A model generated the notes under the pieces. The model saw only the letters and a program-made list of their open reading frames with translations, was not told the DNA's origin and ran no database searches. Below are positions 1-64,000 of a stretch of 64,000 bases of DNA, in pieces. Source of the DNA: Nitrososphaerota archaeon (GTDB taxonomy: Archaea; Thermoproteota; Nitrososphaeria; Nitrososphaerales; Nitrosopumilaceae); assembly GCA_028866895.1 (NCBI GenBank), contig JAGWHF010000004.1, forward strand, positions 62,001 through 126,000, written 5' to 3'. The stretch's first letter is position 1. Every line of letters begins with the position of its first letter. Position numbers and translations under genes: made by a program.

Positions 1-2
1 AC

Positions 3-146
3 CTTGGAATCGTCCTGATATCAGCAAGCATATTTACGGAATGGGCAAGGAGCAGATCTACAAATGACTCTATCGTGCGGGTGGAGTGGCCCACTAAAAA
101 CACGGTAGTCATCTGCGCCTTCAGTGGGAAACGATCACATTCTTGA
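3..146 (+). CDS. Possible 3' end of a membrane protein (partial, left edge)
   Basis: An open frame runs in from the left edge and stops with TGA at 144-146. It encodes a hydrophobic stretch (LGIVLISASIFTEW) followed by a polar basic tail, which could be the last membrane helix and cytoplasmic tail of a larger protein. Its 3' end overlaps the 3' end of the convergent zinc-ribbon gene by 26 bases. The beginning is outside the window, so the family cannot be named and the frame may be spurious. Confidence 0.25.
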   Translation, partial: LGIVLISASIFTEWARSRSTNDSIVRVEWPTKNTVVICAFSGKRSHS

Positions 147-315
147 TCGTATTCTCGAACCTTCTTGTGACCCATGTAAGCACCTCGTTCTCGCTGCTGT
201 CGGATCTTGAACAGGCGCCACACCTAGTCAGCAGAACGACTGCGTCGCTTTGCACCTCGCCTACAAACCTATCGCATGAGATGCATTTAATCTGGCGCAT
301 ATCGTAAATATTCAT
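121..315 (-). CDS. Small zinc-ribbon protein
   Basis: A 64-residue protein with CISC and CGAC pairs about 22 residues apart, the pattern of a single zinc ribbon, followed by a charged C-terminal helix. The ATG at 315 was chosen because an ATAAAG/CTTTAT box lies about 28 bases upstream at 341-346, which fits a leaderless archaeal message. No enzymatic domain is visible. It probably binds nucleic acid or a protein partner, but that is inferred from the fold only. Confidence 0.6.
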   Translation of the reverse strand: MNIYDMRQIKCISCDRFVGEVQSDAVVLLTRCGACSRSDSSENEVLTWVTRRFENTIKNVIVSH

Positions 316-482
316 CAAAAAACACACATGGCTGCAGGTAATAAAGCGCGCCAAGATTACCATGGGTGATATTGATGAGTGCAAATTATTTTTTTGCAAG
401 CAGTCTGAATCGGTTTTCTTGCACGTTCTCATGGCTGGAAATTTTATTTCCGATTTTTATATCAAAATGCGAAGATAAATAC

Positions 483-875
483 ATGAATGGAATTACATCC
501 CGGAAAATAGGCAGTATGGACGTCGGGAATTTTTGGAAGCATAACGAGCCCATACTGGAAAGACTCGAACGCCAGATAATGCCCCCCAGTTCACGTCTAG
601 TCTACAAGGACGTTACCACAGGAGAGGGAAAGGATGGGACGGTACATGCCCAATACGACCTTGTCAACTTTTATGACAACAGGAAGAACCTGCTGAAGAT
701 AATTGTCGAGTTCGGAAAGGATCACTCGATAAAAAAGGAGGAGATTCTTGCCATGACTGGCCGAGCAGGAGCGAAGAAGACCACATTGGGGGGAGGAAGT
801 ATCACAAGTGCTGGTCACATAGCATGGCTGCGCAACATGACTGAGCGCAGGATGGCAGGAGACGCACTTAGATGA
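483..875 (+). CDS. Conserved hypothetical protein, first gene of a three-gene operon
   Basis: A 130-residue soluble protein, basic and without signal peptide or membrane segment. ATG 483 is preferred over earlier in-frame starts because a TTTTTATAT box at 454-462 lies about 24 bases upstream. The middle reads like a small alpha/beta domain (VHAQYDLVNFYDNRKNLLKI) and the C-terminal half is rich in Gly, Ala and Lys. Its TGA overlaps the next ATG (ATGA), so it is translationally coupled to the two small genes that follow. I do not recognise the family. Confidence 0.65.
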   Translation: MNGITSRKIGSMDVGNFWKHNEPILERLERQIMPPSSRLVYKDVTTGEGKDGTVHAQYDLVNFYDNRKNLLKIIVEFGKDHSIKKEEILAMTGRAGAKKTTLGGGSITSAGHIAWLRNMTERRMAGDALR

Positions 876-1039
876 GCGCGACCGAGAAGATGGTCAGCCT
901 CGAGGCAAACGAGGTGAGGACGCTGATTGAGATCCTCAAGTTTGCCGAGAGCGCATGTCCCATAGACGACATCGATCACGAGTGTCCGATAGACCTCGAC
1001 AAGATCGAGGCCCTCATTACCAAGCTCGAGAATGCCTGA
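872..1039 (+). CDS. Small acidic hypothetical protein
   Basis: A 55-residue acidic protein beginning MSATEKMVSLEANEV. It has a predicted N-terminal helix and two short CPIDD/CPIDL-like repeats (residues about 30-42), then a helix ending KLENA. It starts inside the stop codon of the upstream gene and its own stop lies inside the next gene, so the three genes form one translational unit. The repeated Cys-Pro-Ile-Asp suggests a compact helical hairpin. Function unknown. Confidence 0.6.
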   Translation: MSATEKMVSLEANEVRTLIEILKFAESACPIDDIDHECPIDLDKIEALITKLENA

Positions 1040-1238
1040 CAGTGTAGAGGGCGGAGATGCCACGCCCATGCAAGCACAGCCACAGGTTCTCCCTTGCGTA
1101 ACATCACAGGAAATGGATGCCGGCCAGGACTTTCGCTGCATAGTATGCGGCTCCACCGACTGGTGCGGCTGCCAGGATAGGATCTATTGTAAGAGGTGCT
1201 GCAGGACAATCAGGGAGTCCTGCGAGGCAGAAGAGTAG
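1032..1238 (+). CDS. Small cysteine-rich (probable zinc-binding) protein
   Basis: A 68-residue protein whose last 35 residues hold nine cysteines: CIVC, CGC, CKRCC and a final Cys near the C-terminus. The N-terminal 30 residues are polar and probably disordered. It overlaps the previous gene by 8 bases. The density of cysteines suggests one or two zinc sites or a metal-trafficking role. No known domain is recognised. Confidence 0.6.
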   Translation: MPDSVEGGDATPMQAQPQVLPCVTSQEMDAGQDFRCIVCGSTDWCGCQDRIYCKRCCRTIRESCEAEE

Positions 1239-1247
1239 AATTCCGGA

Positions 1248-1601
1248 TTACCTGCAACGGTTGCCTGCAGTGTCGAGGTCTACGAAAACATCGCCGCTTT
1301 TCTCGTCCACCTTCGTACCGTAGACCCTGATGCCCGACTTGCAGCATGAAGGCCCCACTGGCCTGCCCGTTCTGATGTCATAATATTCATGATACCAAGG
1401 ACATCTTATGAAGAACCCCTCGACTATGCCGTCGGCAAGTGATGCGCACCCCCTGCCGCAGCACGAACCTATCGCATACACGTGCCTTCCTTTTTTTATG
1501 AGAAGTATCTCGCTGCCCCCGACATCCCTTCGCAAGATCCGGCCCTCCCTCAGCCCTGCAAGGTTCCCTACCCTCTGCAGTACTCTAGTTTGTGTTACCA
1601 T
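1248..1601 (-). CDS. Rieske-fold protein with altered cluster ligands
   Basis: About 117 residues matching the NirD/ferredoxin type of Rieske domain: a GCASLADGIVEG hairpin, the second ligand loop CPWYHEYYDIRTG, and a C-terminal strand pair. The canonical ligands are C-x-H and C-x2-H. Here the first box is CCGRGC, with no histidine at the expected place, and the second is C-P-W-Y-H with one extra residue. The protein therefore may hold a modified cluster, another metal or none. GTG-rich sequence before ATG 1601 makes that start more likely than ATG 1637. It is divergent from the CBS-domain gene. Confidence 0.7.
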   Translation of the reverse strand: MVTQTRVLQRVGNLAGLREGRILRRDVGGSEILLIKKGRHVYAIGSCCGRGCASLADGIVEGFFIRCPWYHEYYDIRTGRPVGPSCCKSGIRVYGTKVDEKSGDVFVDLDTAGNRCR

Positions 1602-1667
1602 GTGATATACCACGTTAATCTTCCCGATAAGAGGCATGCAATAGGATTGTTACAGATGAGTGCGGCA

Positions 1668-1679
1668 TCCTAATTAGGA
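1668..1679. promoter_or_regulatory. 12-bp palindrome between divergent genes
   Basis: TCCTAATTAGGA is a perfect palindrome lying about 25 bases before the start of the CBS gene, where its TATA box should be, and upstream of the Rieske-like gene on the other strand. It may be the core promoter itself or an operator overlapping it. Confidence 0.35.
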
Positions 1680-1698
1680 AAGGACACCATATGATATC

Positions 1699-2322
1699 AT
1701 GATAATGCCGTTTGAACATTCAACCCGGATGCGTGAGAAGATCAACGTCATAGATTCACTCTACCTGTACTCCGATCTTTCACCCGAACAGATTGCAACA
1801 AGAGTAGGGATGGAGTCAGGCGAGGTGATGAGGATAATAGACGGCCTCGTAAGAAAGGACGCCATCAAGGCAATAATTGAGAAGGAAGATGCCCCCGTGA
1901 GGGAGATTATGAGAGGCTGTGTCGCAATACTTGACGCTTCAAAGACCGCACTTGATGCTGCAAACCTCATGATAGAAAAGGGTACAGGCTGTGTTGTTGT
2001 TACATCGCAGGGAAAGCCGTTTGGCATGGTGACTGAGAAGGACCTGTTGTGTGAATCCGCAGTTTTTGACAGGAAGCTTGGCAGGCTCAAGCTGGGCGTG
2101 ATTGCCTCGCGCCCCCTAGTACATACCTCTCCCCTTGAGACCATAGGCACTGTTGCTGATATGATGCTCAAACACGGAATAAGAAGGGTGCCCGTAATGG
2201 ATGAGGGCCTACTCGTAGGGTTGGTGGACGCAAGAGATATTGCGATGATGCTCTCTTCTGCAAGTCGCCCTGCGCTTGGACGCGCCCTGCTTGATGCACT
2301 CTCAAGGCCAAGGAGCAGATGA
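1699..2322 (+). CDS. Winged-helix/CBS-pair regulatory protein
   Basis: A 207-residue protein. Residues about 10-60 look like a helix-turn-helix (LSPEQIATRVGMESGEVMRI), and residues about 68-125 and 135-190 are two CBS domains with the typical GCVVV, GMVTEKDLL and RRVPVMD signatures. CBS pairs bind adenosine nucleotides. With an N-terminal HTH this is likely a transcription factor or sensor responding to energy state. It has no membrane segment. The stop overlaps the start region of the following coiled-coil gene, suggesting cotranscription. Confidence 0.8.
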   Translation: MIMPFEHSTRMREKINVIDSLYLYSDLSPEQIATRVGMESGEVMRIIDGLVRKDAIKAIIEKEDAPVREIMRGCVAILDASKTALDAANLMIEKGTGCVVVTSQGKPFGMVTEKDLLCESAVFDRKLGRLKLGVIASRPLVHTSPLETIGTVADMMLKHGIRRVPVMDEGLLVGLVDARDIAMMLSSASRPALGRALLDALSRPRSR

Positions 2323-2650
2323 TGGCTTGCCGCAGACAACACCATACCCCATCCGCATCACTGACCAAGACAGCATCCAGCTGGAGATATCCCGCCTCTC
2401 AGTCCGCAAGAAGAGGATCGAGAGCGAGTTTGCCAATCTGAAGAAAAAGCTGATAAAAACAAGACATGCAACAGTGCTCGATTCATCAAATTGGGAGGAA
2501 TGGAAGGTTCTGAGCGTGGAACATGACGAGATGATGAAGTTAACCGCAGAGATCAATGCAAAATACACTGCCCTCAGGAGGCTTAGATGCCTACTCAAGG
2601 CATCCAAGGGCGGCAGGCTGCGCGAACCTGCCTCAGCGCCTGCCCTTTAA
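2294..2650 (+). CDS. Coiled-coil hypothetical protein
   Basis: About 118 residues dominated by two long amphipathic helices (RKKRIESEFANLKKKL and HDEMMKLTAEINAKYTALRR), typical of an antiparallel coiled coil. The start is uncertain: ATG 2294 lies inside the upstream CBS gene, and a TTG at 2327 would remove the poorly structured N-terminus. The 3' end overlaps the convergent DUF488 gene by 18 bases. It probably functions with the CBS regulator, inferred only from the overlap. Confidence 0.6.
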   Translation: MHSQGQGADDGLPQTTPYPIRITDQDSIQLEISRLSVRKKRIESEFANLKKKLIKTRHATVLDSSNWEEWKVLSVEHDEMMKLTAEINAKYTALRRLRCLLKASKGGRLREPASAPAL

Positions 2651-2983
2651 AACCTCAGTCAGGACAACTACATTATTGTGGTCTTCATCCTTGGTAGAGT
2701 AGAGAAGCGTGAGGACTTTCTTTTCTTTCTCCAGCCGCCTAATCTCGCTTATGATGTCTGACTTGCCTGCGAGCTCCTTTCTGTATCTGGATTTGAATGT
2801 GGCCCACTTTGCCGGGTCATGCGAGAACCACTTGCGAAGTGCGGGGGATGGCGAGACCTCCTTGAGCCACAAATCTACTACCATCTGTTCCTTTCTGATA
2901 CCACGGGGCCACAGCCCGTCAACAAGTATCCTGAACCCATCCGAGGGCGAGGGAGTCTCGTAGATCCGCTTTGTCTTAATCAT
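2633..2983 (-). CDS. DUF488 family protein (YeaO-like)
   Basis: A 116-residue protein that fits DUF488: the N-terminal RIYETPSPSDGFRILVDGLWPRG motif region (WPRG is diagnostic), a central WFSHDPAKW, and the C-terminal LLYSTKDEDHNNVVVL. Length is normal for the family. The biochemical function of DUF488 is not established. It is soluble and monocistronic here. Confidence 0.88.
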   Translation of the reverse strand: MIKTKRIYETPSPSDGFRILVDGLWPRGIRKEQMVVDLWLKEVSPSPALRKWFSHDPAKWATFKSRYRKELAGKSDIISEIRRLEKEKKVLTLLYSTKDEDHNNVVVLTEVLKGRR

Positions 2984-3361
2984 TATCCTTCACGGACCTC
3001 CATAGTATCTCAATGGAGCCCTAGTGTCATCCCCCATTCCTGTGATTCCATAGATCCTTTGCGAGCAACCAGTCATTGCCAAGTTTATGCAACCATCATA
3101 CAAAAAGGCATCACATGATTTGCATTAATTTTCCTGCCAACCGGGTTTTCGAGACTGCTCACCCTCCCAGAGGAGGTAACTGAAATCCTCATCTTAGCCT
3201 GAAATCCCGTCGGCTGGGAAAGGAGTTCAGATGGCAACCTGCCACATGCATGTAAGGGTAGAAAACCGCACATATTGGAGGAGGCAAGGCGCCCAAAGTG
3301 CCACAGCCGGAACAAGGCCACTGCCCACCCATTGTTTCACGCATGAGAATCTCCCCTGCCA
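2984..3361. other. Intergenic region without a supported gene
   Basis: About 380 bases between the divergent DUF488 and hemerythrin genes. Short open frames exist on both strands but none has protein-like composition or a suitably spaced box. Only the hemerythrin promoter at its right end was identified. Confidence 0.5.
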
Positions 3362-3369
3362 TTTAAAAC
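3362..3369 (+). promoter_or_regulatory. TATA box of the hemerythrin gene
   Basis: TTTAAAAC centred about 26 bases before ATG 3391. The spacing predicts transcription starting at or next to the start codon and rejects the in-frame TTG at 3376. Confidence 0.55.
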
Positions 3370-3390
3370 ACAATCTTGCCAGAATATACC

Positions 3391-3945
3391 ATGGAAGAAA
3401 AAGTAGATTGTCTCGAGTACCTAAGCAAGGAACACGGCATGATACGCGCAGTCTCAAAGATTTTGCAGGAGATCTCAAGGAGGATCTCGGACGGCGAAAG
3501 GGTCGAGGCAGGCGACGTCGGCAAGATGATGACGGTACTTGAAGGCATCGAGAAGTGCCACCGCATAGAGGAGGATCAGGTTCTCTTCCAGCTGAAGGCA
3601 AGGAGCAGAAGTTTTGAGGAGCCCATCAAGGAGCTTCTTGCCGAGCATGACAAGGCACGCGAGATCTTCAAGGAGATGAGGGCCGGGCTTGAACGGTGGA
3701 AGGTGGGAGGAGGGGCCGACGCTGCACTGTCAAGTCGCGTGTCCGAATATGCCGCATCGCTTGCAGAGCACGTCAGAAAGGAGGAGATAGTCTTCAGAAA
3801 TGATGACGTCAGACTCCTCAGCCCTGCCGACCACAAAGATCTGGTAGAGAGGTTCAAGAAGGTAGAACAAAACATCCTCGGACCTGTAAGCAAGGGCCAG
3901 ATGGCAGCAACAGTCATAGAGCTCCAGAACAGGCTGTGCGGGTAG
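3391..3945 (+). CDS. Hemerythrin HHE-domain protein
   Basis: A 184-residue all-helical protein with the HHE pattern: an N-terminal helix with LSKEHGMIR, then KCHRIEEDQVLF, LLAEHDKAREIF, and LAEHVRKEEIVF with HxxxEE-type metal ligands. Such proteins bind a di-iron centre and act in oxygen or NO sensing or iron storage. Start ATG 3391 is set by the box at 3362. It is soluble and monocistronic. An AOA produces nitric oxide, so an NO/O2 role is plausible but inferred. Confidence 0.85.
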   Translation: MEEKVDCLEYLSKEHGMIRAVSKILQEISRRISDGERVEAGDVGKMMTVLEGIEKCHRIEEDQVLFQLKARSRSFEEPIKELLAEHDKAREIFKEMRAGLERWKVGGGADAALSSRVSEYAASLAEHVRKEEIVFRNDDVRLLSPADHKDLVERFKKVEQNILGPVSKGQMAATVIELQNRLCG

Positions 3946-4020
3946 TCCATCCCAAAGACGAAAACCATCTGTGAAATTCTTGCAACCGGTTTAAATCCAA
4001 AAAAGAGCAACTGTTGCTTG

Positions 4021-4542
4021 ATGCCGCCACACTGCGACACAATGGATGGGCCCGTGGTAAAGGCCGCCATGATGGCCATAAGGAATGGCAATGTAAAGAT
4101 GGTCCTGCCCTGGATAAAGAAGGAATCCGAGGCTGAGCTAGAGGCCGCATTTAAGATGACAGTCCAGATGAGAAACCTTGGAAATGGTTCGGCTGACTTT
4201 GCTGACCACTGGTTTTACGAGACGGCCGTGAGACTCCACAGGGAGGGCGAGGGTGCCGCATATTCCGGGCTCAAGCCAGCTGGTCTGGACACAGGACCTG
4301 TGATCCCCCTCGCAGAGGGCGCACTTGAGACCGGAGACGCATCCAAGGTGACGGAGTTCCTGTCACGCCTTGTGGTCTGCGAGGTGCAAAGAAGATTCGA
4401 TCTTGCCATCGCAAAGAAAGGCTACGACCCCAACAACGTTGACGCCGCGCGTGAATACGTGCATGCCATGCTGCAGTTCTTGCTATTTTCACACCACCTC
4501 TACAAGTTTGTCGAGACCGGCGCGGAACACCGGGCCGGTTAG
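4021..4542 (+). CDS. DUF6448 family protein
   Basis: A 173-residue protein with the family hallmark N-terminus MPPHCDTMDGPVV and the central WFYETAVRLHREGEG and YSGLKP elements. The sequence is helical with several conserved His (H4, H-W-F, L-H-R, FSHH), which suggests metal binding. A TTTAAAT box at about 3990-3997 lies 25-28 bases before ATG 4021. The molecular function of the family is unknown. It is immediately upstream of, and codirectional with, a TFB gene. Confidence 0.85.
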   Translation: MPPHCDTMDGPVVKAAMMAIRNGNVKMVLPWIKKESEAELEAAFKMTVQMRNLGNGSADFADHWFYETAVRLHREGEGAAYSGLKPAGLDTGPVIPLAEGALETGDASKVTEFLSRLVVCEVQRRFDLAIAKKGYDPNNVDAAREYVHAMLQFLLFSHHLYKFVETGAEHRAG

Positions 4543-4632
4543 GCAGAGCTAAATTTGAGACTGTTTATATAAGAAAAACAACCTACTATCATCCTGATTT
4601 CAGATACGAGTCTTAAACCTGCAGACACGTGC

Positions 4633-5529
4633 ATGAACAAGAAATGCGGCGGGGGACCACTTGTAACAGACGACAACAGCGGTGAGATACTGTGTTCAAG
4701 CTGCGGCAGGGTGGTTGCAGAAAGGACGCCAGTCTCTAGCCCCGTGCAGTCTTTCACAGGCGAAGAATACATTGCCAGGTCAAGGACAGGATCCAAGACG
4801 ACACTTGCAATAAACGACATGGGATTATCCACGGTAATTTCAAGCGGGAGCAGGGATGCATCTGGCAACACAATCGAGGCAGGTGCACGGCGCACCTTTG
4901 AGAGGCTCCGCAAGTGGGACAACCGAAGCAAGTGCGGAAACTCCGAGGCGGCGCTTAGGTCAGCATTTACAATCCTAAACACGGTGAGGACAAAGATCGG
5001 CATCTCGGACGCGGTGATCGAGGATGCTGCATACCTCTACCGCAAGGCAAAGGTTCGGAAGATAAGAGGCAGGACCATAGACTGTATGACGCTTGCAACA
5101 CTCTATATTGCGTGCCGCAAGTCATCGACGCCGAGAACCATACCAGACATTGCCACTGCAGGAAACGTCAGCGTCAAGGAACTCTCAAGACATGTCAGGC
5201 TTCTCATCGAGGACCTCGATATCAAGTTGGATTCTTACGACTCGTCATTTTTTGTGAGCAGGATTGCAAGCACGGTGGGCACCCGTGAGAGGAGCATGCG
5301 CGATGCGCTTGCAATACTTGCAAAGCTCAAGGAGGAAAGATATTCGGAGGGCAAGAACCCCGTTGCACTGGCCGCCTCCGCGGTCTACCTTGCCTGCGCC
5401 CTCAACGGAGAAAATTATACCCAGAGGCAAATCTCGGACGCTGCAGGCATCAGCATAGTCACCCTAAGGATGAGATCGGAATCCATCTCAAAGTCCTTCA
5501 TGATCGAGAAGCTGGTTGAGAACAAGTAG
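4633..5529 (+). CDS. tfb: Transcription initiation factor TFIIB (TFB)
   Basis: A 298-residue TFB: N-terminal zinc ribbon (residues about 5-30), B-finger/linker (about 35-95) and two cyclin-fold repeats (about 100-190 and 195-290). It recruits RNA polymerase to TBP-bound promoters through BRE contacts. The ribbon is unusual. Only the second pair CSSC is canonical; the first ligand is a lone Cys at residue 5, with another Cys only in the codon before the ATG. A TTTATATAAG box at 4564-4573 would place transcription near 4594, leaving a 40-base leader or an upstream non-ATG start. A paralogue lies at 62651-63553. Confidence 0.92.
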   Translation: MNKKCGGGPLVTDDNSGEILCSSCGRVVAERTPVSSPVQSFTGEEYIARSRTGSKTTLAINDMGLSTVISSGSRDASGNTIEAGARRTFERLRKWDNRSKCGNSEAALRSAFTILNTVRTKIGISDAVIEDAAYLYRKAKVRKIRGRTIDCMTLATLYIACRKSSTPRTIPDIATAGNVSVKELSRHVRLLIEDLDIKLDSYDSSFFVSRIASTVGTRERSMRDALAILAKLKEERYSEGKNPVALAASAVYLACALNGENYTQRQISDAAGISIVTLRMRSESISKSFMIEKLVENK

Positions 5530-5638
5530 GGCCGGACTGCGTGGTAATGCCATGTCCATGCCCTGATTACACGATGCTTCCCAATTTTTTTAGAAATTGC
5601 CACTTGCTGCCCGCGGCATGCCAGTGTCAGGAACGCCG

Positions 5639-7165
5639 TCAGGATCCCAAGCCTCCGGTCTCTCTCCCGCCGTTCCCGGTCCTTCTCTCCTCCCTTCCTC
5701 TGAGCATCGAGAGTACTAGGGCCGCACCCATTATCGCAATCGAGGAATAGAACGCGTCATGCATGCCCCTTTCAAACGGCGCCGCAAGGGATGAGAGGTG
5801 CCCTACCCCCAAGAAAATAGCAAAAGACTGCTTGCGCGATATGGCAAGTGATGAGACAAGGAATGCGATTGCAAAGCTTGACATCATGCCCAGGTTAGCA
5901 AACGTCCTCAGCAGGCCGGACGCAAGCCCATATGCCTCCCTTGGTGCATTGGCCATAACCGCACTGTTGTTTGCAGGATAGAAGAGGCCCGTGCCAATTC
6001 CGCTTACAACGGAGCCTATGACAACCACCATGGTGGAGATGTCGGTGGAAAGATACGAGTAGATGAAGATCCCCACAGATTGGAAGAAGATCCCAAGAGA
6101 GGCCACAAGCCTTGCACCATACCTGTCGGCAAGCCTGCCGCCGAAAATACCCACTATGCCCCCAAGTAGGTAGCCTGGGACGAGAAGCAATGATGCCTCA
6201 AGCGGGCTCATCCCGCGGAAACCCTGCAGAAACATCACGACAAGGAAGAGTACCGCAAACCCTGCAAGTGGCTGGAGGAATGCCGCCAGTATGGAGGCAG
6301 TGAGGATCCTGTGCCTGAAAAGCGAGAAGCTGACAAGCGGGGCCTTGGATCTCCTCTCCCAGATGACAAAAACTGCAAGCATAGCCGCACCACCGCCCAT
6401 CTCGGACGCCTCCTCGGTGCCAAGTCCGTTTGATGTGACCTGCGTGATCCCAAAAAGCACCAGAAAGAGTCCAAGACCCAGTGCAAGGGCTCCAACGATG
6501 TCAAGGGTCCTCTTTGTAAGTATGAACCCCTCCCTGAGCACCCTGTGGGTTATGATCATGGCTGCCACGCCGATGGGCAGGTTGATGAAGAAGATATAGT
6601 TCCAGCTTGCAAAGTTGACTATCAGCCCTCCAAGAAGAATGCCCGCGACAGCTCCTACAGAGTACCCTGTTGCAACAAACCCGTAAGCCCTCCCCCTCTC
6701 GTTTTCCGGAAAGGTGTCCGCAATTATGGCCCCGCTGTTTGAGAATACAAGGGCGCCTCCAACTGCCTGTACGACCCGGAAAGCAATGAGTTCGGGCGCA
6801 CCCACGGCAAGCCCGCAGAAGACAGATCCCGCGGTAAATATCCCAAACCCCCACAGGTACATCGTTATCCTGCCATACATGTCCCCAAGCTTGCCCACCT
6901 GTGTGCCAAGTATGGTAAGCACGAGAAGGTACGCCATTATCACCCAGACCATGTCCATCAGGCTTGAGTGAAGCTGCTTCATCATTATCGGCAGGCCCAG
7001 TATCACTGCCGTGGTATCAATTGCAGTCATCATCACTCCTATGAGGACTACTGCAAGAGCGATGCGCTTGTACCGCCCGTCACCCCCGGGCGGAGTGTTT
7101 CCATATCCACCACTTGCAGCATCCCCGTTTCGGCCGCCAGGTTTTCCGTCATCATGTGACGTCAT
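5639..7165 (-). CDS. MFS drug:H+ antiporter (DHA2/EmrB-QacA type)
   Basis: About 508 residues with 14 predicted membrane helices, the normal number for the DHA2 group of exporters. Visible signatures include GKLGDMYGRITMY after helix 2 (motif A), the IFFINLPIG loop, and a second GGRLADRYGARL motif after the midpoint. It would export hydrophobic or cationic compounds with proton antiport at the cytoplasmic membrane. ATG 7165 was chosen; longer starts add cysteine-rich sequence that does not belong to the family. The C-terminal tail is basic and Gly-rich. Confidence 0.9.
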   Translation of the reverse strand: MTSHDDGKPGGRNGDAASGGYGNTPPGGDGRYKRIALAVVLIGVMMTAIDTTAVILGLPIMMKQLHSSLMDMVWVIMAYLLVLTILGTQVGKLGDMYGRITMYLWGFGIFTAGSVFCGLAVGAPELIAFRVVQAVGGALVFSNSGAIIADTFPENERGRAYGFVATGYSVGAVAGILLGGLIVNFASWNYIFFINLPIGVAAMIITHRVLREGFILTKRTLDIVGALALGLGLFLVLFGITQVTSNGLGTEEASEMGGGAAMLAVFVIWERRSKAPLVSFSLFRHRILTASILAAFLQPLAGFAVLFLVVMFLQGFRGMSPLEASLLLVPGYLLGGIVGIFGGRLADRYGARLVASLGIFFQSVGIFIYSYLSTDISTMVVVIGSVVSGIGTGLFYPANNSAVMANAPREAYGLASGLLRTFANLGMMSSFAIAFLVSSLAISRKQSFAIFLGVGHLSSLAAPFERGMHDAFYSSIAIMGAALVLSMLRGREERRTGNGGRETGGLGS

Positions 7166-7682
7166 TCTGGAACACCATTGCCCTGAACAACATAGGACGC
7201 CAACTTGTGAAAACATAGGTTCATGCCGTAGTCAGACATTATCCGAGGGTCTTGACAGATAAATCATAGACTGATTTCCACCCGTGATATCCTATGGCGT
7301 TCCCACCCGGCATCATCCCCGTTCCTCACACCCTGACGTCTCTTGCCCAAGGTGCAACATCTGAGGATCTCAACCAGTGTACACCCCAAGATTGCCTCAC
7401 AACAAGTCGTGCATGCGACATCATGCAGTCCCGATTACCCGCTGAAAGGAATCTCCCGTTTCCCTTGGGCGCCTACATAGGAAGGCATGGGATATTCTCA
7501 ACGGGCACACATACGTGATGCGCTATAAAGGTCGTGGCATAAAACACGACCGCCGCTGCAGCCCCCATCGAGACGTACCACCATCTGAATCTCATACGGC
7601 CTAAAAAGCTGTCAAGTTTCCATATAAAACAAGAAGCTGAAAACCAAAAAATGTTTAAATTAATACCTGTAGATTGCCCTGC
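7166..7682. other. Intergenic region with the promoter of a small membrane gene
   Basis: About 515 bases. No convincing coding frame. At its right end TTTAAATTA at 7652-7660 lies about 27 bases before ATG 7683 and serves that gene. Nothing else recognised. Confidence 0.5.
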
Positions 7683-7853
7683 ATGAGCAGCAAGCGACTC
7701 CAAGTATTCTTGTCTACCGTCGCTGTCTTTGTGGCCTTCTTCTTCATGGCATACTTCTTCAAGACTCAGCAGCAGATGCCAGTCTATGTGGCCATTGGGA
7801 CCACTGCTGCAGTTGTGGTCCTGGCGATGCTGGTTTCCTTCAAGGACCGCTAA
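7683..7853 (+). CDS. Small two-helix membrane protein
   Basis: A 56-residue protein: basic N-terminus MSSKRLQ, a first membrane helix (VFLSTVAVFVAFFFMAYFF), a short polar loop KTQQQMP, a second helix (VYVAIGTTAAVVVLAMLV) and the end SFKDR. A strong TTTAAATTA box about 27 bases upstream indicates leaderless expression. No family is recognised. Small proteins like this are often subunits of membrane complexes, but nothing nearby says which. Confidence 0.75.
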   Translation: MSSKRLQVFLSTVAVFVAFFFMAYFFKTQQQMPVYVAIGTTAAVVVLAMLVSFKDR

Positions 7854-7965
7854 CTTCGCCACTTTGTGTTTATCAAGTTGCGCCACGCAAATGATTTTTT
7901 TGGACCAGCATACACACCGCACCGTAGGAATGCCACTTCGAAGTCTCTGGAGCTGCATCAGAAGC

Positions 7966-8208
7966 CTATGGTACTGTATGGTAGCGCGCGCCCGCCACCC
8001 CGCAGCCTACTGCCAGTGCGACAACTCCTGCCACAATGACGGCGGCATAGGTTTGCGCCATCTGTAGCGAAGGTCCGCATGCAGCGTATGCGTATGCCTG
8101 CGCTCCGCAATCCGACGGAGTCTCAGCGTACGCAAGGCCCGTGTCAGCAACAACGGCCATGCTTACTGCCATGATTATCCCGGCAAGTCTTGCACCCGGA
8201 TATACCAT
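7966..8208 (-). CDS. Small secreted or membrane-anchored protein
   Basis: An 80-residue protein with an N-terminal signal-like helix (LAGIIMAVSMAVVADTGLAYA, likely cleavage after AYA), a short loop with two cysteines, and a second C-terminal helix (YAAVIVAGVVALAVGCGVAGA). A TAAATATC-like box lies about 27 bases before the start. Unknown family. Probably a small envelope protein. Confidence 0.6.
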   Translation of the reverse strand: MVYPGARLAGIIMAVSMAVVADTGLAYAETPSDCGAQAYAYAACGPSLQMAQTYAAVIVAGVVALAVGCGVAGARYHTVP

Positions 8209-8260
8209 GTCCTACTAGTACGCGTCCGGGATATTTACGGGTGATGGTCGGCCTTTGTCC

Positions 8261-8995
8261 CTAACTTATTAGGTAGACGACATTGGCGCTCACTGAAAAT
8301 TCCCTCTGACCCGCCATTATCGGGGTGTTAACATGGTCTGCCTCAAGGGGAAGAGCAAGCCCAAGAGGCCCATAATAAGGTCCTGGCATTCCCGCATTGA
8401 TGCCTATCGACTTTATGCCGTTTATGGTTACTCCTGCGGCCGATGCCACAAGATCCGCCCTTGCCCTTGAGTCTGCGACGGCCTCCTTTATGAGGGCGTC
8501 TTCGATCTCCTTTGACTTTGATGGAGAGAACTTGAACTGGACGCCCCCGAGCCTGTTGGCGCCTGCGCCTACCGCAGTGTCTATGAGCGTTGAGACAGAG
8601 GTAGAATTTGAGAGAGTGATCTGGATGGTGTTCATAACGTCATAACTTGTGATAATACCTGGCGCAATCCCGGTTGGCTCCGATATGATTGGCGTTATGC
8701 CCAGCCGTGAGGTGGATATGTTATTTGGCGGTACGCCCGTACTGTTCAGGGCACTTATGACCCTGCCCATTGTATGCGAGTTCGCGGCAAGTGCGGCAGT
8801 AACAGTCGTGTTCCTCGTCTCTACCGACAATGAGATGAAGATATCATCCGGCGATACCTTCTCGGTGGCAAACCCTGTAACTGAAAGCGTCCTGTCAGCC
8901 TGCTGTTCTTGCTGGCCAAAGTATTGGGCAAATGCAGGAGTGCCAAACGCGCCAATCAGGACGGCCGGCAATAGCAGTAAAGCTGTCCGTTGCAA
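8261..8995 (-). CDS. SIMPL (DUF541) domain secreted protein
   Basis: A 244-residue protein with a signal peptide (ending TPAFA) followed by the SIMPL fold: RTLSVTGFATEKVSPDDIF, the long helix region, and the C-terminal KEAVADSRARADLVASAAG plus EFSVSANVVYL strands. Bacterial relatives form oligomeric channels or protect from oxidative stress; the archaeal role is unknown. The only possible start is TTG 8995, because a TGA precedes it in frame. A TTTATTTAT box lies about 27 bases upstream, supporting a leaderless TTG start. Confidence 0.88.
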   Translation of the reverse strand: MQRTALLLLPAVLIGAFGTPAFAQYFGQQEQQADRTLSVTGFATEKVSPDDIFISLSVETRNTTVTAALAANSHTMGRVISALNSTGVPPNNISTSRLGITPIISEPTGIAPGIITSYDVMNTIQITLSNSTSVSTLIDTAVGAGANRLGGVQFKFSPSKSKEIEDALIKEAVADSRARADLVASAAGVTINGIKSIGINAGMPGPYYGPLGLALPLEADHVNTPIMAGQREFSVSANVVYLIS

Positions 8996-9143
8996 GACAA
9001 GTCACAAAGATCCTGACAATAAATAAAAAGTAAAATCTATCAAAACAGATCATTTGGTAAAATCGGTTTTAATCAGCAGACCAGTCCCAGCCCCCTAGAA
9101 CGACATTTGAGATCACCCGGTTACGACCCACGCGTACAAGGAA

Positions 9144-10217
9144 TCATATTGGCTGGAACTTCCTTGGGGCCTGTGTAAAGTCAAATGCAGCTGCCATGTT
9201 GTCTGCAGCCGCATCCCTCGACGACAGAGGTTTCAGGCCGTACCTATCCTCGATGAACTTTAGTATTGACGTGTGGTCATATACCGTGCTATCCACAAGA
9301 CCCAGCCTAGCATATGGCGAGATAACAAGGCATGGAACGCGGAAACCGTAGCCCATCTTGTCCACCTGTGGGGGTGCCACATGATCGTAAAAGCCTCCAT
9401 AGTCGTCCCACGTGACAAATATCGCGGCCAAGTCCCAATACTTGCTTGACCCCACCGCATTTACAATGTCGTCTGCAACCGAGTTCTGGCCTGCCTGTAT
9501 GTTCTTTGGAGGGTGCTCGTCACCTCCCGGGGCACCTATCATCCACGAGACCTGCGCGAGTGTTCCCGTCTCCACATCCTGCACAAACTCTGCAGCCTGC
9601 GCAAAATGCGAGGATCTCGATGGGAGGCCCTGGATGTATTTGAAGCTCTCATACCACTTTGTAAATCCGTACACCTTCCAGGAGACCCCTTTGGCATCAA
9701 GCTGCTCAAAAACCGGGGGAAATTCCAGAGTGCGAGGCACCCGGTCGTCAACCAGTCCTCCCGACGTACCCGCCACCAGGTAGAGGTGGTTTGGCGCACT
9801 CTCGCTCATTACGGATGTAAAATACCTGTCGCACAGCACATACTGTCCTGCCGCCTTCCAGTAGCGCGGCAGGTCTCCGCTATCATAGTATCCCATGGTC
9901 TCACGGTTGCCTTCCGAATAGACAAATCCGTCCATCATCCCAGCGTCATAGTCTGACCTTGCAGACTTCCAGTTGTGGTTCATGTCGACAGGCGTCAGGC
10001 TGGAATCATGGAAGGGTGAGATGCAGTTGGACGAGCCTGGCGCGTCCGGTATGCATATCGCCTTTCCCGCGGTACCGTCCGCCCCCGGATAGCTACCAAA
10101 ATAATTGTCAAATGTATGGTTTTCCTGGAGCACGACCACTATGTTTTCTATCGCAGCAGAACTTGCCTGCCTGTCCTCCCTGCCCCTTTTGGAGATCCTC
10201 GGAAACCTGATGTTCAT
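9144..10217 (-). CDS. Phosphoesterase family protein (phospholipase C/acid phosphatase type)
   Basis: A 357-residue member of the alkaline-phosphatase superfamily phosphoesterases (PF04185). Seen are the N-terminal [19 protein letters not shown] metal/nucleophile region, [10 protein letters not shown], and the C-terminal [17 protein letters not shown] and [12 protein letters not shown] metal-binding motifs. These enzymes hydrolyse phosphate mono- or diesters such as phospholipids. No signal peptide is visible, unlike many relatives, so it may act inside the cell. A TTTTAAC box lies about 29 bases before ATG 10217. Confidence 0.88.
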
Positions 10218-10342
10218 ACGCCGTAATGTACGGGCCAGAAGTTAAAAGTAATGCGCATCAATGTTCCGTTTCAGAATATTTGGCTCATCCGGTACATATA
10301 GAAGGAGGAACGGCCCGAATTATGACGCACTGTCACTGCCAT

Positions 10343-11155
10343 CTAGTATCCGCGCTTTTTCAGCCAGTCAGAGACTATCTTGTTTGCAAGTTCCTGCGGC
10401 TCCATGCCTTTTTGCCTTGACTGGGTTCCAAGAGCCCTGCTCTTGCCCTTTGGAAGCACAAGCGATATCCTCTGCTGCATCCCAAGCCTCCGTGCCTTCT
10501 TGAGGAGCACCCTGTGGGGAGCCCCTGGACTCTTCATAAGGGCTTCGACATACCGCCTCTTTGTACGTCTGTCAAGGCCTGAGATCCTAAGCGCTATCTT
10601 CACGGCCCTTGCGACATCAGGTACAGCTATGTAGAGCTTTATTGCCTGGTCGCGCGAGATCTTTCTTGGCACAAGGTCTTTTATTTTGTCTGGAACCCCA
10701 GCAAAACCGTGATACTTTTTGAAAGTGACCATCGACATGCCAAGCGACTGTGCCGCCTTTGACTTGCCCATCCTCTCCGCGAGAAACCCGCATGCCTCAG
10801 CAGTCTCTCTGACATTCATGTTCCTCCTGTGAATGTTCTCAATAACCGAGGCGGCCTTTGCGTCCTCTAGCCCGTACGAGGTCTTTTTGGTAAGAACAAG
10901 TACAGGTATCCTCTTCTTGCCCAGTCTCTTGAGCGCCGCAAGCCTCCTCTGGCCGGACATTAGAAGGTATGAGTTCTTGCCGTCTCTCTGCACCATCGGC
11001 GGGTTCTGGAGGCCCTCGCTTTTAATCGACCTTGCAAGTTCCGCCACACCTGTCCTGTCAAGCTTCCTTGCCTGGGCCTCGCCCCAGACCTTTATCTGCC
11101 TTACCGGGATCTCGCGCAGCCTGTAAGATATTACATGATGGTATCTTTTTGCCAA
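10343..11155 (-). CDS. ParB/Srx-domain protein
   Basis: A 270-residue protein with a ParB N-terminal domain: IPVRQIKVW, LARSIKSEGLQNPPMV, the GQRRLAAL box (the CTP/DNA-binding part of ParB), then ASVIENIHRRNMNVRETA. A helix-turn-helix follows (KAAQSLGMSMVTFKKY), and a basic C-terminus. Chromosomal archaeal ParB-like proteins act in DNA segregation or as regulators. No ParA is beside it. The start is TTG 11155, in frame and about 27 bases from a TTTTAAAAAAAT box; the ATG at 11159 is out of frame. Confidence 0.85.
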   Translation of the reverse strand: MAKRYHHVISYRLREIPVRQIKVWGEAQARKLDRTGVAELARSIKSEGLQNPPMVQRDGKNSYLLMSGQRRLAALKRLGKKRIPVLVLTKKTSYGLEDAKAASVIENIHRRNMNVRETAEACGFLAERMGKSKAAQSLGMSMVTFKKYHGFAGVPDKIKDLVPRKISRDQAIKLYIAVPDVARAVKIALRISGLDRRTKRRYVEALMKSPGAPHRVLLKKARRLGMQQRISLVLPKGKSRALGTQSRQKGMEPQELANKIVSDWLKKRGY

Positions 11156-11192
11156 ACATTGGTACCACGGCCCGATTTTTTTAAAATGGTTG

Positions 11193-11214
11193 GGTTGGTT
11201 TAGTTAGACCAACC
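11193..11214. promoter_or_regulatory. Inverted repeat upstream of the ParB-like gene
   Basis: GGTTGGT, eight bases, ACCAACC: a perfect 7-bp dyad directly upstream of the TATA/BRE region of the ParB-like gene. The position fits an operator, perhaps for autoregulation by the HTH-containing product. Confidence 0.4.
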
Positions 11215-11277
11215 AAGAAAATCCATCATACAGGCATCATTACGCCTATACCGGCCCTAAAGCCATTCCGCCCCGCA

Positions 11278-11454
11278 TCACTGCAGCCCAGGCAGGCCTG
11301 CAATCACCATCCCTACCGGAGTCTTGACGTCAGGCAGCGGGACAAATGTCTGCACGTTTACGACGGCAAGGAAGGCCACTGCTAGCAGCAGTGCCATGAC
11401 AAGCACTAGCACCGAGACACGGATTTCCGCGATTGATGCTGTCTGTTGGTTCAT
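11278..11454 (-). CDS. Small single-helix membrane protein
   Basis: A 58-residue protein: polar N-terminus MNQQTASIAEIRVS, one membrane helix (VLVLVMALLLAVAFLAVVNV) and a short tail rich in Pro and Gly (PDVKTPVG, GLPGLQ). The frame is uninterrupted and codon use matches its neighbours. No family recognised. Confidence 0.55.
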   Translation of the reverse strand: MNQQTASIAEIRVSVLVLVMALLLAVAFLAVVNVQTFVPLPDVKTPVGMVIAGLPGLQ

Positions 11455-11569
11455 GATGATAGTTTGTCATCCCCACATATACGACCCGTGCACGCATCTC
11501 AACAATGAGAATCATGGGTGGGAACGAGGTCTGCCCCTTAATTAGAAGGATGTGCCATATAACTCACTA

Positions 11570-12250
11570 ATGAAGACTACAATAACGGCGATTGCCATGG
11601 TCCTGCTTCTTGCGCCCCTAGCTGGCTCTGGAGGCCTCTTTGGGGCAGAGGCGTTCGGTTCGCCATACGCACCGACCTTCGGAGGCGGGAGCTTCCACTA
11701 TGCAGACGGCCTTGTGATAAACGGCAAGGTGTTTGACATATCAGGATACTCGCAGCAGATAACAGTCCAGAACCTCACCGTGGGACAGCCTGCTAAGATA
11801 ACCCTCAAGATTTTTGACAACGCAGGCTCGTACACGATAAAGACGGCCGCCATCTTCCTCAACATAAGGGGCCAGGACGCGTCAGTTGCCTCAAGCGACA
11901 CGTGGGTGCAATACGACGTCTCGGGCATGACGGCCATCAGCGATCCACACCACTACATCGAGGCTGCAAAGGGAGGCGTAAGTTACTCAGGAAGTTTTGC
12001 CTATGTCACGTTTACGGTGACCCCTGCAAAGCCGATGAGCGTCTCGGACATGATAGTAAGCTCGACTGACGCACGCGGTGCCACCGGCTACTCGCTTGTT
12101 GTTAACGCCCTCTCGTTTGTTGGCAAGGCTTCAGGCGGCACACAGTCAATCTCGTACTCACACGAGCACTGTACCGTCACGTACCCATGCTACGAGGTCT
12201 GCGGGGATCACATCTGCAAGCCTGGCGAGAAACCAAAGGCGACACCATAG
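11570..12250 (+). CDS. Secreted protein with C-terminal cysteine motif
   Basis: A 226-residue protein with a signal peptide (MKTTITAIAMVLLLAPLAG), a beta-rich domain (residues about 40-195) and a C-terminal tail with CTVTYPCYEVCGDHICKPGE: five cysteines and conserved His. The VCGDHICKPGE box is a recurring feature of secreted thaumarchaeal proteins and may form disulfides or bind metal. ATG 11570 is favoured over an in-frame GTG at 11552 because it gives a clean signal peptide and fits a TTAATTAG box at about 11538. Function unknown. Confidence 0.75.
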   Translation: MKTTITAIAMVLLLAPLAGSGGLFGAEAFGSPYAPTFGGGSFHYADGLVINGKVFDISGYSQQITVQNLTVGQPAKITLKIFDNAGSYTIKTAAIFLNIRGQDASVASSDTWVQYDVSGMTAISDPHHYIEAAKGGVSYSGSFAYVTFTVTPAKPMSVSDMIVSSTDARGATGYSLVVNALSFVGKASGGTQSISYSHEHCTVTYPCYEVCGDHICKPGEKPKATP

Positions 12251-12379
12251 CCAACCCTACACTAGGACGCCGCCAAATCCATCTTTTATCCAAATCAAAG
12301 AACAGTATGTGCCTGCAGCACCCTCAAGGAATTCCAGTTGCCACTCCTGAAAAACCCACGGAATTGAGAGGAAACTATA

Positions 12380-12538
12380 TTGCAGTCCGGTCCTGCAGTC
12401 GCGGGCGGTCTGGAGTACAGCACGCCGGATGGAAGGGGCGCAAAGATTGATTGTCGCGGATGCGCAATCTGCAGTATCTGTCCGCCCCCGCCGCCACGTC
12501 GCATCTCATTTGCCCCTCCATCCCTAAATCGTGCCTAA
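12380..12538 (+). CDS. Possible small cysteine-rich protein
   Basis: A 52-residue frame from TTG 12380, bounded upstream by an in-frame TGA. It has a cluster CRGCAICSIC followed by a poly-proline run and a basic tail. The composition is protein-like but no box is placed correctly for this start. Treat it as a weak candidate. Confidence 0.28.
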   Translation: MQSGPAVAGGLEYSTPDGRGAKIDCRGCAICSICPPPPPRRISFAPPSLNRA

Positions 12539-12583
12539 AATCCTACCAAAATGTTAAATACGATCGCCCGATCTGACGATCTA

Positions 12584-12656
12584 AGTCAAGGGGTCGTCAC
12601 GCGTCAACTCCCCAAAGTAATGGCGTGATGCTCTCAAGTTCCATGACCCCTTGACT
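12584..12656 (+). ncRNA. Candidate 73-nt structured RNA with its own promoter
   Basis: A 12-bp perfect terminal stem (AGTCAAGGGGTC at 12584-12595 with GACCCCTTGACT at 12645-12656) encloses a second stem (TCACGC with GCGTGA). A TATA-like ATGTTAAATA at 12551-12560 lies about 28 bases before the 5' arm, so transcription would begin exactly at the stem. The loop includes GTGATGC, and CTGA follows near the end, weakly like C/D boxes. It has no tRNA anticodon or T-arm pattern. No open frame crosses it. Confidence 0.4.
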
Positions 12657-12679
12657 GAATTGTTCAATGGTAAAACCAA

Positions 12680-13009
12680 CTAGGATTTAACAATTTGGTT
12701 GAAAAAATCCGGATGTACAGCCCAAGATTTCTTGTACCGGAGGCTTGACGTATTATCGGTCATAGCCTCCCAGGTAAAGTTCCTTGCAGACCGATGTTTT
12801 ATACCATTGTCCTCTATCAAACCCCCGTATTGGCGGCCTAGGATTCTCCGCTCCATACCTTCTAGATTCATTTGGAAGCCCCAGAATACCCTGAAACGCA
12901 TGCATATCCCACTACCAAAATTGCAGTGCCTGACAAGCTGTGATGGAAGTGGGGCAGTCAAGCCAAACATGTTTCCTCCCCATGATTTCCCTTTTAACCT
13001 GACCATCAT
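12680..13009 (-). CDS. Hypothetical protein (uncertain)
   Basis: A 109-residue frame with mixed, protein-like composition in its C-terminal half (RQYGGLIEDNGIKHRSARNF). A TTATGAATT-like box lies about 25 bases upstream of ATG 13009. An overlapping frame on the other strand of similar length is equally uncertain, and the base composition is AT-richer than the surroundings. No family recognised. Confidence 0.3.
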   Translation of the reverse strand: MMVRLKGKSWGGNMFGLTAPLPSQLVRHCNFGSGICMRFRVFWGFQMNLEGMERRILGRQYGGLIEDNGIKHRSARNFTWEAMTDNTSSLRYKKSWAVHPDFFNQIVKS

Positions 13010-13684
13010 GCATGGAAAAGTTGTCGGAATTCATAACAGAATGTGTTGCCTCATGCCTAAAACTGCTGGCAATCATGGTAATCCTCCGTCATGACATCCA
13101 TATGAAAGTAGAATTTGGTCATGCACTTCCTGACCTTGGCTATAAGGACAGGCAAAGGCCAAGCAGCAGTTTGAGGTGATTGGAGCTAGCACTTCGAACG
13201 GCGACTCCCATGCGTCGCATATTCCCGAGACTCGCCTACCTTGCCGACCCCTGGTCTGCCGTTTACGTCCTAGGGCAAGAGATGCAAGGGCTGCATTGGT
13301 CTGTCTCGTGAGAGAGGGAGACCCTGCTAAAAGAGGGCCTTCTCGCATGCGACAATGCAAGGACAGCCCTGCCAATGCTGCCTTTGCCAAGCAATGCCCT
13401 CCCCGACCCTAAGAGACAGAGATGAGCTCCACTATTACAAAAAGCGTAAAACCTGCCAGCATGAGGAAGGGTATGTCCATCGGCTCAAGCCTGAAGGAGC
13501 CCTCCCTTGCCCTTATCTTCCACTCTTGCTTCTGGCCTTGATCCCGCTTTCGCAGTTTCATAAATTGGATATACATCAAAGAAATAAATCATTTTTGGGG
13601 AGTTTGCAACCTGGTTCCGGCTCAAACCTTGCCGTTTTCGTGCGCCATGCCCATGCTGAAATAGCACGGATGCGTAATAATGGC
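13010..13684. other. Region without a supported gene
   Basis: About 675 bases with short open frames on both strands, none with a domain or a well-placed promoter. An AATAAATCATTT box near 13581 precedes the RAM-domain gene but is too far to be leaderless. I see nothing else. Confidence 0.4.
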
Positions 13685-13924
13685 ATGCCTGCTGCATACA
13701 TGCTGCTCAATACCAAGCCGGATTCCGAGATGGAGACAATATCGCGTACAAAAGAGATACTTGACAGTAGGATGGCGGCAAGGTACGAGGTCCAGGGAGT
13801 CTATGGAGTATATGACATCGTGGTGAGGGTAGAATGCGACGAGATGGACGACCTCCGCGACATTCTTGCAAGGGTGAGGAGAATAGGCAAGGTTGTCTCT
13901 ACCATGACCATGCTTGTGAGCTAG
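13685..13924 (+). CDS. Stand-alone Lrp/AsnC ligand-binding (RAM) domain
   Basis: A 79-residue protein that is just the alpha/beta RAM domain: AAYMLLNTKPDSEME, VQGVYGVYDIVVRVE (the GVYDI motif of the ligand-binding face), and RRIGKVVSTMTMLVS. There is no HTH. Stand-alone RAM proteins form dimers or octamers and may bind amino acids or pair with full Lrp proteins. ATG 13685 gives the family-typical N-terminus; an ATG five codons upstream at 13670 is possible. Confidence 0.85.
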   Translation: MPAAYMLLNTKPDSEMETISRTKEILDSRMAARYEVQGVYGVYDIVVRVECDEMDDLRDILARVRRIGKVVSTMTMLVS

Positions 13925-14081
13925 AGCCCTTCCTTGGCGCCCTTGTCCGGCTGTCAGGGTTCGGCATGTAGAACAACGAGATCGCACACCCTATGACAAG
14001 AGCATGCAGCAGGTCCGCGCTCATCCAATTTGATTCCAGTTTTCATACGATATTCATTATTGGGCGATAACTAGCCTGCGT

Positions 14082-14359
14082 GTGTCGGCCCGGACCTTGC
14101 TCCTTTGGCGTCTGCCACATCCGGAAGCCCATTGCCGGACGTGCGGCGCAGTCAGGCACGACCCAGGCCGACAGGCACGCGGGGCTATTGGAAACATGGA
14201 TTCTTTTGGAGGTACTACAAGGACGGAAAGAACGCCTACTGCAGATGTATGCAGTTATCTCCCATACCAGTGCCGTACCCGGCCAATATTATACGCCACA
14301 GGATATCCAGTTATGCTAACAATTTTCTATACGTCCGATACAGGCAACCCCGTCGGTAA
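14082..14359 (+). pseudogene. Possible frameshifted zinc-ribbon gene
   Basis: Two adjacent frames look like halves of one protein. The first carries AHCRTCGAVRHDPGRQAR, the second continues GYWKHGFFWRYYKDGKNAYC. They join if one G is added to the G4 run near 14192. There is a single CxxC in the first half and CRC in the second. It could be a decayed gene, a sequencing error in a homopolymer, or chance. No family is named. Confidence 0.28.
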
Positions 14360-14416
14360 TGCACCCGCGGAGGCTCCAGAACTGTTGTTCATGTTTTACT
14401 TTGCCAGAGTCAGATC

Positions 14417-15922
14417 TCATATTGGAGACTTTTTTTCGTCAGTCTTGACCCCTTCCTCATCTCGGACAAGACCGCGGGCGTCCCTTCTCTTGTTTCTCAA
14501 CTTAAGGTAGTAAACCCCGGCGGATGCCAGACCTGCCGGAACGAAGAAAAGCGGCATGAGCCACCAGTTCAATTCCAAGTTCCTTGCAGGTTCGACTATC
14601 GGCATGGACATGTCGGTCGTAGAGTTTCCTTCATTGACAACAGTGGTATACTGGACGGACCCTCCGGTGTTGGCAACATCGTCAAACCTAAATGTGACTG
14701 GCCCCGCCTTGTCAAACCTGAAATACTGGTACGCACCACCAAACTGCGTCGAGTCTGCCACCCTGTACAGCTGCTGCCCGTTCTGCGTTATTGTAAATAC
14801 ATAGTGTGCAGGTATTGCCAGATCCTTGTAGTTGTCATAGACCTGGTAGATGAATATGACCTTCTCCCCTGTCCTGATGTAGTGCGGCTCCCAGTCAAGG
14901 TCGACCTCATATCTCCTGTCAGGCGTGAGGCGTATTACGGGAAACTTTGTAATCTGGTTGCCGTAGGCGTCCACCGGGACAGCCTCTGACGGCTTGACAA
15001 TCACGTAACCCTGCATCCACGGGTGTATGGTGCAGAAATACTCAAAAGTTCCTGGCTTGGTGAATTTGTGGGTCCAGGAACTACCGATTGGAATGTTGCC
15101 GCTGTCAAAGACTCCGTTTGGCTTGCCCTCAGTTCCATAGACCAGCCCTCCCCGCCCTGCAGACTGGCCGCTTGTTACAGTATGGACCTCCTTGTCCTGG
15201 TTTATCCATGTCACACTCTGGTTCACCCCAATCGTGACAACTGACGGCTCGTACCACTGCGGAGCGGCAGTATTGAATTTTGGGTTGAATGCCCCAAACG
15301 GGATTGTCACAACCTGGCTTGTCCCCTTTGGAGCAGCCGAGGCTGCCGTGCTGGATGCGTATTTTGCTCCAAGCGTAATGGTAAGTATCTCGTTTGGTCC
15401 CTTCCATTCAGAGATGCTCGTGTTAGGAGCTCCCGAGCCCTGCAGCTGCACTTGGATATTGACAGGGCTGACATTCTGCAGCGCAGAGGTGACCTGTATG
15501 TCCTTTCCGTCTACTGCAAGGGCCGACATGTTTGAAAGCAGGAGGGCCCCGTTGCCCACCATCTGCTGGGCCGTAATCCCATAGTTCTCGTATGGAATGA
15601 GGTTTCCTTTTGGATCGGCGAAGGTGATCTGAAAGGCAAGCGGCTGGTCTGTCTCTATAGGCGTGGATGTTATCAAGACATGGACGGAACCGTCAGAAGA
15701 GACTGCGCTTCCATGAATAAGAGAGCTTCCTGATGGCGTGGAGGCAAATGACGAGGTAGAATAATACTGTGCAAAGACAGGCGCCTGCGACAAGCAGAAA
15801 CCAAGGAATGCGGACAGCAGGATGCCGCAGACAAGCGAGCTTTTGATAAATCCGGGTGTTCCGAAGAGAAACGGCTGCCTGATGGTCAGCAGTATTTTTT
15901 TGGTTTTCTTGTTTTTTGTCAT
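14417..15922 (-). CDS. Membrane-anchored plastocyanin-like copper protein (two beta domains)
   Basis: A 501-residue envelope protein: basic N-terminus and signal/anchor helix (about 27-52), an N-terminal beta domain (about 75-190), a type 1 copper cupredoxin domain (about 205-310) with ligands H247, C297, H300 and M303 in EVHTVTSG and CTIHPWM, a further beta domain (about 325-440), a membrane helix (about 453-475) and a charged cytoplasmic tail. Such cupredoxins replace cytochromes c as electron carriers in AOA. The next gene upstream encodes a shorter paralogue without the first domain, so the pair likely arose by duplication. Confidence 0.88.
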   Translation of the reverse strand: MTKNKKTKKILLTIRQPFLFGTPGFIKSSLVCGILLSAFLGFCLSQAPVFAQYYSTSSFASTPSGSSLIHGSAVSSDGSVHVLITSTPIETDQPLAFQITFADPKGNLIPYENYGITAQQMVGNGALLLSNMSALAVDGKDIQVTSALQNVSPVNIQVQLQGSGAPNTSISEWKGPNEILTITLGAKYASSTAASAAPKGTSQVVTIPFGAFNPKFNTAAPQWYEPSVVTIGVNQSVTWINQDKEVHTVTSGQSAGRGGLVYGTEGKPNGVFDSGNIPIGSSWTHKFTKPGTFEYFCTIHPWMQGYVIVKPSEAVPVDAYGNQITKFPVIRLTPDRRYEVDLDWEPHYIRTGEKVIFIYQVYDNYKDLAIPAHYVFTITQNGQQLYRVADSTQFGGAYQYFRFDKAGPVTFRFDDVANTGGSVQYTTVVNEGNSTTDMSMPIVEPARNLELNWWLMPLFFVPAGLASAGVYYLKLRNKRRDARGLVRDEEGVKTDEKKSPI

Positions 15923-16131
15923 TTGTCTACCTCTTAATTTTCATTGGGTAGACATTATCAGCACCTTCCGGGCGGTTTAGGACATCAGTCCACGGCTAAT
16001 GTCATAGCCGGTTTGGAGTGTTTCGTGGTCGATATTAAACCTTGTCTCCCCATTGAGATCAGCGATGGCCCTAGACCCGAGCACCGGAATCTCAGTGCTG
16101 CCTTTTCTGGTACGTCATGGCAGCAACAAGA

Positions 16132-17148
16132 TCATGTCCCCTCGTGGGAATCAGCCGGTGGGACCGCTGTTTTCATGTGCTTCTTTCCCGGCATTTTCGA
16201 ACGTATGCTTGACCCCCACTTTGCCCAGATGAAGACAAGCGCCATTACTGCAAGGGGCGGCACGATGAAGACGGCTGCAAAGGCCTGCCCAAGCGCAACA
16301 TTCCGTGCAGGCTGGATGACCGGAAGGCCTGCCTGCGTTGCGTTGGGGTTCTGGTATACAAGTGATGAAAAGTCGGCAAACGACGAGCCTCCCCCAATCT
16401 TCTGGAACCTGAATGTGACAGCTCCTGGCTGGTCGAAAGTAAAGTACCTGTACCCGCCGCCAATCTGCGTATTATCGTCAACCCTAAAGATCTCCTTTCC
16501 GTTCTGGTATATGACAAGCTCGTACGGCACGCCGCTCTCTATGAGCCTGCCTGTTATTCCGTTGTAGAACTGATAGACAAGCGTCTCCCTCTGTCCTGTA
16601 AGTATGACATGCGGCTCCCATGCAAGGTCGGCCTCATAGAGGCCATCAAGTGTCTTCTCTTCCACCGGCCACTTTGTTATCTGGGCCCCGCTTGCGTCCG
16701 TGGGCACGGTTGGTATCCTCTCATTTACAACTACCGCCCCGTTCATCCACGGGTGTATGGTGCAAAAGTAGTGAAATACGCCCGCCTTTGAGAATGTTTG
16801 CGACCAGGATTCACCTGGCGCTAGCGGTCCGCTCTGGAATAGGCCGTCGGCGGTCCCTACGTTGGAGCTGGTTACAAACTCCATCCTCGTTATTCCCGTA
16901 CCTGATGCTATGTTGTGTATCTCCCCGTCATGGTTTGTCCACGTCACCGTGTCCCCCACCCTTATGGATATGACCGAGGGCGAGAACCATTCCGCGGCAG
17001 GGGTGTCAAAGTTTGGATTTGCCGCACCAGGCGGTATGACCACCGAAACGTTGTCCGCCAGCGCGTGTTGTGACGACAATATCGATATAACCACCAAGCC
17101 TGCCACAACTGCAATGAACAGTAGTCCCTTCCCAGATTGCAAAACCAT
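16132..17148 (-). CDS. Membrane-anchored plastocyanin-like copper protein
   Basis: A 338-residue protein with signal peptide (ending HALA), a cupredoxin domain with ligands near residues H78, C129, H132 and M135 (GEIHNIASG, CTIHPWM), a second beta domain (about 155-275), one C-terminal membrane helix and a basic tail. It shares the CTIHPWM loop, the WEPH motif and the domain order with the protein at 14417-15922. ATG 17148 was chosen over an in-frame TTG at 17166 because a basic residue then precedes the signal helix. Likely an electron carrier or copper-binding surface protein. Confidence 0.87.
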   Translation of the reverse strand: MVLQSGKGLLFIAVVAGLVVISILSSQHALADNVSVVIPPGAANPNFDTPAAEWFSPSVISIRVGDTVTWTNHDGEIHNIASGTGITRMEFVTSSNVGTADGLFQSGPLAPGESWSQTFSKAGVFHYFCTIHPWMNGAVVVNERIPTVPTDASGAQITKWPVEEKTLDGLYEADLAWEPHVILTGQRETLVYQFYNGITGRLIESGVPYELVIYQNGKEIFRVDDNTQIGGGYRYFTFDQPGAVTFRFQKIGGGSSFADFSSLVYQNPNATQAGLPVIQPARNVALGQAFAAVFIVPPLAVMALVFIWAKWGSSIRSKMPGKKHMKTAVPPADSHEGT

Positions 17149-17319
17149 AAGATAGCTTGCCCCCAATTCTAATAAACATCCCCCAAAGTTATCACCTGTG
17201 ATAACGCCATTCTGTCAAAGATTGGCAGGAGACACGCTGCTCCCGGCAGGCTCTTGCCTCCCGATTTTGATGCGATCCTCGATTAACAGATTAAATAAGG
17301 AACGAATTGAGTGTAACCG

Positions 17320-17814
17320 ATGAATTCGCAGACAAGAATTTACATTCTTGCCGCAATAGGAGCAGCGGCAGTAGCAGTCACGATACTTTCCATCCTTGGC
17401 ATGCAGGGAGGTCCACAATCCGGCACCGGATCCCAGCAGGAGATCCAGTCATCCATTTACGGCATGCAGGGGAGAGGATATCTCGACCTTGTCTCCCAGC
17501 TTAGAGCAAGGGGCGCAACGGTAGAGGACGGAGGAAAGATGCAACAGGACATGTTCACCATCAACCCAAACACCATGCTCGTAAACCGCCAGGACATGTG
17601 GGTCTTTGAGTTCGAGTCAGAACAGGACGCAAAGGACCAGATGAGCCAGGTCTCTCCGGACGGGACGGCAGTTGGCGGAAGGGCGGTTCACCAGATAGGC
17701 GACCCGCACTTCTTCGAGAAGGGCAGCATGCTAGTCTACTACGAGGGCTCCGACAAGCCGACGCTCGACCTTCTGACATCAGTAATGGGCCCACAGGTTG
17801 CAGGAAAGACATAA
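17320..17814 (+). CDS. Membrane-anchored hypothetical protein
   Basis: A 164-residue protein with an N-terminal membrane anchor (YILAAIGAAAVAVTILSILG), a Gly/Gln/Ser-rich linker, and a soluble alpha/beta domain (about 50-160) containing VFEFESEQDAKDQMSQV and MLVYYEGSDKPTLDLL. An AGATTAAATAAG box at about 17288-17299 sits about 26 bases before ATG 17320. No known family. The domain probably faces the outside. Confidence 0.7.
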   Translation: MNSQTRIYILAAIGAAAVAVTILSILGMQGGPQSGTGSQQEIQSSIYGMQGRGYLDLVSQLRARGATVEDGGKMQQDMFTINPNTMLVNRQDMWVFEFESEQDAKDQMSQVSPDGTAVGGRAVHQIGDPHFFEKGSMLVYYEGSDKPTLDLLTSVMGPQVAGKT

Positions 17815-17982
17815 ACGCACGCGCCAACCAACTACACGCGCGCCCAATAATTTTAAAACCGACAACCCATCAGCGGTAGAACCAGTTCAAAGCAGGCATT
17901 GAAATGACTCCACTTTATGTAAAAGCCCTACGTACAAATTCTCTGCAATCGTTAAATAAAATGGGGCTCCCATGAGGACAGA

Positions 17983-18222
17983 ATGGGCTACAAGGTAGTT
18001 CCAGACGAGGATAAAGGTACCGGTCAAGCCCGGAGGTGCGGCCGGGCCGAGGCGCTCGACAGGGCTCGCTGGTTTCTCGAGCAGCATTACTCGGTCCTTG
18101 CCTCGCAGGTACACATGGAAAAGGGCAGGTGGATAATAACGGCCCAGGTCGGACTCCATCCCCCTCTGACAAAGTGCGTAAGCATCGACCCTGCAAGCGG
18201 CGCCATACTTGGTTGTGCCTAG
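17983..18222 (+). CDS. Small PepSY-like hypothetical protein
   Basis: A 79-residue protein whose C-terminal half resembles a PepSY-type unit: RARWFLEQHY helix, then GRWIITAQV and KCVSIDPASGAILG strands. There is no signal peptide. A GTTAAATAAA box at 17951-17960 is about 27 bases before ATG 17983. The family assignment is tentative. Confidence 0.6.
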   Translation: MGYKVVPDEDKGTGQARRCGRAEALDRARWFLEQHYSVLASQVHMEKGRWIITAQVGLHPPLTKCVSIDPASGAILGCA

Positions 18223-18314
18223 ACCTTACTATCAATCCCACCCCCGACCGGTACTATAAGGATAAATGCAGACTACCAAAACGTATGCATTGTATTTTTC
18301 CCGTACTTCGAATT

Positions 18315-18881
18315 CTAAGAGCCTCGGCGAAACTCCGCCAAGCGCGACCATGCCCCCCACCTTGACTCTATCGCCCTGTCAACACTCAGCCTGGACGGCC
18401 CAAGCGCCGAGCTTATCACCGCTAGCATCAGGAATCCGAGTGCATATACTATCCCGGTACCTATATCTGTGGAATTTGGCCCGTAGGGCCCCCCGAACCC
18501 CTCCGGTACAGCCCATATGAGCAGGCTAAGGAAGAACCCAAATACATAAACTGCCTTGCGGGCAAGTCCCAGCAGAAGGCAGATTGCCACCGCAAGCTCG
18601 CATGCCCCCGTCCCATACACAAAGAAGGCCGGATCTGTGACCACCACGGAGTGCCACATCGAGAACCAGCCTGCAAGCCATCCCGGCTGACCCTGTGCTG
18701 CCTCAGAGACCATGTCCGGGAATGCGCCCACAAGTCCAGGCTGGAACTTGAGCGCCCCGTCCACTGCCCAAAATATCCCAAAGATTATCCTTGCAACTGC
18801 CTTGAGTGCCAGAACGTTTCTTGCGGGCCACGGCATCCTGCCTGCAACCCCAGGAATCCTTCCAGTCTGCAATACCCTCAC
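18315..18881 (-). CDS. DoxX-family membrane protein
   Basis: About 188 residues with four predicted membrane helices and the DoxX pattern: RIIFGIFWAVDGALKFQPG near the N-terminus, ELAVAICLLLGLARKAVYV, and LSLLIWAVPEGFGGP. DoxX/DoxD proteins are quinone-linked oxidoreductase subunits or thiol/redox membrane partners. It starts with GTG 18881 overlapping the TGA of the upstream gene (GTGA), so the two are translationally coupled; a later ATG at 18839 is possible. Confidence 0.8.
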   Translation of the reverse strand: MRVLQTGRIPGVAGRMPWPARNVLALKAVARIIFGIFWAVDGALKFQPGLVGAFPDMVSEAAQGQPGWLAGWFSMWHSVVVTDPAFFVYGTGACELAVAICLLLGLARKAVYVFGFFLSLLIWAVPEGFGGPYGPNSTDIGTGIVYALGFLMLAVISSALGPSRLSVDRAIESRWGAWSRLAEFRRGS

Positions 18882-19285
18882 TTTCTCCGCCAGAGCGCCA
18901 ATAGGCCGCCTGCAATACCCAGGATGGACCCAAACCAAAAACCGTTTCCCGCAAATATTCCTACAAGTGATGTTGCAAGCAGAACAACGGCAAATGTACC
19001 TCCCCTGCTCGGAATCCTGTACATCCCGTACGAACTGTAGACCATAAGGCAGCCGCATGCAATCGTAAAGAACGACACCCAGATAAAGAGCTGTGAGAGC
19101 GGAGGCACGACCGTGAAGATCTGGCTGTACATCATCATGCCAAGCATCCGGTGCCAGCCAAACATGGGTGTGTAGAATGATGCCATGGCAAGCAGAACAA
19201 GCCCGCCAAGCACCTCAAGCATTCCTCCTATTGCGCCAAGCACTACCGGGACGCCGAACCTCTGCTCGTTTGCCACGCTAGTCAA
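18878..19285 (-). CDS. Four-helix membrane protein coupled to DoxX
   Basis: A 135-residue membrane protein with four helices: the first near VVLGAIGGMLEVLGGLVLLA, the last near SILGIAGGLLALWRRK. The start is TTG 19285 (or GTG 19276), with a TTTTAAGG box roughly 30 bases upstream. It overlaps the downstream DoxX gene by 4 bases and probably forms a complex with it. No family name is secure. Confidence 0.65.
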   Translation of the reverse strand: MTSVANEQRFGVPVVLGAIGGMLEVLGGLVLLAMASFYTPMFGWHRMLGMMMYSQIFTVVPPLSQLFIWVSFFTIACGCLMVYSSYGMYRIPSRGGTFAVVLLATSLVGIFAGNGFWFGSILGIAGGLLALWRRK

Positions 19286-19534
19286 AGGTCCGGCCCTCCC
19301 GCACGGTGCCTGTTCCTTAAAACCATGTGTAATCTACCCTTTGATTATATTTAACGACAAAACCAGATTATCAGCGATGGAAGGCCCCGGCTTATCTCAA
19401 ACTGGGAATGATTCCTAAATTCCGTGGCAAGGCAGGAAAAATCAGCCGCAGTCTTGACAAAAAGGAAAGGAGAAAGTCTAGAAGTCCTGTACGCAGCGTC
19501 CAAGAAACGTGCTTGGGCAAGATGCAAATGGCGG

Positions 19535-19877
19535 TCATCTTGGTATGTCATGTAGATGCATGGTTGCCCCCAACTCCTCCCTGAGCGGCTGCTTTGGAAT
19601 GGCGATGCCAAAGCCAGAAGGAACCGCCGAGGCAGTTACGGTCTTGCCGTAGGTGTGAGTTCCTTCATCATTGTTCTCAAAAAGAAATGAGGCCTACATT
19701 GAGCCAAATCCCATTGTCCCATCCAGGGTGATGTGCGGGAGGCGTGTTTGTGCAGTCCGTTGCTTGTAGGTCCATGTTCACTACCACTTGCCCGTTTACA
19801 TTCGTCACGACCTGCGGGTCTGCAAAGGCCGGTGCAACTAAGTACTCGATCACTACCAGCGCAAGCTCCGTTGCTGC
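19535..19877 (-). pseudogene. Frameshifted, N-terminally truncated secreted protein gene
   Basis: Reading leftward, one frame gives a signal-like stretch ending APAFADPQVV, then a beta-rich segment with HHPGWDNGIWLNVGLISF, and stops at TGA. The adjacent frame continues ENNDEGTHTYGKTV and ASAVPSGFGIAIPK to a TGA at 19535. Deleting one T from the T5 run near 19688 joins them. The 5' end has a stop just before the signal-like helix and no start codon. A remnant, or a sequencing error in the T run. Confidence 0.5.
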
Positions 19878-19887
19878 TCAAATATCA

Positions 19888-20253
19888 TCAGGCGTTCTTG
19901 TCAAACTGGATCATGTCAAACATGTTCCCTTCCGCATCAGAGCAGTGTGCAAAGTATCCCACACCCTTGATGGGCATACCCTGGCTTGCCTTTCCGCCAC
20001 CCTCCACTACCTTCCTTGCGTACTCCTCAATTGACGGCACTGAAATCGTGTTTACCGTGCCGTCGTTGAAGGGGTTTTTTCTTGCAAGACCGCCGTTGAT
20101 CCCAGGCTCCTTGTCGTCCCCTGTCTTTGCCAGCCAGTAATCCATAGAGCCATCACCAAACTTTTCAAATGTCCACCCAAAGACATCGCCGTAGAAACGG
20201 ATTGCCTTTTCAATGTCATCCGCTGTCATGTTGAAATAGACTACCCTCGGCAT
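19888..20253 (-). CDS. VOC-superfamily (glyoxalase-like) protein
   Basis: A 121-residue single-domain VOC protein: RVVYFNMTADDIEKAIRFYG at the start, FGWTFEKFG, then GMPIKGVGYFAHCSDAEGN and MIQFDKNA at the end. VOC proteins are dimeric metalloenzymes or binding proteins (glyoxalase, dioxygenase or antibiotic-binding types); the substrate cannot be told. It is monocistronic, directly upstream of the broken secreted gene. Confidence 0.85.
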   Translation of the reverse strand: MPRVVYFNMTADDIEKAIRFYGDVFGWTFEKFGDGSMDYWLAKTGDDKEPGINGGLARKNPFNDGTVNTISVPSIEEYARKVVEGGGKASQGMPIKGVGYFAHCSDAEGNMFDMIQFDKNA

Positions 20254-20365
20254 GAAGAGATCACCGTGGCAAGGGATTTAAAACATTTGGACTCGCGGTG
20301 ACAGAGAAAATCCCCACCGCCCGGCCCGCGTCTTGACGTACGGATTCCCGCATGTCAAACCCTGC

Positions 20366-20719
20366 TCAGTACCTGATCTTGAGTTCCTGCGCTATGGCCT
20401 GAAACTTTTGGAACTCGCGGTAGAACTTGATTCCTTTCTCTGTTATCACGAATATGCTGTTCCTCTCGGTGCGTATCGAGCGTGCAAGTCCAGCATGGAC
20501 CAGTCTTTGCAGGTTCTGCAGTGCCGCCAAGTGAGAAAGGTTCGCCTTCCTTGAGATCTCCGATATCAAAACACCCTCCAGCCCACCATCCATACAGGCA
20601 TGCAGTATGTCGTGCATGATCCCAAGGGATGATCTGTACTGTACTTTGAGTATCGGTTGTCTATAAGACGTGGTCATTGCGCCGGTCTTATTACTGTCAG
20701 TTTCCCCTTTATTATTCAT
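20366..20719 (-). CDS. HTH_45-type winged-helix transcriptional regulator
   Basis: A 117-residue protein. After a polar N-terminal extension (about 25 residues) it has a winged helix: RSSLGIMHDILHACMDG, ISEISRKANLSHLAALQNLQRLVHAGL, wing RTERNSIFVIT, then KGIKFYREFQKFQ. It belongs to the small thaumarchaeal HTH_45 family, likely dimeric DNA-binding regulators. A second ATG at 20677 is possible. Related proteins lie at 57628 and 60593. Confidence 0.82.
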   Translation of the reverse strand: MNNKGETDSNKTGAMTTSYRQPILKVQYRSSLGIMHDILHACMDGGLEGVLISEISRKANLSHLAALQNLQRLVHAGLARSIRTERNSIFVITEKGIKFYREFQKFQAIAQELKIRY

Positions 20720-21365
20720 GATGAAACAATTTCATCTAACCTCGCTACTCACTCCTAGGGTGAGTCATCTTTAATAGTGATTGTCTGTAACTTATGTTCC
20801 TCACAGGTCGGTTCGTTACATAATCATGTCAGATAAAATAATTACATATTGGTCTTGAGGCCTGCCCTTCAAAGCTCCCAGTACCGGACTGGAAGGATAC
20901 GGTACATGCGGCATCATACCTGCTCCCTTCCGCCAAAAGCCCCCCAAACCAAAGGGACTCTTGTTCTCCCCACGCCTGCCACTCTGGACCGAGGATGTGG
21001 CAGCGAACCACACCCATCCTTCGGTCTGGCATATTTCCAGGTGCGTACCCAAATCCATAAAAAATATTTAAGGGCCGCAAGATCGTCTGGGCAATGGATC
21101 AATACGCCCAAGTTCCCGCCCCTGAATACCATAATGCGGTATGACGGCATATTTAATGCGAAGGTAGGATTATCAGACATGGTTCCGGTACGGGTTCTTA
21201 CGGTTCCTGCAATGATAATCATGAATTTCCTTTTATAGATTGGATGCCCAATATATGTAGGACGCAGGCGGAATGCTGGATCTTCGGACCCCGCAGCATG
21301 AGATTCCATGATCAATGGATCAGAAATCTTCGTGGCGCTTGCGCCCCTTCTATACCAGCTGGGGA
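20720..21365. other. Gene-poor region with two promoter-like boxes and mini-ORFs
   Basis: About 645 bases. A TATA-like box at 21063-21072 lies about 27 bases before an ATG at 21094 that opens a 16-codon frame (MDQYAQVPAPEYHNAV). A second box at 21149-21158 lies about 25 bases before ATG 21179, opening a 19-codon hydrophobic frame. Either could be a leaderless peptide or the 5' end of a non-coding RNA. Longer frames here look spurious. Confidence 0.3.
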
Positions 21366-21923
21366 TTATTTTTTCCTCGACGCCAGCCTGATGGTCCTGC
21401 CCGATACCATGAACTTGCCCATACCCATGTGGTGGATTGTGCGCGGGTTTACCATTTCACGGTCAATCCATGCCCTCATGACCCGAAGTATGAATATGTT
21501 GTATTTTGAAGCCATGGAAAAATCCTCAACTCTGCACTCTAGGTTTGCATAACACTCTTTGATGAGCGGGGCTCCAACGGACGAGGCAGGGATGTGGGTG
21601 AGGCCAAAGCGCGAGAACTTGTCAACCTTGCGGCCCGAGATGTTGCCGCATCCTACCACCTGCCTTGCGAGCTCGACCGTAGGTATGTTGATGACGCATT
21701 CGCCAGACCTTTTCAGCAGCCCAAAAGTATAGTCACGGTTGCTGACCACGCAGGCAACAACCGGTGGCTCAAAGTCAACCATCATGTGCCACGACATTGC
21801 CATCACGTTTGGCCCCCTAGGACCACTAGTAGTCAGAAGGACGACCGGACCTGGCTCCAGCAGTCTGTAGACAAGCGAGAGCGCAAGAGACCTCTTGCCT
21901 TTTAGGCCAGATTTCCGCTTCAT
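21366..21923 (-). CDS. Flavin reductase-like (FMN-binding split barrel) protein
   Basis: A 185-residue protein of the flavin reductase-like domain: LLEPGPVVLLTTSGPRGPNVMAMSW, VVACVVSNRDYTFGLL, SGECVINIPTVELA, KFSRFGLTHIPAS and APLIKECYANLECRVED. These proteins bind FMN and reduce it or use it on a bound substrate. The N-terminal 15 residues are basic. It is monocistronic; no partner oxygenase is adjacent. Confidence 0.85.
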   Translation of the reverse strand: MKRKSGLKGKRSLALSLVYRLLEPGPVVLLTTSGPRGPNVMAMSWHMMVDFEPPVVACVVSNRDYTFGLLKRSGECVINIPTVELARQVVGCGNISGRKVDKFSRFGLTHIPASSVGAPLIKECYANLECRVEDFSMASKYNIFILRVMRAWIDREMVNPRTIHHMGMGKFMVSGRTIRLASRKK

Positions 21924-22300
21924 GCCCGCATGGATAGATGCGCCTGACTTTTAAGGATAGTAGCTGAATTTTTGCCGGAGGATTTGCTGGGTCAAGATGC
22001 ACATGGAGCCAAATGACCCCCAGTCCACAACGCACCAATTGCCATGCCAGGAAAGATCGGATCTTCCAGCAGGCAGAAATGGCAGGATCTAGACAGAATA
22101 TGGTAAAACCCAGTTTTGTCTGGCATCAGGAGGCATCGGACTCTGCCATGGCCTCAAGCGAACCGGTGTCAATCTTGGCCACAGGTTCGCAAAGGAAGAG
22201 ATGGTGGGAAGAGCATGCCTTCAAGCTCAATTCCAAACCCCTGCAGCCTTGCGGCTCAAGCATTGATGGCCATTATAAACTCGACAAGTGCTGCCAGCTC
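21924..22300. other. Intergenic region, possible decayed 3' end of a membrane gene
   Basis: About 375 bases. Beyond the TAA of the membrane gene at 22301, the same frame continues ELAALVEFIMAINA before a TGA near 22256, which looks like the end of a hydrophobic helix. Nothing else is supported. Confidence 0.3.
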
Positions 22301-22603
22301 TTACAAGAACAGGACAATGAGTATGTCAGTTCCCACATGGAAGCATCTCATCTTGTGAAACCTCCTCCTTACCGACAGGACAAGCAGCATGCTCCGGCAC
22401 ATGCCGATGTAACAGGCAAGAACATTCAGCCCCGCGGAAAGGACCGCATACCACACAAGGTTTCCTGCGACGGAGCCCTGAATTCCAGGGGCGGCAACAA
22501 ATACCGCCCTGTCAATCATCCCCGTGGTAAATACTGCAAGGAATCCCCACGCAACCCCGAATCCTGGTATGAGCAGAGGGAGTGACACGAGCCCCTCGTG
22601 CAC
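22301..22603 (-). CDS. Membrane protein, possibly truncated
   Basis: A 100-residue hydrophobic protein with about three membrane helices (LLIPGFGVAWGFLAVF; NLVWYAVLSAGLNVLACYI; and the end ILIVLFL). It starts with GTG 22603, seven bases after the stop of the upstream gene, so both are probably cotranscribed. The stop TAA falls in the middle of what looks like a helix, and hydrophobic coding continues in frame for 14 codons, which suggests a nonsense mutation. Family unknown. Confidence 0.5.
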   Translation of the reverse strand: MHEGLVSLPLLIPGFGVAWGFLAVFTTGMIDRAVFVAAPGIQGSVAGNLVWYAVLSAGLNVLACYIGMCRSMLLVLSVRRRFHKMRCFHVGTDILIVLFL

Positions 22604-22609
22604 GTAGAA

Positions 22610-22939
22610 TCAATTCAGATCGTCCTCATCCGTCTCCCAGAGGTCGTCCTGTTCGAGATGAATCCTGCACCAGAGCTCAGAGAATGCAAGCGACTCAACC
22701 GTTAGGCCTGCCGAATCAAGGACGGCATATGACGTCTCTGCAATCTTTCTTCCGCATTTTTTGAGATACATGGCGAGTATGGAGCCCAGTATTAGCGTCT
22801 CGGAGGCAACCTCGGCAGCCCCCTCCTCAAAGCATGCCTCGCGCTTGAGGTCAATGGCGGTCCTTACAAGCTGGGATATAAGATCGTCAGCAAACTCCTC
22901 TTTCATATCCATATTTTCTGCCCTTGTTGAAGAAATCAT
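22610..22939 (-). CDS. Hypothetical helical acidic protein
   Basis: A 109-residue acidic, helical protein (EEFADDLISQLVRTAIDLKRE; ASETLILGSILAMYLKKCG) ending in an acidic tail ETDEDDLN. There is no membrane segment that is clearly long enough. An alternative start is ATG 22912. It is the first gene of a two-gene unit with the membrane protein at 22301. Family not recognised. Confidence 0.55.
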   Translation of the reverse strand: MISSTRAENMDMKEEFADDLISQLVRTAIDLKREACFEEGAAEVASETLILGSILAMYLKKCGRKIAETSYAVLDSAGLTVESLAFSELWCRIHLEQDDLWETDEDDLN

Positions 22940-23095
22940 GGCGATCCATCACCATTTTCCTACAATGTGAAATATTCCCAAATCTCTCTGGTTTCGTCCC
23001 TGAACGGAAATTCAATGCTATCAGAACTCTTATAGCACTATCTTATATTTATAGATATCAGAGCTATGCCATCAAAAACCATTAAGGAGAAAATA

Positions 23096-23383
23096 ATGCC
23101 AGTCTACAAAAAACCATCTCATGGTAAGATTCATCTCTATGGAGGACAGGGTAAAAATCAACCCTATATAGGTCCCCTTGACGACCCAAAAAAATGGGAT
23201 CGCAGGATCGCAAGAGAAACACAGGAAAGAGATGATGAAATCTTTGACAAACAATTCTCGAGATACATTGAGAACGTTTTACTGCTCTCACTTTACATGT
23301 CAGAGTCAGAAAGGAAGGCGTATCTTTCCAGAAGATATGGTGACCTCCTTACAAAGCTCCGGACATTGAACAGGAAATACTAG
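23096..23383 (+). CDS. Hypothetical basic helical protein
   Basis: A 95-residue protein (105 if ATG 23066 is used) with a Gly/Lys-rich N-terminus and a long charged C-terminal helix region (KKWDRRIARETQERDDEIF; LLSLYMSESERKAYLSRR). ATG 23096 is preferred because AAGGAGA, a good ribosome-binding site, lies six bases before it; the TTATATTTATAG box at 23043-23054 is too near for a leaderless start at 23066. The 5' half is AT-richer than its neighbours. Function unknown. Confidence 0.6.
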   Translation: MPVYKKPSHGKIHLYGGQGKNQPYIGPLDDPKKWDRRIARETQERDDEIFDKQFSRYIENVLLLSLYMSESERKAYLSRRYGDLLTKLRTLNRKY

Positions 23384-23492
23384 TACCAAATTTAACAACT
23401 AGCATCTTCTTTTTTAATGTTTTAAAGGTCCATAGCGTATCATAATACCCCAAGAAAAACCTAGACCCCGACCTCCAAAAATCCTAACTTCC

Positions 23493-23912
23493 TCAAGTCC
23501 TGTTCGCAACCCGCCTCTTGCGCGTACTCCCTTTAGCTATCCTCCTTTCAAAGACAAGCTCTATGACAGAGTTGTTCACCCTCTCCGACCTGACGGCAAT
23601 CCTATCAGGCCGCACCTTGCATGGAATCTCCTTCCTAAAGACCCTACCGCATCCAGTCACCTCTACTCCAAGTACTCCTCCCCTTATCTCGTACCATACG
23701 TCCTCCCTTCTTATCCCAGGAAGGGTTGCAACCACGCGTATCTTTCGCCCCTCCCTAATTATATCAATGAGCGGCTCACACGGCAGAGTTGGCGGATAAA
23801 CCTTCTGTGTACCCACATTCACCGATTCCCCCTCCAAAGGCTGTATTGAGATTCTCGCGACAGATGACACCATATCCGCAAGGCCCTTTGCCAGTTCATC
23901 TATTATTCCCAC
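23493..23912 (-). CDS. Hsp20/alpha-crystallin-like small heat-shock protein
   Basis: A 139-residue protein: an N-terminal helix (GIIDELAKGLADMVSSVARI), a linker, then the alpha-crystallin core PLIDIIREGRKIRVVATLPGI, REDVWYEIRG, GVLGVEV and the C-terminal basic tail. Such proteins hold unfolding proteins or gas-vesicle/membrane partners. The start is taken as GTG 23912: a TTTTAAGTT box at 23932-23943 lies about 26 bases upstream, giving a leaderless GTG message, whereas ATG 23960 would add 16 atypical residues. Confidence 0.75.
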   Translation of the reverse strand: MGIIDELAKGLADMVSSVARISIQPLEGESVNVGTQKVYPPTLPCEPLIDIIREGRKIRVVATLPGIRREDVWYEIRGGVLGVEVTGCGRVFRKEIPCKVRPDRIAVRSERVNNSVIELVFERRIAKGSTRKRRVANRT

Positions 23913-23931
23913 ATACCATATTTGGCACAAT

Positions 23932-23943
23932 AACTTAAAACGG
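23932..23943 (-). promoter_or_regulatory. TATA box of the Hsp20 gene
   Basis: On the minus strand it reads CCGTTTTAAGTT, centred about 26 bases before GTG 23912. This position decides the GTG start. Confidence 0.5.
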
Positions 23944-23975
23944 TTGGCCCATCCACCCATCAAATACCGATTCGT

Positions 23976-24018
23976 TGTACATAGTACTGTACATCAAAAT
24001 AATGTATCAATAATACAT
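23976..24018. promoter_or_regulatory. Clustered dyads between Hsp20 and a secreted-protein gene
   Basis: TGTACA occurs twice with TAGTAC between, making an 18-bp near-palindrome, and TGTAT-caata-ATACA follows 10 bases later. Both lie between divergent genes in an AT-rich stretch. They could bind a regulator of either gene. Confidence 0.35.
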
Positions 24019-24108
24019 ATTTTTAATGCATAATTATTTTCTAGTTGATTGATACCTATTGCAGGAGTGAGCGTTGTTTATTACCGATACCACCAATAAC
24101 TAGCCTCA

Positions 24109-24837
24109 ATGACGATCCCAAGAAAATCAATTGCGGCAATCCCTGCCGTTGTGCTTGTCATAGCGCTTGCAGCGCATATGCCCAACATGGCAAGCGCCCA
24201 GGGAGGCTGCGCAGTGAACGGTACCGGGACGGCCTTTGGGCCAATCTCGGAGAAGATTGCGAGCATCAACAGGACAAACGGCGTAAGGATAACCTATCAG
24301 GTCCAGACGGACTGCCTTGACAAGAGCGCAGAGGTAAACGACACCGTCAACGCCGTCTTTGACGTCAATGCCACATGCAATGACTCTACCGCCCCAGGCG
24401 CCTGCGCCACCCTTGCTAACCTTGGCACCATAGGGAACTATACCCAGGCTGCCAAGACATGCAACAGCAACGGCTCATGTACGGTAGGTCCGGTTATTGC
24501 AAACTCCAACGCGACAATACCTGCAGACGGCACCCCAGTGGAGATACTCTCAGGCTCCGCGTCGCTCGTCTCTCTTCCGCATCATGGAAGGATGGTTGTG
24601 GCACACCTGGGCCAGGTCCCCATAATCACTCCTGCAGGATTTACCAAGCTGCACATGAAGCCCTTCGGTGATGACAGGTTTGGAGGAGGCGCTCCTGACT
24701 TTAACATCGGCTTCATGCTACCAAAGCCCATACACATCCCGGGCCCAGCATGTACAGCAATCTCGAACGTGCTCACAAAGGCGGGCATATCCCAGACACT
24801 GATACAGCAGATCCTGTCCCAGCTTGGATGCTCCTAG
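24109..24837 (+). CDS. Secreted cysteine-containing hypothetical protein
   Basis: A 242-residue protein with a signal peptide (PAVVLVIALAAHMPNMASA) and a mature part with about eight cysteines, many NxT/S sequons (NGTG, NRTN, NATC, NDST) and a C-terminal helical pair ending SQLGCS. The middle (VSLPHHGRMVVAHLG) is beta-rich. A TTTATTACC box lies about 29 bases before the ATG. Glycosylated cell-surface protein of unknown function; no family recognised. Confidence 0.75.
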   Translation: MTIPRKSIAAIPAVVLVIALAAHMPNMASAQGGCAVNGTGTAFGPISEKIASINRTNGVRITYQVQTDCLDKSAEVNDTVNAVFDVNATCNDSTAPGACATLANLGTIGNYTQAAKTCNSNGSCTVGPVIANSNATIPADGTPVEILSGSASLVSLPHHGRMVVAHLGQVPIITPAGFTKLHMKPFGDDRFGGGAPDFNIGFMLPKPIHIPGPACTAISNVLTKAGISQTLIQQILSQLGCS

Positions 24838-24847
24838 CTGGCAGGAC

Positions 24848-24862
24848 CCACCTTTTTTTTCT
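24848..24862 (+). terminator. T-run terminator
   Basis: A run of eight T shortly after the stop of the secreted-protein gene, the usual archaeal termination signal. No strong hairpin is needed or seen. Confidence 0.4.
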
Positions 24863-24942
24863 ACCAGGTATGCAATCACTAACCTTGTTCACGAACAAGG
24901 TGGCACAATCCATTATAAATTGGGCGCCCATCTTATCTTGAA

Positions 24943-25449
24943 ATGAACATACAGGCACTTCGTGAGCATCAAAGGATGCTCGCGATATTCCTAAGCGTCG
25001 CAGTGGTTGCGACCATAGGCGGCTCGGTTGCATATGCCCAGACATCAGGTTCCAGCCAGACCCCGATTCAGGGCTCCATCAACGTACCGCAGATGGTCCT
25101 CTCAAGTGTCAAGGTCAACTTTGCCGATGCCGCAAACACGGCAGCAAAACAGGTAAGCAACAGCCAAGTGCTCGCAGGGGCGCTGACTGTAAAGCAGGGC
25201 TCGCTCGTATATGCATTCAAGGTGACAAACGGCACCAGCCTATTCTCGGTCATCGTTGACGCAGGGACGGGCCAGGCACTCATGACATCCCAGGGACACC
25301 CATTCTACTCGATAGGATCCTTTGGCGGCATGGGCGGCCACGGATTCAGGGGCCACGGCTTTGCAATGCACAAGGGCGAATGGGCAGGCCCCCAATCACA
25401 GGGCGGAGCACCCCCCACGACCACAAACCCAAGCGGATTCCAGGAATAA
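24943..25449 (+). CDS. Secreted PepSY-domain protein
   Basis: A 168-residue protein with a signal peptide (IFLSVAVVATIGGSVAYA), a PepSY-like domain (ANTAAKQVSNSQVLAGAL, LVYAFKVTNG, FSVIVDAGTGQALMT), and a Gly/His-rich tail (GGHGFRGHGFAMHKG) that may bind metal. PepSY domains often inhibit proteases or act as periplasmic adaptors. A TTATAAATT box at about 24912 is about 27 bases before ATG 24943, so the message is leaderless. Confidence 0.78.
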   Translation: MNIQALREHQRMLAIFLSVAVVATIGGSVAYAQTSGSSQTPIQGSINVPQMVLSSVKVNFADAANTAAKQVSNSQVLAGALTVKQGSLVYAFKVTNGTSLFSVIVDAGTGQALMTSQGHPFYSIGSFGGMGGHGFRGHGFAMHKGEWAGPQSQGGAPPTTTNPSGFQE

Positions 25450-25618
25450 ACACCTGATCCCTCCTTTATCTTATTTTTGTACTGATTCACATGATGAACA
25501 GTTTTTCCCCCATATCCCTATCCCGCATACTCGCAACCGATTGTCTGGGTCTTGATCCCAGAATCCATCCACGACATGTACTCATACTTGGCTTCCAGTA
25601 CAGAACGCAGCAAGCCCC

Positions 25619-25747
25619 CTAGGATTCCGGCCAGTCTGCGCCGCAATCCGGACATGCCCCCCTAAACCCGTGGTATGCAGGCACAAATGCCACCACCGCC
25701 CTCATTGACCCGCATCCGGTGCATTCCACCACTGCTCTCTGGCCCAT
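25619..25747 (-). CDS. Very small zinc-ribbon protein
   Basis: A 42-residue protein with CTGC and CPDC pairs 20 residues apart (VVECTGCG, GACPDCGADWPES). It is simply one zinc ribbon, the size of the ribbons attached to archaeal transcription or RNA-processing proteins. ATG 25747 follows an in-frame open stretch with no better start. Nearest genes are unrelated. Confidence 0.6.
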   Translation of the reverse strand: MGQRAVVECTGCGSMRAVVAFVPAYHGFRGACPDCGADWPES

Positions 25748-26130
25748 AACTTGGATACTGCATCGAGGCGTATCTACCTGCCTCAGCATGGCAGCTTAGC
25801 ATTAAGAACCGTAGCTGATAAAGCTCTATCAACGCATGCGTCCAATTTTCCTCCTGACAGGAAGATGTGGCACGTCCACAGTGCGGGCATCCTATCGAAA
25901 GAGGGATCGGACCTAGGTAATCTCATTTGACTTGGCGTTTCTTGCCCTAGGTGCGATGATTGGGCCGGAATCATCACGGTAATCTTTTCCAGGTAGGATG
26001 TCTTTTTTCATTTTCAAACCCTGCCGCTACAGTCCAGGCAATGACATGCGTCAGAATATGCGCGCGTGATGCGTACCTTTTTGTTCAGGATCCGGTTCCT
26101 GAACCGGGTCGAGTGCCTTCCCATTCCTAA
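25748..26130. other. Intergenic region before the DNA polymerase operon's 3' end
   Basis: About 380 bases. A frame on the minus strand reads IGCPHCGRATSSCQEENW and looks protein-like, but it has no start codon and runs into the zinc-ribbon gene in another frame, so it may be a decayed gene. No promoter or repeat stands out. Confidence 0.35.
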
Positions 26131-28302
26131 CTATGCCTTGATCTCAGTCCCAAACGGGCGCGTCACCGTATTGCAGCATTCTGCAAGCATCCTGACATAC
26201 CTCCTGACGTCATATCCGGCGCCTGCCATCTGGAGCGGCGCAGTCCTCCTCGTCCTCCTTGAATAATCCGTGATGACATAGCGCACCTTCTGGCCAGCCC
26301 TGACATCATCTCCTTCAGCATGCATCTGGAGCATCGCGTCTCGCTGCACCGAGTTTACCCTGTAGCTGCACACATCCTTTGATGCCCTAGTAGTGAACGC
26401 AAGCTCGTCTGCAGGCACTGCCCCCCCTTCAAGATCCCCCTTGTACTTTTCATATATCGAGAGTGCCTGCGGCATCACGTCCCGCACCTCTGATATGCTG
26501 CCCGCGCGAGCCATCATCCCGAGCACCTCAAGCTGGCACCTCCTGAGGAATTCCGGTGTGTCGTGCCTCCTTGCCTCAATCCCGCGAATCTTCATCCTTC
26601 CATCCTCGAAGGCCCCAAAGTACTTGTTTGCAACCGGGACCATGACATCCTCCCTTGACGGCAGGAAGACAAGCCACCTGTATACTTCAAGCGACATCTC
26701 AAATCCAGTAGCGCGCACAATCTCATCCCGCACGTGCCCATATTCGTCCCTTGTAGCCCCCTTCCTGTGCAGCCACAACGAATCCACTATGCCGTGCAGT
26801 ACGCGGAAACCCCTCTCCTCAGCTATGCGTACGGCCTGCAGCAGTATCCTGCGCGCAAACGCGCAGACTGCCATGTGCGCGTCAATCCTGCCGAACTTGG
26901 CGTTGTTAAATCCGAGGTACCCAAACGACGTTACAAGTATCCACTTGAGCGCAGACTTTCTTGCCTCGTAGACGCTTGATCTTTCTCCGTGCGGCCCTGC
27001 AAGTAGCTCGGTGTACATCCTCCTCTTTTTGAGCAGTATCCCAAGCGACTGGGGCACTATTCCCTTCCTCCTGCAGATGTTGTACCCAAGCTCCGGTACA
27101 CGGTTTTCCGAGTCTTGGCAGCAGGGACAGAGTATGGTCTCGGCCGATATGTTCTTCTTCTCCATGATGGAGCCGTAAAGCGATGCAAAGTCAAGCTCGG
27201 CCACGTTCTCGTACGCTCCGGCCTCGGGTTCGAAGATGAGCCCTCCCCTGTCGCCTACCAGCAGTTCGCTTCTTGGCTTGAATGCCTCCGCCATCACAGG
27301 CTTCCACGGTACGAGCAGGCCCCGCCGCTCCGCATTGTAGAACTGGAGTGACGACATGCACCTGCCTATCGAGGCGCGCGATGCAGTCTGCAGCGGCATC
27401 CTGCAGACACGCGCAATCTCGTAGAGGCCGTGCAGGTCTTCCGGACCGCCCCAGATGAAGCAGCTTGACGTGTCGATGTGTATGCGGCCAAAGAGCATGA
27501 CTGCGGACGGCTTGAAGTACATCCTCCCGTATGAAAAGTATGACGTGCCCTTTCGCCGCGGCCTCTGCAGGGGCACCACCTCCCTCCCAAGCACAAGCCT
27601 GTGCGAGATGCCGTTCTCCGATGCACGGTGCACGAGGTATGGAAGATCAAACGAGTCTCCGCCCGACGTGATGACAAGGTCCGGATCCTGCCTCCTGATA
27701 TCACTAACAAGCTGCAGCATGATCTCCGTCTCGTCGCCCGACCGGATGATCTCACCGTTTATGATGATCGAGTCTATTCTGTCAGAGGGCCTTGCAAGCC
27801 TTGATTGCTTCCTTGGTACCACCGATACGTATGCCATCCGCAGGGCCGGGATCTCATAGTCGGTCGACTCGACGTCATCTTCCTGCACCCATCCATTTTT
27901 TCTGGCAAACCGCCCAAACGGGAATATGTCGTACTCGTAAAAGTATGACTGGGCGGGCGGCACGTCGACGTTGTAAAGCCGGTACCTGCCGTACCCATGT
28001 AGCGACTCGACGGTACGTGCGAGATCCAGTATCGAGTGAGAGTCCCTGAGGCGAAGCCTCAAAACGTTGGACCTTGCGGCATCGGTCACCCTCTCAACTC
28101 TTTCCACAATCTCGTCCGATGAGATGTACTGCAGCACCTTCCCGTTGCGAGCAAGCCTCTCAAGGTTCTTTCTGTCGTCCGATGCCACGTAGATGGAAGG
28201 CGTCCAGTCGTCCTCTATGCGCGTCATTCCGCGTCCATCCTTTATCCAGGACACCATAGTGCTGCCTATCGGGTAAGAATCAAAGAGCAGTCCGGTGGTC
28301 AT
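26131..28302 (-). CDS. B-family DNA polymerase lacking a recognisable exonuclease motif I
   Basis: A 723-residue PolB. Polymerase motif A is DFASLYGSI (catalytic D371), motif B is KWILVTSFGYLG (K453; the usual N-S-x-Y replaced), and motif C is HGIVDSLW with D507, the first Asp of the usual DTD replaced by Ile. The exonuclease region keeps GGDSFDLPYL (about 214-223) but where DxE should be it reads LRMAYVSVVP, so proofreading is probably absent. A cysteine cluster (CPCC ... C) near 392-410 may bind zinc. It is the last gene of a four-gene operon, overlapping the upstream gene by 23 bases. A role in damage tolerance is inferred. Confidence 0.9.
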   Translation of the reverse strand: MTTGLLFDSYPIGSTMVSWIKDGRGMTRIEDDWTPSIYVASDDRKNLERLARNGKVLQYISSDEIVERVERVTDAARSNVLRLRLRDSHSILDLARTVESLHGYGRYRLYNVDVPPAQSYFYEYDIFPFGRFARKNGWVQEDDVESTDYEIPALRMAYVSVVPRKQSRLARPSDRIDSIIINGEIIRSGDETEIMLQLVSDIRRQDPDLVITSGGDSFDLPYLVHRASENGISHRLVLGREVVPLQRPRRKGTSYFSYGRMYFKPSAVMLFGRIHIDTSSCFIWGGPEDLHGLYEIARVCRMPLQTASRASIGRCMSSLQFYNAERRGLLVPWKPVMAEAFKPRSELLVGDRGGLIFEPEAGAYENVAELDFASLYGSIMEKKNISAETILCPCCQDSENRVPELGYNICRRKGIVPQSLGILLKKRRMYTELLAGPHGERSSVYEARKSALKWILVTSFGYLGFNNAKFGRIDAHMAVCAFARRILLQAVRIAEERGFRVLHGIVDSLWLHRKGATRDEYGHVRDEIVRATGFEMSLEVYRWLVFLPSREDVMVPVANKYFGAFEDGRMKIRGIEARRHDTPEFLRRCQLEVLGMMARAGSISEVRDVMPQALSIYEKYKGDLEGGAVPADELAFTTRASKDVCSYRVNSVQRDAMLQMHAEGDDVRAGQKVRYVITDYSRRTRRTAPLQMAGAGYDVRRYVRMLAECCNTVTRPFGTEIKA

Positions 28303-28540
28303 CTGCCCCTCTCTTCCCCATCAGGAACTCGATTATCTGCTGCTGCGAGAGTATGAGCGACATCAGTACCGACTCGGTAGGAAAGGCATCACCCCTTGCG
28401 TTTATAGCCTTGGCATGCCTGTAGCAGCGGTCAAGCATCTGTCTGAAGACAGCCCTATCCTCTGCGCGCAGCCCCTCTGCAAATCCCTTCCAGGCCTCTA
28501 TCTCCCTTGCAAGTATGTCATCGTTTGGAAAGAGTGCCAT
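28280..28540 (-). CDS. Small helical protein of the polymerase operon
   Basis: An 86-residue helical protein: ILAREIEAWKGFAEGL, RAVFRQMLDRCYRHAKAINA, and LMSLILSQQQIIEFLMGKRG. ATG 28540 lies one base after the stop of the preceding gene and its own stop overlaps the polymerase start. Its internal pattern (polar helix with W-F, then RxxFxxMLxxCxxHA, then a hydrophobic helix with Q-Q) is like that of the 77-residue protein before it, so the two may be distant paralogues forming a heterodimer. Unknown family. Confidence 0.75.
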   Translation of the reverse strand: MALFPNDDILAREIEAWKGFAEGLRAEDRAVFRQMLDRCYRHAKAINARGDAFPTESVLMSLILSQQQIIEFLMGKRGADDHRTAL

Positions 28541-28541
28541 G

Positions 28542-28775
28542 TCATATTCCAAGCGAGAGCAGCTGCTTGTACTGGTGCAACAGCATGGCCATCATCATAC
28601 AGTGAATCCGGACAGGTCTTGCTGCCATCATGCATGCAGATACGTGCAGTCTTGACGCAAGAAACATCCTGTCAAGCGTAACGCGGTCCTTCCTGTCAAG
28701 CGCGTCCCTGAACGGCTTCCACCTCTTTTCCTCCAGATGCAGCGCGATCCTAAATGACGGAATTGTCCTTCCCAT
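28542..28775 (-). CDS. Small helical protein of the polymerase operon
   Basis: A 77-residue protein: basic N-terminus, EEKRWKPFRDALDRKDRVTLDRMF, SRLHVSACMMA and a C-terminal hydrophobic helix IHCMMMAMLLHQYKQLLSLG. It follows the RadA-like gene by three bases. The layout of a W-x-x-F helix, an R-x-x-x-x-x-M-F helix and a hydrophobic helix parallels its downstream neighbour. Likely a bridging or DNA-facing subunit of the same complex; no known domain. Confidence 0.72.
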   Translation of the reverse strand: MGRTIPSFRIALHLEEKRWKPFRDALDRKDRVTLDRMFLASRLHVSACMMAARPVRIHCMMMAMLLHQYKQLLSLGI

Positions 28776-28778
28776 ACG

Positions 28779-29603
28779 TCACCGCCTCGGTACGGCCTCC
28801 AAGTCGCTTTCCTTTATGGCGCAGTCTCTACCCTCAAGGCCCACTGTTACTATTCCTCCCATCTCTGAGAGCCTGATTACCCTGTCAAACGAGCCAAGCA
28901 GCATTCCATCGTATACAGTAGGCTCTGAGATCGACATTATGACAAGGCAGTCTTTCAGCCTCGAGAGTGCCGCCGATACGGAGTCAAGCAACCACTTTGC
29001 TTCCGCCCCGTCAAGTGACGCTCCGGGAAACATTGCAAGCATGTCCGAGAGCATCACGAGCCTTGCGCCATATTTTTTTACCACGCCTGAAAGCTCATGC
29101 GATACCAGATATTCAAGCTGGTGCACCGTAAAGGCGCGGGATGATATTATCCTGGACATCACGAGGTTTACATCAAGACCGTACTGGCGCGCAAAGTCTA
29201 TGCAGAGGTACGGGTCGGAGATATTCCCTCCATCCACTAGGACTACATGCGAGTCAAGGCCCCCATGTCTTGCCGGCATCTGTGCCCTTACCGCAAGCCT
29301 CTCAAGGATCTTCTGCGAGTGGCGCCCCACTAGGGCCACCTTCTGGCCAGTACTAAGAAAAGGGATTGCCGACTCGATCTTCCTGATGTCAATTCCAAGC
29401 CTAGGCACCCGTGATGCCTGCTGGAAGGCCACCTCCCTTTCCTCCCTTGGCATGAGACTCCTTTTCTGCAGGCTCTCGGACAGGAGCGATCCGCAGAAGG
29501 GACACGGTTCTGTAATGCTTGAGAGGCTCACCTCGGACTCGGTCTCGCGCAGTACGCCCTCGCATTCCGAACAGTAGTATTGAAGTATCACCCCATCTAT
29601 CAT
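28779..29603 (-). CDS. Zinc-ribbon RadA/RecA-like ATPase with degenerate Walker A
   Basis: A 274-residue protein: zinc ribbon at residues 11-37 (CSEC, CPFC), then a RadA/RecA-like core. The Walker A position reads VALVGRHSQKIL (93-99), with Lys but lacking the usual G before it and T/S after it. The following parts match RadA: VVLVDGGNISDPYLCIDFA (the DTENTF-like element), FARQYGLDVNLVMSR, and the Walker B strand RLVMLSDML. It probably binds the polymerase or DNA with weak or no ATP hydrolysis. It is the first gene of the operon; a TTTTTTTATAG box at 29621-29635 is about 27 bases before ATG 29603. Confidence 0.82.
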   Translation of the reverse strand: MIDGVILQYYCSECEGVLRETESEVSLSSITEPCPFCGSLLSESLQKRSLMPREEREVAFQQASRVPRLGIDIRKIESAIPFLSTGQKVALVGRHSQKILERLAVRAQMPARHGGLDSHVVLVDGGNISDPYLCIDFARQYGLDVNLVMSRIISSRAFTVHQLEYLVSHELSGVVKKYGARLVMLSDMLAMFPGASLDGAEAKWLLDSVSAALSRLKDCLVIMSISEPTVYDGMLLGSFDRVIRLSEMGGIVTVGLEGRDCAIKESDLEAVPRR

Positions 29604-29607
29604 TGGT

Positions 29608-29635
29608 ACGGTAAATTACGGTAACAACTATAAAA
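29608..29635 (-). promoter_or_regulatory. Promoter and tandem-repeat operator of the polymerase operon
   Basis: On the plus strand ACGGTAA occurs twice with a 10-bp period (29608-29614 and 29618-29624), between the TATA box (ACTATAAAAAAA, about 29627-29638) and the start codon at 29603. Repeats one helical turn apart overlapping the transcription start are typical of a repressor site. Confidence 0.5.
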
Positions 29636-29708
29636 AAATTTGGGTCTGATTATGCCTAGATCTTGCCAGATTTACCCCTGTTAACTGGCACCGGATCACG
29701 ATTTCTCG

Positions 29709-29738
29709 GGTTAAATTCAAACTGAAGTTTTGCGATTT
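29709..29738 (+). repeat. Left terminal inverted repeat of the IS
   Basis: Begins GGTTAAATTCAAACTGAAG and ends TTTTGCGATTT; it matches the reverse complement of the right end at 28 of 30 positions. Confidence 0.85.
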
Positions 29739-29800
29739 ACCTACCGGTGAAAAGTGTCATCACTGACAATCGACCAAAACATGCCTTACGAAATTTTAGA

Positions 29801-30991
29801 CTAGAGCAGTGCCTGAACTATCTGTTTGGTCTCGGGGCTTCTTCTTGCCATGGTGCATGCCCTCGATACGAGGACCTCGGCACACTTCTCCCTGATCCAG
29901 TCGCACATCTGCCCTATCGTCTTTTCCACCAGCCCCTCTGCGTCCCGTACCAGGACCAGGAGAGTATAGGCCAGAAACACCCACCTCCAGTGTCTATTGG
30001 AAGCGCGACTATCCCTGACCATGTACTCCCCCAGTCCTAGTGATTGTTTGCCGTCCCTGTAAAACTCTTCTATCCTGTGCCTTCGGTCGTATTCTAGGAC
30101 AACCTCGTCAGCACCGATTCCCATGGTATCAGATACCAGAAAGTGCATCACGTCGGGCCCCTTTTGGAACAGCCTCTCCTTCATTACAAGACTGATGTCT
30201 CCCAGGCTCTCGACATGCACCTCTTTCTGAAAGCACGAGTACAGGTTCCCCTCGATATAGTGATCAGAAAACATATGCCGGACAAGCAGCCGCATCCCGT
30301 CAAGCTTGACCCTGTTTCCCTCGTACCAGGCCCACCTGTTTGGCTTGGATTCTGAGATATAGTGCCATCCCCGGGCATGCACTGCATCGACTATCTCCTT
30401 TGAGAGATACCACGTGTCAAAGAGTACCGTGACGTCCGCTCATGGCGGCACCCTGAAAGATTTGATGAGCTCCCCTGCAAGCTCTATCCTTGTCTTGAAC
30501 GGTACGCCCATGGTACCACACATGTCCTCCTTGACATACAGCCTCACGTCCACCGGGTATCCCATGCCGCCTGCCACCATGAACGACGTGACGACATCAT
30601 GGCACAGAATCGACCTGTGCTCCTTTGTGGAAAAGATGTATCCGGCACCCTCCATGTGGGTGCCGAACTTTTGCAGGAGGCTGTCATCGATTATCAGGAA
30701 TACCTTCAGCCTTCCGCTGGGCCTTCGCTTGGCAATGTTGCGCCACACCATATCCATCACCCTTGCCTGGATGGAATTGTCGTCGATGGCATCTGAATGG
30801 ATGAACCGGTTGAGATTTGACTGGTCCACCCTCTCCTGGCAGGATACGGCAATCCTCCTTATGCTCTTGCGGTCGGACGCCGCCAGCCCTATTATGTACC
30901 TGCAAAAGTGCCTGAACCGTATCCTTGACATCAGATTCCTGAACCTGTTGAGGAAGCACTCGAGTTCTGGTACGACTGTGAGTAGCCTCAC
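29801..30991 (-). pseudogene. IS transposase (DDE type) with one in-frame stop
   Basis: From GTG 30991 one frame runs to 29801 (396 codons), broken only by TGA at 30440-30442, after RVPP and before ADVTVLFDTWYL. DDE signatures are intact on both sides: LIIDDSLL (first Asp), VTVLFDTWYLSKEIV (second Asp) and the YREK-like stretch YDRRHRIEEFYRDGKQSLGL (Glu). A TAG precedes the start in frame. A single-base change restores the gene, so inactivation is recent, or the stop is read through. Confidence 0.85.
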
Positions 30992-31078
30992 GGTCGTTTC
31001 AGGATTGGGATTCCTGATCTATTTGTTGCGAATCGGCCGTTTGTACCTGATGCTGTAATTGGTTAGACCTTACGAAGG

Positions 31079-31108
31079 AAATCGCAAAACTTCAGTTCAA
31101 ATTTAACC
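31079..31108 (-). repeat. Right terminal inverted repeat of the IS
   Basis: On the minus strand begins GGTTAAATTTGAACTGAAG, differing from the left end at two positions. Confidence 0.85.
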
Positions 31109-31460
31109 GAGGGAAAACCTTGATTAAATATCGTAACTTTGTGCCGTAGCTACATCCCTTTCAAACCACATCAATGTCATCAAATTAGGATTCGAAATTC
31201 TACCTACAGCGGAAAGGATTTTTCTTGACTTTAATCGGGTTGGGTAACGAGTATGCAAAACAAGCTTCAGGGAATGGGAGATGAAGAATAAATGACAGGA
31301 ACCTTATACAAAATCATGCAAAAAGCGTTCTCAAAAGTAGGGGACCACTCCACAAACCCAAATATATTTACCGTCAGCGTTTATTCCTATGACGTTACAT
31401 AGTTAGAATTATTGTGTTTATCACAAGCCATTTTTATCTGAATTCTGTAGACTATCTGAT
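31109..31460. other. AT-rich intergenic region
   Basis: About 350 bases at the junction of the IS and the AT-rich island. A 36-codon frame from ATG 31292 exists but has neither a placed promoter nor a recognisable fold. An AAATATATTTA box near 31362 could serve a short transcript. Nothing more is supported. Confidence 0.35.
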
Positions 31461-32600
31461 TCAAAATCCCTGTGCGATGTCATAAGAGAAATTGGGAATA
31501 TTGCCCGTACAATCATTACCAGATTTTTTGGTTTTCACATAGATATCCATAGAATTATCCATCGTAAGGCTAGAGTTTTTCGAGCCAAACACCATGTCCT
31601 TTTTATTTCCTGTGCTTCCAATCCAATCTGGATTTGACGTCCACTCACTTATAACCTGGAAACATGGATTTTGTTGAGAAATATCCATCCTGTTTATCTC
31701 AAGGTTTCCATAATAATAGAAATGTAGTACAGACAATGTAGAATTGTCAGGCAAGATTGTCGAGTTTATCGTTAACATGTAACAGTTATCACCCTTGATA
31801 TGTTCTATGTAGGGGCTTGCATTTCTAATGTCTTCCGAAGTGAGAGGGGTAGCGCATTTGGTATGTTGAATACCAGTCGCATTTTTCAATTCAAAGATTG
31901 GATCCTTTTTATCTGTAATAATTTGTATTACCAGAGTTTTGTTAGGAAGGAAATTAGTCATATTTGAGCTGAATTTCATTAATTCTCCTTGTGTAATGGA
32001 ATTCCATTTTGTACTGGCAATCCAAGCACTGAGCACCTTTACATCAGAGTTGTGCTGCAATAGGATTATACTATCTATTGGTATGGTGTAATTATTTTTT
32101 ATGAAAATGAGGGAGAAAACATCGTTTGTACCATAATCTCTTGTCATTATTTTAGATACATATGGTCTGAGTTCGGTATTGTTTATTTCCTGCTCGTTGT
32201 CTTTCAGTGTCACATTTTCAACATTGAATTGCTGCCCAACAGGAGGTCCATCCACTATTCCAATTATTTTATCATTTACGACATCGACTCCCACGGCATA
32301 ATGTGTTTTATTATCCATTACAAGGGTCATCACAGGGTTAATTTTATTTGGATAGTGTATATTCCCAATGAAACCATTTGGTCTCATGATGTACGTTTTT
32401 CCATCAATCATGTTTTTTATATGTGCGTCAGACAACATGATCCGAGTCGCTCTTCCAATTTCTGTCTGGTTGATTTGACTCGGGCTTAACTTTGTTGTCT
32501 GAATCTGCGTATTATTTTGTTCCAGACCGCTGGCACTGATTATTAATGATTGATAAATTACGATCGCAAACAAAGCCGAGGTTGCTAAAATTCGCCTCAT
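31461..32600 (-). CDS. Secreted protein with N-terminal PepSY-like domain (AT-rich gene)
   Basis: A 379-residue protein with a signal peptide (MRRILATSALFAIVIYQSLI), an N-terminal domain (about 40-125; LSPSQINQTEIGRA, IMRPNGFIGNI, PVMTLVMDNKTHYAVGV) shared with the next gene, and a C-terminal beta-rich part with six cysteines and many N-glycosylation sequons. Base composition is far AT-richer than the backbone, suggesting transfer with the nearby integrase. Surface protein of unknown function. Confidence 0.75.
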   Translation of the reverse strand: MRRILATSALFAIVIYQSLIISASGLEQNNTQIQTTKLSPSQINQTEIGRATRIMLSDAHIKNMIDGKTYIMRPNGFIGNIHYPNKINPVMTLVMDNKTHYAVGVDVVNDKIIGIVDGPPVGQQFNVENVTLKDNEQEINNTELRPYVSKIMTRDYGTNDVFSLIFIKNNYTIPIDSIILLQHNSDVKVLSAWIASTKWNSITQGELMKFSSNMTNFLPNKTLVIQIITDKKDPIFELKNATGIQHTKCATPLTSEDIRNASPYIEHIKGDNCYMLTINSTILPDNSTLSVLHFYYYGNLEINRMDISQQNPCFQVISEWTSNPDWIGSTGNKKDMVFGSKNSSLTMDNSMDIYVKTKKSGNDCTGNIPNFSYDIAQGF

Positions 32601-32626
32601 TCAATAATAAAAAGGGGGGGAAGTAT

Positions 32627-33784
32627 TTAACATGCGGGATAGTATTGTCTCATCGTAGACAGGCTCCACGTAGCACTATTGCCATTGTCAAGACCGCCAC
32701 TAATCACAGAGGGGGTCTGATTGGTGCTACATGACTGGTATTCACCCTGAGTCTCCGAAGTCCAGTTAGTCCATCCGGAACCTTGTGGTTCTATTTTCGC
32801 TTTTGCACTTGGATTGTAAGTGAACTGACTATCCCAGCTAGGACTGGTCGTTTTTGTATTGCTGTTTTCAAACCATACTGAAGTATGATTGTAGCTTAGC
32901 TGTACAGCTATCGTATATTGGCTCATTCCTGTATCGCTAACTGTATACACATTGCCACTACCATCCGTTATGGTCACCGTCCATTGTGAATGGGTCTTAT
33001 CAGTGGTTATGGTAAAGTTATATGATTGCCCAGTAGCATAGGATATGAGGGTCGGTTGCCCTACACAGCTGTAGAATGTGTCGTCCCAGAATATGGCCGG
33101 TGAAGACTGAGTATTGAAATCCTCTCCTGCTTGCATGAAGTAATCATTGTTGCCATATGATGGATTACACGCATTTGTCAGTGACGCCCCATATTCCAAA
33201 GCATTTACCATAAACCCAGTATAGTTGTAACTAGGATTATTGTAAAAGTATGGTTCTGTTGTTGTCATTTGAATGCCAACTGGGGTTAGCGTCGAGCCAG
33301 TAATTGTGTCATGTGCATTACTGTTAGAAATGCTGAATACATTATCAGTTGTTGGCCCTTCCACTATTTTTGTGACTTTGCCAGTTCCCAAATTTACACC
33401 AATTGCATATTGGGATTTGCTATCTACAACTAATGCAAGTACGGGGTTCCACACACCTGATTGTTTTATATTGCCAGCAAAACCATCGGCTCTTATCTGG
33501 TATGGTTTGCTACCGATCAACTTTATTACGGCAGGATCATTTAATGCAATATTCTCTGCCTGTGCCAATTGTGCAGGAGACAGAGGCGTAGGATGACCCC
33601 TTCCAATCTCTGACGTTCCCGTGGTACTTGATGCTGCAGATGTTGCATTCACATTTGGAATCATCGTAGTGGGTGACAACAACGCCAATCCAATCACTAG
33701 TGCAGTAATAACCGATGTTGCCGTTTTTGTCTTGTTGGTTCTGAAGTAATTACTTGTCATTGTCCAGTACGTCCAGAAACTCAT
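32627..33784 (-). CDS. Secreted protein, paralogue of 31461-32600
   Basis: A 385-residue protein with a signal/anchor (TSVITALVIGLALLSPTTMI), an N-terminal domain about 60-145 (LSPAQLAQAENIALND, QIRADGFAGNIKQSG, PVLALVVDSKSQYAIGV) matching its downstream neighbour, and a long beta domain with paired cysteines, aromatic residues and Thr/Ser-rich strands, lectin-like in look. ATG 33760 is an alternative start. The upstream region holds four 10-bp repeats. The pair may form one exported complex. Confidence 0.75.
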   Translation of the reverse strand: MSFWTYWTMTSNYFRTNKTKTATSVITALVIGLALLSPTTMIPNVNATSAASSTTGTSEIGRGHPTPLSPAQLAQAENIALNDPAVIKLIGSKPYQIRADGFAGNIKQSGVWNPVLALVVDSKSQYAIGVNLGTGKVTKIVEGPTTDNVFSISNSNAHDTITGSTLTPVGIQMTTTEPYFYNNPSYNYTGFMVNALEYGASLTNACNPSYGNNDYFMQAGEDFNTQSSPAIFWDDTFYSCVGQPTLISYATGQSYNFTITTDKTHSQWTVTITDGSGNVYTVSDTGMSQYTIAVQLSYNHTSVWFENSNTKTTSPSWDSQFTYNPSAKAKIEPQGSGWTNWTSETQGEYQSCSTNQTPSVISGGLDNGNSATWSLSTMRQYYPAC

Positions 33785-33805
33785 TAATAAAGTGGGCAGA
33801 TTATT

Positions 33806-33845
33806 TTAGCTCAAAATAGCTCATTGTAGCTTGGAATAGCTCATC
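33806..33845. repeat. Four tandem 10-bp repeats (TAGCTCA type)
   Basis: TTAGCTCAAA, ATAGCTCATT, GTAGCTTGGA and ATAGCTCATC follow each other with exact 10-bp period, between the stop of the ribbon-helix-helix gene and the promoter of the secreted-protein gene. The period of one helical turn is what RHH dimers use when binding side by side. Confidence 0.75.
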
Positions 33846-33851
33846 TTGATA

Positions 33852-34385
33852 TCATGAATTGATCGCAAAGGAAAAGGCAATTGTTCTTGCGCTTGACTCT
33901 ATTCTTACAGGCTCGTGCAGTATTGCCTCTGCAAACGACCGTACAAACTCTCTTTCAAAGGAAGAATATTTTTCGTTGATATCATGGCGTGCAGAAAAGT
34001 AGTGTATGGAACCATGTACCTTGTGTTGAGATTCCGGAAATCTCTTAAACCACATCTCCAAAAACTCTACCGGGTTTGTCTCTGTACCGTCTTGATTGAA
34101 CATCTGGATGTACTCGATTGCATGCTTTGAGCCAAGTTTGTTTGCTATCTCGGTTAACGTCTCACTGTCAATGCCATCAAAGATCTCCCTTAGGACGTCT
34201 TTTGGCGTAAGAACGCATCCTATCTTTTTGAATTTATTCCTGAAGAGGTGTTCCTTTCCTATCTGATTCAACAACGTATTCATGGATATCTCTTTTTGCC
34301 GTGCCTCCTCTTCAAGAAGGGAGTAAACCTCACCGTCAATCCTGAAGGAATAGGGTACTATTCTCCTGTTCTCGTTTGTTAGCAT
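33852..34385 (-). CDS. Ribbon-helix-helix-type protein with C-terminal domain
   Basis: A 177-residue protein. Residues about 8-45 (RRIVPYSFRIDGEVYSLLEEEARQKE, SMNTLLNQIG) look like a ribbon-helix-helix DNA-binding unit. The C-terminal 120 residues form an alpha/beta domain (LTEIANKLGSKHAIEYI, FLEMWFKRF, FEREFVRSFAEAILHE). The protein at 52459-52989 has the same length and layout. Likely a dimeric regulator; the tandem repeats directly after its gene are a probable target. Confidence 0.7.
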   Translation of the reverse strand: MLTNENRRIVPYSFRIDGEVYSLLEEEARQKEISMNTLLNQIGKEHLFRNKFKKIGCVLTPKDVLREIFDGIDSETLTEIANKLGSKHAIEYIQMFNQDGTETNPVEFLEMWFKRFPESQHKVHGSIHYFSARHDINEKYSSFEREFVRSFAEAILHEPVRIESSARTIAFSFAINS

Positions 34386-34740
34386 TTTTTACACAGGAGA
34401 TTTTACAGAACATTCTCGTATTTAAGTGGACCGTACAATTCTTCTGTAACCCATCGAGGAAGCATAGAACACATTTACAAACTACTAGGAGTTTGGTTAC
34501 ATATCAAGAAATTTTGTCGATACTGAATACAACCCCAAACGCTTTCCGGGCCTAACGTTCAGGCTAAAATCCTCTTATTCAAACAGATAAAACCCGCAAT
34601 AATGATGTCGCTTGAGTTTTCCGCAGGCATAGCCATGACATGCTATACCCATAGTGGTAAGCACCCCTCATGAAAGATTTGGCAGTACAAGTTGAGAAAA
34701 TATACTGTCATACTCAAGTGATTGAATCGCAAACACGAAA
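34386..34740. other. Intergenic region between integrase and RHH gene
   Basis: About 355 AT-rich bases. On the minus strand CTGTAAAA and CTGTGTAAAA repeats and a CTTAAATAC box (about 34418-34426) precede the RHH gene. No coding frame is supported, and no tRNA or attachment core was recognised. Confidence 0.4.
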
Positions 34741-35820
34741 TTATGATTGAGATTCGATCTCTTTGAATTCTTCCGGATGAGCATCCCTGTATCTCCGGAA
34801 CCACCGTACCATCGACTCGTGCACCTTCATTTCTGCCTCCAGTTCCGAGATCCTCTTGGCTTTGGCGGCAACCTCCAGCCTGCTTCTCTCTGCATCATCT
34901 ATGATCAGGTTGGGGATGTGCCTCTTGAACTCGTCAAACAGTGCCATCACACCAGGATCATGGTACGCCCCGTCCAGCGGAAGGAGCCTGGTGCTGTGGG
35001 CCATCAGTTTTTCCTTGAGATGAATGCTTCCCCCATTGTTGTTCTTGATTATGGTATTGAAGCGTTTTCGAAAGCCATGGTCAAGTTGTATCTCGTATCT
35101 ATTTCCCTGTCTTGCACGCTCGATTCCTGCCTTTCTTAGTACTTGGGCCACAAATGCCTGGATTGCTTCCTTTGAGACGGGTCTAGCCTTTGAGGCGCCA
35201 AACTGGTACGACCGCCTGATCAGGGGCGACTCTCTTGTCATAATCTCGCCGTCCCTCTTGCGTTTTTCCAAGTATGCATCAACAACCCTGCTTGCCTCGG
35301 GCGTGAGAAATCCAACATACTCTTCTGCCTCTCCTTCGTAAAAGGTGACTGCCTTGCAGTCTTCTATTTCTTGCATATGTTTGAGGTGCAGTGATGGAAT
35401 CGCACCTACCCTGCATCCAGTTGATGCAAACAGGTGAATGATTGCCTTTCCACGGTGGTTGGTAGTAACTTCCAACATTTGCCGGACTTGTGCTGTTGTG
35501 TACGCTTTTCCGCCGGTTTTTTTGAGTCTTGCAGGAAACATCTTTCTGATCTTTTTGAAATTTAGATTTTTGTCGTTTATGGCAAGGAACAGTTCAAGTG
35601 CCGCAAAATGTGGTGGGATTGAGTTTGGACCCACGCGTTTTTTCAGGTGAAAGAGATAGTCTTCCAAAAGTCTTTGGAGAAAATCATCCTTTAGTTGCAA
35701 GAGTTCTTCTGCTCTAGGTATTTTTGCATATTTCAAAAACCTGTTCAGGGAATAGTTGTACTGTTCCCTGGTGGCATCGGATTTTACCGCGTTCTCAAAC
35801 CGCAGAAGAGCCCTTTGCAT
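34741..35820 (-). CDS. Tyrosine recombinase/integrase
   Basis: A 359-residue protein: N-terminal SAM-like core-binding domain (about 1-95) and catalytic domain (about 105-300) with R137 in STGCRVGAIPSL, HGFRKRF (H248, R251), H275 in LMAHSTRLLP and nucleophile Y286 in DGAYHDP. The C-terminal 50 residues form a coiled coil (RISELEAEMKVHESMVRW). All catalytic residues are present, so it should be active. It marks the AT-rich island as an integrated element. A TTAAATATC box lies about 28 bases before ATG 35820. Confidence 0.88.
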   Translation of the reverse strand: MQRALLRFENAVKSDATREQYNYSLNRFLKYAKIPRAEELLQLKDDFLQRLLEDYLFHLKKRVGPNSIPPHFAALELFLAINDKNLNFKKIRKMFPARLKKTGGKAYTTAQVRQMLEVTTNHRGKAIIHLFASTGCRVGAIPSLHLKHMQEIEDCKAVTFYEGEAEEYVGFLTPEASRVVDAYLEKRKRDGEIMTRESPLIRRSYQFGASKARPVSKEAIQAFVAQVLRKAGIERARQGNRYEIQLDHGFRKRFNTIIKNNNGGSIHLKEKLMAHSTRLLPLDGAYHDPGVMALFDEFKRHIPNLIIDDAERSRLEVAAKAKRISELEAEMKVHESMVRWFRRYRDAHPEEFKEIESQS

Positions 35821-35846
35821 CAGGTGATAATAATGCCCATCGCGAT

Positions 35847-35894
35847 ATTTAATCTAAGATTTCCTTATGTTAAATTCAAATTTAATCTAAAATT
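35847..35894. repeat. Direct repeat upstream of the integrase
   Basis: ATTTAATCTAAGATT (35847-35861) and ATTTAATCTAAAATT (35880-35894) match at 14 of 15 bases, 33 bases apart, with a TTAAATT-ca-AATTTAA dyad between. The first copy overlaps the integrase TATA box, so the set may be arm sites or an operator. Confidence 0.45.
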
Positions 35895-35996
35895 GAAATG
35901 ATGATACATGCTTACACACCTTCGCCCGAAATCCTGCATGTCAAAAACCGCAGGGTTGTGCATTGGATCAATGTACAAACATCAGAAAACCAGCGC

Positions 35997-36140
35997 CTAA
36001 ATTCTTCTTATTACAGGCCTCGAAGCAACATAGGCGACCGGCTTTGACTGTCTTATGTCCTTGAAGATACAGTCCTCTGAACAATGTGTGGCACTCCAGT
36101 CCCTCATAGGCGCCCCGCATCTTTCACAGGTCTCTGCCAT
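35997..36140 (-). CDS. Small CERCGAP-type zinc-finger protein
   Basis: A 47-residue protein starting MAETCERCGAPMRDWSATHC with a second pair CSEDC, the pattern of a treble-clef or FCS-like finger, then a short basic tail. It is nearly identical over its first 25 residues to the protein at 53204-53395, and similar to the N-terminal finger of the MEDS protein at 51552. A TTAATAATA box at 36160-36168 is about 25 bases upstream of ATG 36140. Confidence 0.72.
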   Translation of the reverse strand: MAETCERCGAPMRDWSATHCSEDCIFKDIRQSKPVAYVASRPVIRRI

Positions 36141-36341
36141 GTTAAAAAAACCGATGACATATTATTAATCAAGTGTGTTGGATTTTCATGCCTGATTACC
36201 ACCTCTGGTTTTACGCGCATCCTGTACGAGCGTCCTTGTCTCTTTCCTGCGGCCTTTTACTTTCAGTTAAAATCAGTGGCACCTATTCGTCCGATTTTCT
36301 ACCCCCAACCTCTTCGATCTAAAAGCGTTAAAGGTAAATCC

Positions 36342-36734
36342 CTAGATTTTTCCAGTCTCCACATACTCATTGTATTCAATCGTCCATTTTCTGGCAAAAT
36401 ACATTGGTACAAGCATCCCTATTATCAGAGACAGGATCTCCTCACCCGTTGTAAAATGAGGGCCGCTTGGCGATACCTCGCTTTTATCGAAGACCGAGTC
36501 CACCCCATAATCAAGCCCCATCATGAACAAAACTAGACCGATGGTGGCAAGAAGGACCAGTACACCCTTCCTGAACTTCCCTATCCTATAAAACGCATAG
36601 AGTTCTGTTATGAGTGCAGGCGTAGCTCCAAGTATCATCTGCCCCACGACATCCATCCTCTTACCTTCAGGCATGGCTACCCTTGGATCCCTAGCATTTT
36701 GAACCAGCGTGATCCATTTGTTTTCACCTCCCAT
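36342..36734 (-). CDS. Membrane protein with three helices
   Basis: About 130 residues: a polar N-terminus (MGGENKWITLVQNARDPRV), then membrane helices near GQMILGATPALITELYAF, GVLVLLATIGLVLFMMGLDY and ILSLIIGMLVPMYFARKW, ending in a charged tail. Start choice is uncertain; ATG 36734 is favoured by a TTTTTAGA-like box about 30 bases upstream, while frames to 36935 overlap the divergent gene. Family unknown. Confidence 0.6.
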   Translation of the reverse strand: MGGENKWITLVQNARDPRVAMPEGKRMDVVGQMILGATPALITELYAFYRIGKFRKGVLVLLATIGLVLFMMGLDYGVDSVFDKSEVSPSGPHFTTGEEILSLIIGMLVPMYFARKWTIEYNEYVETGKI

Positions 36735-36822
36735 TGCTTCATCCTTGAGCAAATTTTCACATTCTAAAAAGGCGGTTTTGGCAGCAGGCATTTTTGAAAT
36801 AGGTTGGCGGACAATCCCAACC

Positions 36823-37092
36823 ATGACACGAAGCCTCTTTCCTGCCGCTATTCTGGTTCTAAGCACATGCATAATGCTCCCCATCCTGCAGCCCTTCAGT
36901 GTCCATAACCCTGATCGTACCCCCTCAGGCATCACATTCTACCTTCTTGTAGTCGTCCTTGCTGGTTTTGTCGGAATCAAACTTTTACGCACCAGAAGGC
37001 ACTTTTTCTTCGTGTGTGGCGAGTGCGACGGAGTCTTCTTAACCGAGACCAACCTGCGTACACATTTTGTTTCCAGCCATGTGAAGAAATGA
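36823..37092 (+). CDS. Membrane-anchored C2H2 zinc-finger protein
   Basis: An 89-residue protein: two membrane helices (SLFPAAILVLSTCIMLPIL and ITFYLLVVVLAGFVGIKLL), a basic RTRRH junction, then a classical C2H2 finger with C-x2-C-x12-H-x4-H (FVCGECDGVFL, THFVSSH). The finger should face the cytoplasm. ATG 36823 removes an implausible N-terminal extension antisense to the neighbouring gene. A membrane-tethered regulator or scaffold is a reasonable inference. Confidence 0.65.
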   Translation: MTRSLFPAAILVLSTCIMLPILQPFSVHNPDRTPSGITFYLLVVVLAGFVGIKLLRTRRHFFFVCGECDGVFLTETNLRTHFVSSHVKK

Positions 37093-37192
37093 CGTCTGGA
37101 AGCCCCAGGTGAGGACCCTTGCAAGACGGCCTACAGGATTTCCGCATTCTCATCGCCAGATTTTGTCCCTTGACCTGACATCCTGAAAATGA

Positions 37193-37993
37193 CTAGGGAT
37201 TGCCAAAATCCGCAAGCGATCTCTGGGCGGTGCATGTCCATTTGGCGTACGGTAGTTCCATCGAGACCCGCAGTTTGTTCGCTGTTACTGGTCCAAAGCC
37301 CTCAAACCTGTTGTTTGCCACCGCTACTGCAAGTGATATCCTGTCGCGCACCGCCTCGAGCCTGTCGGCCCACTTTTGCACAAGTACCGACCTGTCCCTC
37401 CTAACCGTCCCAAAGTCCTTCTCCGGTATGCTCCTGTCACCTATGAGTCTGAGGTAGACCATGTCTGATGTCAACGGTGCCGGATTTTCCACCCCGGAAA
37501 CCTCGTTCCAGACAAGGCAGAGATTCCTTTCGCGGAGGAACCGGTAGGAGTCCTCGGAGAACCATGACGCGTGACGTCCCTCGACTGCATACCTGTAGTT
37601 TCGCGGCACGTGCCTTGCCATCTTGTCAAGATGCGGTTCTGCCTCGCCAAACGAAAGCGAGGGCGGCAGCTGGATGACCAGGACTGCCAGCTTTCCCCCA
37701 AGAGGCCCAATTGCCCCAAGGAACCTGTCAAGATCAGGACCAGGCCTGAGCCTGCCCTCATGGGTTATCGAGCGCGGAAGCTTGGCTGCAAACATAAAGT
37801 TCTCAGGAGTCTCCCCATTCCACCGCCTTGCCACGGAGGACGACGGAATATTGTAGAAGGTAGAGTTTATCTCCGTCACGTCAAAGACCGACGAATAATA
37901 TCTGAGATATGCACTCGGCTCCATCCCACCCGGGTAAAAGTTTCCTTGCCAGCCAGCATAGCTCCACCCCGTGCACCCAATCCGAACCTCCAT
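37193..37993 (-). CDS. DUF72 family protein
   Basis: A 266-residue TIM-barrel-like DUF72 protein: the N-terminal RIGCTGWSYAGWQGNFYP, EINSTFYNIPSSSVARRW, NFMFAAKLPRSITHEGRL, and AVEGRHASWF, VVW-like NLCLVWNEV and YLRLIGDR elements. Length and motif order are normal. The family is widespread and its reaction is unproven. It is monocistronic. Confidence 0.9.
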   Translation of the reverse strand: MEVRIGCTGWSYAGWQGNFYPGGMEPSAYLRYYSSVFDVTEINSTFYNIPSSSVARRWNGETPENFMFAAKLPRSITHEGRLRPGPDLDRFLGAIGPLGGKLAVLVIQLPPSLSFGEAEPHLDKMARHVPRNYRYAVEGRHASWFSEDSYRFLRERNLCLVWNEVSGVENPAPLTSDMVYLRLIGDRSIPEKDFGTVRRDRSVLVQKWADRLEAVRDRISLAVAVANNRFEGFGPVTANKLRVSMELPYAKWTCTAQRSLADFGNP

Positions 37994-38058
37994 AATCCTC
38001 CTTTAGCCGCTGGAGATATGAACCTGCCCGGGATCCAGAAACTCCAGGCCGCGCCCGC

Positions 38059-39057
38059 TCAGAACATCTTGATAGCAAGCATGATGGAATATGAGATTGC
38101 GGCACTTGCTGGGATGGTGATTATCCATGCGTAGACTATTCTCCGCCCTAGCCCCCACCTTACTGCCGATAGCCTCCTGCTTGCACCCGTTCCCATTATG
38201 GCCCCTGCTACTGCATGTGTGGTGCTGACTGGTATTCCCATGAGTGCCATCACCGTAAGTATGCCTCCGCCCCCGGTCTCGGCGCAAAAACCCTGGTACG
38301 GCTTTAGGTTTGTCAGGCGCATTGCCATGGTCCTGACTATTCTCCAGCCCCCTATGAAGGTGCCAAGACCCATCACCGTAGCTGTGGCAAGAATTACAGG
38401 GAGCGGTACTATGAACTGTTTTGACGCAAGGGCCCCTCCTGCAATGAGCAGCGCCGTGATGACGCCCATAGTCTTCTGCCCGTCTCCACCCCCGTGTGCG
38501 ACCGAGAGAAATGTCGATGATACTATCTGGAGCTTGCCAAAAGCCCTGTTGACCTTGAACGGCCTGCTGTTGCGAAAGGCGTACATCACCATGAAAGTAA
38601 GGACAAGTGCAACCGCAAGCCCTATGACGGGCGAGACCACCATGAACGTAAGCGTCGTCTGGATGCCCCTACCCCAGATAACCGCAGATGCGCCGCCCGC
38701 CATAAGGGCCGCCCCAATGAGACCGCCGACAAGTGCGTGGCTGCTTGACGACGGCAGCCCGAACCACCAGGTTATCACATCCCATGCAATCCCGCCGATA
38801 AGCCCTGCAAATATGACCGGCACGACCGAGAACTCGGGCGCAATTATGCCCTTGCCGACGGTTGCCGCAACCGCTGTCCCAAAGACAAACGGGCCGACAA
38901 AGTTGCCTACGCTTGCAATCCCGACAGCCTGTATTGGTTTGAGGACGCGTGTCCCTACGACGGTTGCAATCGAGTTTGCGGCATCATGGAAACCGTTGAG
39001 AAAATCAAAGAGCAGAGCCGCCCCTATTGCAACATATATCACAAGTCCGAGCGCCAT
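38059..39057 (-). CDS. pit: Inorganic phosphate transporter, Pit family
   Basis: A 332-residue membrane protein with about ten helices and the duplicated PiT signature: DFLNGFHDAANSIATVVGTR near the N-terminus, GLPSSSSHALVGGLIGA, and in the second half MGIPVSTTHAVAGAIMG. It imports metal-phosphate complexes or phosphate driven by the ion gradient. It follows the DUF47 gene by nine bases, the standard Pit accessory arrangement. Confidence 0.93.
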   Translation of the reverse strand: MALGLVIYVAIGAALLFDFLNGFHDAANSIATVVGTRVLKPIQAVGIASVGNFVGPFVFGTAVAATVGKGIIAPEFSVVPVIFAGLIGGIAWDVITWWFGLPSSSSHALVGGLIGAALMAGGASAVIWGRGIQTTLTFMVVSPVIGLAVALVLTFMVMYAFRNSRPFKVNRAFGKLQIVSSTFLSVAHGGGDGQKTMGVITALLIAGGALASKQFIVPLPVILATATVMGLGTFIGGWRIVRTMAMRLTNLKPYQGFCAETGGGGILTVMALMGIPVSTTHAVAGAIMGTGASRRLSAVRWGLGRRIVYAWIITIPASAAISYSIMLAIKMF

Positions 39058-39066
39058 GAGACATCA

Positions 39067-39720
39067 CTAGGCATACTTGAGGACTACATCCTCTATCGAG
39101 TCTGCCACGTCAAGGCATCTGTCCGACGCTGCCTCTATCGACTCGTAAATGTCCTTCATCTTGATAATGTTGATGACGTCGGTTGTCTCAAGAAGATCCC
39201 CGACTGCCTTCCTGTAAGTGTCGTCCGCCTCGTGTTCTATCGCGCTTACGGCCCTGCAGTGGTCTATTATTGACTTGTCAACCTTGAGTTTTTTGAGGCT
39301 TGTAATCATCAGGTTTATCTCCTTTGCAGACCTCTGGAGCTGGCGCGCAAGCTCAAGCATGTAGGGAGGAGCCGACATGATCTTAAAGTTGACTATCCTG
39401 CCCGATATCCCCTCGATGTAGTCTATGATGTCATCCGTCTTTGAGGCGATCCTCGATATGTCCTCCCTGTCAAACGGCGTGACAAACGTCTTGTTGAGCT
39501 CCTCGAAGACCTGGTGGGTTAGCGCATCCGCCTCCCTCTCTATCTTCTTTATGTTCTGGTGATTCTCCTGCAACTTTCCAAAGTTCTCAAAGATATCGAC
39601 CAATAGTCCCGAGGCCTCTTCTGCCTTGCGTGCAAGATCGTTGAGGAGCGAGACTATCTCCTTGTCGTTTGACCTTATCCACGCCGTCCACTGTGCCATA
39701 TAGCTGCTCTCAAACTTCAT
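39067..39720 (-). CDS. DUF47 (PhoU-like) Pit accessory protein
   Basis: A 217-residue all-helical PhoU-like protein: KIEREADALTHQVFEELNK, TPFDREDISRIASKTDDIID and AIEHEADDTYRKAVGDL, DIYESIEAASDRCLDVAD. The E/DxxxD motifs bind metal in this family. It regulates or couples Pit uptake. First gene of the phosphate operon; a CCTATATGCG box about 24-27 bases before ATG 39720 is its likely promoter. Confidence 0.92.
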   Translation of the reverse strand: MKFESSYMAQWTAWIRSNDKEIVSLLNDLARKAEEASGLLVDIFENFGKLQENHQNIKKIEREADALTHQVFEELNKTFVTPFDREDISRIASKTDDIIDYIEGISGRIVNFKIMSAPPYMLELARQLQRSAKEINLMITSLKKLKVDKSIIDHCRAVSAIEHEADDTYRKAVGDLLETTDVINIIKMKDIYESIEAASDRCLDVADSIEDVVLKYA

Positions 39721-40139
39721 AGTTAAATGTCTGACGCATATAGGTTACATGTTCTATATAGATCGGCGACAATATCTGAAGTCCTTACCGTAGATCACGT
39801 ACACAACCCACAGTTCTTCCTCTATACCATGCAGTTCAAGACAAACTGAAGATCCCACTGCCCTGAAACTGACGGTCGCCATTTTGGTCTGGCACGATCT
39901 TGACAGGACAAAACCTATTGAATGTCCGTCCTTGTGACATAGCCCAAGCAACAGCTTGAACCACGGTCCAACGGATGACGATAGGCGAGAAAACGGCGGC
40001 CGATGAAAAATTCACGCCCCCCGTGGCAGATGCAGAGGCCTTCTTCCTCCCAGTGGAGGTTTGTAATGCCCGTTTCAGCCCCGCCCCAGAATGCAGAGCC
40101 CAATGCAGCATACCCAACTCTCTACAAAGCGGCAGCCGC
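39721..40139. other. Intergenic region without a supported gene
   Basis: About 420 bases between the phosphate operon and the membrane regulator. It contains the phosphate operon promoter at its left end. Open frames on both strands near 39975-40117 lack a domain, a placed box or a conserved look. Confidence 0.4.
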
Positions 40140-40925
40140 TTAATTGCTGCCTTGAACGGCCTTGTTTGCCCGGAGTAGGCGCATCACCACCTCAAACGAT
40201 ATCCCGCATGCAAGAACGGAGAGCGCCACCACAAGGGGCCAGAAAAAGTGAGGTCCCCCTGATGTAAAGAACGGAGTTCCCGAGCCCGCATGAGGCTGTT
40301 GTGCCACAAGCGCCACCCTCTCGCGCGCAAGCTTGAGCATCTCCTCAAGAGTAGCACCGGAGCCAATCCCTCCGTGCCCAGAATATGGCCCCCCGACCGC
40401 ATTATAGAACGGATTGTAGCTTGTAGCCCCTGGCCCATTTGGAACCTTGAAATGGCCAGATGCCGATGGCAGGACCTTTGCCAATCCCTGTGCCGCCCCT
40501 GCCGCAAACCACGATCCCACTGTTGCAATGCCTATTCCTCCTAGCCTGTATATCGACTTGAACGACCGCACAAGCGACCTGCTCGACCTCACCTTCTCCG
40601 AGAACTTGGATGGCACTATCACGATTGCAAACCTTGTTGCCGCATAGTATTTCATGTCGTGCGCCTTGGTGTTCTTACCTATCCTTGATATCTCCGCAAG
40701 CCCCACGTCCTGCAGCTTCCTGAGATGATACCGTACGAGCTGGAGGGAAAACCCCGTCCTTGTGGCAATCTCGTTTGCCGTAAGTGTCTCCTCAAAGAGC
40801 AGCTTCAGCATGGCCCTGCTTACATCGTTTACCAGCACCTCACCCAGCGCCCTTAGCTTCTCGTCCCCAGTGTCGTATATCCCTACACGTTCCGGTACAG
40901 GTTGGCGAGAGTTTGAATGCGGCAT
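40140..40925 (-). CDS. Membrane-bound ArsR-like winged-helix regulator
   Basis: A 261-residue protein: winged helix (about 26-95; RAMLKLLFEETLTANEIATR, LQLVRYHLRKLQDVGL), a first hydrophobic segment (GGIGIATVGSWFAAGAAQGL), a Gly/Pro-rich extracytoplasmic part, a motif with LKLARER and AGSGTPFF (about 192-220), and a C-terminal membrane helix (WPLVVALSVLACGISFEVV). The same extracytoplasmic motif plus helix is found in the divergent small protein at 41010. It is probably a one-component membrane sensor. ATG 40925 is used; a TTG four codons earlier is possible. Confidence 0.78.
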   Translation of the reverse strand: MPHSNSRQPVPERVGIYDTGDEKLRALGEVLVNDVSRAMLKLLFEETLTANEIATRTGFSLQLVRYHLRKLQDVGLAEISRIGKNTKAHDMKYYAATRFAIVIVPSKFSEKVRSSRSLVRSFKSIYRLGGIGIATVGSWFAAGAAQGLAKVLPSASGHFKVPNGPGATSYNPFYNAVGGPYSGHGGIGSGATLEEMLKLARERVALVAQQPHAGSGTPFFTSGGPHFFWPLVVALSVLACGISFEVVMRLLRANKAVQGSN

Positions 40926-40967
40926 GTTATAGTGCAAGGTAATAGGTACACGATACTATGTAAGACT

Positions 40968-40993
40968 TTTGATGAAATTCTGCTTTCATCAAA
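40968..40993. promoter_or_regulatory. 10-bp inverted repeat between divergent sensor genes
   Basis: TTTGATGAAA, six bases, TTTCATCAAA: a perfect 26-bp dyad lying between the membrane regulator and the small membrane protein, 17 bases before the latter's ATG. A strong candidate operator for the winged-helix regulator. Confidence 0.6.
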
Positions 40994-41009
40994 CGCTAAA
41001 TCCAAAATT

Positions 41010-41351
41010 ATGCCTATGAAGTACATGAGAGAGACAAAGATACTTCTCTCCGGCATGGCACTTGCCTTCCTTGCGATGGGCGCGCTTGCACCCCTCGCGT
41101 TTGCGCAGGCATACCCACAAGGCCAGAACGCGGGCATGACGCTTGAGGACCAGCTCAGGCTTGCCAGGGAGAGGATACAGGAAGTACGCGAGAATCCCGG
41201 GGCCGGCTCGGGCACGCCCTACCTTGATGCAAGCGGCGTGATTGGTGCAACCATAATCTCCGGTTCAATCTTTGGAGGAATCTTTGTTGCATTCGTCGTG
41301 CGAGCAAAGCAGATAGAAAAACGGATGCAGCAAAACAGGGCCCTCCAATGA
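41010..41351 (+). CDS. Small membrane protein sharing a motif with the adjacent regulator
   Basis: A 113-residue protein: signal peptide or first helix (LSGMALAFLAMGALAPLAFA), an external segment with LRLARER and AGSGTPYL (about 44-72), a membrane helix (IGATIISGSIFGGIFVAFVV) and a basic cytoplasmic tail. The external segment matches the regulator at 40140 in order and spacing. It may pair with or compete against the regulator. ATG 41016 is an equal alternative start. Confidence 0.75.
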   Translation: MPMKYMRETKILLSGMALAFLAMGALAPLAFAQAYPQGQNAGMTLEDQLRLARERIQEVRENPGAGSGTPYLDASGVIGATIISGSIFGGIFVAFVVRAKQIEKRMQQNRALQ

Positions 41352-41519
41352 CCCCCTTTTTTATTCAAATTACAGCCTGCGGGTCAAGATTGCAATTACT
41401 GAATACCTTTCTTGGAGACCCCAGGACTGGCCGCGCATGACCAGTGGCTTCTGAGCCATCCCGGCGGCGGGAAGCATCGGACGGATTTTTTAGTGGGCTT
41501 GAACAGATCCCATCCTGAT

Positions 41520-43028
41520 TTGAAGAGAACCATGGCAGTCGCTGTTGCCGCCGTTGTGGTAGCAGTCATTGCCGCATTTGCTTTTCACTTGGCCGCCCAA
41601 TCTACGCATGGGCCTCCATTCCCTGGATCATCCGTGGCAACTCCTTCCGGTCAGGGCATGCTTACAGGCATGGGAGTGCAGATCACACCAGAGCGCGGCC
41701 GCTACATCACGCTATACCAACTGCCAAACGGCACTGCCCCAAACAGCCTCCTCGTTGACAGCGGCGGCAATGTATGGGTAACAGGATCCCGCCTCCACGA
41801 CCTCTTCTGCCTCGACCCGGCAAGCGGAATACTCTCCACATACCAGATCCCAGGCGAGAATGATACCGCCTACAAGATGTCTTGGTCCATGGCGGAGGAC
41901 AACGAGGGAGGCATTTGGTTTGCCCAGACAAGCGGCAGGCCTCTCTGGAGGTTCGACCCTGCAACTAGAGCCTTCACGTCCTTTTCCTCCCCCGCAGGAA
42001 CCCCATTCCAGATGAAGCATGACCCGGCGACGGACGAGACATGGTTTACAACCCTCACAGGGGACTCGCTCGGCCTCATACAGAAAACGGCATCCTCAGA
42101 ACCGCCATCTTCGATGTACAGGATAAGCAGATTCCCGATAGGCAATGGCACCACTCCAAGCGGCCTTGTCCTCCATGGTGGCGCGGTCTGGGTGACGGAG
42201 ATTGGTACGGGCAACGTGGAAAGCTTTGTTCCCGAGAGGGCCCCAAACGGCACGGTAGTAGGCATCAAAAGGGAGTCCTCCATCCCGCAGAATGGGACAA
42301 CTCCGTTCTCGCTTCCCACCGACATTCTGGCGCCAAAAGACGGCATGGTGTGGGTGACGGAGCACGGCCCAAGCACAATCACAAGGTACAACCTTGCTCG
42401 CGGCAACTACACTCGCTACCCAACCTCGATGAACGCAAACGACGTCTCATCCCTCCCCTTCTGGCTGAGGGAGAGCAGGGCCGGTGGTGGCATGTGGTTC
42501 AACGAGCACGAGGGAGGCGCCATAGGCTTCTTGTCAGACAACTTGACCATGACAGAGTTCCACCTCCAGCACATCCGCAAGTCCATACCGCTCATGCTCA
42601 ACATTGCCACCGACCCGTCGGATCCGGCGAGGGCGTGGTTTACGGTCTGGTCGCGTGACGAGGTAGGATACGCCGACATCTCCGTCCCAGTACCCTTTGG
42701 AATTACCATCAACAAGAAGGACATTTCCCTATCGAGTGCGGAGCCGGATGCAACGGTACGCGTAACCCTGCACCGCTACGATGCCCTGCCTGCTGGGACC
42801 GTGGCGTTTAATGCCTCAAGCACTGCCTCGGCCGACGGTTCGCTTGAGAATATGACCGGAAGGTTCTCCATTCCTGCCACATCAGTCGGGCCCGGCACGT
42901 CTCCTATCGCCTCGACCGACCTCTCACTTTCCGACTCTTCGCTTGCACCCGGCAACTATACACTCGGGGTATCTGCAGGCGACGGACTTGTCACAAAAAC
43001 GGTCTTTGCCTACGTCTCGGCAAGATAG
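41520..43028 (+). CDS. Membrane-anchored Vgb-like beta-propeller protein
   Basis: About 502 residues: an N-terminal anchor (KRTMAVAVAAVVVAVIAAF), then a six- or seven-bladed propeller with repeats such as NSLLVDSGGNVWVTG, AEDNEGGIWFAQTSG, GAVWVTEIGTG, DGMVWVTEHGPS and GGGMWFNEHEGG, typical of streptogramin-lyase/NHL proteins, and a C-terminal beta-sandwich (about 400-500) with NxS sequons. The start is uncertain: TTG 41520, spaced about 30 bases from a TTTTTTAG box, keeps the positive charges before the helix; ATG 41532 is the alternative. Likely external binding protein. Confidence 0.8.
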   Translation: MKRTMAVAVAAVVVAVIAAFAFHLAAQSTHGPPFPGSSVATPSGQGMLTGMGVQITPERGRYITLYQLPNGTAPNSLLVDSGGNVWVTGSRLHDLFCLDPASGILSTYQIPGENDTAYKMSWSMAEDNEGGIWFAQTSGRPLWRFDPATRAFTSFSSPAGTPFQMKHDPATDETWFTTLTGDSLGLIQKTASSEPPSSMYRISRFPIGNGTTPSGLVLHGGAVWVTEIGTGNVESFVPERAPNGTVVGIKRESSIPQNGTTPFSLPTDILAPKDGMVWVTEHGPSTITRYNLARGNYTRYPTSMNANDVSSLPFWLRESRAGGGMWFNEHEGGAIGFLSDNLTMTEFHLQHIRKSIPLMLNIATDPSDPARAWFTVWSRDEVGYADISVPVPFGITINKKDISLSSAEPDATVRVTLHRYDALPAGTVAFNASSTASADGSLENMTGRFSIPATSVGPGTSPIASTDLSLSDSSLAPGNYTLGVSAGDGLVTKTVFAYVSAR

Positions 43029-43389
43029 CTCAGATTGGGAAGTGCGATATTGCGAAACAAGGTTTCAAGCACGCATTGTTGCCCAGACAACCTTCATCAA
43101 ATACTAGACTGCCATGTTGTCTTTCAGATATTAAAAAGGATAAAGCAACATCCACGAACACACCACAAGGACCCGGAAAAATTCCGCAATCATTCCGTCC
43201 ATCTTGTCCCAACAACAGGTCGAATTACCCCTAACACAAGGATATCTCCCACCAGCCAACATGCGTTTCAACACCCCAGTACGGTCAGGTGCAAGAGGCT
43301 GCTGTTGGAGTCAATCAATTGCAATTCTTACAAAATCCATAAGATTATCCAAGATAAAACAACCGGATAATCCTGTGTTATTTCAATTC
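43029..43389. other. Intergenic region between convergent genes
   Basis: About 360 bases between the propeller gene and copA, which converge here. No promoter or coding frame is supported; it would hold both terminators. A longer frame on the plus strand has no protein-like pattern. Confidence 0.45.
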
Positions 43390-45885
43390 CTAGGGCAAAG
43401 CTGCACCTCCTAGCCCCTGTCCAGTCGTCTGCATCCTCTTCCTGCTTGGCGGCGTCCACCGCCTAAGAAGGAGCGAGCTGCTCGTCACAGAAACGGAGCT
43501 TGCAGCCATGGCGAGCCCTGCAAGTGCAGGGTAAAGAAGCCCTATTGCGGCTATCGGAATGAGCACCGCATTGTAGACAAATGCATAGAAGATATTCTGC
43601 CTGATCTTGCCCACCGTCTTTCTGCTTATCTCAATTGCCGCCACCACATCCCTCAGGTCGTCGCGAATCAGGACGACCTTTCCAGCCTCGATTGCAATAT
43701 CGCTGCCGCTACCTATCGCAATTCCAAGATCGGCCTGGGTGAGTGCCGCGGCGTCGTTTATCCCATCCCCTACCATTGCAATCTTCCTGCCTTCCTGCTG
43801 CAGATTCCTTATCACGTCAACCTTCTGGGATGGCAACACATTAGCAATTACCTTGTCTATGGCAAGATCCTTTGCAATGGTATTTGCAGTTCTCTCGTTG
43901 TCCCCCGTGAGCATTATTATCTCGATTCCCATTCTCTTCAATTCTTCCAAGACCTGCCTTGCATCATCCTTCGGGGTGTCAAAGAGCGCAACCATTCCCG
44001 CAAGTCCGCCGTCAACCCCTACCAAGACGACAGTCTTTCCCTCCTGTTGCAGCCTCGAGATCTGGTCCCTTGCAAGCTTTATGTCAATGCTGGCATCCTG
44101 CATAAAGGCCGCATTGCCCACAAGGATCTTCCTTCCATTGTATACTGCCTTGACACCGTTCCCAGGTACTGCAAGAAAATCGGATGGCGTCCCGACCCTC
44201 AGGCCCATTTCTACTGCCCTCTGTACTATGGCTTGTGCCAGCGGATGTTCCGAGTTTTTCTCTGCGGCCGCGGCAACCTCCAGTATGGCACCTGCCTCAG
44301 CCTGCCCCCCATCATCTGCAGGTCCAGACGGTCCCCACCCTACGATGTCTGTAACCCGAGGCCTGCCCTGGGTCAGGGTGCCTGTCTTGTCAAAGACTGC
44401 AACCCTAATCTTGCTGAGCATCTCAAGTGCGTCCCCGCCCTTGAAGATGACGCCGTTCTGGGCGCTCTTACTCATCCCGACCATTACAGCTGTAGGAGTG
44501 GCAAGCCCCAGGGCACACGGACATGCAACCACAAGCACGGAGACGGACGGTATCAGCGAGGCACCAAGAAGATTGGCAGAGGCATGCATGAAAATGTACC
44601 ATCCCCAAAAGGTGGCAAATGCTATTGCCATCACGATGAATGCAAAGTATCCCGCCACCCTGTCAACCAGCCTCTGCATCGGAGGCTTCCTCCCTGTTGC
44701 CTCCTCCACCAGCTTTACAATCTGGGCAAGGACGGTATCACCCCCCACCTTTGTAGCCTTGATTAGCAGGACTCCCTCCCTGTTGATTGTGCCTCCGATC
44801 ACCTCGCCCCCCGTCGTTCTTCCTACCGGTACAGACTCCCCCGTAACCATCGACTCGTCAACTGCAGAATGCCCCTCAAGGACCAATCCGTCTACTGGAA
44901 TTTTCTCCCCCGGCCTGACGACGATCTCGTCGCCCACCCTTATCAGTTCTATCGGAACCTCCGACTCGGTCCCGGCCTTTCTTATCCTCGCAGTCTTTGG
45001 CTGGAGCTCAAGCATCTTTTTGATAATTGACGAGACCTTTCCCTTTGCCTTGTTCTCAAGGTACTTGCCAAGAATGATGAATGTGATGACAACCGAGGCA
45101 CCGTCAAAGTATAGGCTGTGCCAGTTCGGCGTCGGAAATGTGTTAAAGGAGCTGAAAAGGTATGCGGCCGTCGTCCCGGTTATGACAAGAGTATCCATGT
45201 TTGCAGACCCAAGCCTTGCAATCCTGTATGCACCAACATAGAACCTGCTTCCCGTTGCAAACTGGACGACGCTTGCGCATGCAAATACAATGTAAGCAGC
45301 AGTGTCAGTTCCCGCCATCGGTATGAATTTGAGGTATTGCGGATACCCAAAGACAATGACCGGAATCGTGAAGGCAAGCCCGAGGAAGAAGAGTTTTCTT
45401 ACCTTTCTTGCCTCTGCCTCCTCCGGCGATCCAGAGAGATCCTCGCTTAGGATCTGGTATCCACTCTTTGTTATGGCCTGCCTCATGTCTGCAAGCGAGA
45501 GCAGGGCTTGGTTATACTCCACAAGCACCTGGCCGTTGCCAAAACTCACGGCGGCATACCTGACACCCTCAAGGCCGCGAAGGCGGCGTTCAAGCTTGTC
45601 GGCGTCAGCAGAATCCGTCAGCCCGCCGATCTTGACGGTCAGTTTTTCAAACACAACGCGATATCCCGCTTCCCTGACCGCCTTTTCTATCCTCTCCAAG
45701 CTCACAAGCCCCGGATCAAATTCCAGGACGGCCTTTTCGGAGGCAAGGTTGACATCACATTTTTTTACGCCATCAAGATCGGAGACAAATTTTTGGATTG
45801 TTGTGGCGCATCCTGCGCAGTGCATCCCACCAAGCTTTATCGCAGTCCTTTTTGTTTCCGCTCCCGATTTCTGGGCTGTTCCCAA
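43390..45885 (-). CDS. copA: Copper-translocating P1B-type ATPase
   Basis: An 831-residue CopA: heavy-metal-associated domain 1 with GMHCAGCAT (C23, C26), a second HMA-like domain that has lost the CxxC, eight membrane helices with VVACPCALGLATP (the CPC transport site), the phosphorylation motif DKTGTLTQGRP, HPLAQAI and GDGINDAAAL. It exports Cu(I) from the cytoplasm, fitting an organism that relies on copper enzymes. The start is TTG 45885: a TGA lies in frame three codons upstream and no ATG is near. Ending in a short Arg/Lys-rich tail. Confidence 0.95.
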   Translation of the reverse strand: MGTAQKSGAETKRTAIKLGGMHCAGCATTIQKFVSDLDGVKKCDVNLASEKAVLEFDPGLVSLERIEKAVREAGYRVVFEKLTVKIGGLTDSADADKLERRLRGLEGVRYAAVSFGNGQVLVEYNQALLSLADMRQAITKSGYQILSEDLSGSPEEAEARKVRKLFFLGLAFTIPVIVFGYPQYLKFIPMAGTDTAAYIVFACASVVQFATGSRFYVGAYRIARLGSANMDTLVITGTTAAYLFSSFNTFPTPNWHSLYFDGASVVITFIILGKYLENKAKGKVSSIIKKMLELQPKTARIRKAGTESEVPIELIRVGDEIVVRPGEKIPVDGLVLEGHSAVDESMVTGESVPVGRTTGGEVIGGTINREGVLLIKATKVGGDTVLAQIVKLVEEATGRKPPMQRLVDRVAGYFAFIVMAIAFATFWGWYIFMHASANLLGASLIPSVSVLVVACPCALGLATPTAVMVGMSKSAQNGVIFKGGDALEMLSKIRVAVFDKTGTLTQGRPRVTDIVGWGPSGPADDGGQAEAGAILEVAAAAEKNSEHPLAQAIVQRAVEMGLRVGTPSDFLAVPGNGVKAVYNGRKILVGNAAFMQDASIDIKLARDQISRLQQEGKTVVLVGVDGGLAGMVALFDTPKDDARQVLEELKRMGIEIIMLTGDNERTANTIAKDLAIDKVIANVLPSQKVDVIRNLQQEGRKIAMVGDGINDAAALTQADLGIAIGSGSDIAIEAGKVVLIRDDLRDVVAAIEISRKTVGKIRQNIFYAFVYNAVLIPIAAIGLLYPALAGLAMAASSVSVTSSSLLLRRWTPPSRKRMQTTGQGLGGAALP

Positions 45886-46014
45886 ATCAAGTCACCATAC
45901 TGTTAGCAAACAAGATACTTAACACCTTATCTTTAAGTGCAATATTAGCCAAAAAAACACAGGACGGATTATCACGGATGGTATTTTCTGGGCCGTTTAA
46001 ATGAGAACTCTGAA

Positions 46015-46158
46015 TCACGGGCCATTTGTGCTCTGGATCATCCCCGTTGCCTCATCCAAGAGTGCCAGCAGTTTCTTGCACAAGGCAAGGCGCATCATGT
46101 CTGGCGTAAATCCCCCTTTGCCATCCCGTCCATTACAAGAAGGCCTCTTCTTGGCCAA
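46015..46158 (-). CDS. Possible small hypothetical protein
   Basis: A 47-residue frame from TTG 46158: KKRPSCNGRDGKGGFTP then a helix MMRLALCKKLLALLDEATGM. The helix is protein-like, and upstream sequence stays open for a few codons before a TGA. No promoter was found. It may be the tail of a decayed gene. The rest of 45886-46358 shows nothing more. Confidence 0.3.
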   Translation of the reverse strand: MAKKRPSCNGRDGKGGFTPDMMRLALCKKLLALLDEATGMIQSTNGP

Positions 46159-46358
46159 ATAATCAAGACAGGACTTGGGAAATCAGCAAGTGCCGTGCAG
46201 CTCCCAAGTTCCATCCCACGCCAGGGCCATTACTTTTTTGTGCATGCCATCATTTCCACTACGTGAGAACCGCCTGCCGGCAGGTGACCTGTACCATTGG
46301 TGACGGCAGTACTGCATAGTGTTTGGCCGGTATCAGAGTTCGCGGTTTGTTATAATTT

Positions 46359-46814
46359 CTATTTCACGACAACAACCGGTATCTTGGATTTGAGTATAGT
46401 GGCGCTTGAAACGCTTCCAAGAAAACGCTCCCTTGCAGAAGTCCGTCCCCTCCTACCCACTACAATAAGATCATATCCCTGATGATTTGCAAAATACGCT
46501 ATGTCGTTTCGTGGCACTCCAAAAAGGATTTCCTCTCCCAATTCCTTCCTGCCTTTGTACGCAATCTTCCTAGCCTCGGCAAAGTACGCCTTGCCTTGAT
46601 TTATCATCCTCTCCCTATATTCAGCAAGTGGTTCATCGATCGGTATATCAGGCAGTTTTGAAACAACATGCAACAGGGTAACCTTGCCCTTATCACCTGC
46701 AATCCTGATGGCTTCTTGAACACACCGAAGTGAGTTCTTGGAGCCGTCAACTGCTACCAAGATATTCGAGATCAATTCCAAGATCCCCCCATATTGCAGC
46801 AAGTCCGTGCCCAT
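46359..46814 (-). CDS. Universal stress protein (UspA family)
   Basis: A 151-residue UspA-type protein: ISNILVAVDGSKNSLRCVQEA at the start, GKVTLLHVV, and the nucleotide-binding end GYDLIVVGRRGRTSARERFLGSVS with G-2x-G-9x-G(S) pattern, which indicates ATP binding. The first ten residues before the core are not typical, so a later TTG start is possible. It is monocistronic. Confidence 0.9.
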   Translation of the reverse strand: MGTDLLQYGGILELISNILVAVDGSKNSLRCVQEAIRIAGDKGKVTLLHVVSKLPDIPIDEPLAEYRERMINQGKAYFAEARKIAYKGRKELGEEILFGVPRNDIAYFANHQGYDLIVVGRRGRTSARERFLGSVSSATILKSKIPVVVVK

Positions 46815-47114
46815 AAGATTCGAAGGCTGGCCATGTTTTTCTAACCTAAGGATCGACTAAAAATGAATCGCTAAATTCCAAGTCTGGTAACAGTAGACCT
46901 CTAACGCCCAAATCCCGTGATCGTCTCGCCATGGACTGCTAAAGACGGCCGCTTACATGCAGCAGGAACACATGCAATAATTACAGACCGCTTAGGTGTC
47001 AAATGACCAGGCTTGTTTGCCTGCAGCAGTGATGAAGGCTTGCCTTACAAGCCCGAGACCCGCCGTCATGCCAAAAGCAGGAAATTAAGCATGTACCACT
47101 GATCAGAACGGAGT
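46815..47114. other. Intergenic region with one promoter
   Basis: About 300 bases without a coding frame that I can support. An AAATTAAG box at 47082-47089 lies about 29 bases before the TTG of the small frame that follows. Confidence 0.4.
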
Positions 47115-47249
47115 TTGTTCGTCACGGACACAATAGGAGATATCAAGTGCAAACTGGCAATGTATGAGATGCACCGACCTTCAACAGGAAGAGATGGAGG
47201 GAGCAAGCCCTGCAAGTATCAGCCATCAAGATGTTTTGGGCAGTTCTGA
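47115..47249 (+). CDS. Possible small cysteine-containing protein
   Basis: A 44-residue frame from TTG 47115 with three cysteines (IKCKLAMYEMHRPSTG; KPCKYQPSRCFGQF), basic and polar. The upstream AAATTAAG box is spaced for a leaderless message. It ends 21 bases before the receiver-domain gene and could be cotranscribed with it. No family recognised. Confidence 0.4.
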   Translation: MFVTDTIGDIKCKLAMYEMHRPSTGRDGGSKPCKYQPSRCFGQF

Positions 47250-47270
47250 GCAAAAAAGGACTGGAAGTTC

Positions 47271-47657
47271 ATGAGCATCAGAAGGCCCGCCAAGATACTA
47301 GTGGTCGACGACGTTTCCTTTCTCAGGGTCGTCCTAAGGGATATCCTCGTCCATCAGGAAATCGCCTCAACAGTTTATGAGGCAGCCGACGGCCTGGAGG
47401 CTGTCGAGGCCTATGAGAAATTCAGACCCGACATAGTAGCTTTGGACATCGTCATGCCAAGGATGGACGGCATCCAGGCGTTAAAGAAGATAATCAGCAT
47501 CAACCCAAAGGCCAAGATAATAATAATCAGTTCAGAAAAAAACAGGGCGGCAGTCCAGGAAGCGATAAAGCTTGGCGCCCAAGACTACATATTAAAGCCC
47601 TTTGACCGCATCCACGTCGGGCCTGTTTTTGACAAGGTCATGCGGCAGAAGGATTGA
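47271..47657 (+). CDS. Single-domain response regulator (CheY-like)
   Basis: A 128-residue receiver domain: acidic pair in ILVVDDVSFLR, phospho-acceptor Asp in VALDIVMPRMDG, Ser in IIISSEKN and Lys in YILKPFD. No output domain. It would take phosphate from a histidine kinase and act by protein binding. No kinase is in the window. Confidence 0.92.
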   Translation: MSIRRPAKILVVDDVSFLRVVLRDILVHQEIASTVYEAADGLEAVEAYEKFRPDIVALDIVMPRMDGIQALKKIISINPKAKIIIISSEKNRAAVQEAIKLGAQDYILKPFDRIHVGPVFDKVMRQKD

Positions 47658-47757
47658 CATTATGTCCCGGTCAACAAAATGCTTCAACTTCAAATAATCC
47701 TAGAAAAAAGTGGTCACCACTGACCGAGAAGGCCTCGCTTTCTCCACGTTGTCCCCC

Positions 47758-50607
47758 CTAATGGTTCCTAATGTCTTGGTTACCGTCGCCGTGCGGGTTT
47801 ACCTGACCTATCACGGTAACTCTATCAGAACCAATGTTTCCTACGTATATGTTGCCGCTTTCCGTGTCGACCGTTCCGCGTGCCGGACTGTCAAGGCCCA
47901 TAAGAGTCGCTACAACCTCGCCTGTTGGCGCGTCAATCACCGATACCTCGCCCGAAGAAGAGTCTCCCACATAGATGTTGTCGTTCAATTCATCAACGGT
48001 TACCCCAATCGGGCCTGATCCTACAGGTACCGTACCTGTCAATATGCCCCTTCCGCCGTCAATTACTGACACGGTGCCGTCCTCAAAGTTTGCAACATAC
48101 ACATTTCCGTTCTTCTCGTCAAATGCGACATCGATCGGATCCCTGCCAACAGGTATCGTGCCTGTTACCGAGTTTGTCAAGCCGTCAATAACTGACACGG
48201 TGCCATCAAAAAAGTTTGTCACATAGACCTTGTTGGCCCTGTCATCTACTGCCACTGAGTTAGGCCCACTTCCTACAGGGACTGTGGCTACTACCGCATC
48301 TGTGCCTGCATCAATTACGGAAACGGAGCGCGAGTTTGTGTTTGCCACGTAGAGGCGGTCATTTTTTCCGTCAAACGCAACACCAATTGGTCCCGTCCCT
48401 ACCTTGATGGTCCCGGTCACCTTGCCTGCCCTTGCATCAATTACTGAAACTGTGTTTCCATCAAACGATGTCCCCGTGTTTGTAACATAGACCCTGCCGT
48501 TCCTCTGGTCGAATGCCACGCCTTGAGGTCCGCTGCCCACCTTTATGGTGCTGGCAACAGAGTTTGTCCTGCCATCTATCACCGATAGAGTCCCGTCCGC
48601 ATTGTTTGCCACGTATATCTTGCCGTCATCCCTGTCAAACGCGAGCATCTCTGGCGTGTTCCCGACTGTTACGTTCCCTACAACTGAGTTTGCATCATCC
48701 ACATCCTCGTTTTTAATCTCGATGTGTCCCCTGACGGTACCAGAGTTGCGATATACGATGCTGCCCGTGCTGTTAATTACGGTAATTGACAGGGTGCCAT
48801 TTCCACCAGTCTTGTCCTGGCCTGATACTGACACCAGCAACATATCCTTGCCGCGGTCTCCGCCATGCCTGTCATGTGCGTCATGCCTTCCGTGCATATC
48901 GTGCGTCTCATTGGTTCCCATTCCCACGAATGTTGCCCGGGTCGAGTTGGCGTCAACCGAGAGGAATGTAATGTTGTTGCTGCTAATATCCAGAGTGGAG
49001 TTTCTGTCGTGATATTCGAAAGTACCCTTAATCGGGTTTGCCTTGTCAAGATCTGAATGCACCTCAAGCCCAAAGTTTGTGCCCCTGCCGATGCTTCCAC
49101 CTCCTGTCACCGTGCCGCTTGTAGGATCTGCAATGGCAGCCGGGTCCGATATCACCCCCACCACCGGATTACCATCAAATGGTCCGTTGTCTGATACCGT
49201 TAACGTCATGTTGTTTCCGGACACCGTCACAGGTAACGGTATCCAAGCGTCTCCTACGAGCTTAAAGTACTGGGACTCTCGGTAAAGCTGTGCAGGCGAC
49301 GTCACAGTCACGTTGACTGACGTGGCAGGCTCATATCCCATGACATCCCACGAGAAGAACCCCAATGGAAATATTCCAGGCGGTGGAGGTATTGCGAGGC
49401 CTGACTGTTGTACCGATTGGAGGTTTGTGAATCCTCCCGGTTTTGCGTTAAAGACTATGGGTGCAGCCCCAGATGGCGGTTGCAGTGTGAGAGTCGGCGC
49501 TGCATAGATTACTGACAGAGATGACATGGCGACATTTCCCGCCTCGTCCGTCGCGTTGACAAATACCTCATGCGGTCCAGGCCTCATCGGGCCGGTATTA
49601 AATGACCAGTTTGTAGTGCCAGTCGCGTTTGCCACCTTGCCCGAGTCCACCATCCACGTGACTGATGCAACGTCAATGTCATCGGACGCGTTGCCGGAGA
49701 CAGTCAGATTGGCTGACTCGAAAATTGTGCCGTTTGCTGGCGACTTGATGGCCAGTGTTGGCGGTATCGTGTCAATTGCGATGTGCAGCATGTTTTCCTT
49801 TTCCACGTTTCCCGCATTATCGGTAGAGTTGAAGGCGAGGGTGTGGTTGCCGTCGCCTGTCACATTAAACGGCGCAGAGTATGTTACCTGCGGACCTCCA
49901 TCAAGCGAGTAGCTGGTGGATCTTACACCCGAGCCCCCCGCATTGTCTGCCGCAGATAGCGCAACTTGGACCGGCGAGACGTACCACCCGTTTCTTCCTG
50001 CAGTGCCTGAAAGAGTCGCCGTTGTCGTTGGAGGCACGGTATCCGACGCCGGTGCACTACATTCCTTGTCACCTACAAGGTCCCAGCAGGACGAGAACAC
50101 CTGGCCCGGAGAGCCGTCCGGGTTTTGTTGCGTGTATTGTGTTAAGATCTTTTCATAGCTTATACCCATTGTCTCAGTTGGCAATTGGCCCGAGCTTGAA
50201 ACGGAATAGTGAGAGATGACGACGTTGGAAAGCGTGATGTGGTTGTATGTGAACTGGACTCTGTTTGATGTGGTTGTAAGATAGATCTCAACTGTCGGAA
50301 ATGATCTGCCGGCAATTAGGCCCTCTAAAAGTTGCGGCGATGCAATGTCCATCTGTTTTCCAACCACAAGATCGGAAAAGACTGGCCTGCCCACCTCTTG
50401 GACCCCGGATGGGTGCGCCACAGGTTTTGCAAGGCCAAACTGCATGCTTGTGAGCGGGATGTCATTTTGAAACCCCGTTGACGTGACAGGGCCATTGATA
50501 GGGCTTATCTTCATGTAAATCGCTGCTGACGCGTCATGTGCTGCAAACGAGACTATTGCAACGGCAGCAAGTGCAAGTATGAGGCCTGCTCTGATATTAA
50601 AAACCAA
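47758..50607 (-). CDS. Secreted Hcp-domain/Ig-like/YVTN-propeller protein
   Basis: A 949-residue exported protein. After a signal peptide (ending ASA) residues about 30-165 have the Hcp fold: IYMKISPINGPV, DIPLTSMQFGLAKPV, VGKQMDIASPQLLEGL, and SVSSSGQLPTETMGISYEKI. Then two Ig-like domains (DTVPPTTTATL; DTIPPTLAI), a beta domain, a His/Asp-rich loop (HDMHGRHDAHDRHGGDRG), and seven YVTN repeats (GVAFDxxNGxVYVTN, VSVID) forming a propeller. The start is TTG 50607 with no in-frame ATG nearby. It is downstream of, and paralogous at its N-terminus to, the Hcp-only gene. Confidence 0.85.
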   Translation of the reverse strand: MVFNIRAGLILALAAVAIVSFAAHDASAAIYMKISPINGPVTSTGFQNDIPLTSMQFGLAKPVAHPSGVQEVGRPVFSDLVVGKQMDIASPQLLEGLIAGRSFPTVEIYLTTTSNRVQFTYNHITLSNVVISHYSVSSSGQLPTETMGISYEKILTQYTQQNPDGSPGQVFSSCWDLVGDKECSAPASDTVPPTTTATLSGTAGRNGWYVSPVQVALSAADNAGGSGVRSTSYSLDGGPQVTYSAPFNVTGDGNHTLAFNSTDNAGNVEKENMLHIAIDTIPPTLAIKSPANGTIFESANLTVSGNASDDIDVASVTWMVDSGKVANATGTTNWSFNTGPMRPGPHEVFVNATDEAGNVAMSSLSVIYAAPTLTLQPPSGAAPIVFNAKPGGFTNLQSVQQSGLAIPPPPGIFPLGFFSWDVMGYEPATSVNVTVTSPAQLYRESQYFKLVGDAWIPLPVTVSGNNMTLTVSDNGPFDGNPVVGVISDPAAIADPTSGTVTGGGSIGRGTNFGLEVHSDLDKANPIKGTFEYHDRNSTLDISSNNITFLSVDANSTRATFVGMGTNETHDMHGRHDAHDRHGGDRGKDMLLVSVSGQDKTGGNGTLSITVINSTGSIVYRNSGTVRGHIEIKNEDVDDANSVVGNVTVGNTPEMLAFDRDDGKIYVANNADGTLSVIDGRTNSVASTIKVGSGPQGVAFDQRNGRVYVTNTGTSFDGNTVSVIDARAGKVTGTIKVGTGPIGVAFDGKNDRLYVANTNSRSVSVIDAGTDAVVATVPVGSGPNSVAVDDRANKVYVTNFFDGTVSVIDGLTNSVTGTIPVGRDPIDVAFDEKNGNVYVANFEDGTVSVIDGGRGILTGTVPVGSGPIGVTVDELNDNIYVGDSSSGEVSVIDAPTGEVVATLMGLDSPARGTVDTESGNIYVGNIGSDRVTVIGQVNPHGDGNQDIRNH

Positions 50608-50631
50608 GCCATGCCACCAACATGACTAAAC

Positions 50632-51189
50632 CTAGGACAGCTTTTGCTGCGTAAGATCCCAAGTCACTGTGCCGGTACCGGTGCCTGTACTGGTTCCGGT
50701 TGTACTGGGTGACTTGTACTCGAACTGGATTTTTGAAAACGCCAATGAGAGTGACTCGGTAGGGCGGTCCCCGCCAGACGACACCGAATACCCGGTAACT
50801 ATAGCATTAGTAAGCTTGTACTCTGCATAAACTACCTCGGTTCCCGTGCCGCTTGCAGTGACAAAGTAGATCTCTGCTGTTTGGGGCGTGCCTCCAAATG
50901 CCTGTTGCAGTAACGCCGGGGATGAAGAGTCCATCGGCTTTGTTATGGTAATCTCGCTTACGGTCGGCGCACTCGTAGATCCGCTGCCAGTAGCACCAGT
51001 TACCTGCCTTGCGACTCCAAACTGGAAGCTGGTCAGCTCTATGGCGTTTTGGTATGCCTTGTCAGTAACGTCCCCTTGGATGGTCCCGTACTTCATGTAT
51101 ATCGGATCTGTCCCTGTTGTTGCAAAAGAGTTTGCAGATCCTACTGCTATTATCCCAAGTATTGCCGCCAGAACCAAGAGGTACTTCAT
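50632..51189 (-). CDS. Secreted Hcp-like protein
   Basis: A 185-residue protein with a Sec signal peptide (MKYLLVLAAILGIIAVGSANS) and a full Hcp fold: PIYMKYGTIQGDVTDKAYQN, IELTSFQFGVARQV, SEITITKPMDSSSPALLQQ, AEIYFV, YKLTNAIVTGYSVSSGGDRP and SLSLAFSKIQFEY, then a Thr/Gly linker. In bacteria Hcp hexamers stack into the type VI tube. Here it is exported by Sec, and no other type VI gene is present, so it more likely builds an external ring or tube. Confidence 0.87.
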   Translation of the reverse strand: MKYLLVLAAILGIIAVGSANSFATTGTDPIYMKYGTIQGDVTDKAYQNAIELTSFQFGVARQVTGATGSGSTSAPTVSEITITKPMDSSSPALLQQAFGGTPQTAEIYFVTASGTGTEVVYAEYKLTNAIVTGYSVSSGGDRPTESLSLAFSKIQFEYKSPSTTGTSTGTGTGTVTWDLTQQKLS

Positions 51190-51551
51190 GTGATAAGGGG
51201 TGGAAGAATATACTAGTTAAATCTTACCTAAGTGAGGCTCGCCTTTTATTTTCTGAAATCTTTTTCCCGTTAAGGAGGAGACCCCGAAATAACAAGCCAC
51301 TCAGTTGTGGCAGTTCTTGCACTAGGTCAAAACCCTTTCCTGCACGGCCCGTAATTTCTTGTCGTCTAGTTCCTGGGTTTTCCATGAACAACCGAACGGC
51401 CTTCAAGATAAAATTCGCCACTAGGACGGGTACGTAAACCTCATTCATTTCCCCCCGAATTCATCATCTAGGATCTTTTACCTGTCTTATTATCAATCCT
51501 GAATGTCAGGTCGTGCTTTATATACGATAACCCATTGATTAGAAATTTGAA
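51190..51551. other. Intergenic region with one doubtful frame
   Basis: About 360 bases. A 74-codon frame at 51224-51448 (minus strand) has a fairly protein-like look (VYVPVLVANFILKAVRLF), but no domain or placed promoter. A CTTTATATACG box near 51514-51524 serves the MEDS gene. I do not list the frame as a gene. Confidence 0.35.
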
Positions 51552-52352
51552 ATGAGGTGTGAAGTTTGCGGTGGAGTCCTGCCAAATGGTGGAATAACTC
51601 ACTGCTCTGAGGAATGCATTAGAAAGAGCGTCGAGAAGAGCAAAAAGTTTGATCCCGCCCAGGTCAAAAAGAAATCCGCGCCTCCCAAGTCGGGCAAGAA
51701 ATATCTTGTCAAAAAAAGAGGTTCAGGTTTGCAACCATCAATGCAAACAGGGCAATATGCAAAGACAGCCACCTCCCCGGAACCTGCGGTCGCCAAAGTC
51801 ATGAGCCTAGGTCGCAGAAGTGTGACCGGTCTTGAGCATGTTGCAGGAGGCAGCCATGTCCTTTACACATACAGGCAGCAGAGATCAAAATACGAGGAAG
51901 CCTTTAGGTTTCTGAAGAGGGGTCTGGAAAATAACGAGGCCACGGTCCTGATTTTTAACAAGCTGGAAGGAGCCGACATTCGCCAAAGAATCAAACATGA
52001 GAATGTCAATTTAGGCAGATTAGAGTCGGCAGGGCGGGTCTACATCATGACTCCGGACGAGTCGTATTACAAGAACGGATTTCCCAACACCTCTAGGGTC
52101 GTAAAGTTCTGGGAGACTGCAAGGGAGAAGGCACTGGCGGGAGGCATGAACGGCCTGCGAGTTTTTGCAGACATGCATCCCTTCTTTGAAAATGGCGACG
52201 TGGACGAGACAATAAATTACGAGTCTGAACTAAGCCATGAATATGAGAGCACGTTGACAGGGGTATGCGCATACAATCTCGACGACATCAAAAATTTGTC
52301 TCCTAGGCAGTACAACATCGTGATTTCCCACCAGATACATCATCTGAACTAG
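51552..52352 (+). CDS. Zinc-finger MEDS (DcmR-like) sensory protein
   Basis: A 266-residue protein. Residues 1-25 form a finger (CEVCGGVLPNGGITHCSEEC), followed by a basic linker, then the MEDS domain (about 95-266): HVLYTYRQQRSKYEEAFRFLKRGLENNEATVLIF, RVYIMTPDESYY, and LSHEYESTLTGVCAYNLDDI. MEDS domains are thought to sense small molecules in the methanogen/methylotroph DcmR group. The finger matches the free-standing proteins at 35997 and 53204. The next gene (RHH protein) follows in the same direction. Confidence 0.82.
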   Translation: MRCEVCGGVLPNGGITHCSEECIRKSVEKSKKFDPAQVKKKSAPPKSGKKYLVKKRGSGLQPSMQTGQYAKTATSPEPAVAKVMSLGRRSVTGLEHVAGGSHVLYTYRQQRSKYEEAFRFLKRGLENNEATVLIFNKLEGADIRQRIKHENVNLGRLESAGRVYIMTPDESYYKNGFPNTSRVVKFWETAREKALAGGMNGLRVFADMHPFFENGDVDETINYESELSHEYESTLTGVCAYNLDDIKNLSPRQYNIVISHQIHHLN

Positions 52353-52458
52353 CATGATGGCAGCCGAAAAATTCTTTGGAATTATACAGTGCCTGACCAC
52401 CATGTGGATCATGTTTTTATCCCAGACGGCCGTAAATACCGTACAAGGCTGGGAAATC

Positions 52459-52989
52459 ATGGTCCTTACTGAAAACCGTACAAAATCCAGAAGCATTTCA
52501 TTCCGGCTGCCCGACGAGATAGTAGAACACCTGGAGACAGAATCCACGGTAAAAAACGTGGACATTGACACCGTCCTGGCCGAGGTATGCAGGAACTATT
52601 TCGGATACGAGGGAAATGCCGGAAAGGCAGGAATTGTCGGTTTTCCAAGGCCCTTGCTGATACGCCTGATGGACGAGTTTCCCGAGGAGAAAATAATCGA
52701 AATGGCAGGCCAGATGTCAAAGGATGTCACGACAGACATGATGGCAGTTTTGAAGAATGATTACACCGTTGACAGTTTCATAGGGTTTATCCAGTCATGG
52801 ACTTTTGCATCTCGAATCCCATTTAGGCGCCAGCTAAAAGGCAATCTGAACACGATTGTCATACAGCCCGAATTGGGCAAAAAGTGGTCGCTATACCTTG
52901 GTCATTTGTTCAAGGACGTAATCGAGGAACTCGCAGGAAGAAAGGTCAAGATAAACGTAACAGACAAGAGCGTAATGTTCATGTTCTAA
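52459..52989 (+). CDS. Ribbon-helix-helix-type protein, paralogue of 33852-34385
   Basis: A 176-residue protein with an RHH-like N-terminus (TKSRSISFRLPDEIVEHLETE) and a C-terminal domain (LLIRLMDEFPEEKIIEMAGQ; FIGFIQSWTFASRIPF; LGKKWSLYLGHLFKDVIEEL). Same length and layout as the island protein at 33852. ATG 52459 is set by a GTAAATACC box about 25 bases upstream; earlier in-frame starts would overlap the promoter. Likely a regulator working with the MEDS protein upstream. Confidence 0.68.
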   Translation: MVLTENRTKSRSISFRLPDEIVEHLETESTVKNVDIDTVLAEVCRNYFGYEGNAGKAGIVGFPRPLLIRLMDEFPEEKIIEMAGQMSKDVTTDMMAVLKNDYTVDSFIGFIQSWTFASRIPFRRQLKGNLNTIVIQPELGKKWSLYLGHLFKDVIEELAGRKVKINVTDKSVMFMF

Positions 52990-53203
52990 ATTTCTGGCAC
53001 ATCATTACAAGCACCGCCCCCCATTTCCTCACGTCTCCAACATGGCGCCGCCTGCAAAATTTTCTGCCATGACCCCATGAATGCCGCCACCAAATCGGCC
53101 CATATTGCAACCCACGGTCATTAGACGATAATTAAAAAAACTGCAAAGGGTATCCCATAAATCCTGAGGAACTTTTTTATGCGATGCGGAATTTTTATGC
53201 CTG

Positions 53204-53395
53204 ATGGCAGAAACATGCGAGCGTTGCGGTGCCCCCATGGAGGACTGGAGCGCCACCCACTGCTCTGAGGCCTGCCTGCTTTACGACATCAGACACAGCG
53301 AATCCTATCACGACCATTCAAACATCGACGAACTGCTTGCCAAGATGAAAACGCAAAATCGCTTCGATATCCGAATGTTAAATGATCTCAAATAG
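53204..53395 (+). CDS. Small CERCGAP-type zinc-finger protein
   Basis: A 63-residue protein, MAETCERCGAPMEDWSATHC and CSEAC, then an acidic helical tail (NIDELLAKMKTQNRFDIRML). First 25 residues nearly identical to the protein at 35997-36140. A CTTTTTTATGC box lies about 28 bases upstream of ATG 53204. Likely a binding adaptor; the tail differs between copies, so the finger is the conserved module. Confidence 0.72.
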   Translation: MAETCERCGAPMEDWSATHCSEACLLYDIRHSESYHDHSNIDELLAKMKTQNRFDIRMLNDLK

Positions 53396-53596
53396 AGGCC
53401 CCTTTGTCCCCGCATTCCGGAACAAAGGGCGCCTGAACTTGCGTGTACCGGAAATTATTTTTTGCCCAAGACTGCTTGCAGATACCAGTTCATCCAAGGC
53501 AAGTATCGGCCCATTCTTTCACGGTCCCGGTTTTTACCAACGGAAGGGCCAGAAAAACACTGGCATTAAAGTGAGTTGCCTGCAAGCCTACCTGGC

Positions 53597-54250
53597 ATGT
53601 TTACGGAATTAATGATTGTAGGCGGGATCTTTTGGTCTCTGACGTATGTCCTCATAATCAGAAAGGGTTTCGCGGACAGGACGTATGGAATGCCTTTTGT
53701 TGCCCTCTCCGCAAACATATCATGGGAGGCAATTTTTTCATTCGTCCATCCTCACCGGCCACCGCAACTCTACATAGACTATGCATGGTTTTTGCTCGAC
53801 CTTGTCATCGTTTTCCAGTGCCTGAGATACTGCGGGCCCGAGTTCCCCAAATTTTCCCATACCAAGATACGCCTGCTGTTCCTGTTGTCAGCCGCCGCCT
53901 CGTCGGTTTCCATCTACCTTTCCTGCTACTGGTTTGAAGACTGGCAGGGCGCATACGCGGCATTTGGGCAGAACCTGCTCATGTCAATTCTTTTCATATT
54001 CATGCTCCGCCAAAGAAACGGTCTTAGGGGACAGTCCTTCCCCATAGGCCTCTTCAAGATGCTCGGTACCGCGATATCAAGTGCCTCGTTCTATGCACAC
54101 TAGCCAATCTCACACCAGTCAGTCATCCTCCCTGCCTTTTACATATCGATATTTGTTTGCGACGTCCTCTACCTAATCCTTGTTTACAAGAAGGCAAAGG
54201 ATGCCAACGTTCCCATCCTGCCAATCAGACGGGAGTTTTACCACCGATAG
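53597..54250 (+). pseudogene. Seven-helix-type membrane protein split by an in-frame TAG
   Basis: From ATG 53597 a membrane protein runs (GGIFWSLTYVLIIRKG, MPFVALSANISWEAIFSF, YIDYAWFLLDLVIVFQCLRY, LLFLLSAAASSVSIYLSCYW, NLLMSILFIFML) to TAG 54101-54103. In the same frame it continues without a break for 48 codons: ILPAFYISIFVCDVLYLILV and a basic tail ending at TAG 54250. The layout resembles the terpene-cyclase-like PaxB group. A GGCATTAAAG box is about 30 bases upstream. One base change explains the split; readthrough is a less likely alternative. Confidence 0.65.
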
Positions 54251-54380
54251 CAGAAATGGCAAGCAGGTCCTCGAAGGATACGGACAATGCCCAGCAACAT
54301 AGCGATTCAGTAAGGAGTGCGTGTTTAAAGACGGATTCCAAGAGAGCATTGACCAAATACCAGGTCCAACACCATCTTTC

Positions 54381-54542
54381 CTAGTGGGACTTTCTTTGGA
54401 GTATCTGCCCCAGTGCACCCTCCGAATACTCTATCCCGTGCACCTCGGCCGAGTGCCTTCCGAATTTCTCCATGACCTCCGCCCCCTCCCCCTCCACGCG
54501 GTAGCTGCACTCAAATCCATAGTCCCTGCAGACAATTTCCAC
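54381..54542 (-). CDS. DUF1059 family small protein
   Basis: A 53-residue protein starting with GTG: VEIVCRDYGFECSYRVEGEG, then the helix MEKFGRHSAEVHGIEY, both diagnostic of DUF1059 (Cys5, Cys12 and HGIEY conserved). Function unknown. A TTTTTTAAAT box at 54563-54572 is 26 bases before GTG 54542, a clear leaderless GTG message. The open frame is easily missed because of its size. Confidence 0.82.
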   Translation of the reverse strand: MEIVCRDYGFECSYRVEGEGAEVMEKFGRHSAEVHGIEYSEGALGQILQRKSH

Positions 54543-54562
54543 ACATTAAATTGGTCACCATC

Positions 54563-54572
54563 GGATTTAAAA
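54563..54572 (-). promoter_or_regulatory. TATA box of the DUF1059 gene
   Basis: Minus-strand TTTTTTAAAT, centred 26 bases before GTG 54542; supports the non-ATG start. Confidence 0.6.
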
Positions 54573-54667
54573 AATCGGTCTACACTGCATTGTTCAGGAT
54601 CACGCGGCAACAAGGTTGGTGAACTTTGTATCGCAATTTTTTATTATTCGGTCGGAGAAGAAAAGGC

Positions 54668-54781
54668 ATGAGCCAAATAGTGAAGCTGAGGTGCCGCGGA
54701 TGCGGATCCCGTTTCATAGGATTCCACCAGATGAGCTGCCTTGTGTGCGGCTGCACCGGAGTTCAGGACCAGATTCGCTAG
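54668..54781 (+). CDS. Very small zinc-ribbon protein
   Basis: A 37-residue protein: MSQIVKLRCRGCGSRFIGFH then CLVCGCTG. Two CxxC pairs 14 residues apart make a complete zinc ribbon with a short tail. A TTTTTATTATT box at about 54636-54646 lies 27 bases before ATG 54668. Unknown partner. Confidence 0.68.
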   Translation: MSQIVKLRCRGCGSRFIGFHQMSCLVCGCTGVQDQIR

Positions 54782-54784
54782 ATT

Positions 54785-54964
54785 TTATCTCATGCCATCC
54801 AAGATGATCGTGCCGCATTTTTCGGCGCCTAGCCCGACAGACCGCAAAAAATCATCCCAGACCGATCCCATGCCTGCGCCCACCTCATAAAGACAGCCAG
54901 ACGTTCTGGACACTCGCCCCAAACCTGCTTTCCATATACCTCCTTCACCCAAGCCCGCCACCAT
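54785..54964 (-). CDS. Possible small hypothetical protein
   Basis: A 59-residue frame, MVAGLGEGGIWKAGLGRVS, then SGCLYEVGAGMGSVWDDFLRS, GLGAEKCGTIILDGM. The frame stays open upstream for about 30 more codons (GTGLEKWLKASACFG) but without a start codon. The composition is protein-like; it may be a 5'-decayed gene. It is convergent with the zinc-ribbon gene, three bases apart. The remaining 54965-55128 has only the promoter of the aminotransferase. Confidence 0.35.
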   Translation of the reverse strand: MVAGLGEGGIWKAGLGRVSRTSGCLYEVGAGMGSVWDDFLRSVGLGAEKCGTIILDGMR

Positions 54965-55128
54965 GCCAAAGCACGCACTTGCTTTCAGCCATTTTTCAAG
55001 CCCCGTTCCCGCCGCGCCCTCCTCTGCCTCTGCCTGCGCGTAAGCTCGTCGTAACCGCGGTGGTTTTCACCCATGACATGCCAATGGAACCCTTTATTAG
55101 AAAATTTTTCTAACTGTTAGCATCAACC

Positions 55129-56340
55129 ATGACAGCCAAGATACCGGGTCCCAACGCAAGGAAGATCATCTCTCGGATGCGCAGATACGCCTATGATTCT
55201 ACCTTCATGTACCCCCTCGTCATAGCAAACGGCCACGACTGCACCATAGAGGATCTTGACGGCAACAGGTTCCTTGACTTTACCTCAAACATCGGGGCCT
55301 GCCCTCTTGGCTACTCGCACCCGGACGTCCTGGAGGTACTCGCCGAGTACTCTACCAGCGGCACCCACAAGATTGCAGGCCAGGATTTTTACTCAAAAGA
55401 GCACGCCGAATTTGTCGTGGAGCTTGCATCCATCCTCCCTCGCAGATTCAAGGTCTTCCTCATCAACAGCGGTGCCGAGGCGGTTGAGAACGCAATAAAG
55501 ATTGCCTACAGGCGCATGGGTCCCCTTCCCGGCGTCTCATGCCACGGCGCATTCCACGGAAGAACCCTTGGCGCCCTCACATTTACTTCAAGCAAGCCCG
55601 TCCATAAGTACAACTTTCCCGAGCTGCCTGTCATTAGGATCAAGTTCTGCACAAGCGACTCCGATGCCGAGGTTGACGCTGTTGAACCCCTGTTGAAGGA
55701 AAACAAGGTGGCATTCATACTCACCGAGACTGTGCAGGGCGAGGGAGGCTATAACGTCGCCTCCAAAAAATTCATCGGGGCGCTGCGCAGGTCGGCTACA
55801 AAGTACGGAGTTCCCCTCATACTTGACGAGGTCCAGTCCGGTGTGGGCCACACCGGCAGGTGGTGGGCTTTTGAGCATTACGGCGTCGAGCCTGACATCA
55901 TGAGCGCCGCAAAGGCACTGCAGGTAGGTGCAACTGCATACCGCAGGGAGCTTGAACCCCGCGACAGGTCCGCCTTATCCAGCACCTGGGGGGGAGGAAG
56001 CAGGATAGACATGGCGGTAGGCGCAAGGACAATCCGGGTCATCAGGCGCGACAGGCTGCTTGATAACGCCACGAGGATGGGTGGCATTCTAAGAAAGGGC
56101 CTCCGCGAGTTCGTCGGAAAAAAGGGGGTCTCCGACGTGCGTGGCCTCGGCCTCATGATAGGCCTAGAGTTTGAGACGCGCCAACGCAGGGAGAAAAAGA
56201 TTGCAGAACTCTTCAGGGCAGGCCTCCTCACGCTCGGCGCCGGCCAGAAGGCCCTCCGCATAATCCCACCTCTAGTGATAACAAGAGAGGAGGTCGAGCA
56301 GGGACTCGAAATCTTGTCCTCTGTCCTCTCAAGGAACTAA
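55129..56340 (+). CDS. Class III PLP-dependent aminotransferase
   Basis: A 403-residue enzyme of the ornithine/4-aminobutyrate aminotransferase group. Seen: LDFTSNIGACPLGYSHPDV, INSGAEAVENAIKIAY (phosphate-binding loop), FHGRTLGALTFT, ILDEVQSGVGHTGRWWAF (DEVQ, PLP-N1 contact) and the Schiff-base Lys in SAAKALQVG. It transfers an amino group from an omega-amino acid to 2-oxoglutarate. Which substrate cannot be told from context; it stands alone. A TTTATTAGAAAATTTTT stretch at 55093-55109 is the likely promoter. Confidence 0.9.
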   Translation: MTAKIPGPNARKIISRMRRYAYDSTFMYPLVIANGHDCTIEDLDGNRFLDFTSNIGACPLGYSHPDVLEVLAEYSTSGTHKIAGQDFYSKEHAEFVVELASILPRRFKVFLINSGAEAVENAIKIAYRRMGPLPGVSCHGAFHGRTLGALTFTSSKPVHKYNFPELPVIRIKFCTSDSDAEVDAVEPLLKENKVAFILTETVQGEGGYNVASKKFIGALRRSATKYGVPLILDEVQSGVGHTGRWWAFEHYGVEPDIMSAAKALQVGATAYRRELEPRDRSALSSTWGGGSRIDMAVGARTIRVIRRDRLLDNATRMGGILRKGLREFVGKKGVSDVRGLGLMIGLEFETRQRREKKIAELFRAGLLTLGAGQKALRIIPPLVITREEVEQGLEILSSVLSRN

Positions 56341-56362
56341 ATTCTTAGACGCACACAGTACT

Positions 56363-57331
56363 TTATCCAAGCCCCCCTCCAAATATCGCCCCTTGGTTGT
56401 CAAGGGTCCCCAATACCGCAATCGTCCCAAGCCTGCTTGATATCGTGCCTCGGTTTGAGAGAGTGCCGCCTGCCAAAACCTCTACCTTGCCGCCGTTTAG
56501 TATAATACCATAGTTTGTCATATTGCCAAGGCACTCGAGGGTCCCCTTTTGTCCCACCTCGACGAGCCTAAAATTTGAGAAGGTGCCGAGGTTTTCAAGG
56601 ATTCCAAGGTCATGGATCGCATTGCCGTTGTAGGCCGTGCCACCCCTCCCGTTTACCATCATACCCCTGCTCTCCACAGTCCCGTTGTTTGAGAAAGTTC
56701 CGGAGCTTTCAAGCCTGCCCGTGACGTACATCCTTCCCGAGTTCAACAAAAGGCCGTCCGACACAAGCCGAGCATCATCCTGCACCGTACCTGCGTTCCC
56801 AATCCTGCCCGAGCTTGAGATGCTACCATTTGCCTCCACTGCGAGCAACCCGTCCTGCTCGTTTGAAAGATCCCCGTGCCGTGCCACAATAATCCCGCCG
56901 TCGTCTAAAACCGTGCCAGAGTTGAACACATTCCCATCGTCAACAAACCGGCCGGAGTTGAGGATGGTCCCCCTGTTTGTCATCGTCCCATGGTTTGAGA
57001 AAGTTCCTGCCACACTTGATATTATTCCCGAGTTGGAAACCGTTCCGTTGTTCACTATTGCCCCGCCGTTATTGAAGAGCACCCCTCCGACGATGAGCCC
57101 GCCCGAATTTACAAGAGTGATGCCGTTTGTAACCATTACCGTTTCTCCCCGGAACACCACAAGAGCAGATACCGCGCACGTATCTCCAGGCATTCCACTC
57201 CACTTCCCGCCCATATGCTGGCAGGAATACGCATTGTAGAGCACGCCCGTAGTGGCAAGCGAAGAGGGCAAGAGCCCTGCCCCTAGCAGCGCCGCTGCGG
57301 CCACGGCAAGCATGACATCCCTTGCAGCCAT
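56363..57331 (-). CDS. Secreted NxG-repeat (beta-helix-like) protein
   Basis: A 322-residue exported protein: signal peptide (VMLAVAAAALLGAGLLPSSLA), a short cysteine-containing start (SCQHMGGKWSGMPGDTC), then about 20 imperfect units of 9-12 residues such as NNGTVSNSG, SNHGTMTNRG, LNSGRF and NQGAIFGG, which should fold as a right-handed beta-helix or stacked loop structure like adhesins. No C-terminal anchor is visible. It may be released or bound to the S-layer. Confidence 0.75.
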   Translation of the reverse strand: MAARDVMLAVAAAALLGAGLLPSSLATTGVLYNAYSCQHMGGKWSGMPGDTCAVSALVVFRGETVMVTNGITLVNSGGLIVGGVLFNNGGAIVNNGTVSNSGIISSVAGTFSNHGTMTNRGTILNSGRFVDDGNVFNSGTVLDDGGIIVARHGDLSNEQDGLLAVEANGSISSSGRIGNAGTVQDDARLVSDGLLLNSGRMYVTGRLESSGTFSNNGTVESRGMMVNGRGGTAYNGNAIHDLGILENLGTFSNFRLVEVGQKGTLECLGNMTNYGIILNGGKVEVLAGGTLSNRGTISSRLGTIAVLGTLDNQGAIFGGGLG

Positions 57332-57627
57332 AAGTTATGCTAGCTGCCCGATCCAAAAAAAGATGATGCACGATTACCGTCCATGGTCCCCAATTCTGGT
57401 CCCCGTACTCGGGTCCACCAGCACAAGAGTTGCTTGAAAACCCGACCCGCTCCGGCAGGCAGGAACGGTACTTTTGCCAAGTCATCCCTCCATCCCGTCA
57501 CCATCCTGCGGGTAGAATAATCCTATAGAAATTCGTTAGGTAGCAATCATCCGTAATTTGTATATGTATGGATCTTCATTGAACGGCATGTACGGGCATC
57601 CGGTGCCAGGACCTCCGTAGGTGTGCC

Positions 57628-57936
57628 ATGGGAAGTCCTGCAGGAAGGCGCATTGCCGGCAGCAGTCTGCACAAAAGGAATAACCGGGACTGGATGGACA
57701 TCATAGCAGGCATTCTTGAAATATGCGGCCAGAGCAGGCTAAAGACACACGTAATGTTCAGGTGCCACCTCAACTCGAAGCTCCTTACCGGATATCTTGA
57801 CTTTGCCGAGTCTGCAGGCTTGGTCGAGAGGGCCACCACAAAGGCAGGAAACGGGACACTCTACAAGACAACGCCCAAGGGGATGCGGTTCATCAAGACC
57901 TACGCCGCAATTAAGGAGATCCTTCGTGATTCCTAG
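57628..57936 (+). CDS. HTH_45-type winged-helix regulator
   Basis: A 102-residue protein: basic N-terminus, then DWMDIIAGILEICGQSRLKT, FRCHLNSKLLTGYLDFAESAGLV (recognition region) and wing LYKTTPKGMRFIKTYAAIKE. Same family as 20366 and 60593. A GTATATGTAT box at 57556-57565 places transcription near 57588, leaving a 40-base leader. The first 20 residues may be dispensable. Confidence 0.8.
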   Translation: MGSPAGRRIAGSSLHKRNNRDWMDIIAGILEICGQSRLKTHVMFRCHLNSKLLTGYLDFAESAGLVERATTKAGNGTLYKTTPKGMRFIKTYAAIKEILRDS

Positions 57937-58043
57937 CCCATCCCCAAATTCAATAATCTGCCCCTGCAGCCATGGATGAGCCTGACATCACACAAGATTT
58001 TGTCGAGTAAATTCATGTTGCCAGGTAACCCGGGCCTGAAGTC

Positions 58044-58229
58044 CTATGCCCTTCTACCTTTAATCAGGTGGTACAGGCTTTTTATCTCCGATATGGTCGG
58101 GTTCTTCATCTCGTACAGCTTCCTGTCTATCCCGAAATCCTCGATGACCCGCCACATCTCCTCCAACGTGACCTCGGACTCGTCCTTCCCTTCCTTCCCC
58201 TCCGAGAGGTAATTTTCCAGTTCCCCCAT
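58044..58229 (-). CDS. Small acidic hypothetical protein
   Basis: A 61-residue protein: MGELENYLSEGKEGKDESEV then the helix VTLEEMWRVIEDFGIDRKLY and ISEIKSLYHLIKGRRA. TTTATTAAC about 28 bases upstream gives a leaderless ATG 58229. It shares its short promoter region with the divergent gene at 58269. Unknown family. Confidence 0.6.
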   Translation of the reverse strand: MGELENYLSEGKEGKDESEVTLEEMWRVIEDFGIDRKLYEMKNPTISEIKSLYHLIKGRRA

Positions 58230-58268
58230 TCCAGAATCCGTAAAAGACCCAAGTTAATAAACAGGGAG

Positions 58269-58478
58269 ATGTATCAAATGGAAACCACCAACTCGCAGGC
58301 GCGGAGCACCATAATCTCAAATGCCATCAATCCCCCATTCAAGGCTAGAGCCCCAATTCCGGAACAATCCAGCATCAGAGGGAATTACCCCGCCAATGGC
58401 ATGCAAATGTCACGGTTCAAGCAAGACTCTCCAGCAGATGCGGTGACACAGGTACTGGAGACTGACTGTTCCTCCTAA
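58269..58478 (+). CDS. Small hypothetical protein
   Basis: A 69-residue polar protein (METTNSQARSTIISNAINPP, FKARAPIPEQSSIRGNY) without membrane segment. The AGTTAATAAAC box at about 58251-58261 is a little near for ATG 58269, so ATG 58278 is an alternative. Divergent from the acidic small gene at 58044. Low complexity limits confidence. Confidence 0.42.
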   Translation: MYQMETTNSQARSTIISNAINPPFKARAPIPEQSSIRGNYPANGMQMSRFKQDSPADAVTQVLETDCSS

Positions 58479-58525
58479 TGTCGATGCAAGAAGTTGATTT
58501 ATCGTTCACCAGATTGAAAGAAAAA

Positions 58526-59674
58526 TCAATTGAATAACAACGCCCGCCCAGTCAGCCTCCGCCTTGTGACTGCCAATCCCCCTGCCACTGCAGCTGCAAG
58601 TGCAAGCTGCGCCGCCGTGCCAAACTCTGGGGCCGGAGAGGCTGGGGAAATAACAGAAACCGTATACGAGTTCTGGTTTACTGCATAAACCAGCCCGTTT
58701 GCGGCATCGTACGCAATCCCGTCAGGGCCCGCCCCCACCTCCACCGTACCGACCACCCTGTTTGTCCCGCCGTTGATTGCGGAAACCGTGAACGAGTCCC
58801 CGTTGGCCACATAAAGGAAGCCGTTTGCCCCATCGTATGCTATCCCGTTAGGATGCTGCCCCACCCCCACTGTTGCCGTGACCTTGTCCGTCGTGCCGTC
58901 AATTACCGAGACTGTGCCCGACCCAAAGTTTACTACGTACATGCCCCCATTGGCTGGATCGTATGCAATACCCGCCGGCTCGGCTCCCACCGGTATGGTC
59001 GATGCCACCCTGTTTGTAGAGCCGTCGATTACCGTAACCGTGTCCGAGTAAAAGTTGGTGACATAGATGTCGCCGTTCCCTCCGTCGTACGCAAGGTGCT
59101 TTGGATGCGGCGCCACCTGAATAGTGGCCACAATTTTGTTGTTCCTCCCGTCAATTACCGAGATAGTTCCGGATCCCCCGTTTGCCACGTAGACAAGGCC
59201 GTTCCGCGTGTCGTATGCAACCCCGTACGGATCCTTGCCCACCTTGACGGTTGCAGACACCGTGTTTTTCGATCCGTCAATTACTGAGACTGTCCACGAG
59301 TAAAAGTTGGTGACGTAGATGTCGCCGTTTTCCCCGTCATATGCCGCCGCTATAGGCCAGTGGCCAACCGGCACTGTTGCCGTGACCTTGTCCGTCGTGC
59401 CGTCAATTACCGAGACTGATGCCTGCCCCACGTCAGTCACGTAGACATCCCCGTTGCGCTGGTCATATGCAGCCCCCGACGGGTAGACCCCTACTGGCAC
59501 CGTGGCAACTACAGAGCCTGCAGTGGAGTTTGCCCCTGATTGCGGAGCCGGCAGCACGTACGGAAGGTCGGAAGTCGAGTCTGACTGGTATCCGCCTCCT
59601 GCTGGCTGCATTGCAAGCGTTGATGCCGGAGCCAACAAGAGCGCAAAGACTGCGGCAAGCACCATACTATTCAT
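58526..59674 (-). CDS. YVTN beta-propeller surface protein with PEFG-CTERM sorting signal
   Basis: A 382-residue exported protein: signal peptide (VLAAVFALLLAPASTLA), about seven 42-residue YVTN repeats (PNGIAYDGANGFLYVANGD; VSVIDGTTDKVTATV), then C-terminal PEFGTAAQLALAAAVAGGLA and a basic end TRRR. The PEFG motif, hydrophobic helix and Arg-rich end form the thaumarchaeal PEFG-CTERM signal, cleaved and anchored by an archaeosortase. The repeats match those in the propeller at 47758. Confidence 0.88.
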   Translation of the reverse strand: MNSMVLAAVFALLLAPASTLAMQPAGGGYQSDSTSDLPYVLPAPQSGANSTAGSVVATVPVGVYPSGAAYDQRNGDVYVTDVGQASVSVIDGTTDKVTATVPVGHWPIAAAYDGENGDIYVTNFYSWTVSVIDGSKNTVSATVKVGKDPYGVAYDTRNGLVYVANGGSGTISVIDGRNNKIVATIQVAPHPKHLAYDGGNGDIYVTNFYSDTVTVIDGSTNRVASTIPVGAEPAGIAYDPANGGMYVVNFGSGTVSVIDGTTDKVTATVGVGQHPNGIAYDGANGFLYVANGDSFTVSAINGGTNRVVGTVEVGAGPDGIAYDAANGLVYAVNQNSYTVSVISPASPAPEFGTAAQLALAAAVAGGLAVTRRRLTGRALLFN

Positions 59675-59773
59675 AATCCCACGAGGTCATTGTGGCTAGC
59701 TGTTTTAAATATGGTTCAATCCTCCCTGCCGCCATCCTTCATGGCAGGCCGCCACGGGCCTGCACGGAGCACG

Positions 59774-60208
59774 CTAGTGCAAGCCAGGCTGAATCAGAAC
59801 CGCGTCTGCAGAGATCCCCGAGCCGTACGGCTGGAGACAGTCAAATACCACCCTCTCCCCAGCATTTGCAGGCCCTAGGTCGAACACATCACACTTGAGG
59901 CTTTCCGACTCTACCGATATCCTGCTTTGGCCACCACTGGCAGAGTAGGCCGCAGTTCCCACCTGAATCCCCACCCTGCCCAGAATGATCTCCGATCCTG
60001 TGCAGTCTCCCTCCGTTCTGCAGACAATGTTGAACTCAAAGTGGCTGAAATTTTTTCCGTCCACGGTGAACCCGCCCGTCCCCCGCAGCAGGAAAGAATA
60101 CTCGTGGCCGCCTGCCTTCTCCAGGGCCGGCTGCGCCACAGCAAGCCCGGATGGGGAGCAGGCCACCAGCACTACCAGTAGGGAGGCCAAACTGATAAAT
60201 CTCAACAT
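59774..60208 (-). CDS. Secreted hypothetical protein with three cysteine pairs
   Basis: A 144-residue protein with a signal peptide (ISLASLLVVLVACSPSGLAVA; the AC could also be a lipoprotein-like site) and a beta-rich body: HEYSFLLRGTGGFTVDGKNF, VCRTEGDCTG, and CDVFDLGPANAGERVVFDC. Four cysteines in the mature part are likely disulfide-bonded. No family recognised. Confidence 0.65.
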   Translation of the reverse strand: MLRFISLASLLVVLVACSPSGLAVAQPALEKAGGHEYSFLLRGTGGFTVDGKNFSHFEFNIVCRTEGDCTGSEIILGRVGIQVGTAAYSASGGQSRISVESESLKCDVFDLGPANAGERVVFDCLQPYGSGISADAVLIQPGLH

Positions 60209-60391
60209 TTTTGCCTTTTCAATTTTTTAGATAATCTGTAAGCTCAGCTTGATCTGTCAATTATGTTTAAACTTGCGATCAAGCCCTTAGCATTCCCGGC
60301 ATGTCTGCATCCACACCTCTTTCAGCCCCGCTGGTTTTCAAGATGAACAAAGGTAGGCAAGACATATCTTTTTTCACGCGCCCATTATGGC

Positions 60392-60580
60392 ATGAACAAG
60401 AATTGGGTGCTTGCAGTTGCTGCAGTTGCCGCCGCATGTGCCGGGCTTGCAATCAACACCCTCTTTGACCGCGACAATATATACGACATGACCCTGATGG
60501 CTCTCTGGACAGCCTCGCTTGCACTGGCAATCGCAAGCACCTTCCTCTCAAGGAAGGCATCGCACTACGTAGCCCACTAG
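60392..60580 (+). CDS. Small two-helix membrane protein
   Basis: A 62-residue protein: VLAVAAVAAACAGLAINTLF, loop DRDNIYDMT, LMALWTASLALAIASTFL and a basic tail. The length and pattern fit a small membrane subunit. TTTTTTCACG near 60368-60377 may be its promoter. Family unknown. Confidence 0.6.
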   Translation: MNKNWVLAVAAVAAACAGLAINTLFDRDNIYDMTLMALWTASLALAIASTFLSRKASHYVAH

Positions 60581-60592
60581 GCCCCACGTTCG

Positions 60593-60880
60593 TCAGTACC
60601 GCAGTCTTGCATCCCGGACCATCTCCAGGAATCCTTGTAGATGCCCAAAGAAGCTCACTCCCTTCTCCGTGACTGCGAATATCCTGGTCCGCCCCTCGTT
60701 TTTTTGTTCAAGCAGTCCCGCATCCACGAGCCTGCCGCACCGTTCAAGCACTGCATAGTGCGACAGGTTTGTCCTCCTCGTAATGTACGATACGAGCGCC
60801 CCATTCCTGCCAAATTCCATTGCCGCCGAAAGTATGTCCGAAATTATCCCAAGGTCGTTCCTGTAATTCTGCGTGGGCAT
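60593..60880 (-). CDS. HTH_45-type winged-helix regulator
   Basis: A 95-residue protein with no extension: NYRNDLGIISDILSAAMEFG, LVSYITRRTNLSHYAVLERC, RLVDAGLLEQKNEGRTRIFAV and the C-terminal helix VSFFGHLQGFLEMVRDAR. It matches 20366 best (LSHxAxL, KGxxFxxxxQ). Likely a dimeric DNA-binding regulator of an unknown target. Confidence 0.85.
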   Translation of the reverse strand: MPTQNYRNDLGIISDILSAAMEFGRNGALVSYITRRTNLSHYAVLERCGRLVDAGLLEQKNEGRTRIFAVTEKGVSFFGHLQGFLEMVRDARLRY

Positions 60881-60970
60881 CTGCCCTACAATGTGTCGTC
60901 CTCATTTAACTCCGTAGCTACCGTTATCACCTGAGAGAATGGCCCATCCTTCGTACCTTCCCGCAGGCCT

Positions 60971-61579
60971 CTACCCCTGCTGTCCCCCCGGTCCCGCCGC
61001 ATTCCCCGGCAACCCAAACGTTCCCACAAGCGTTCCGCTTGCTACTACGTGGCCCATCAACTCCCTCAGCAGTTCCGCACGCGTTGAGCCCGGAGACATG
61101 TTTAGCACCTTGTTGAGCGCAAAAACAGTTATCCTGTAATGGTGCACGCTTCCGGGCGGCGGGCACGGCCCGCGGTAGCCCACCTCCCCAAAGTCATCCG
61201 TTCCCTGCATTCCCACGCCCTGTATGCTTCCGCCGTCCGGCTGGTCGCTCCCGACCGAACCCAGGCCTGGCCTCACGTTGTAGAGTATCCAGTGAGCAAA
61301 CGTCCCCGATGGCGCGTCAGGGTCCTCCATGATTATCGCAATAGATCTTGCCGACGGCGGGTAACCGCCCCAAGAGAGCGGCGGTGAGATATCTTCCCCC
61401 TTGCAGGTGTATTGAGCCGGAATCGCAGTCCCGTTGGCAAATGCGCCGCTTGAGACGTCAAGCCCTCCCCTAAGAAGCCATGCCTCGCTTGGCGCCCCGT
61501 AAAAGTTGAGGAAGACAAATGTGCCCACAGCGGCCACTGCCACGCCAAGCATTGCAATCGCAACAGGCCTTGTCTGCAT
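60971..61579 (-). CDS. PEBP family protein (YbhB/YbcL type), membrane-anchored
   Basis: A 202-residue protein: anchor helix (VAIAMLGVAVAAVGTFVFL), then the PEBP fold with AIPAQYTCKGEDISPPLSWGG, SIAIIMEDPDAP, FAHWILYNV, YRGPCPPPGSVHHYRITVFAL. It keeps the DPDAP and GPCPPPG ligand-site motifs. Bacterial relatives bind small anions or inhibit proteases and kinases; the archaeal role is unknown. ATG 61579 begins just before the helix. The hydrophobic N-terminus places the domain outside. Confidence 0.85.
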   Translation of the reverse strand: MQTRPVAIAMLGVAVAAVGTFVFLNFYGAPSEAWLLRGGLDVSSGAFANGTAIPAQYTCKGEDISPPLSWGGYPPSARSIAIIMEDPDAPSGTFAHWILYNVRPGLGSVGSDQPDGGSIQGVGMQGTDDFGEVGYRGPCPPPGSVHHYRITVFALNKVLNMSPGSTRAELLRELMGHVVASGTLVGTFGLPGNAAGPGGQQG

Positions 61580-61705
61580 AATCTCCAGTCCTAAAGCCTG
61601 AAATTTTACCTTTATGCAAAGCCAGCACCCTAGACCCAATGCAGCATCCGTTCATTCCCCCTTTGCCTGCATGCGCCACCGGCCGCATTTGCTGATGCGT
61701 TGAAC

Positions 61706-62272
61706 TCACCCAATCTCATGTACCCTCCCCTCCCCGGGCCCCGTCACAAAGATTACCACATCGTGCTCGTTAATTATCTGGAGTGTCCAGTTCGAACGTC
61801 CCTTGCTGCAAATCTTTGAGGCAGGATATGTGCACATGACAGACCCGTTGATGCCGCGGAACTGCTCGCCAACCTTCCTCTCAATCCCAAGTTCTGACGA
61901 GATCCCATGGACGGTTTCGATATCCGGAATCCATCTTCCAACGACCCGCACCTTCCCGTGCCCCAGACTTGGGAGCACCCCCAAGTCAGGCCAGCCGCCA
62001 GATAATTCTCCATGATTCCCAGGACCCACTATGTGCAGCATCCCCCTTTTGACCTCCTCATCCACGTCAATGCCCATCGAATCCCACTCGTCCCTGACCG
62101 GCCTCCAGCCGTCATGCATAATATAGATACAGTGCTCCCCATTCTCAAGCCCCTTCCTGACGAAAACCAACTCCACCTCTTTTGCATACATTTCATTATC
62201 GTACAGCATCATGATATGCTTGTTTTCTGACAGCCTCTCGACATACTCGTGCGGTTTTAGGTTCAGCACCAA
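61706..62272 (-). CDS. MEDS (DcmR-like) sensory protein
   Basis: A 188-residue protein without finger: EYVERLSENKHIMMLYDNEM, EVELVFVRKGLENGEHCIYI, DVDEEVKRGMLHIVGPGNHG, VRVVGRWIPDIETVHG, SVMCTYPASKIC and a C-terminal strand. The start is TTG 62272 (or GTG 62269): a TTTTAAATA box at 62297-62305 is about 29 bases upstream and lies inside longer frames, excluding GTG 62320. Related to the sensor domain at 51552. Confidence 0.72.
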   Translation of the reverse strand: MVLNLKPHEYVERLSENKHIMMLYDNEMYAKEVELVFVRKGLENGEHCIYIMHDGWRPVRDEWDSMGIDVDEEVKRGMLHIVGPGNHGELSGGWPDLGVLPSLGHGKVRVVGRWIPDIETVHGISSELGIERKVGEQFRGINGSVMCTYPASKICSKGRSNWTLQIINEHDVVIFVTGPGEGRVHEIG

Positions 62273-62650
62273 ATGCTGTCCAGTACCACGAATACTATTT
62301 AAAAGTCGCCACTGTGTCACGGGTCACCTTTATACCAGACATTTCAAGAGATATGAGATTATACAACAGTCAAGTACGCACAACTCATTCATCATGATAC
62401 CCCGTCCCGGTCATCGCCGCCACCCCACCAGACAGAGGCTCTTCATATAGATCTCCCGCATTACCTGGCCGCCCCTCCTTACGGTCGCACCTGCCCTCCC
62501 CCATGCATTAGGTTGGAATTTGCAGCAATTACGTTTGCCTCAACCGCCTTCCCCTAATGTCACCCCTTGCCAGCGAGGCACCCCCCATAAAATTACAAGC
62601 CATCAAAGAGCAATTCTAATCCCCGCGGCTCAAAATCAGCTACCGTCAGG
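62273..62650. other. Intergenic region between MEDS and TFB genes
   Basis: About 380 bases holding the MEDS promoter. A CTTTATACC box near 62329 faces right toward a 14-codon frame only. I see no gene or repeat. Confidence 0.4.
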
Positions 62651-63553
62651 TCAGATTGCAGCTAGCCCGAGCTCGGCCGAAATCTTCCTTGCAAGGTTCC
62701 TAATCGTCACGCTTGACACGCCGGACGCGCTTGCTATCCCCTTCTGCGTGGCCTCCTCCCTGTTTACAATCCCCGAGAGGAATACCGCCGTTGCAGCAAG
62801 AGAGACGGGGTTCTTTCCCGCGGTCATTCCCTTCTCGCGTGCCCTCTCAAGTATGTCGAGAGCATCCCTCCTTGACTTTTCGCTCAGCTGAACCCTTGCC
62901 CCTATCCTTGACACAAACTCCACGGGGTTGAACGAGTCAACCTGCAGGTCAAGCGACTTGACAAGCACCCTGTACGTCCTTGAGAGATCCTTGAAGGAAA
63001 CATTCCCCACCCTTGCGATGTCTTGAAGCGTCCTTGGCACATTCGATTCCCTGCAAGACACGTAAAGTGCAGAGAGGACCATTGCCCCTATCGTCCTCCC
63101 CCTGATAATCTTCCTGCCCATCGCCTTCCTGTAGATGTATGCCGCCCTCTCTACAACGGCGTCCGAGACTTCAAGCTTTGACTGCACTCCCTCCATCACA
63201 ATGAACGCAGACCTTAGATTCCTCTCCGATGACGTCGTCTTCGACCTGCTGTCCCATGTCCTCAGCCTGTTGAAAGCATACTTCATTGAGGACGATATAG
63301 AGTTGCCCGACGCATCCCTGCCAGAGTTTGCAATAACCGTACTTAGCCCCCGGTCATGCATCGACAGCGTTGACGCAAGTCCCGTCCTAGAGTTCTGCGA
63401 GTATTCCTCCATGCTGTAGGACTTTAGCTCCGGCCCCGTGTCCTCCACCCTGTCCTCAAGTACATATCCGCATCCGGCACAGAGTATCTCCCCCCGGAAG
63501 CTGTCTGTTACAAGAGGACCGTGGCCACCCCCCTCGACGCATGGTCTTCCCAT
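62651..63553 (-). CDS. tfb: Transcription initiation factor TFIIB (TFB), second copy
   Basis: A 300-residue TFB paralogue: ribbon (residues about 5-30) with CAGC as the second pair but C-x6-H in place of the first CxxC (PCVEGGGHG), B-finger/linker, and two cyclin repeats (RNLRSAFIVMEGVQSKLEVSD; KNPVSLAATAVFLSGIV). It would bind TBP-DNA and polymerase like the first copy. Multiple TFBs are common in this lineage and may select promoter classes. ATG 63553 is preferred; the earlier ATG 63625 overlaps the promoter and dyad. Confidence 0.9.
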   Translation of the reverse strand: MGRPCVEGGGHGPLVTDSFRGEILCAGCGYVLEDRVEDTGPELKSYSMEEYSQNSRTGLASTLSMHDRGLSTVIANSGRDASGNSISSSMKYAFNRLRTWDSRSKTTSSERNLRSAFIVMEGVQSKLEVSDAVVERAAYIYRKAMGRKIIRGRTIGAMVLSALYVSCRESNVPRTLQDIARVGNVSFKDLSRTYRVLVKSLDLQVDSFNPVEFVSRIGARVQLSEKSRRDALDILERAREKGMTAGKNPVSLAATAVFLSGIVNREEATQKGIASASGVSSVTIRNLARKISAELGLAAI

Positions 63554-63605
63554 GTCCGTTCCTACGGCCGATTCCCATTTAGAATTTTTTTTATTAACTA
63601 TCAGA

Positions 63606-63622
63606 TGTATAGTTACTATACA
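63606..63622. promoter_or_regulatory. 17-bp palindrome in the TFB promoter
   Basis: TGTATAGT-T-ACTATACA is a perfect dyad just upstream of the minus-strand TTAATAAAA box (63590-63599) of the second TFB gene. The place is that of a BRE or an operator used for regulation. Confidence 0.5.
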
Positions 63623-63701
63623 CATTATAGTATTTAAGTTATCAAGTTAACAGCAGGAAAGCAAGTTAACCCAAGGTAAGCCGCCATTATCTTCCCCGAC
63701 A

Positions 63702-64000
63702 CTATGCAGCTGCATCCTTTGGCCGAGAGTAGATCTGCTTGAGCACGCGCGGCTTGCCGTCCTTGAACACGTCTTCGGCACAATACTGCATAGAGTACGC
63801 CGCCATAGCCTCAAGGACAGGCCTGAGCGCAAGCCCCTTCTTTGTCATAGAGTACTCTATCCTCACAGGAGTTCCAGAATATACCTTCTTCTCAATTATG
63901 CCGTTCCTCTCCATCTCACGCAGCCTTGCCGAGAGCGTCTTGGGGTTAATCCCCTCTATCGAATCAAGGAACTCGTTGAACCTCGTCTGCCCAAGCCTTG
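63702..64000 (-). CDS. HxlR-family winged-helix regulator (5' truncated by the window)
   Basis: The 3' part of an HxlR-type regulator: RLGQTRFNEFLDSIEGINPK, LSARLREMERNGII, wing YSGTPVRIEYSMTKKGLALR, then LEAMAAYSMQY. HxlR proteins are dimeric winged-helix regulators, often of redox or aldehyde responses. The start lies beyond position 64000. It ends 149 bases from the second TFB's upstream region, in the same direction. Confidence 0.88.
   Translation of the reverse strand, partial: RLGQTRFNEFLDSIEGINPKTLSARLREMERNGIIEKKVYSGTPVRIEYSMTKKGLALRPVLEAMAAYSMQYCAEDVFKDGKPRVLKQIYSRPKDAAA

Follow-up and report, generated by a model that had tools for sequence, protein, structure and literature searches.

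Four genes on the minus strand of the window, as we call the whole 64,000-nucleotide stretch analysed here, very probably make up a Nitrososphaeria-type PolB2 mutasome operon that works by the mechanism proposed below. The genes run from 29603 to 26131 in the order iRadA, PPB2a, PPB2b, PolB2 and are tightly packed. Successive genes are separated by gaps of +3 and +1 bases, and PPB2b and PolB2 overlap by 23 bases. The ORF coordinates agree with a sequence-only reading of this DNA, which had given the same four frames, order, strand and spacings. The identification draws on direct observations: which genes are present and in what order, how they are conserved and co-occur, the purifying selection on them, and the state of their folds and motifs.

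The PolB2 mutasome is known from archaea and bacteria (PMC11791011). As described in the main text of that 2025 paper, it consists of three proteins: PolB2; the small helical PPB2 (earlier arCOG07300), which has a conserved MGRT arm at its N terminus; and iRadA, a homologue of RadA that lacks both the ATPase residues and the N-terminal helical domain. The architecture of the PolB2–PPB2–iRadA complex, with its PPB2 trimer, comes so far from models only (PMC11791011). The three-gene association of PolB2, arCOG07300 and a RadA homologue was reported earlier (PMC4104785). Gene sets of this kind are already on record for both archaea and bacteria, which makes the locus a well-formed further member and not a new system.

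The first gene, iRadA (29603-28779, minus strand, 274 aa), encodes a RadA/Rad51-like protein with an N-terminal zinc ribbon and no Walker A. It matches Rad51 in Pfam (4e-7) and RadA in a PDB sequence match (6e-6). At the Walker A position it reads GRHSQKI, versus GEFGSGKT in the canonical RadA of the same genome (L097), and the GxxxxGK[ST] motif is absent. The zinc ribbon, C11xxC14...C34xxC37, takes the place of the N-terminal helical domain and is retained in 19 of 22 aligned homologues; the protein is a RadA homologue without ATP-binding residues. Residues D124, Y132, R156, F158 and T159 are conserved. AlphaFold2 models the protein with confidence (mean pLDDT 89.1), and a Foldseek search with this model ranks RadA and RAD51 structures first, with a TM-score up to 0.81 by target length. 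The last 40 residues of iRadA and of PolB2 contain no QxxLxxFF-like clamp (PCNA)-binding motif, which is present in part of the family only and is not required.

Two small proteins follow. PPB2a (28775-28542, minus strand, 77 aa) is the armed copy, an arCOG07300-type PolB2 partner. It begins MGRTIPSFR at 28775, and G2, R3 and P6 are invariant across 19 homologues. PPB2b (28540-28280, minus strand, 86 aa) is a second PPB2 paralogue that starts MALFPNDDIL and carries no MGRT arm. Its ATG at 28540 is the best choice of start and gives the +1 spacing. Neither protein matches a Pfam or NCBIfam family above cut-off, and a DUF1376 match on PPB2b (E=0.0012, under the cut-off) was set aside as chance. 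A profile built from armed copies only retrieved PPB2b at E=2e-9, and its E-values for the remaining second copies were all about 1e-5 or better. Direct pairwise comparison of PPB2a with PPB2b is weak but consistent. By these matches the two are paralogues within a single known family, PPB2, and not two unrelated parts.

PPB2b is kept in order and position among relatives. By hand count, about 26 loci in the taxonomic order have both PPB2 copies, adjacent to each other, in the interval from iRadA to PolB2. In one genus-level group (g22), a single ORF of about 180-200 aa encodes PPB2a and PPB2b as a fusion, and PolB2 lies elsewhere. Such fusions, of 179-202 aa, were seen in L084, L087 and L090; in the first of these (genome G093), the fused PPB2 adjoins iRadA and PolB2 is far off in the genome. 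In another group (g28), iRadA–PPB2a–PPB2b occupies one site and PolB2 another. The genomes examined that have PolB2 elsewhere still keep iRadA–PPB2a–PPB2b or the PPB2a–PPB2b fusion. Other Thermoproteota and haloarchaeal plasmids have a single PPB2. Where PPB2 is duplicated, the main text of the published survey places MGRT on one copy only (PMC11791011).

The last gene, PolB2 (28302-26131, minus strand, 723 aa), encodes a Dpo2-type family-B DNA polymerase with intact palm and fingers and a decayed exonuclease. It matches Pfam DNA_pol_B at 8.5e-25, and the Foldseek matches of its AlphaFold2 model are archaeal family-B polymerases. Motif A reads DFASLYGS and the motif B Lys is present. Motif C reads HGIVDS, in which Ile replaces the first Asp, His stands at the Tyr position and the second Asp is kept. 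Aligned full-length homologues all retain the Asp of motif A, the Lys of motif B and the second Asp of motif C. Ahead of the palm, the loop LLVGDRGG contains the D(K/R) motif; D351, G353 and G354 are invariant in the PolB2 alignment. Aligned to PolB1 of the same genome, the Exo I residues D-I-E have become Y-V-S. In Exo II, Gly replaces Asn and one Asp is kept; the Exo III segment is missing. A PADLOC "homing endonuclease" match on PolB2 was rejected, as there is no insertion there and the model probably includes PolB host sequence. The replicative PolB1 of the same genome (L077 3987-7499) does carry an intein, of about 310 aa, exactly within motif C between YGD and TDS.

These results uphold what had been read from the letters of the four genes. 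The zinc-ribbon RadA-like protein with a degenerate Walker A has its Pfam Rad51 match, its four cysteines and no GxxxxGK[ST]; both small helical proteins are present as ORFs and are assigned to PPB2; and the PolB has the IVDS of motif C and no exonuclease motif I. Structure prediction had been suggested as a check on the RecA-like fold of the first protein. That fold is present, and the objection that it might be missing fails because the confident model best matches RadA/Rad51.

A maximum-likelihood tree was built from 45 polymerases. Its supported Nitrososphaeria PolB2 group contains the window PolB2, which pairs with that of a genus neighbour (100/100); this pair is joined next by three PolB2s from the same family (100/100). 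PolB2s of deep Nitrososphaeria mostly have a DxD-type motif C (YGDVDS, YSDVDS, YGDTDS). They fall near PolB1, a placement that is unsure because of long branches.

The iRadA–PPB2–PolB2 order is repeated in dozens of genomes across Nitrososphaeria, other Thermoproteota and haloarchaeal plasmids. A comparison of gene order in relatives, also suggested earlier, therefore finds it kept in Nitrososphaeria and beyond. On the haloarchaeal plasmids, Cdc6 genes and in one case SRAP adjoin the operon. In a sample of 213 genomes of the taxonomic order, PolB2 is present in 52, and 50 of these 52 have PPB2. PPB2 occurs in 4 of the 161 genomes without PolB2 (Fisher p=2e-41, on counts made by hand from tables; as the genomes are related, p overstates independence). 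Measured against the nearest relative, L004 (about 62-76% protein identity), dN/dS is 0.19 for iRadA, 0.13 for PPB2a, 0.15 for PPB2b and 0.17 for PolB2; the last two genes share 23 bases. All four genes are under purifying selection. With this range of dN/dS and the order repeated in so many genomes, the locus is far beyond chance.

The match to L004 is confined to the cassette, and the neighbouring genes differ. The operon is missing from most genomes of the same family and is therefore dispensable. Old presence followed by many losses fits the full-support grouping of PolB2 with those of its own family. For the same reason, we do not favour a recent horizontal acquisition from beyond the family; transfer within the family may have occurred. 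As to a viral origin, relatives in IMG/VR amount to only three loci, and two contigs listed there as viral carry the whole iRadA–PPB2–PolB2 cassette (L099 3192-6256 and L100 3192-6256). A decaying operon was seen at L092, where iRadA is intact and both PPB2 copies are broken; no PolB2 of this type was found in that genome.

Directly before the iRadA start lies a putative core promoter with a conserved upstream element (29604..29635, minus strand). It consists of a TATA-like TTTTATAG followed by TTACCGTAATTTACCG (29624-29609) and ends at the iRadA ATG. The 32 bases before the start, taken with the ATG, are identical to L004 at 33 of 35 positions, and the remaining upstream DNA has no clear match to L004. 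The operon transcript is probably leaderless, and the upstream element may act as an operator. We considered the 16-mer TTACCGTAATTTACCG as a mark of a damage regulon. It has no other exact copy in its own genome or that of L004, and two-mismatch matches are about as frequent as with a reversed control, so no regulon can be claimed. In Sulfolobus, the Orc1-2 regulator controls the damage response. A short near-palindrome resembling the upstream element, TTACCGTAATTAACAG, lies within a coding region at 48770-48792 of the window, probably by chance.

Three minus-strand genes in the surroundings were noted. A DDE_5 transposase gene (29801-30991), apparently broken into two frames, has its end some 200 bases upstream of the operon start, and a phage-integrase-family recombinase gene (34741-35820) lies about 5 kb upstream. 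A gene for a DUF72 protein (37193-37993) is about 8 kb from the operon. DUF72 is a published neighbour family, reported as enriched near polB2, and in L022 a DUF72-like ORF directly adjoins PolB2.

We propose the following pathway, in which damage induction, extension activity, the lack of exonuclease and the modelled complex are carried over from relatives. The operon would be induced after DNA damage. PPB2 would assemble into trimers, in which one PPB2a subunit would insert its MGRT arm between PolB2 (DRGG loop) and iRadA. PPB2b, we guess, probably occupies the arm-independent places of the trimer. iRadA would dock on PolB2 through the interface used between RadA subunits in a filament, and could thereby place PolB2 at the filament end. 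PolB2, with a working palm and no proofreading, would then extend mispaired or lesion-containing primer ends, resulting in damage tolerance with targeted mutations. The function is thus likely damage-inducible translesion extension, as for Sulfolobus Dpo2. In Sulfolobus islandicus, Dpo2 is damage-inducible and needed for targeted mutagenesis (PMC7390963). Purified Sulfolobus Dpo2, whose motif C is HxxxD, is an efficient polymerase without exonuclease that extends mismatched and lesion-containing ends (PMC8764526). Its catalytic residues are also present in the window PolB2.

Could the polymerase instead be catalytically dead, part of a structural or regulatory complex whose task is to mark or clear stalled forks or to assist in choosing origins? 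The change of the first motif-C Asp to Ile would agree with this, a role for an inactive protein in repair or in the control of replication has been proposed (PMC4104785), and the Cdc6 genes beside the haloarchaeal operons point the same way. However, the aligned full-length homologues preserve the three residues named above in motifs A, B and C, and the HxxxD-bearing Sulfolobus enzyme is both efficient (PMC8764526) and required for targeted mutagenesis (PMC7390963). We consider a dead PolB2 improbable. Still less credible is a decaying or mobile-element remnant beside insertion sequences, with no current function. The split transposase directly upstream, the integrase gene near by, the flanks that differ from the nearest relative, the patchy presence in the family and the decaying L092 copy would suit such a remnant. 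Yet the four frames are intact and the promoter element is conserved, and the selection result makes this reading very unlikely.

The sequence-only reading had proposed a mutasome bridged by the two small proteins, which fits the PolB2 publication (PMC11791011), and had called it an independently assembled or divergent equivalent of the bacterial ImuA–ImuB–DnaE2 cassette. "Independently assembled" is unsupported, because each gene has its homologue in the known PolB2–PPB2–iRadA operon. An independent analogue would share the plan of a RecA-like protein, a small linker and an error-prone polymerase, but here each gene is homologous to a PolB2 operon part in identical order. The polymerase is of family B, not C or Y, and the tree puts it within the supported group of PolB2 relatives. 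These homology results refute the analogue, to which we give almost no credence.

It is possible, though we lean against it, that the Nitrososphaeria operons form a distinct subtype with an obligate pair of armed and armless PPB2, a zinc-ribbon iRadA and, in deep lineages, a Walker A RadA in the operon. A RadA paralogue with intact Walker A lies directly upstream of iRadA in L055, L061, L062 (4244-5224, for example), L071 and L049. The Walker A of these proteins reads GSGKSQ, GSGKTQ or GTGKSQ, and those of L061, L062 and L071 form their own clade in a tree, apart from canonical RadA. iRadA–PPB2 fusions were seen in L054, L055, L061 and L062, also of deep Nitrososphaeria. The main text of PMC11791011 does not contain the word "zinc", and neither general PPB2a/PPB2b pairing with fusion in the order nor the upstream Walker A-intact RadA was found there; all three points may be recorded elsewhere in that paper. 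If the subtype holds, the PPB2 trimer would be mixed and of fixed composition, sometimes as a single fused chain, and the zinc ribbon would give iRadA an added DNA- or protein-binding contact, a role that we infer. The operon RadA with intact Walker A would then correspond directly to RecA in its role as activator of Pol V.

Through this locus, the known damage-bypass complex of PolB2 is placed in a lineage of ammonia oxidizers, as a complete operon with two adjacent PPB2 copies. PPB2a–PPB2b fusions and the RadA upstream of iRadA offer natural constraints on the stoichiometry of the complex and on its filament link.

Among known systems, the ImuA–ImuB–DnaE2 cassette has in common with the locus only the broad notion that a RecA-like protein accompanies an error-prone polymerase. 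Its polymerase is of another family and the locus has no ImuB homologue; the locus is neither a relative nor a member. E. coli Pol V (UmuC–UmuD'2–RecA) is similar by analogy, with a polymerase, an armed oligomeric small partner and a RecA-fold partner (PMC11791011), but it uses a Y-family polymerase, an unrelated small protein and an active RecA. Dpo2 of S. islandicus shares the polymerase group, the HxxxD motif C, the lack of proofreading residues and the operon partners. The window PolB2 is longer, at 723 aa versus 540-582 aa, and retains more of the decayed exonuclease domain. The published PolB2 mutasome agrees in content and order, in MGRT on one PPB2, in the D(K/R) loop, in the loss of the first motif-C Asp, in exonuclease decay and in a RadA-like partner without ATP-binding residues. 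The window locus differs from it in the N-terminal zinc ribbon of iRadA and in the paired PPB2a and PPB2b, which are the rule in this taxonomic order and are fused in some genomes.
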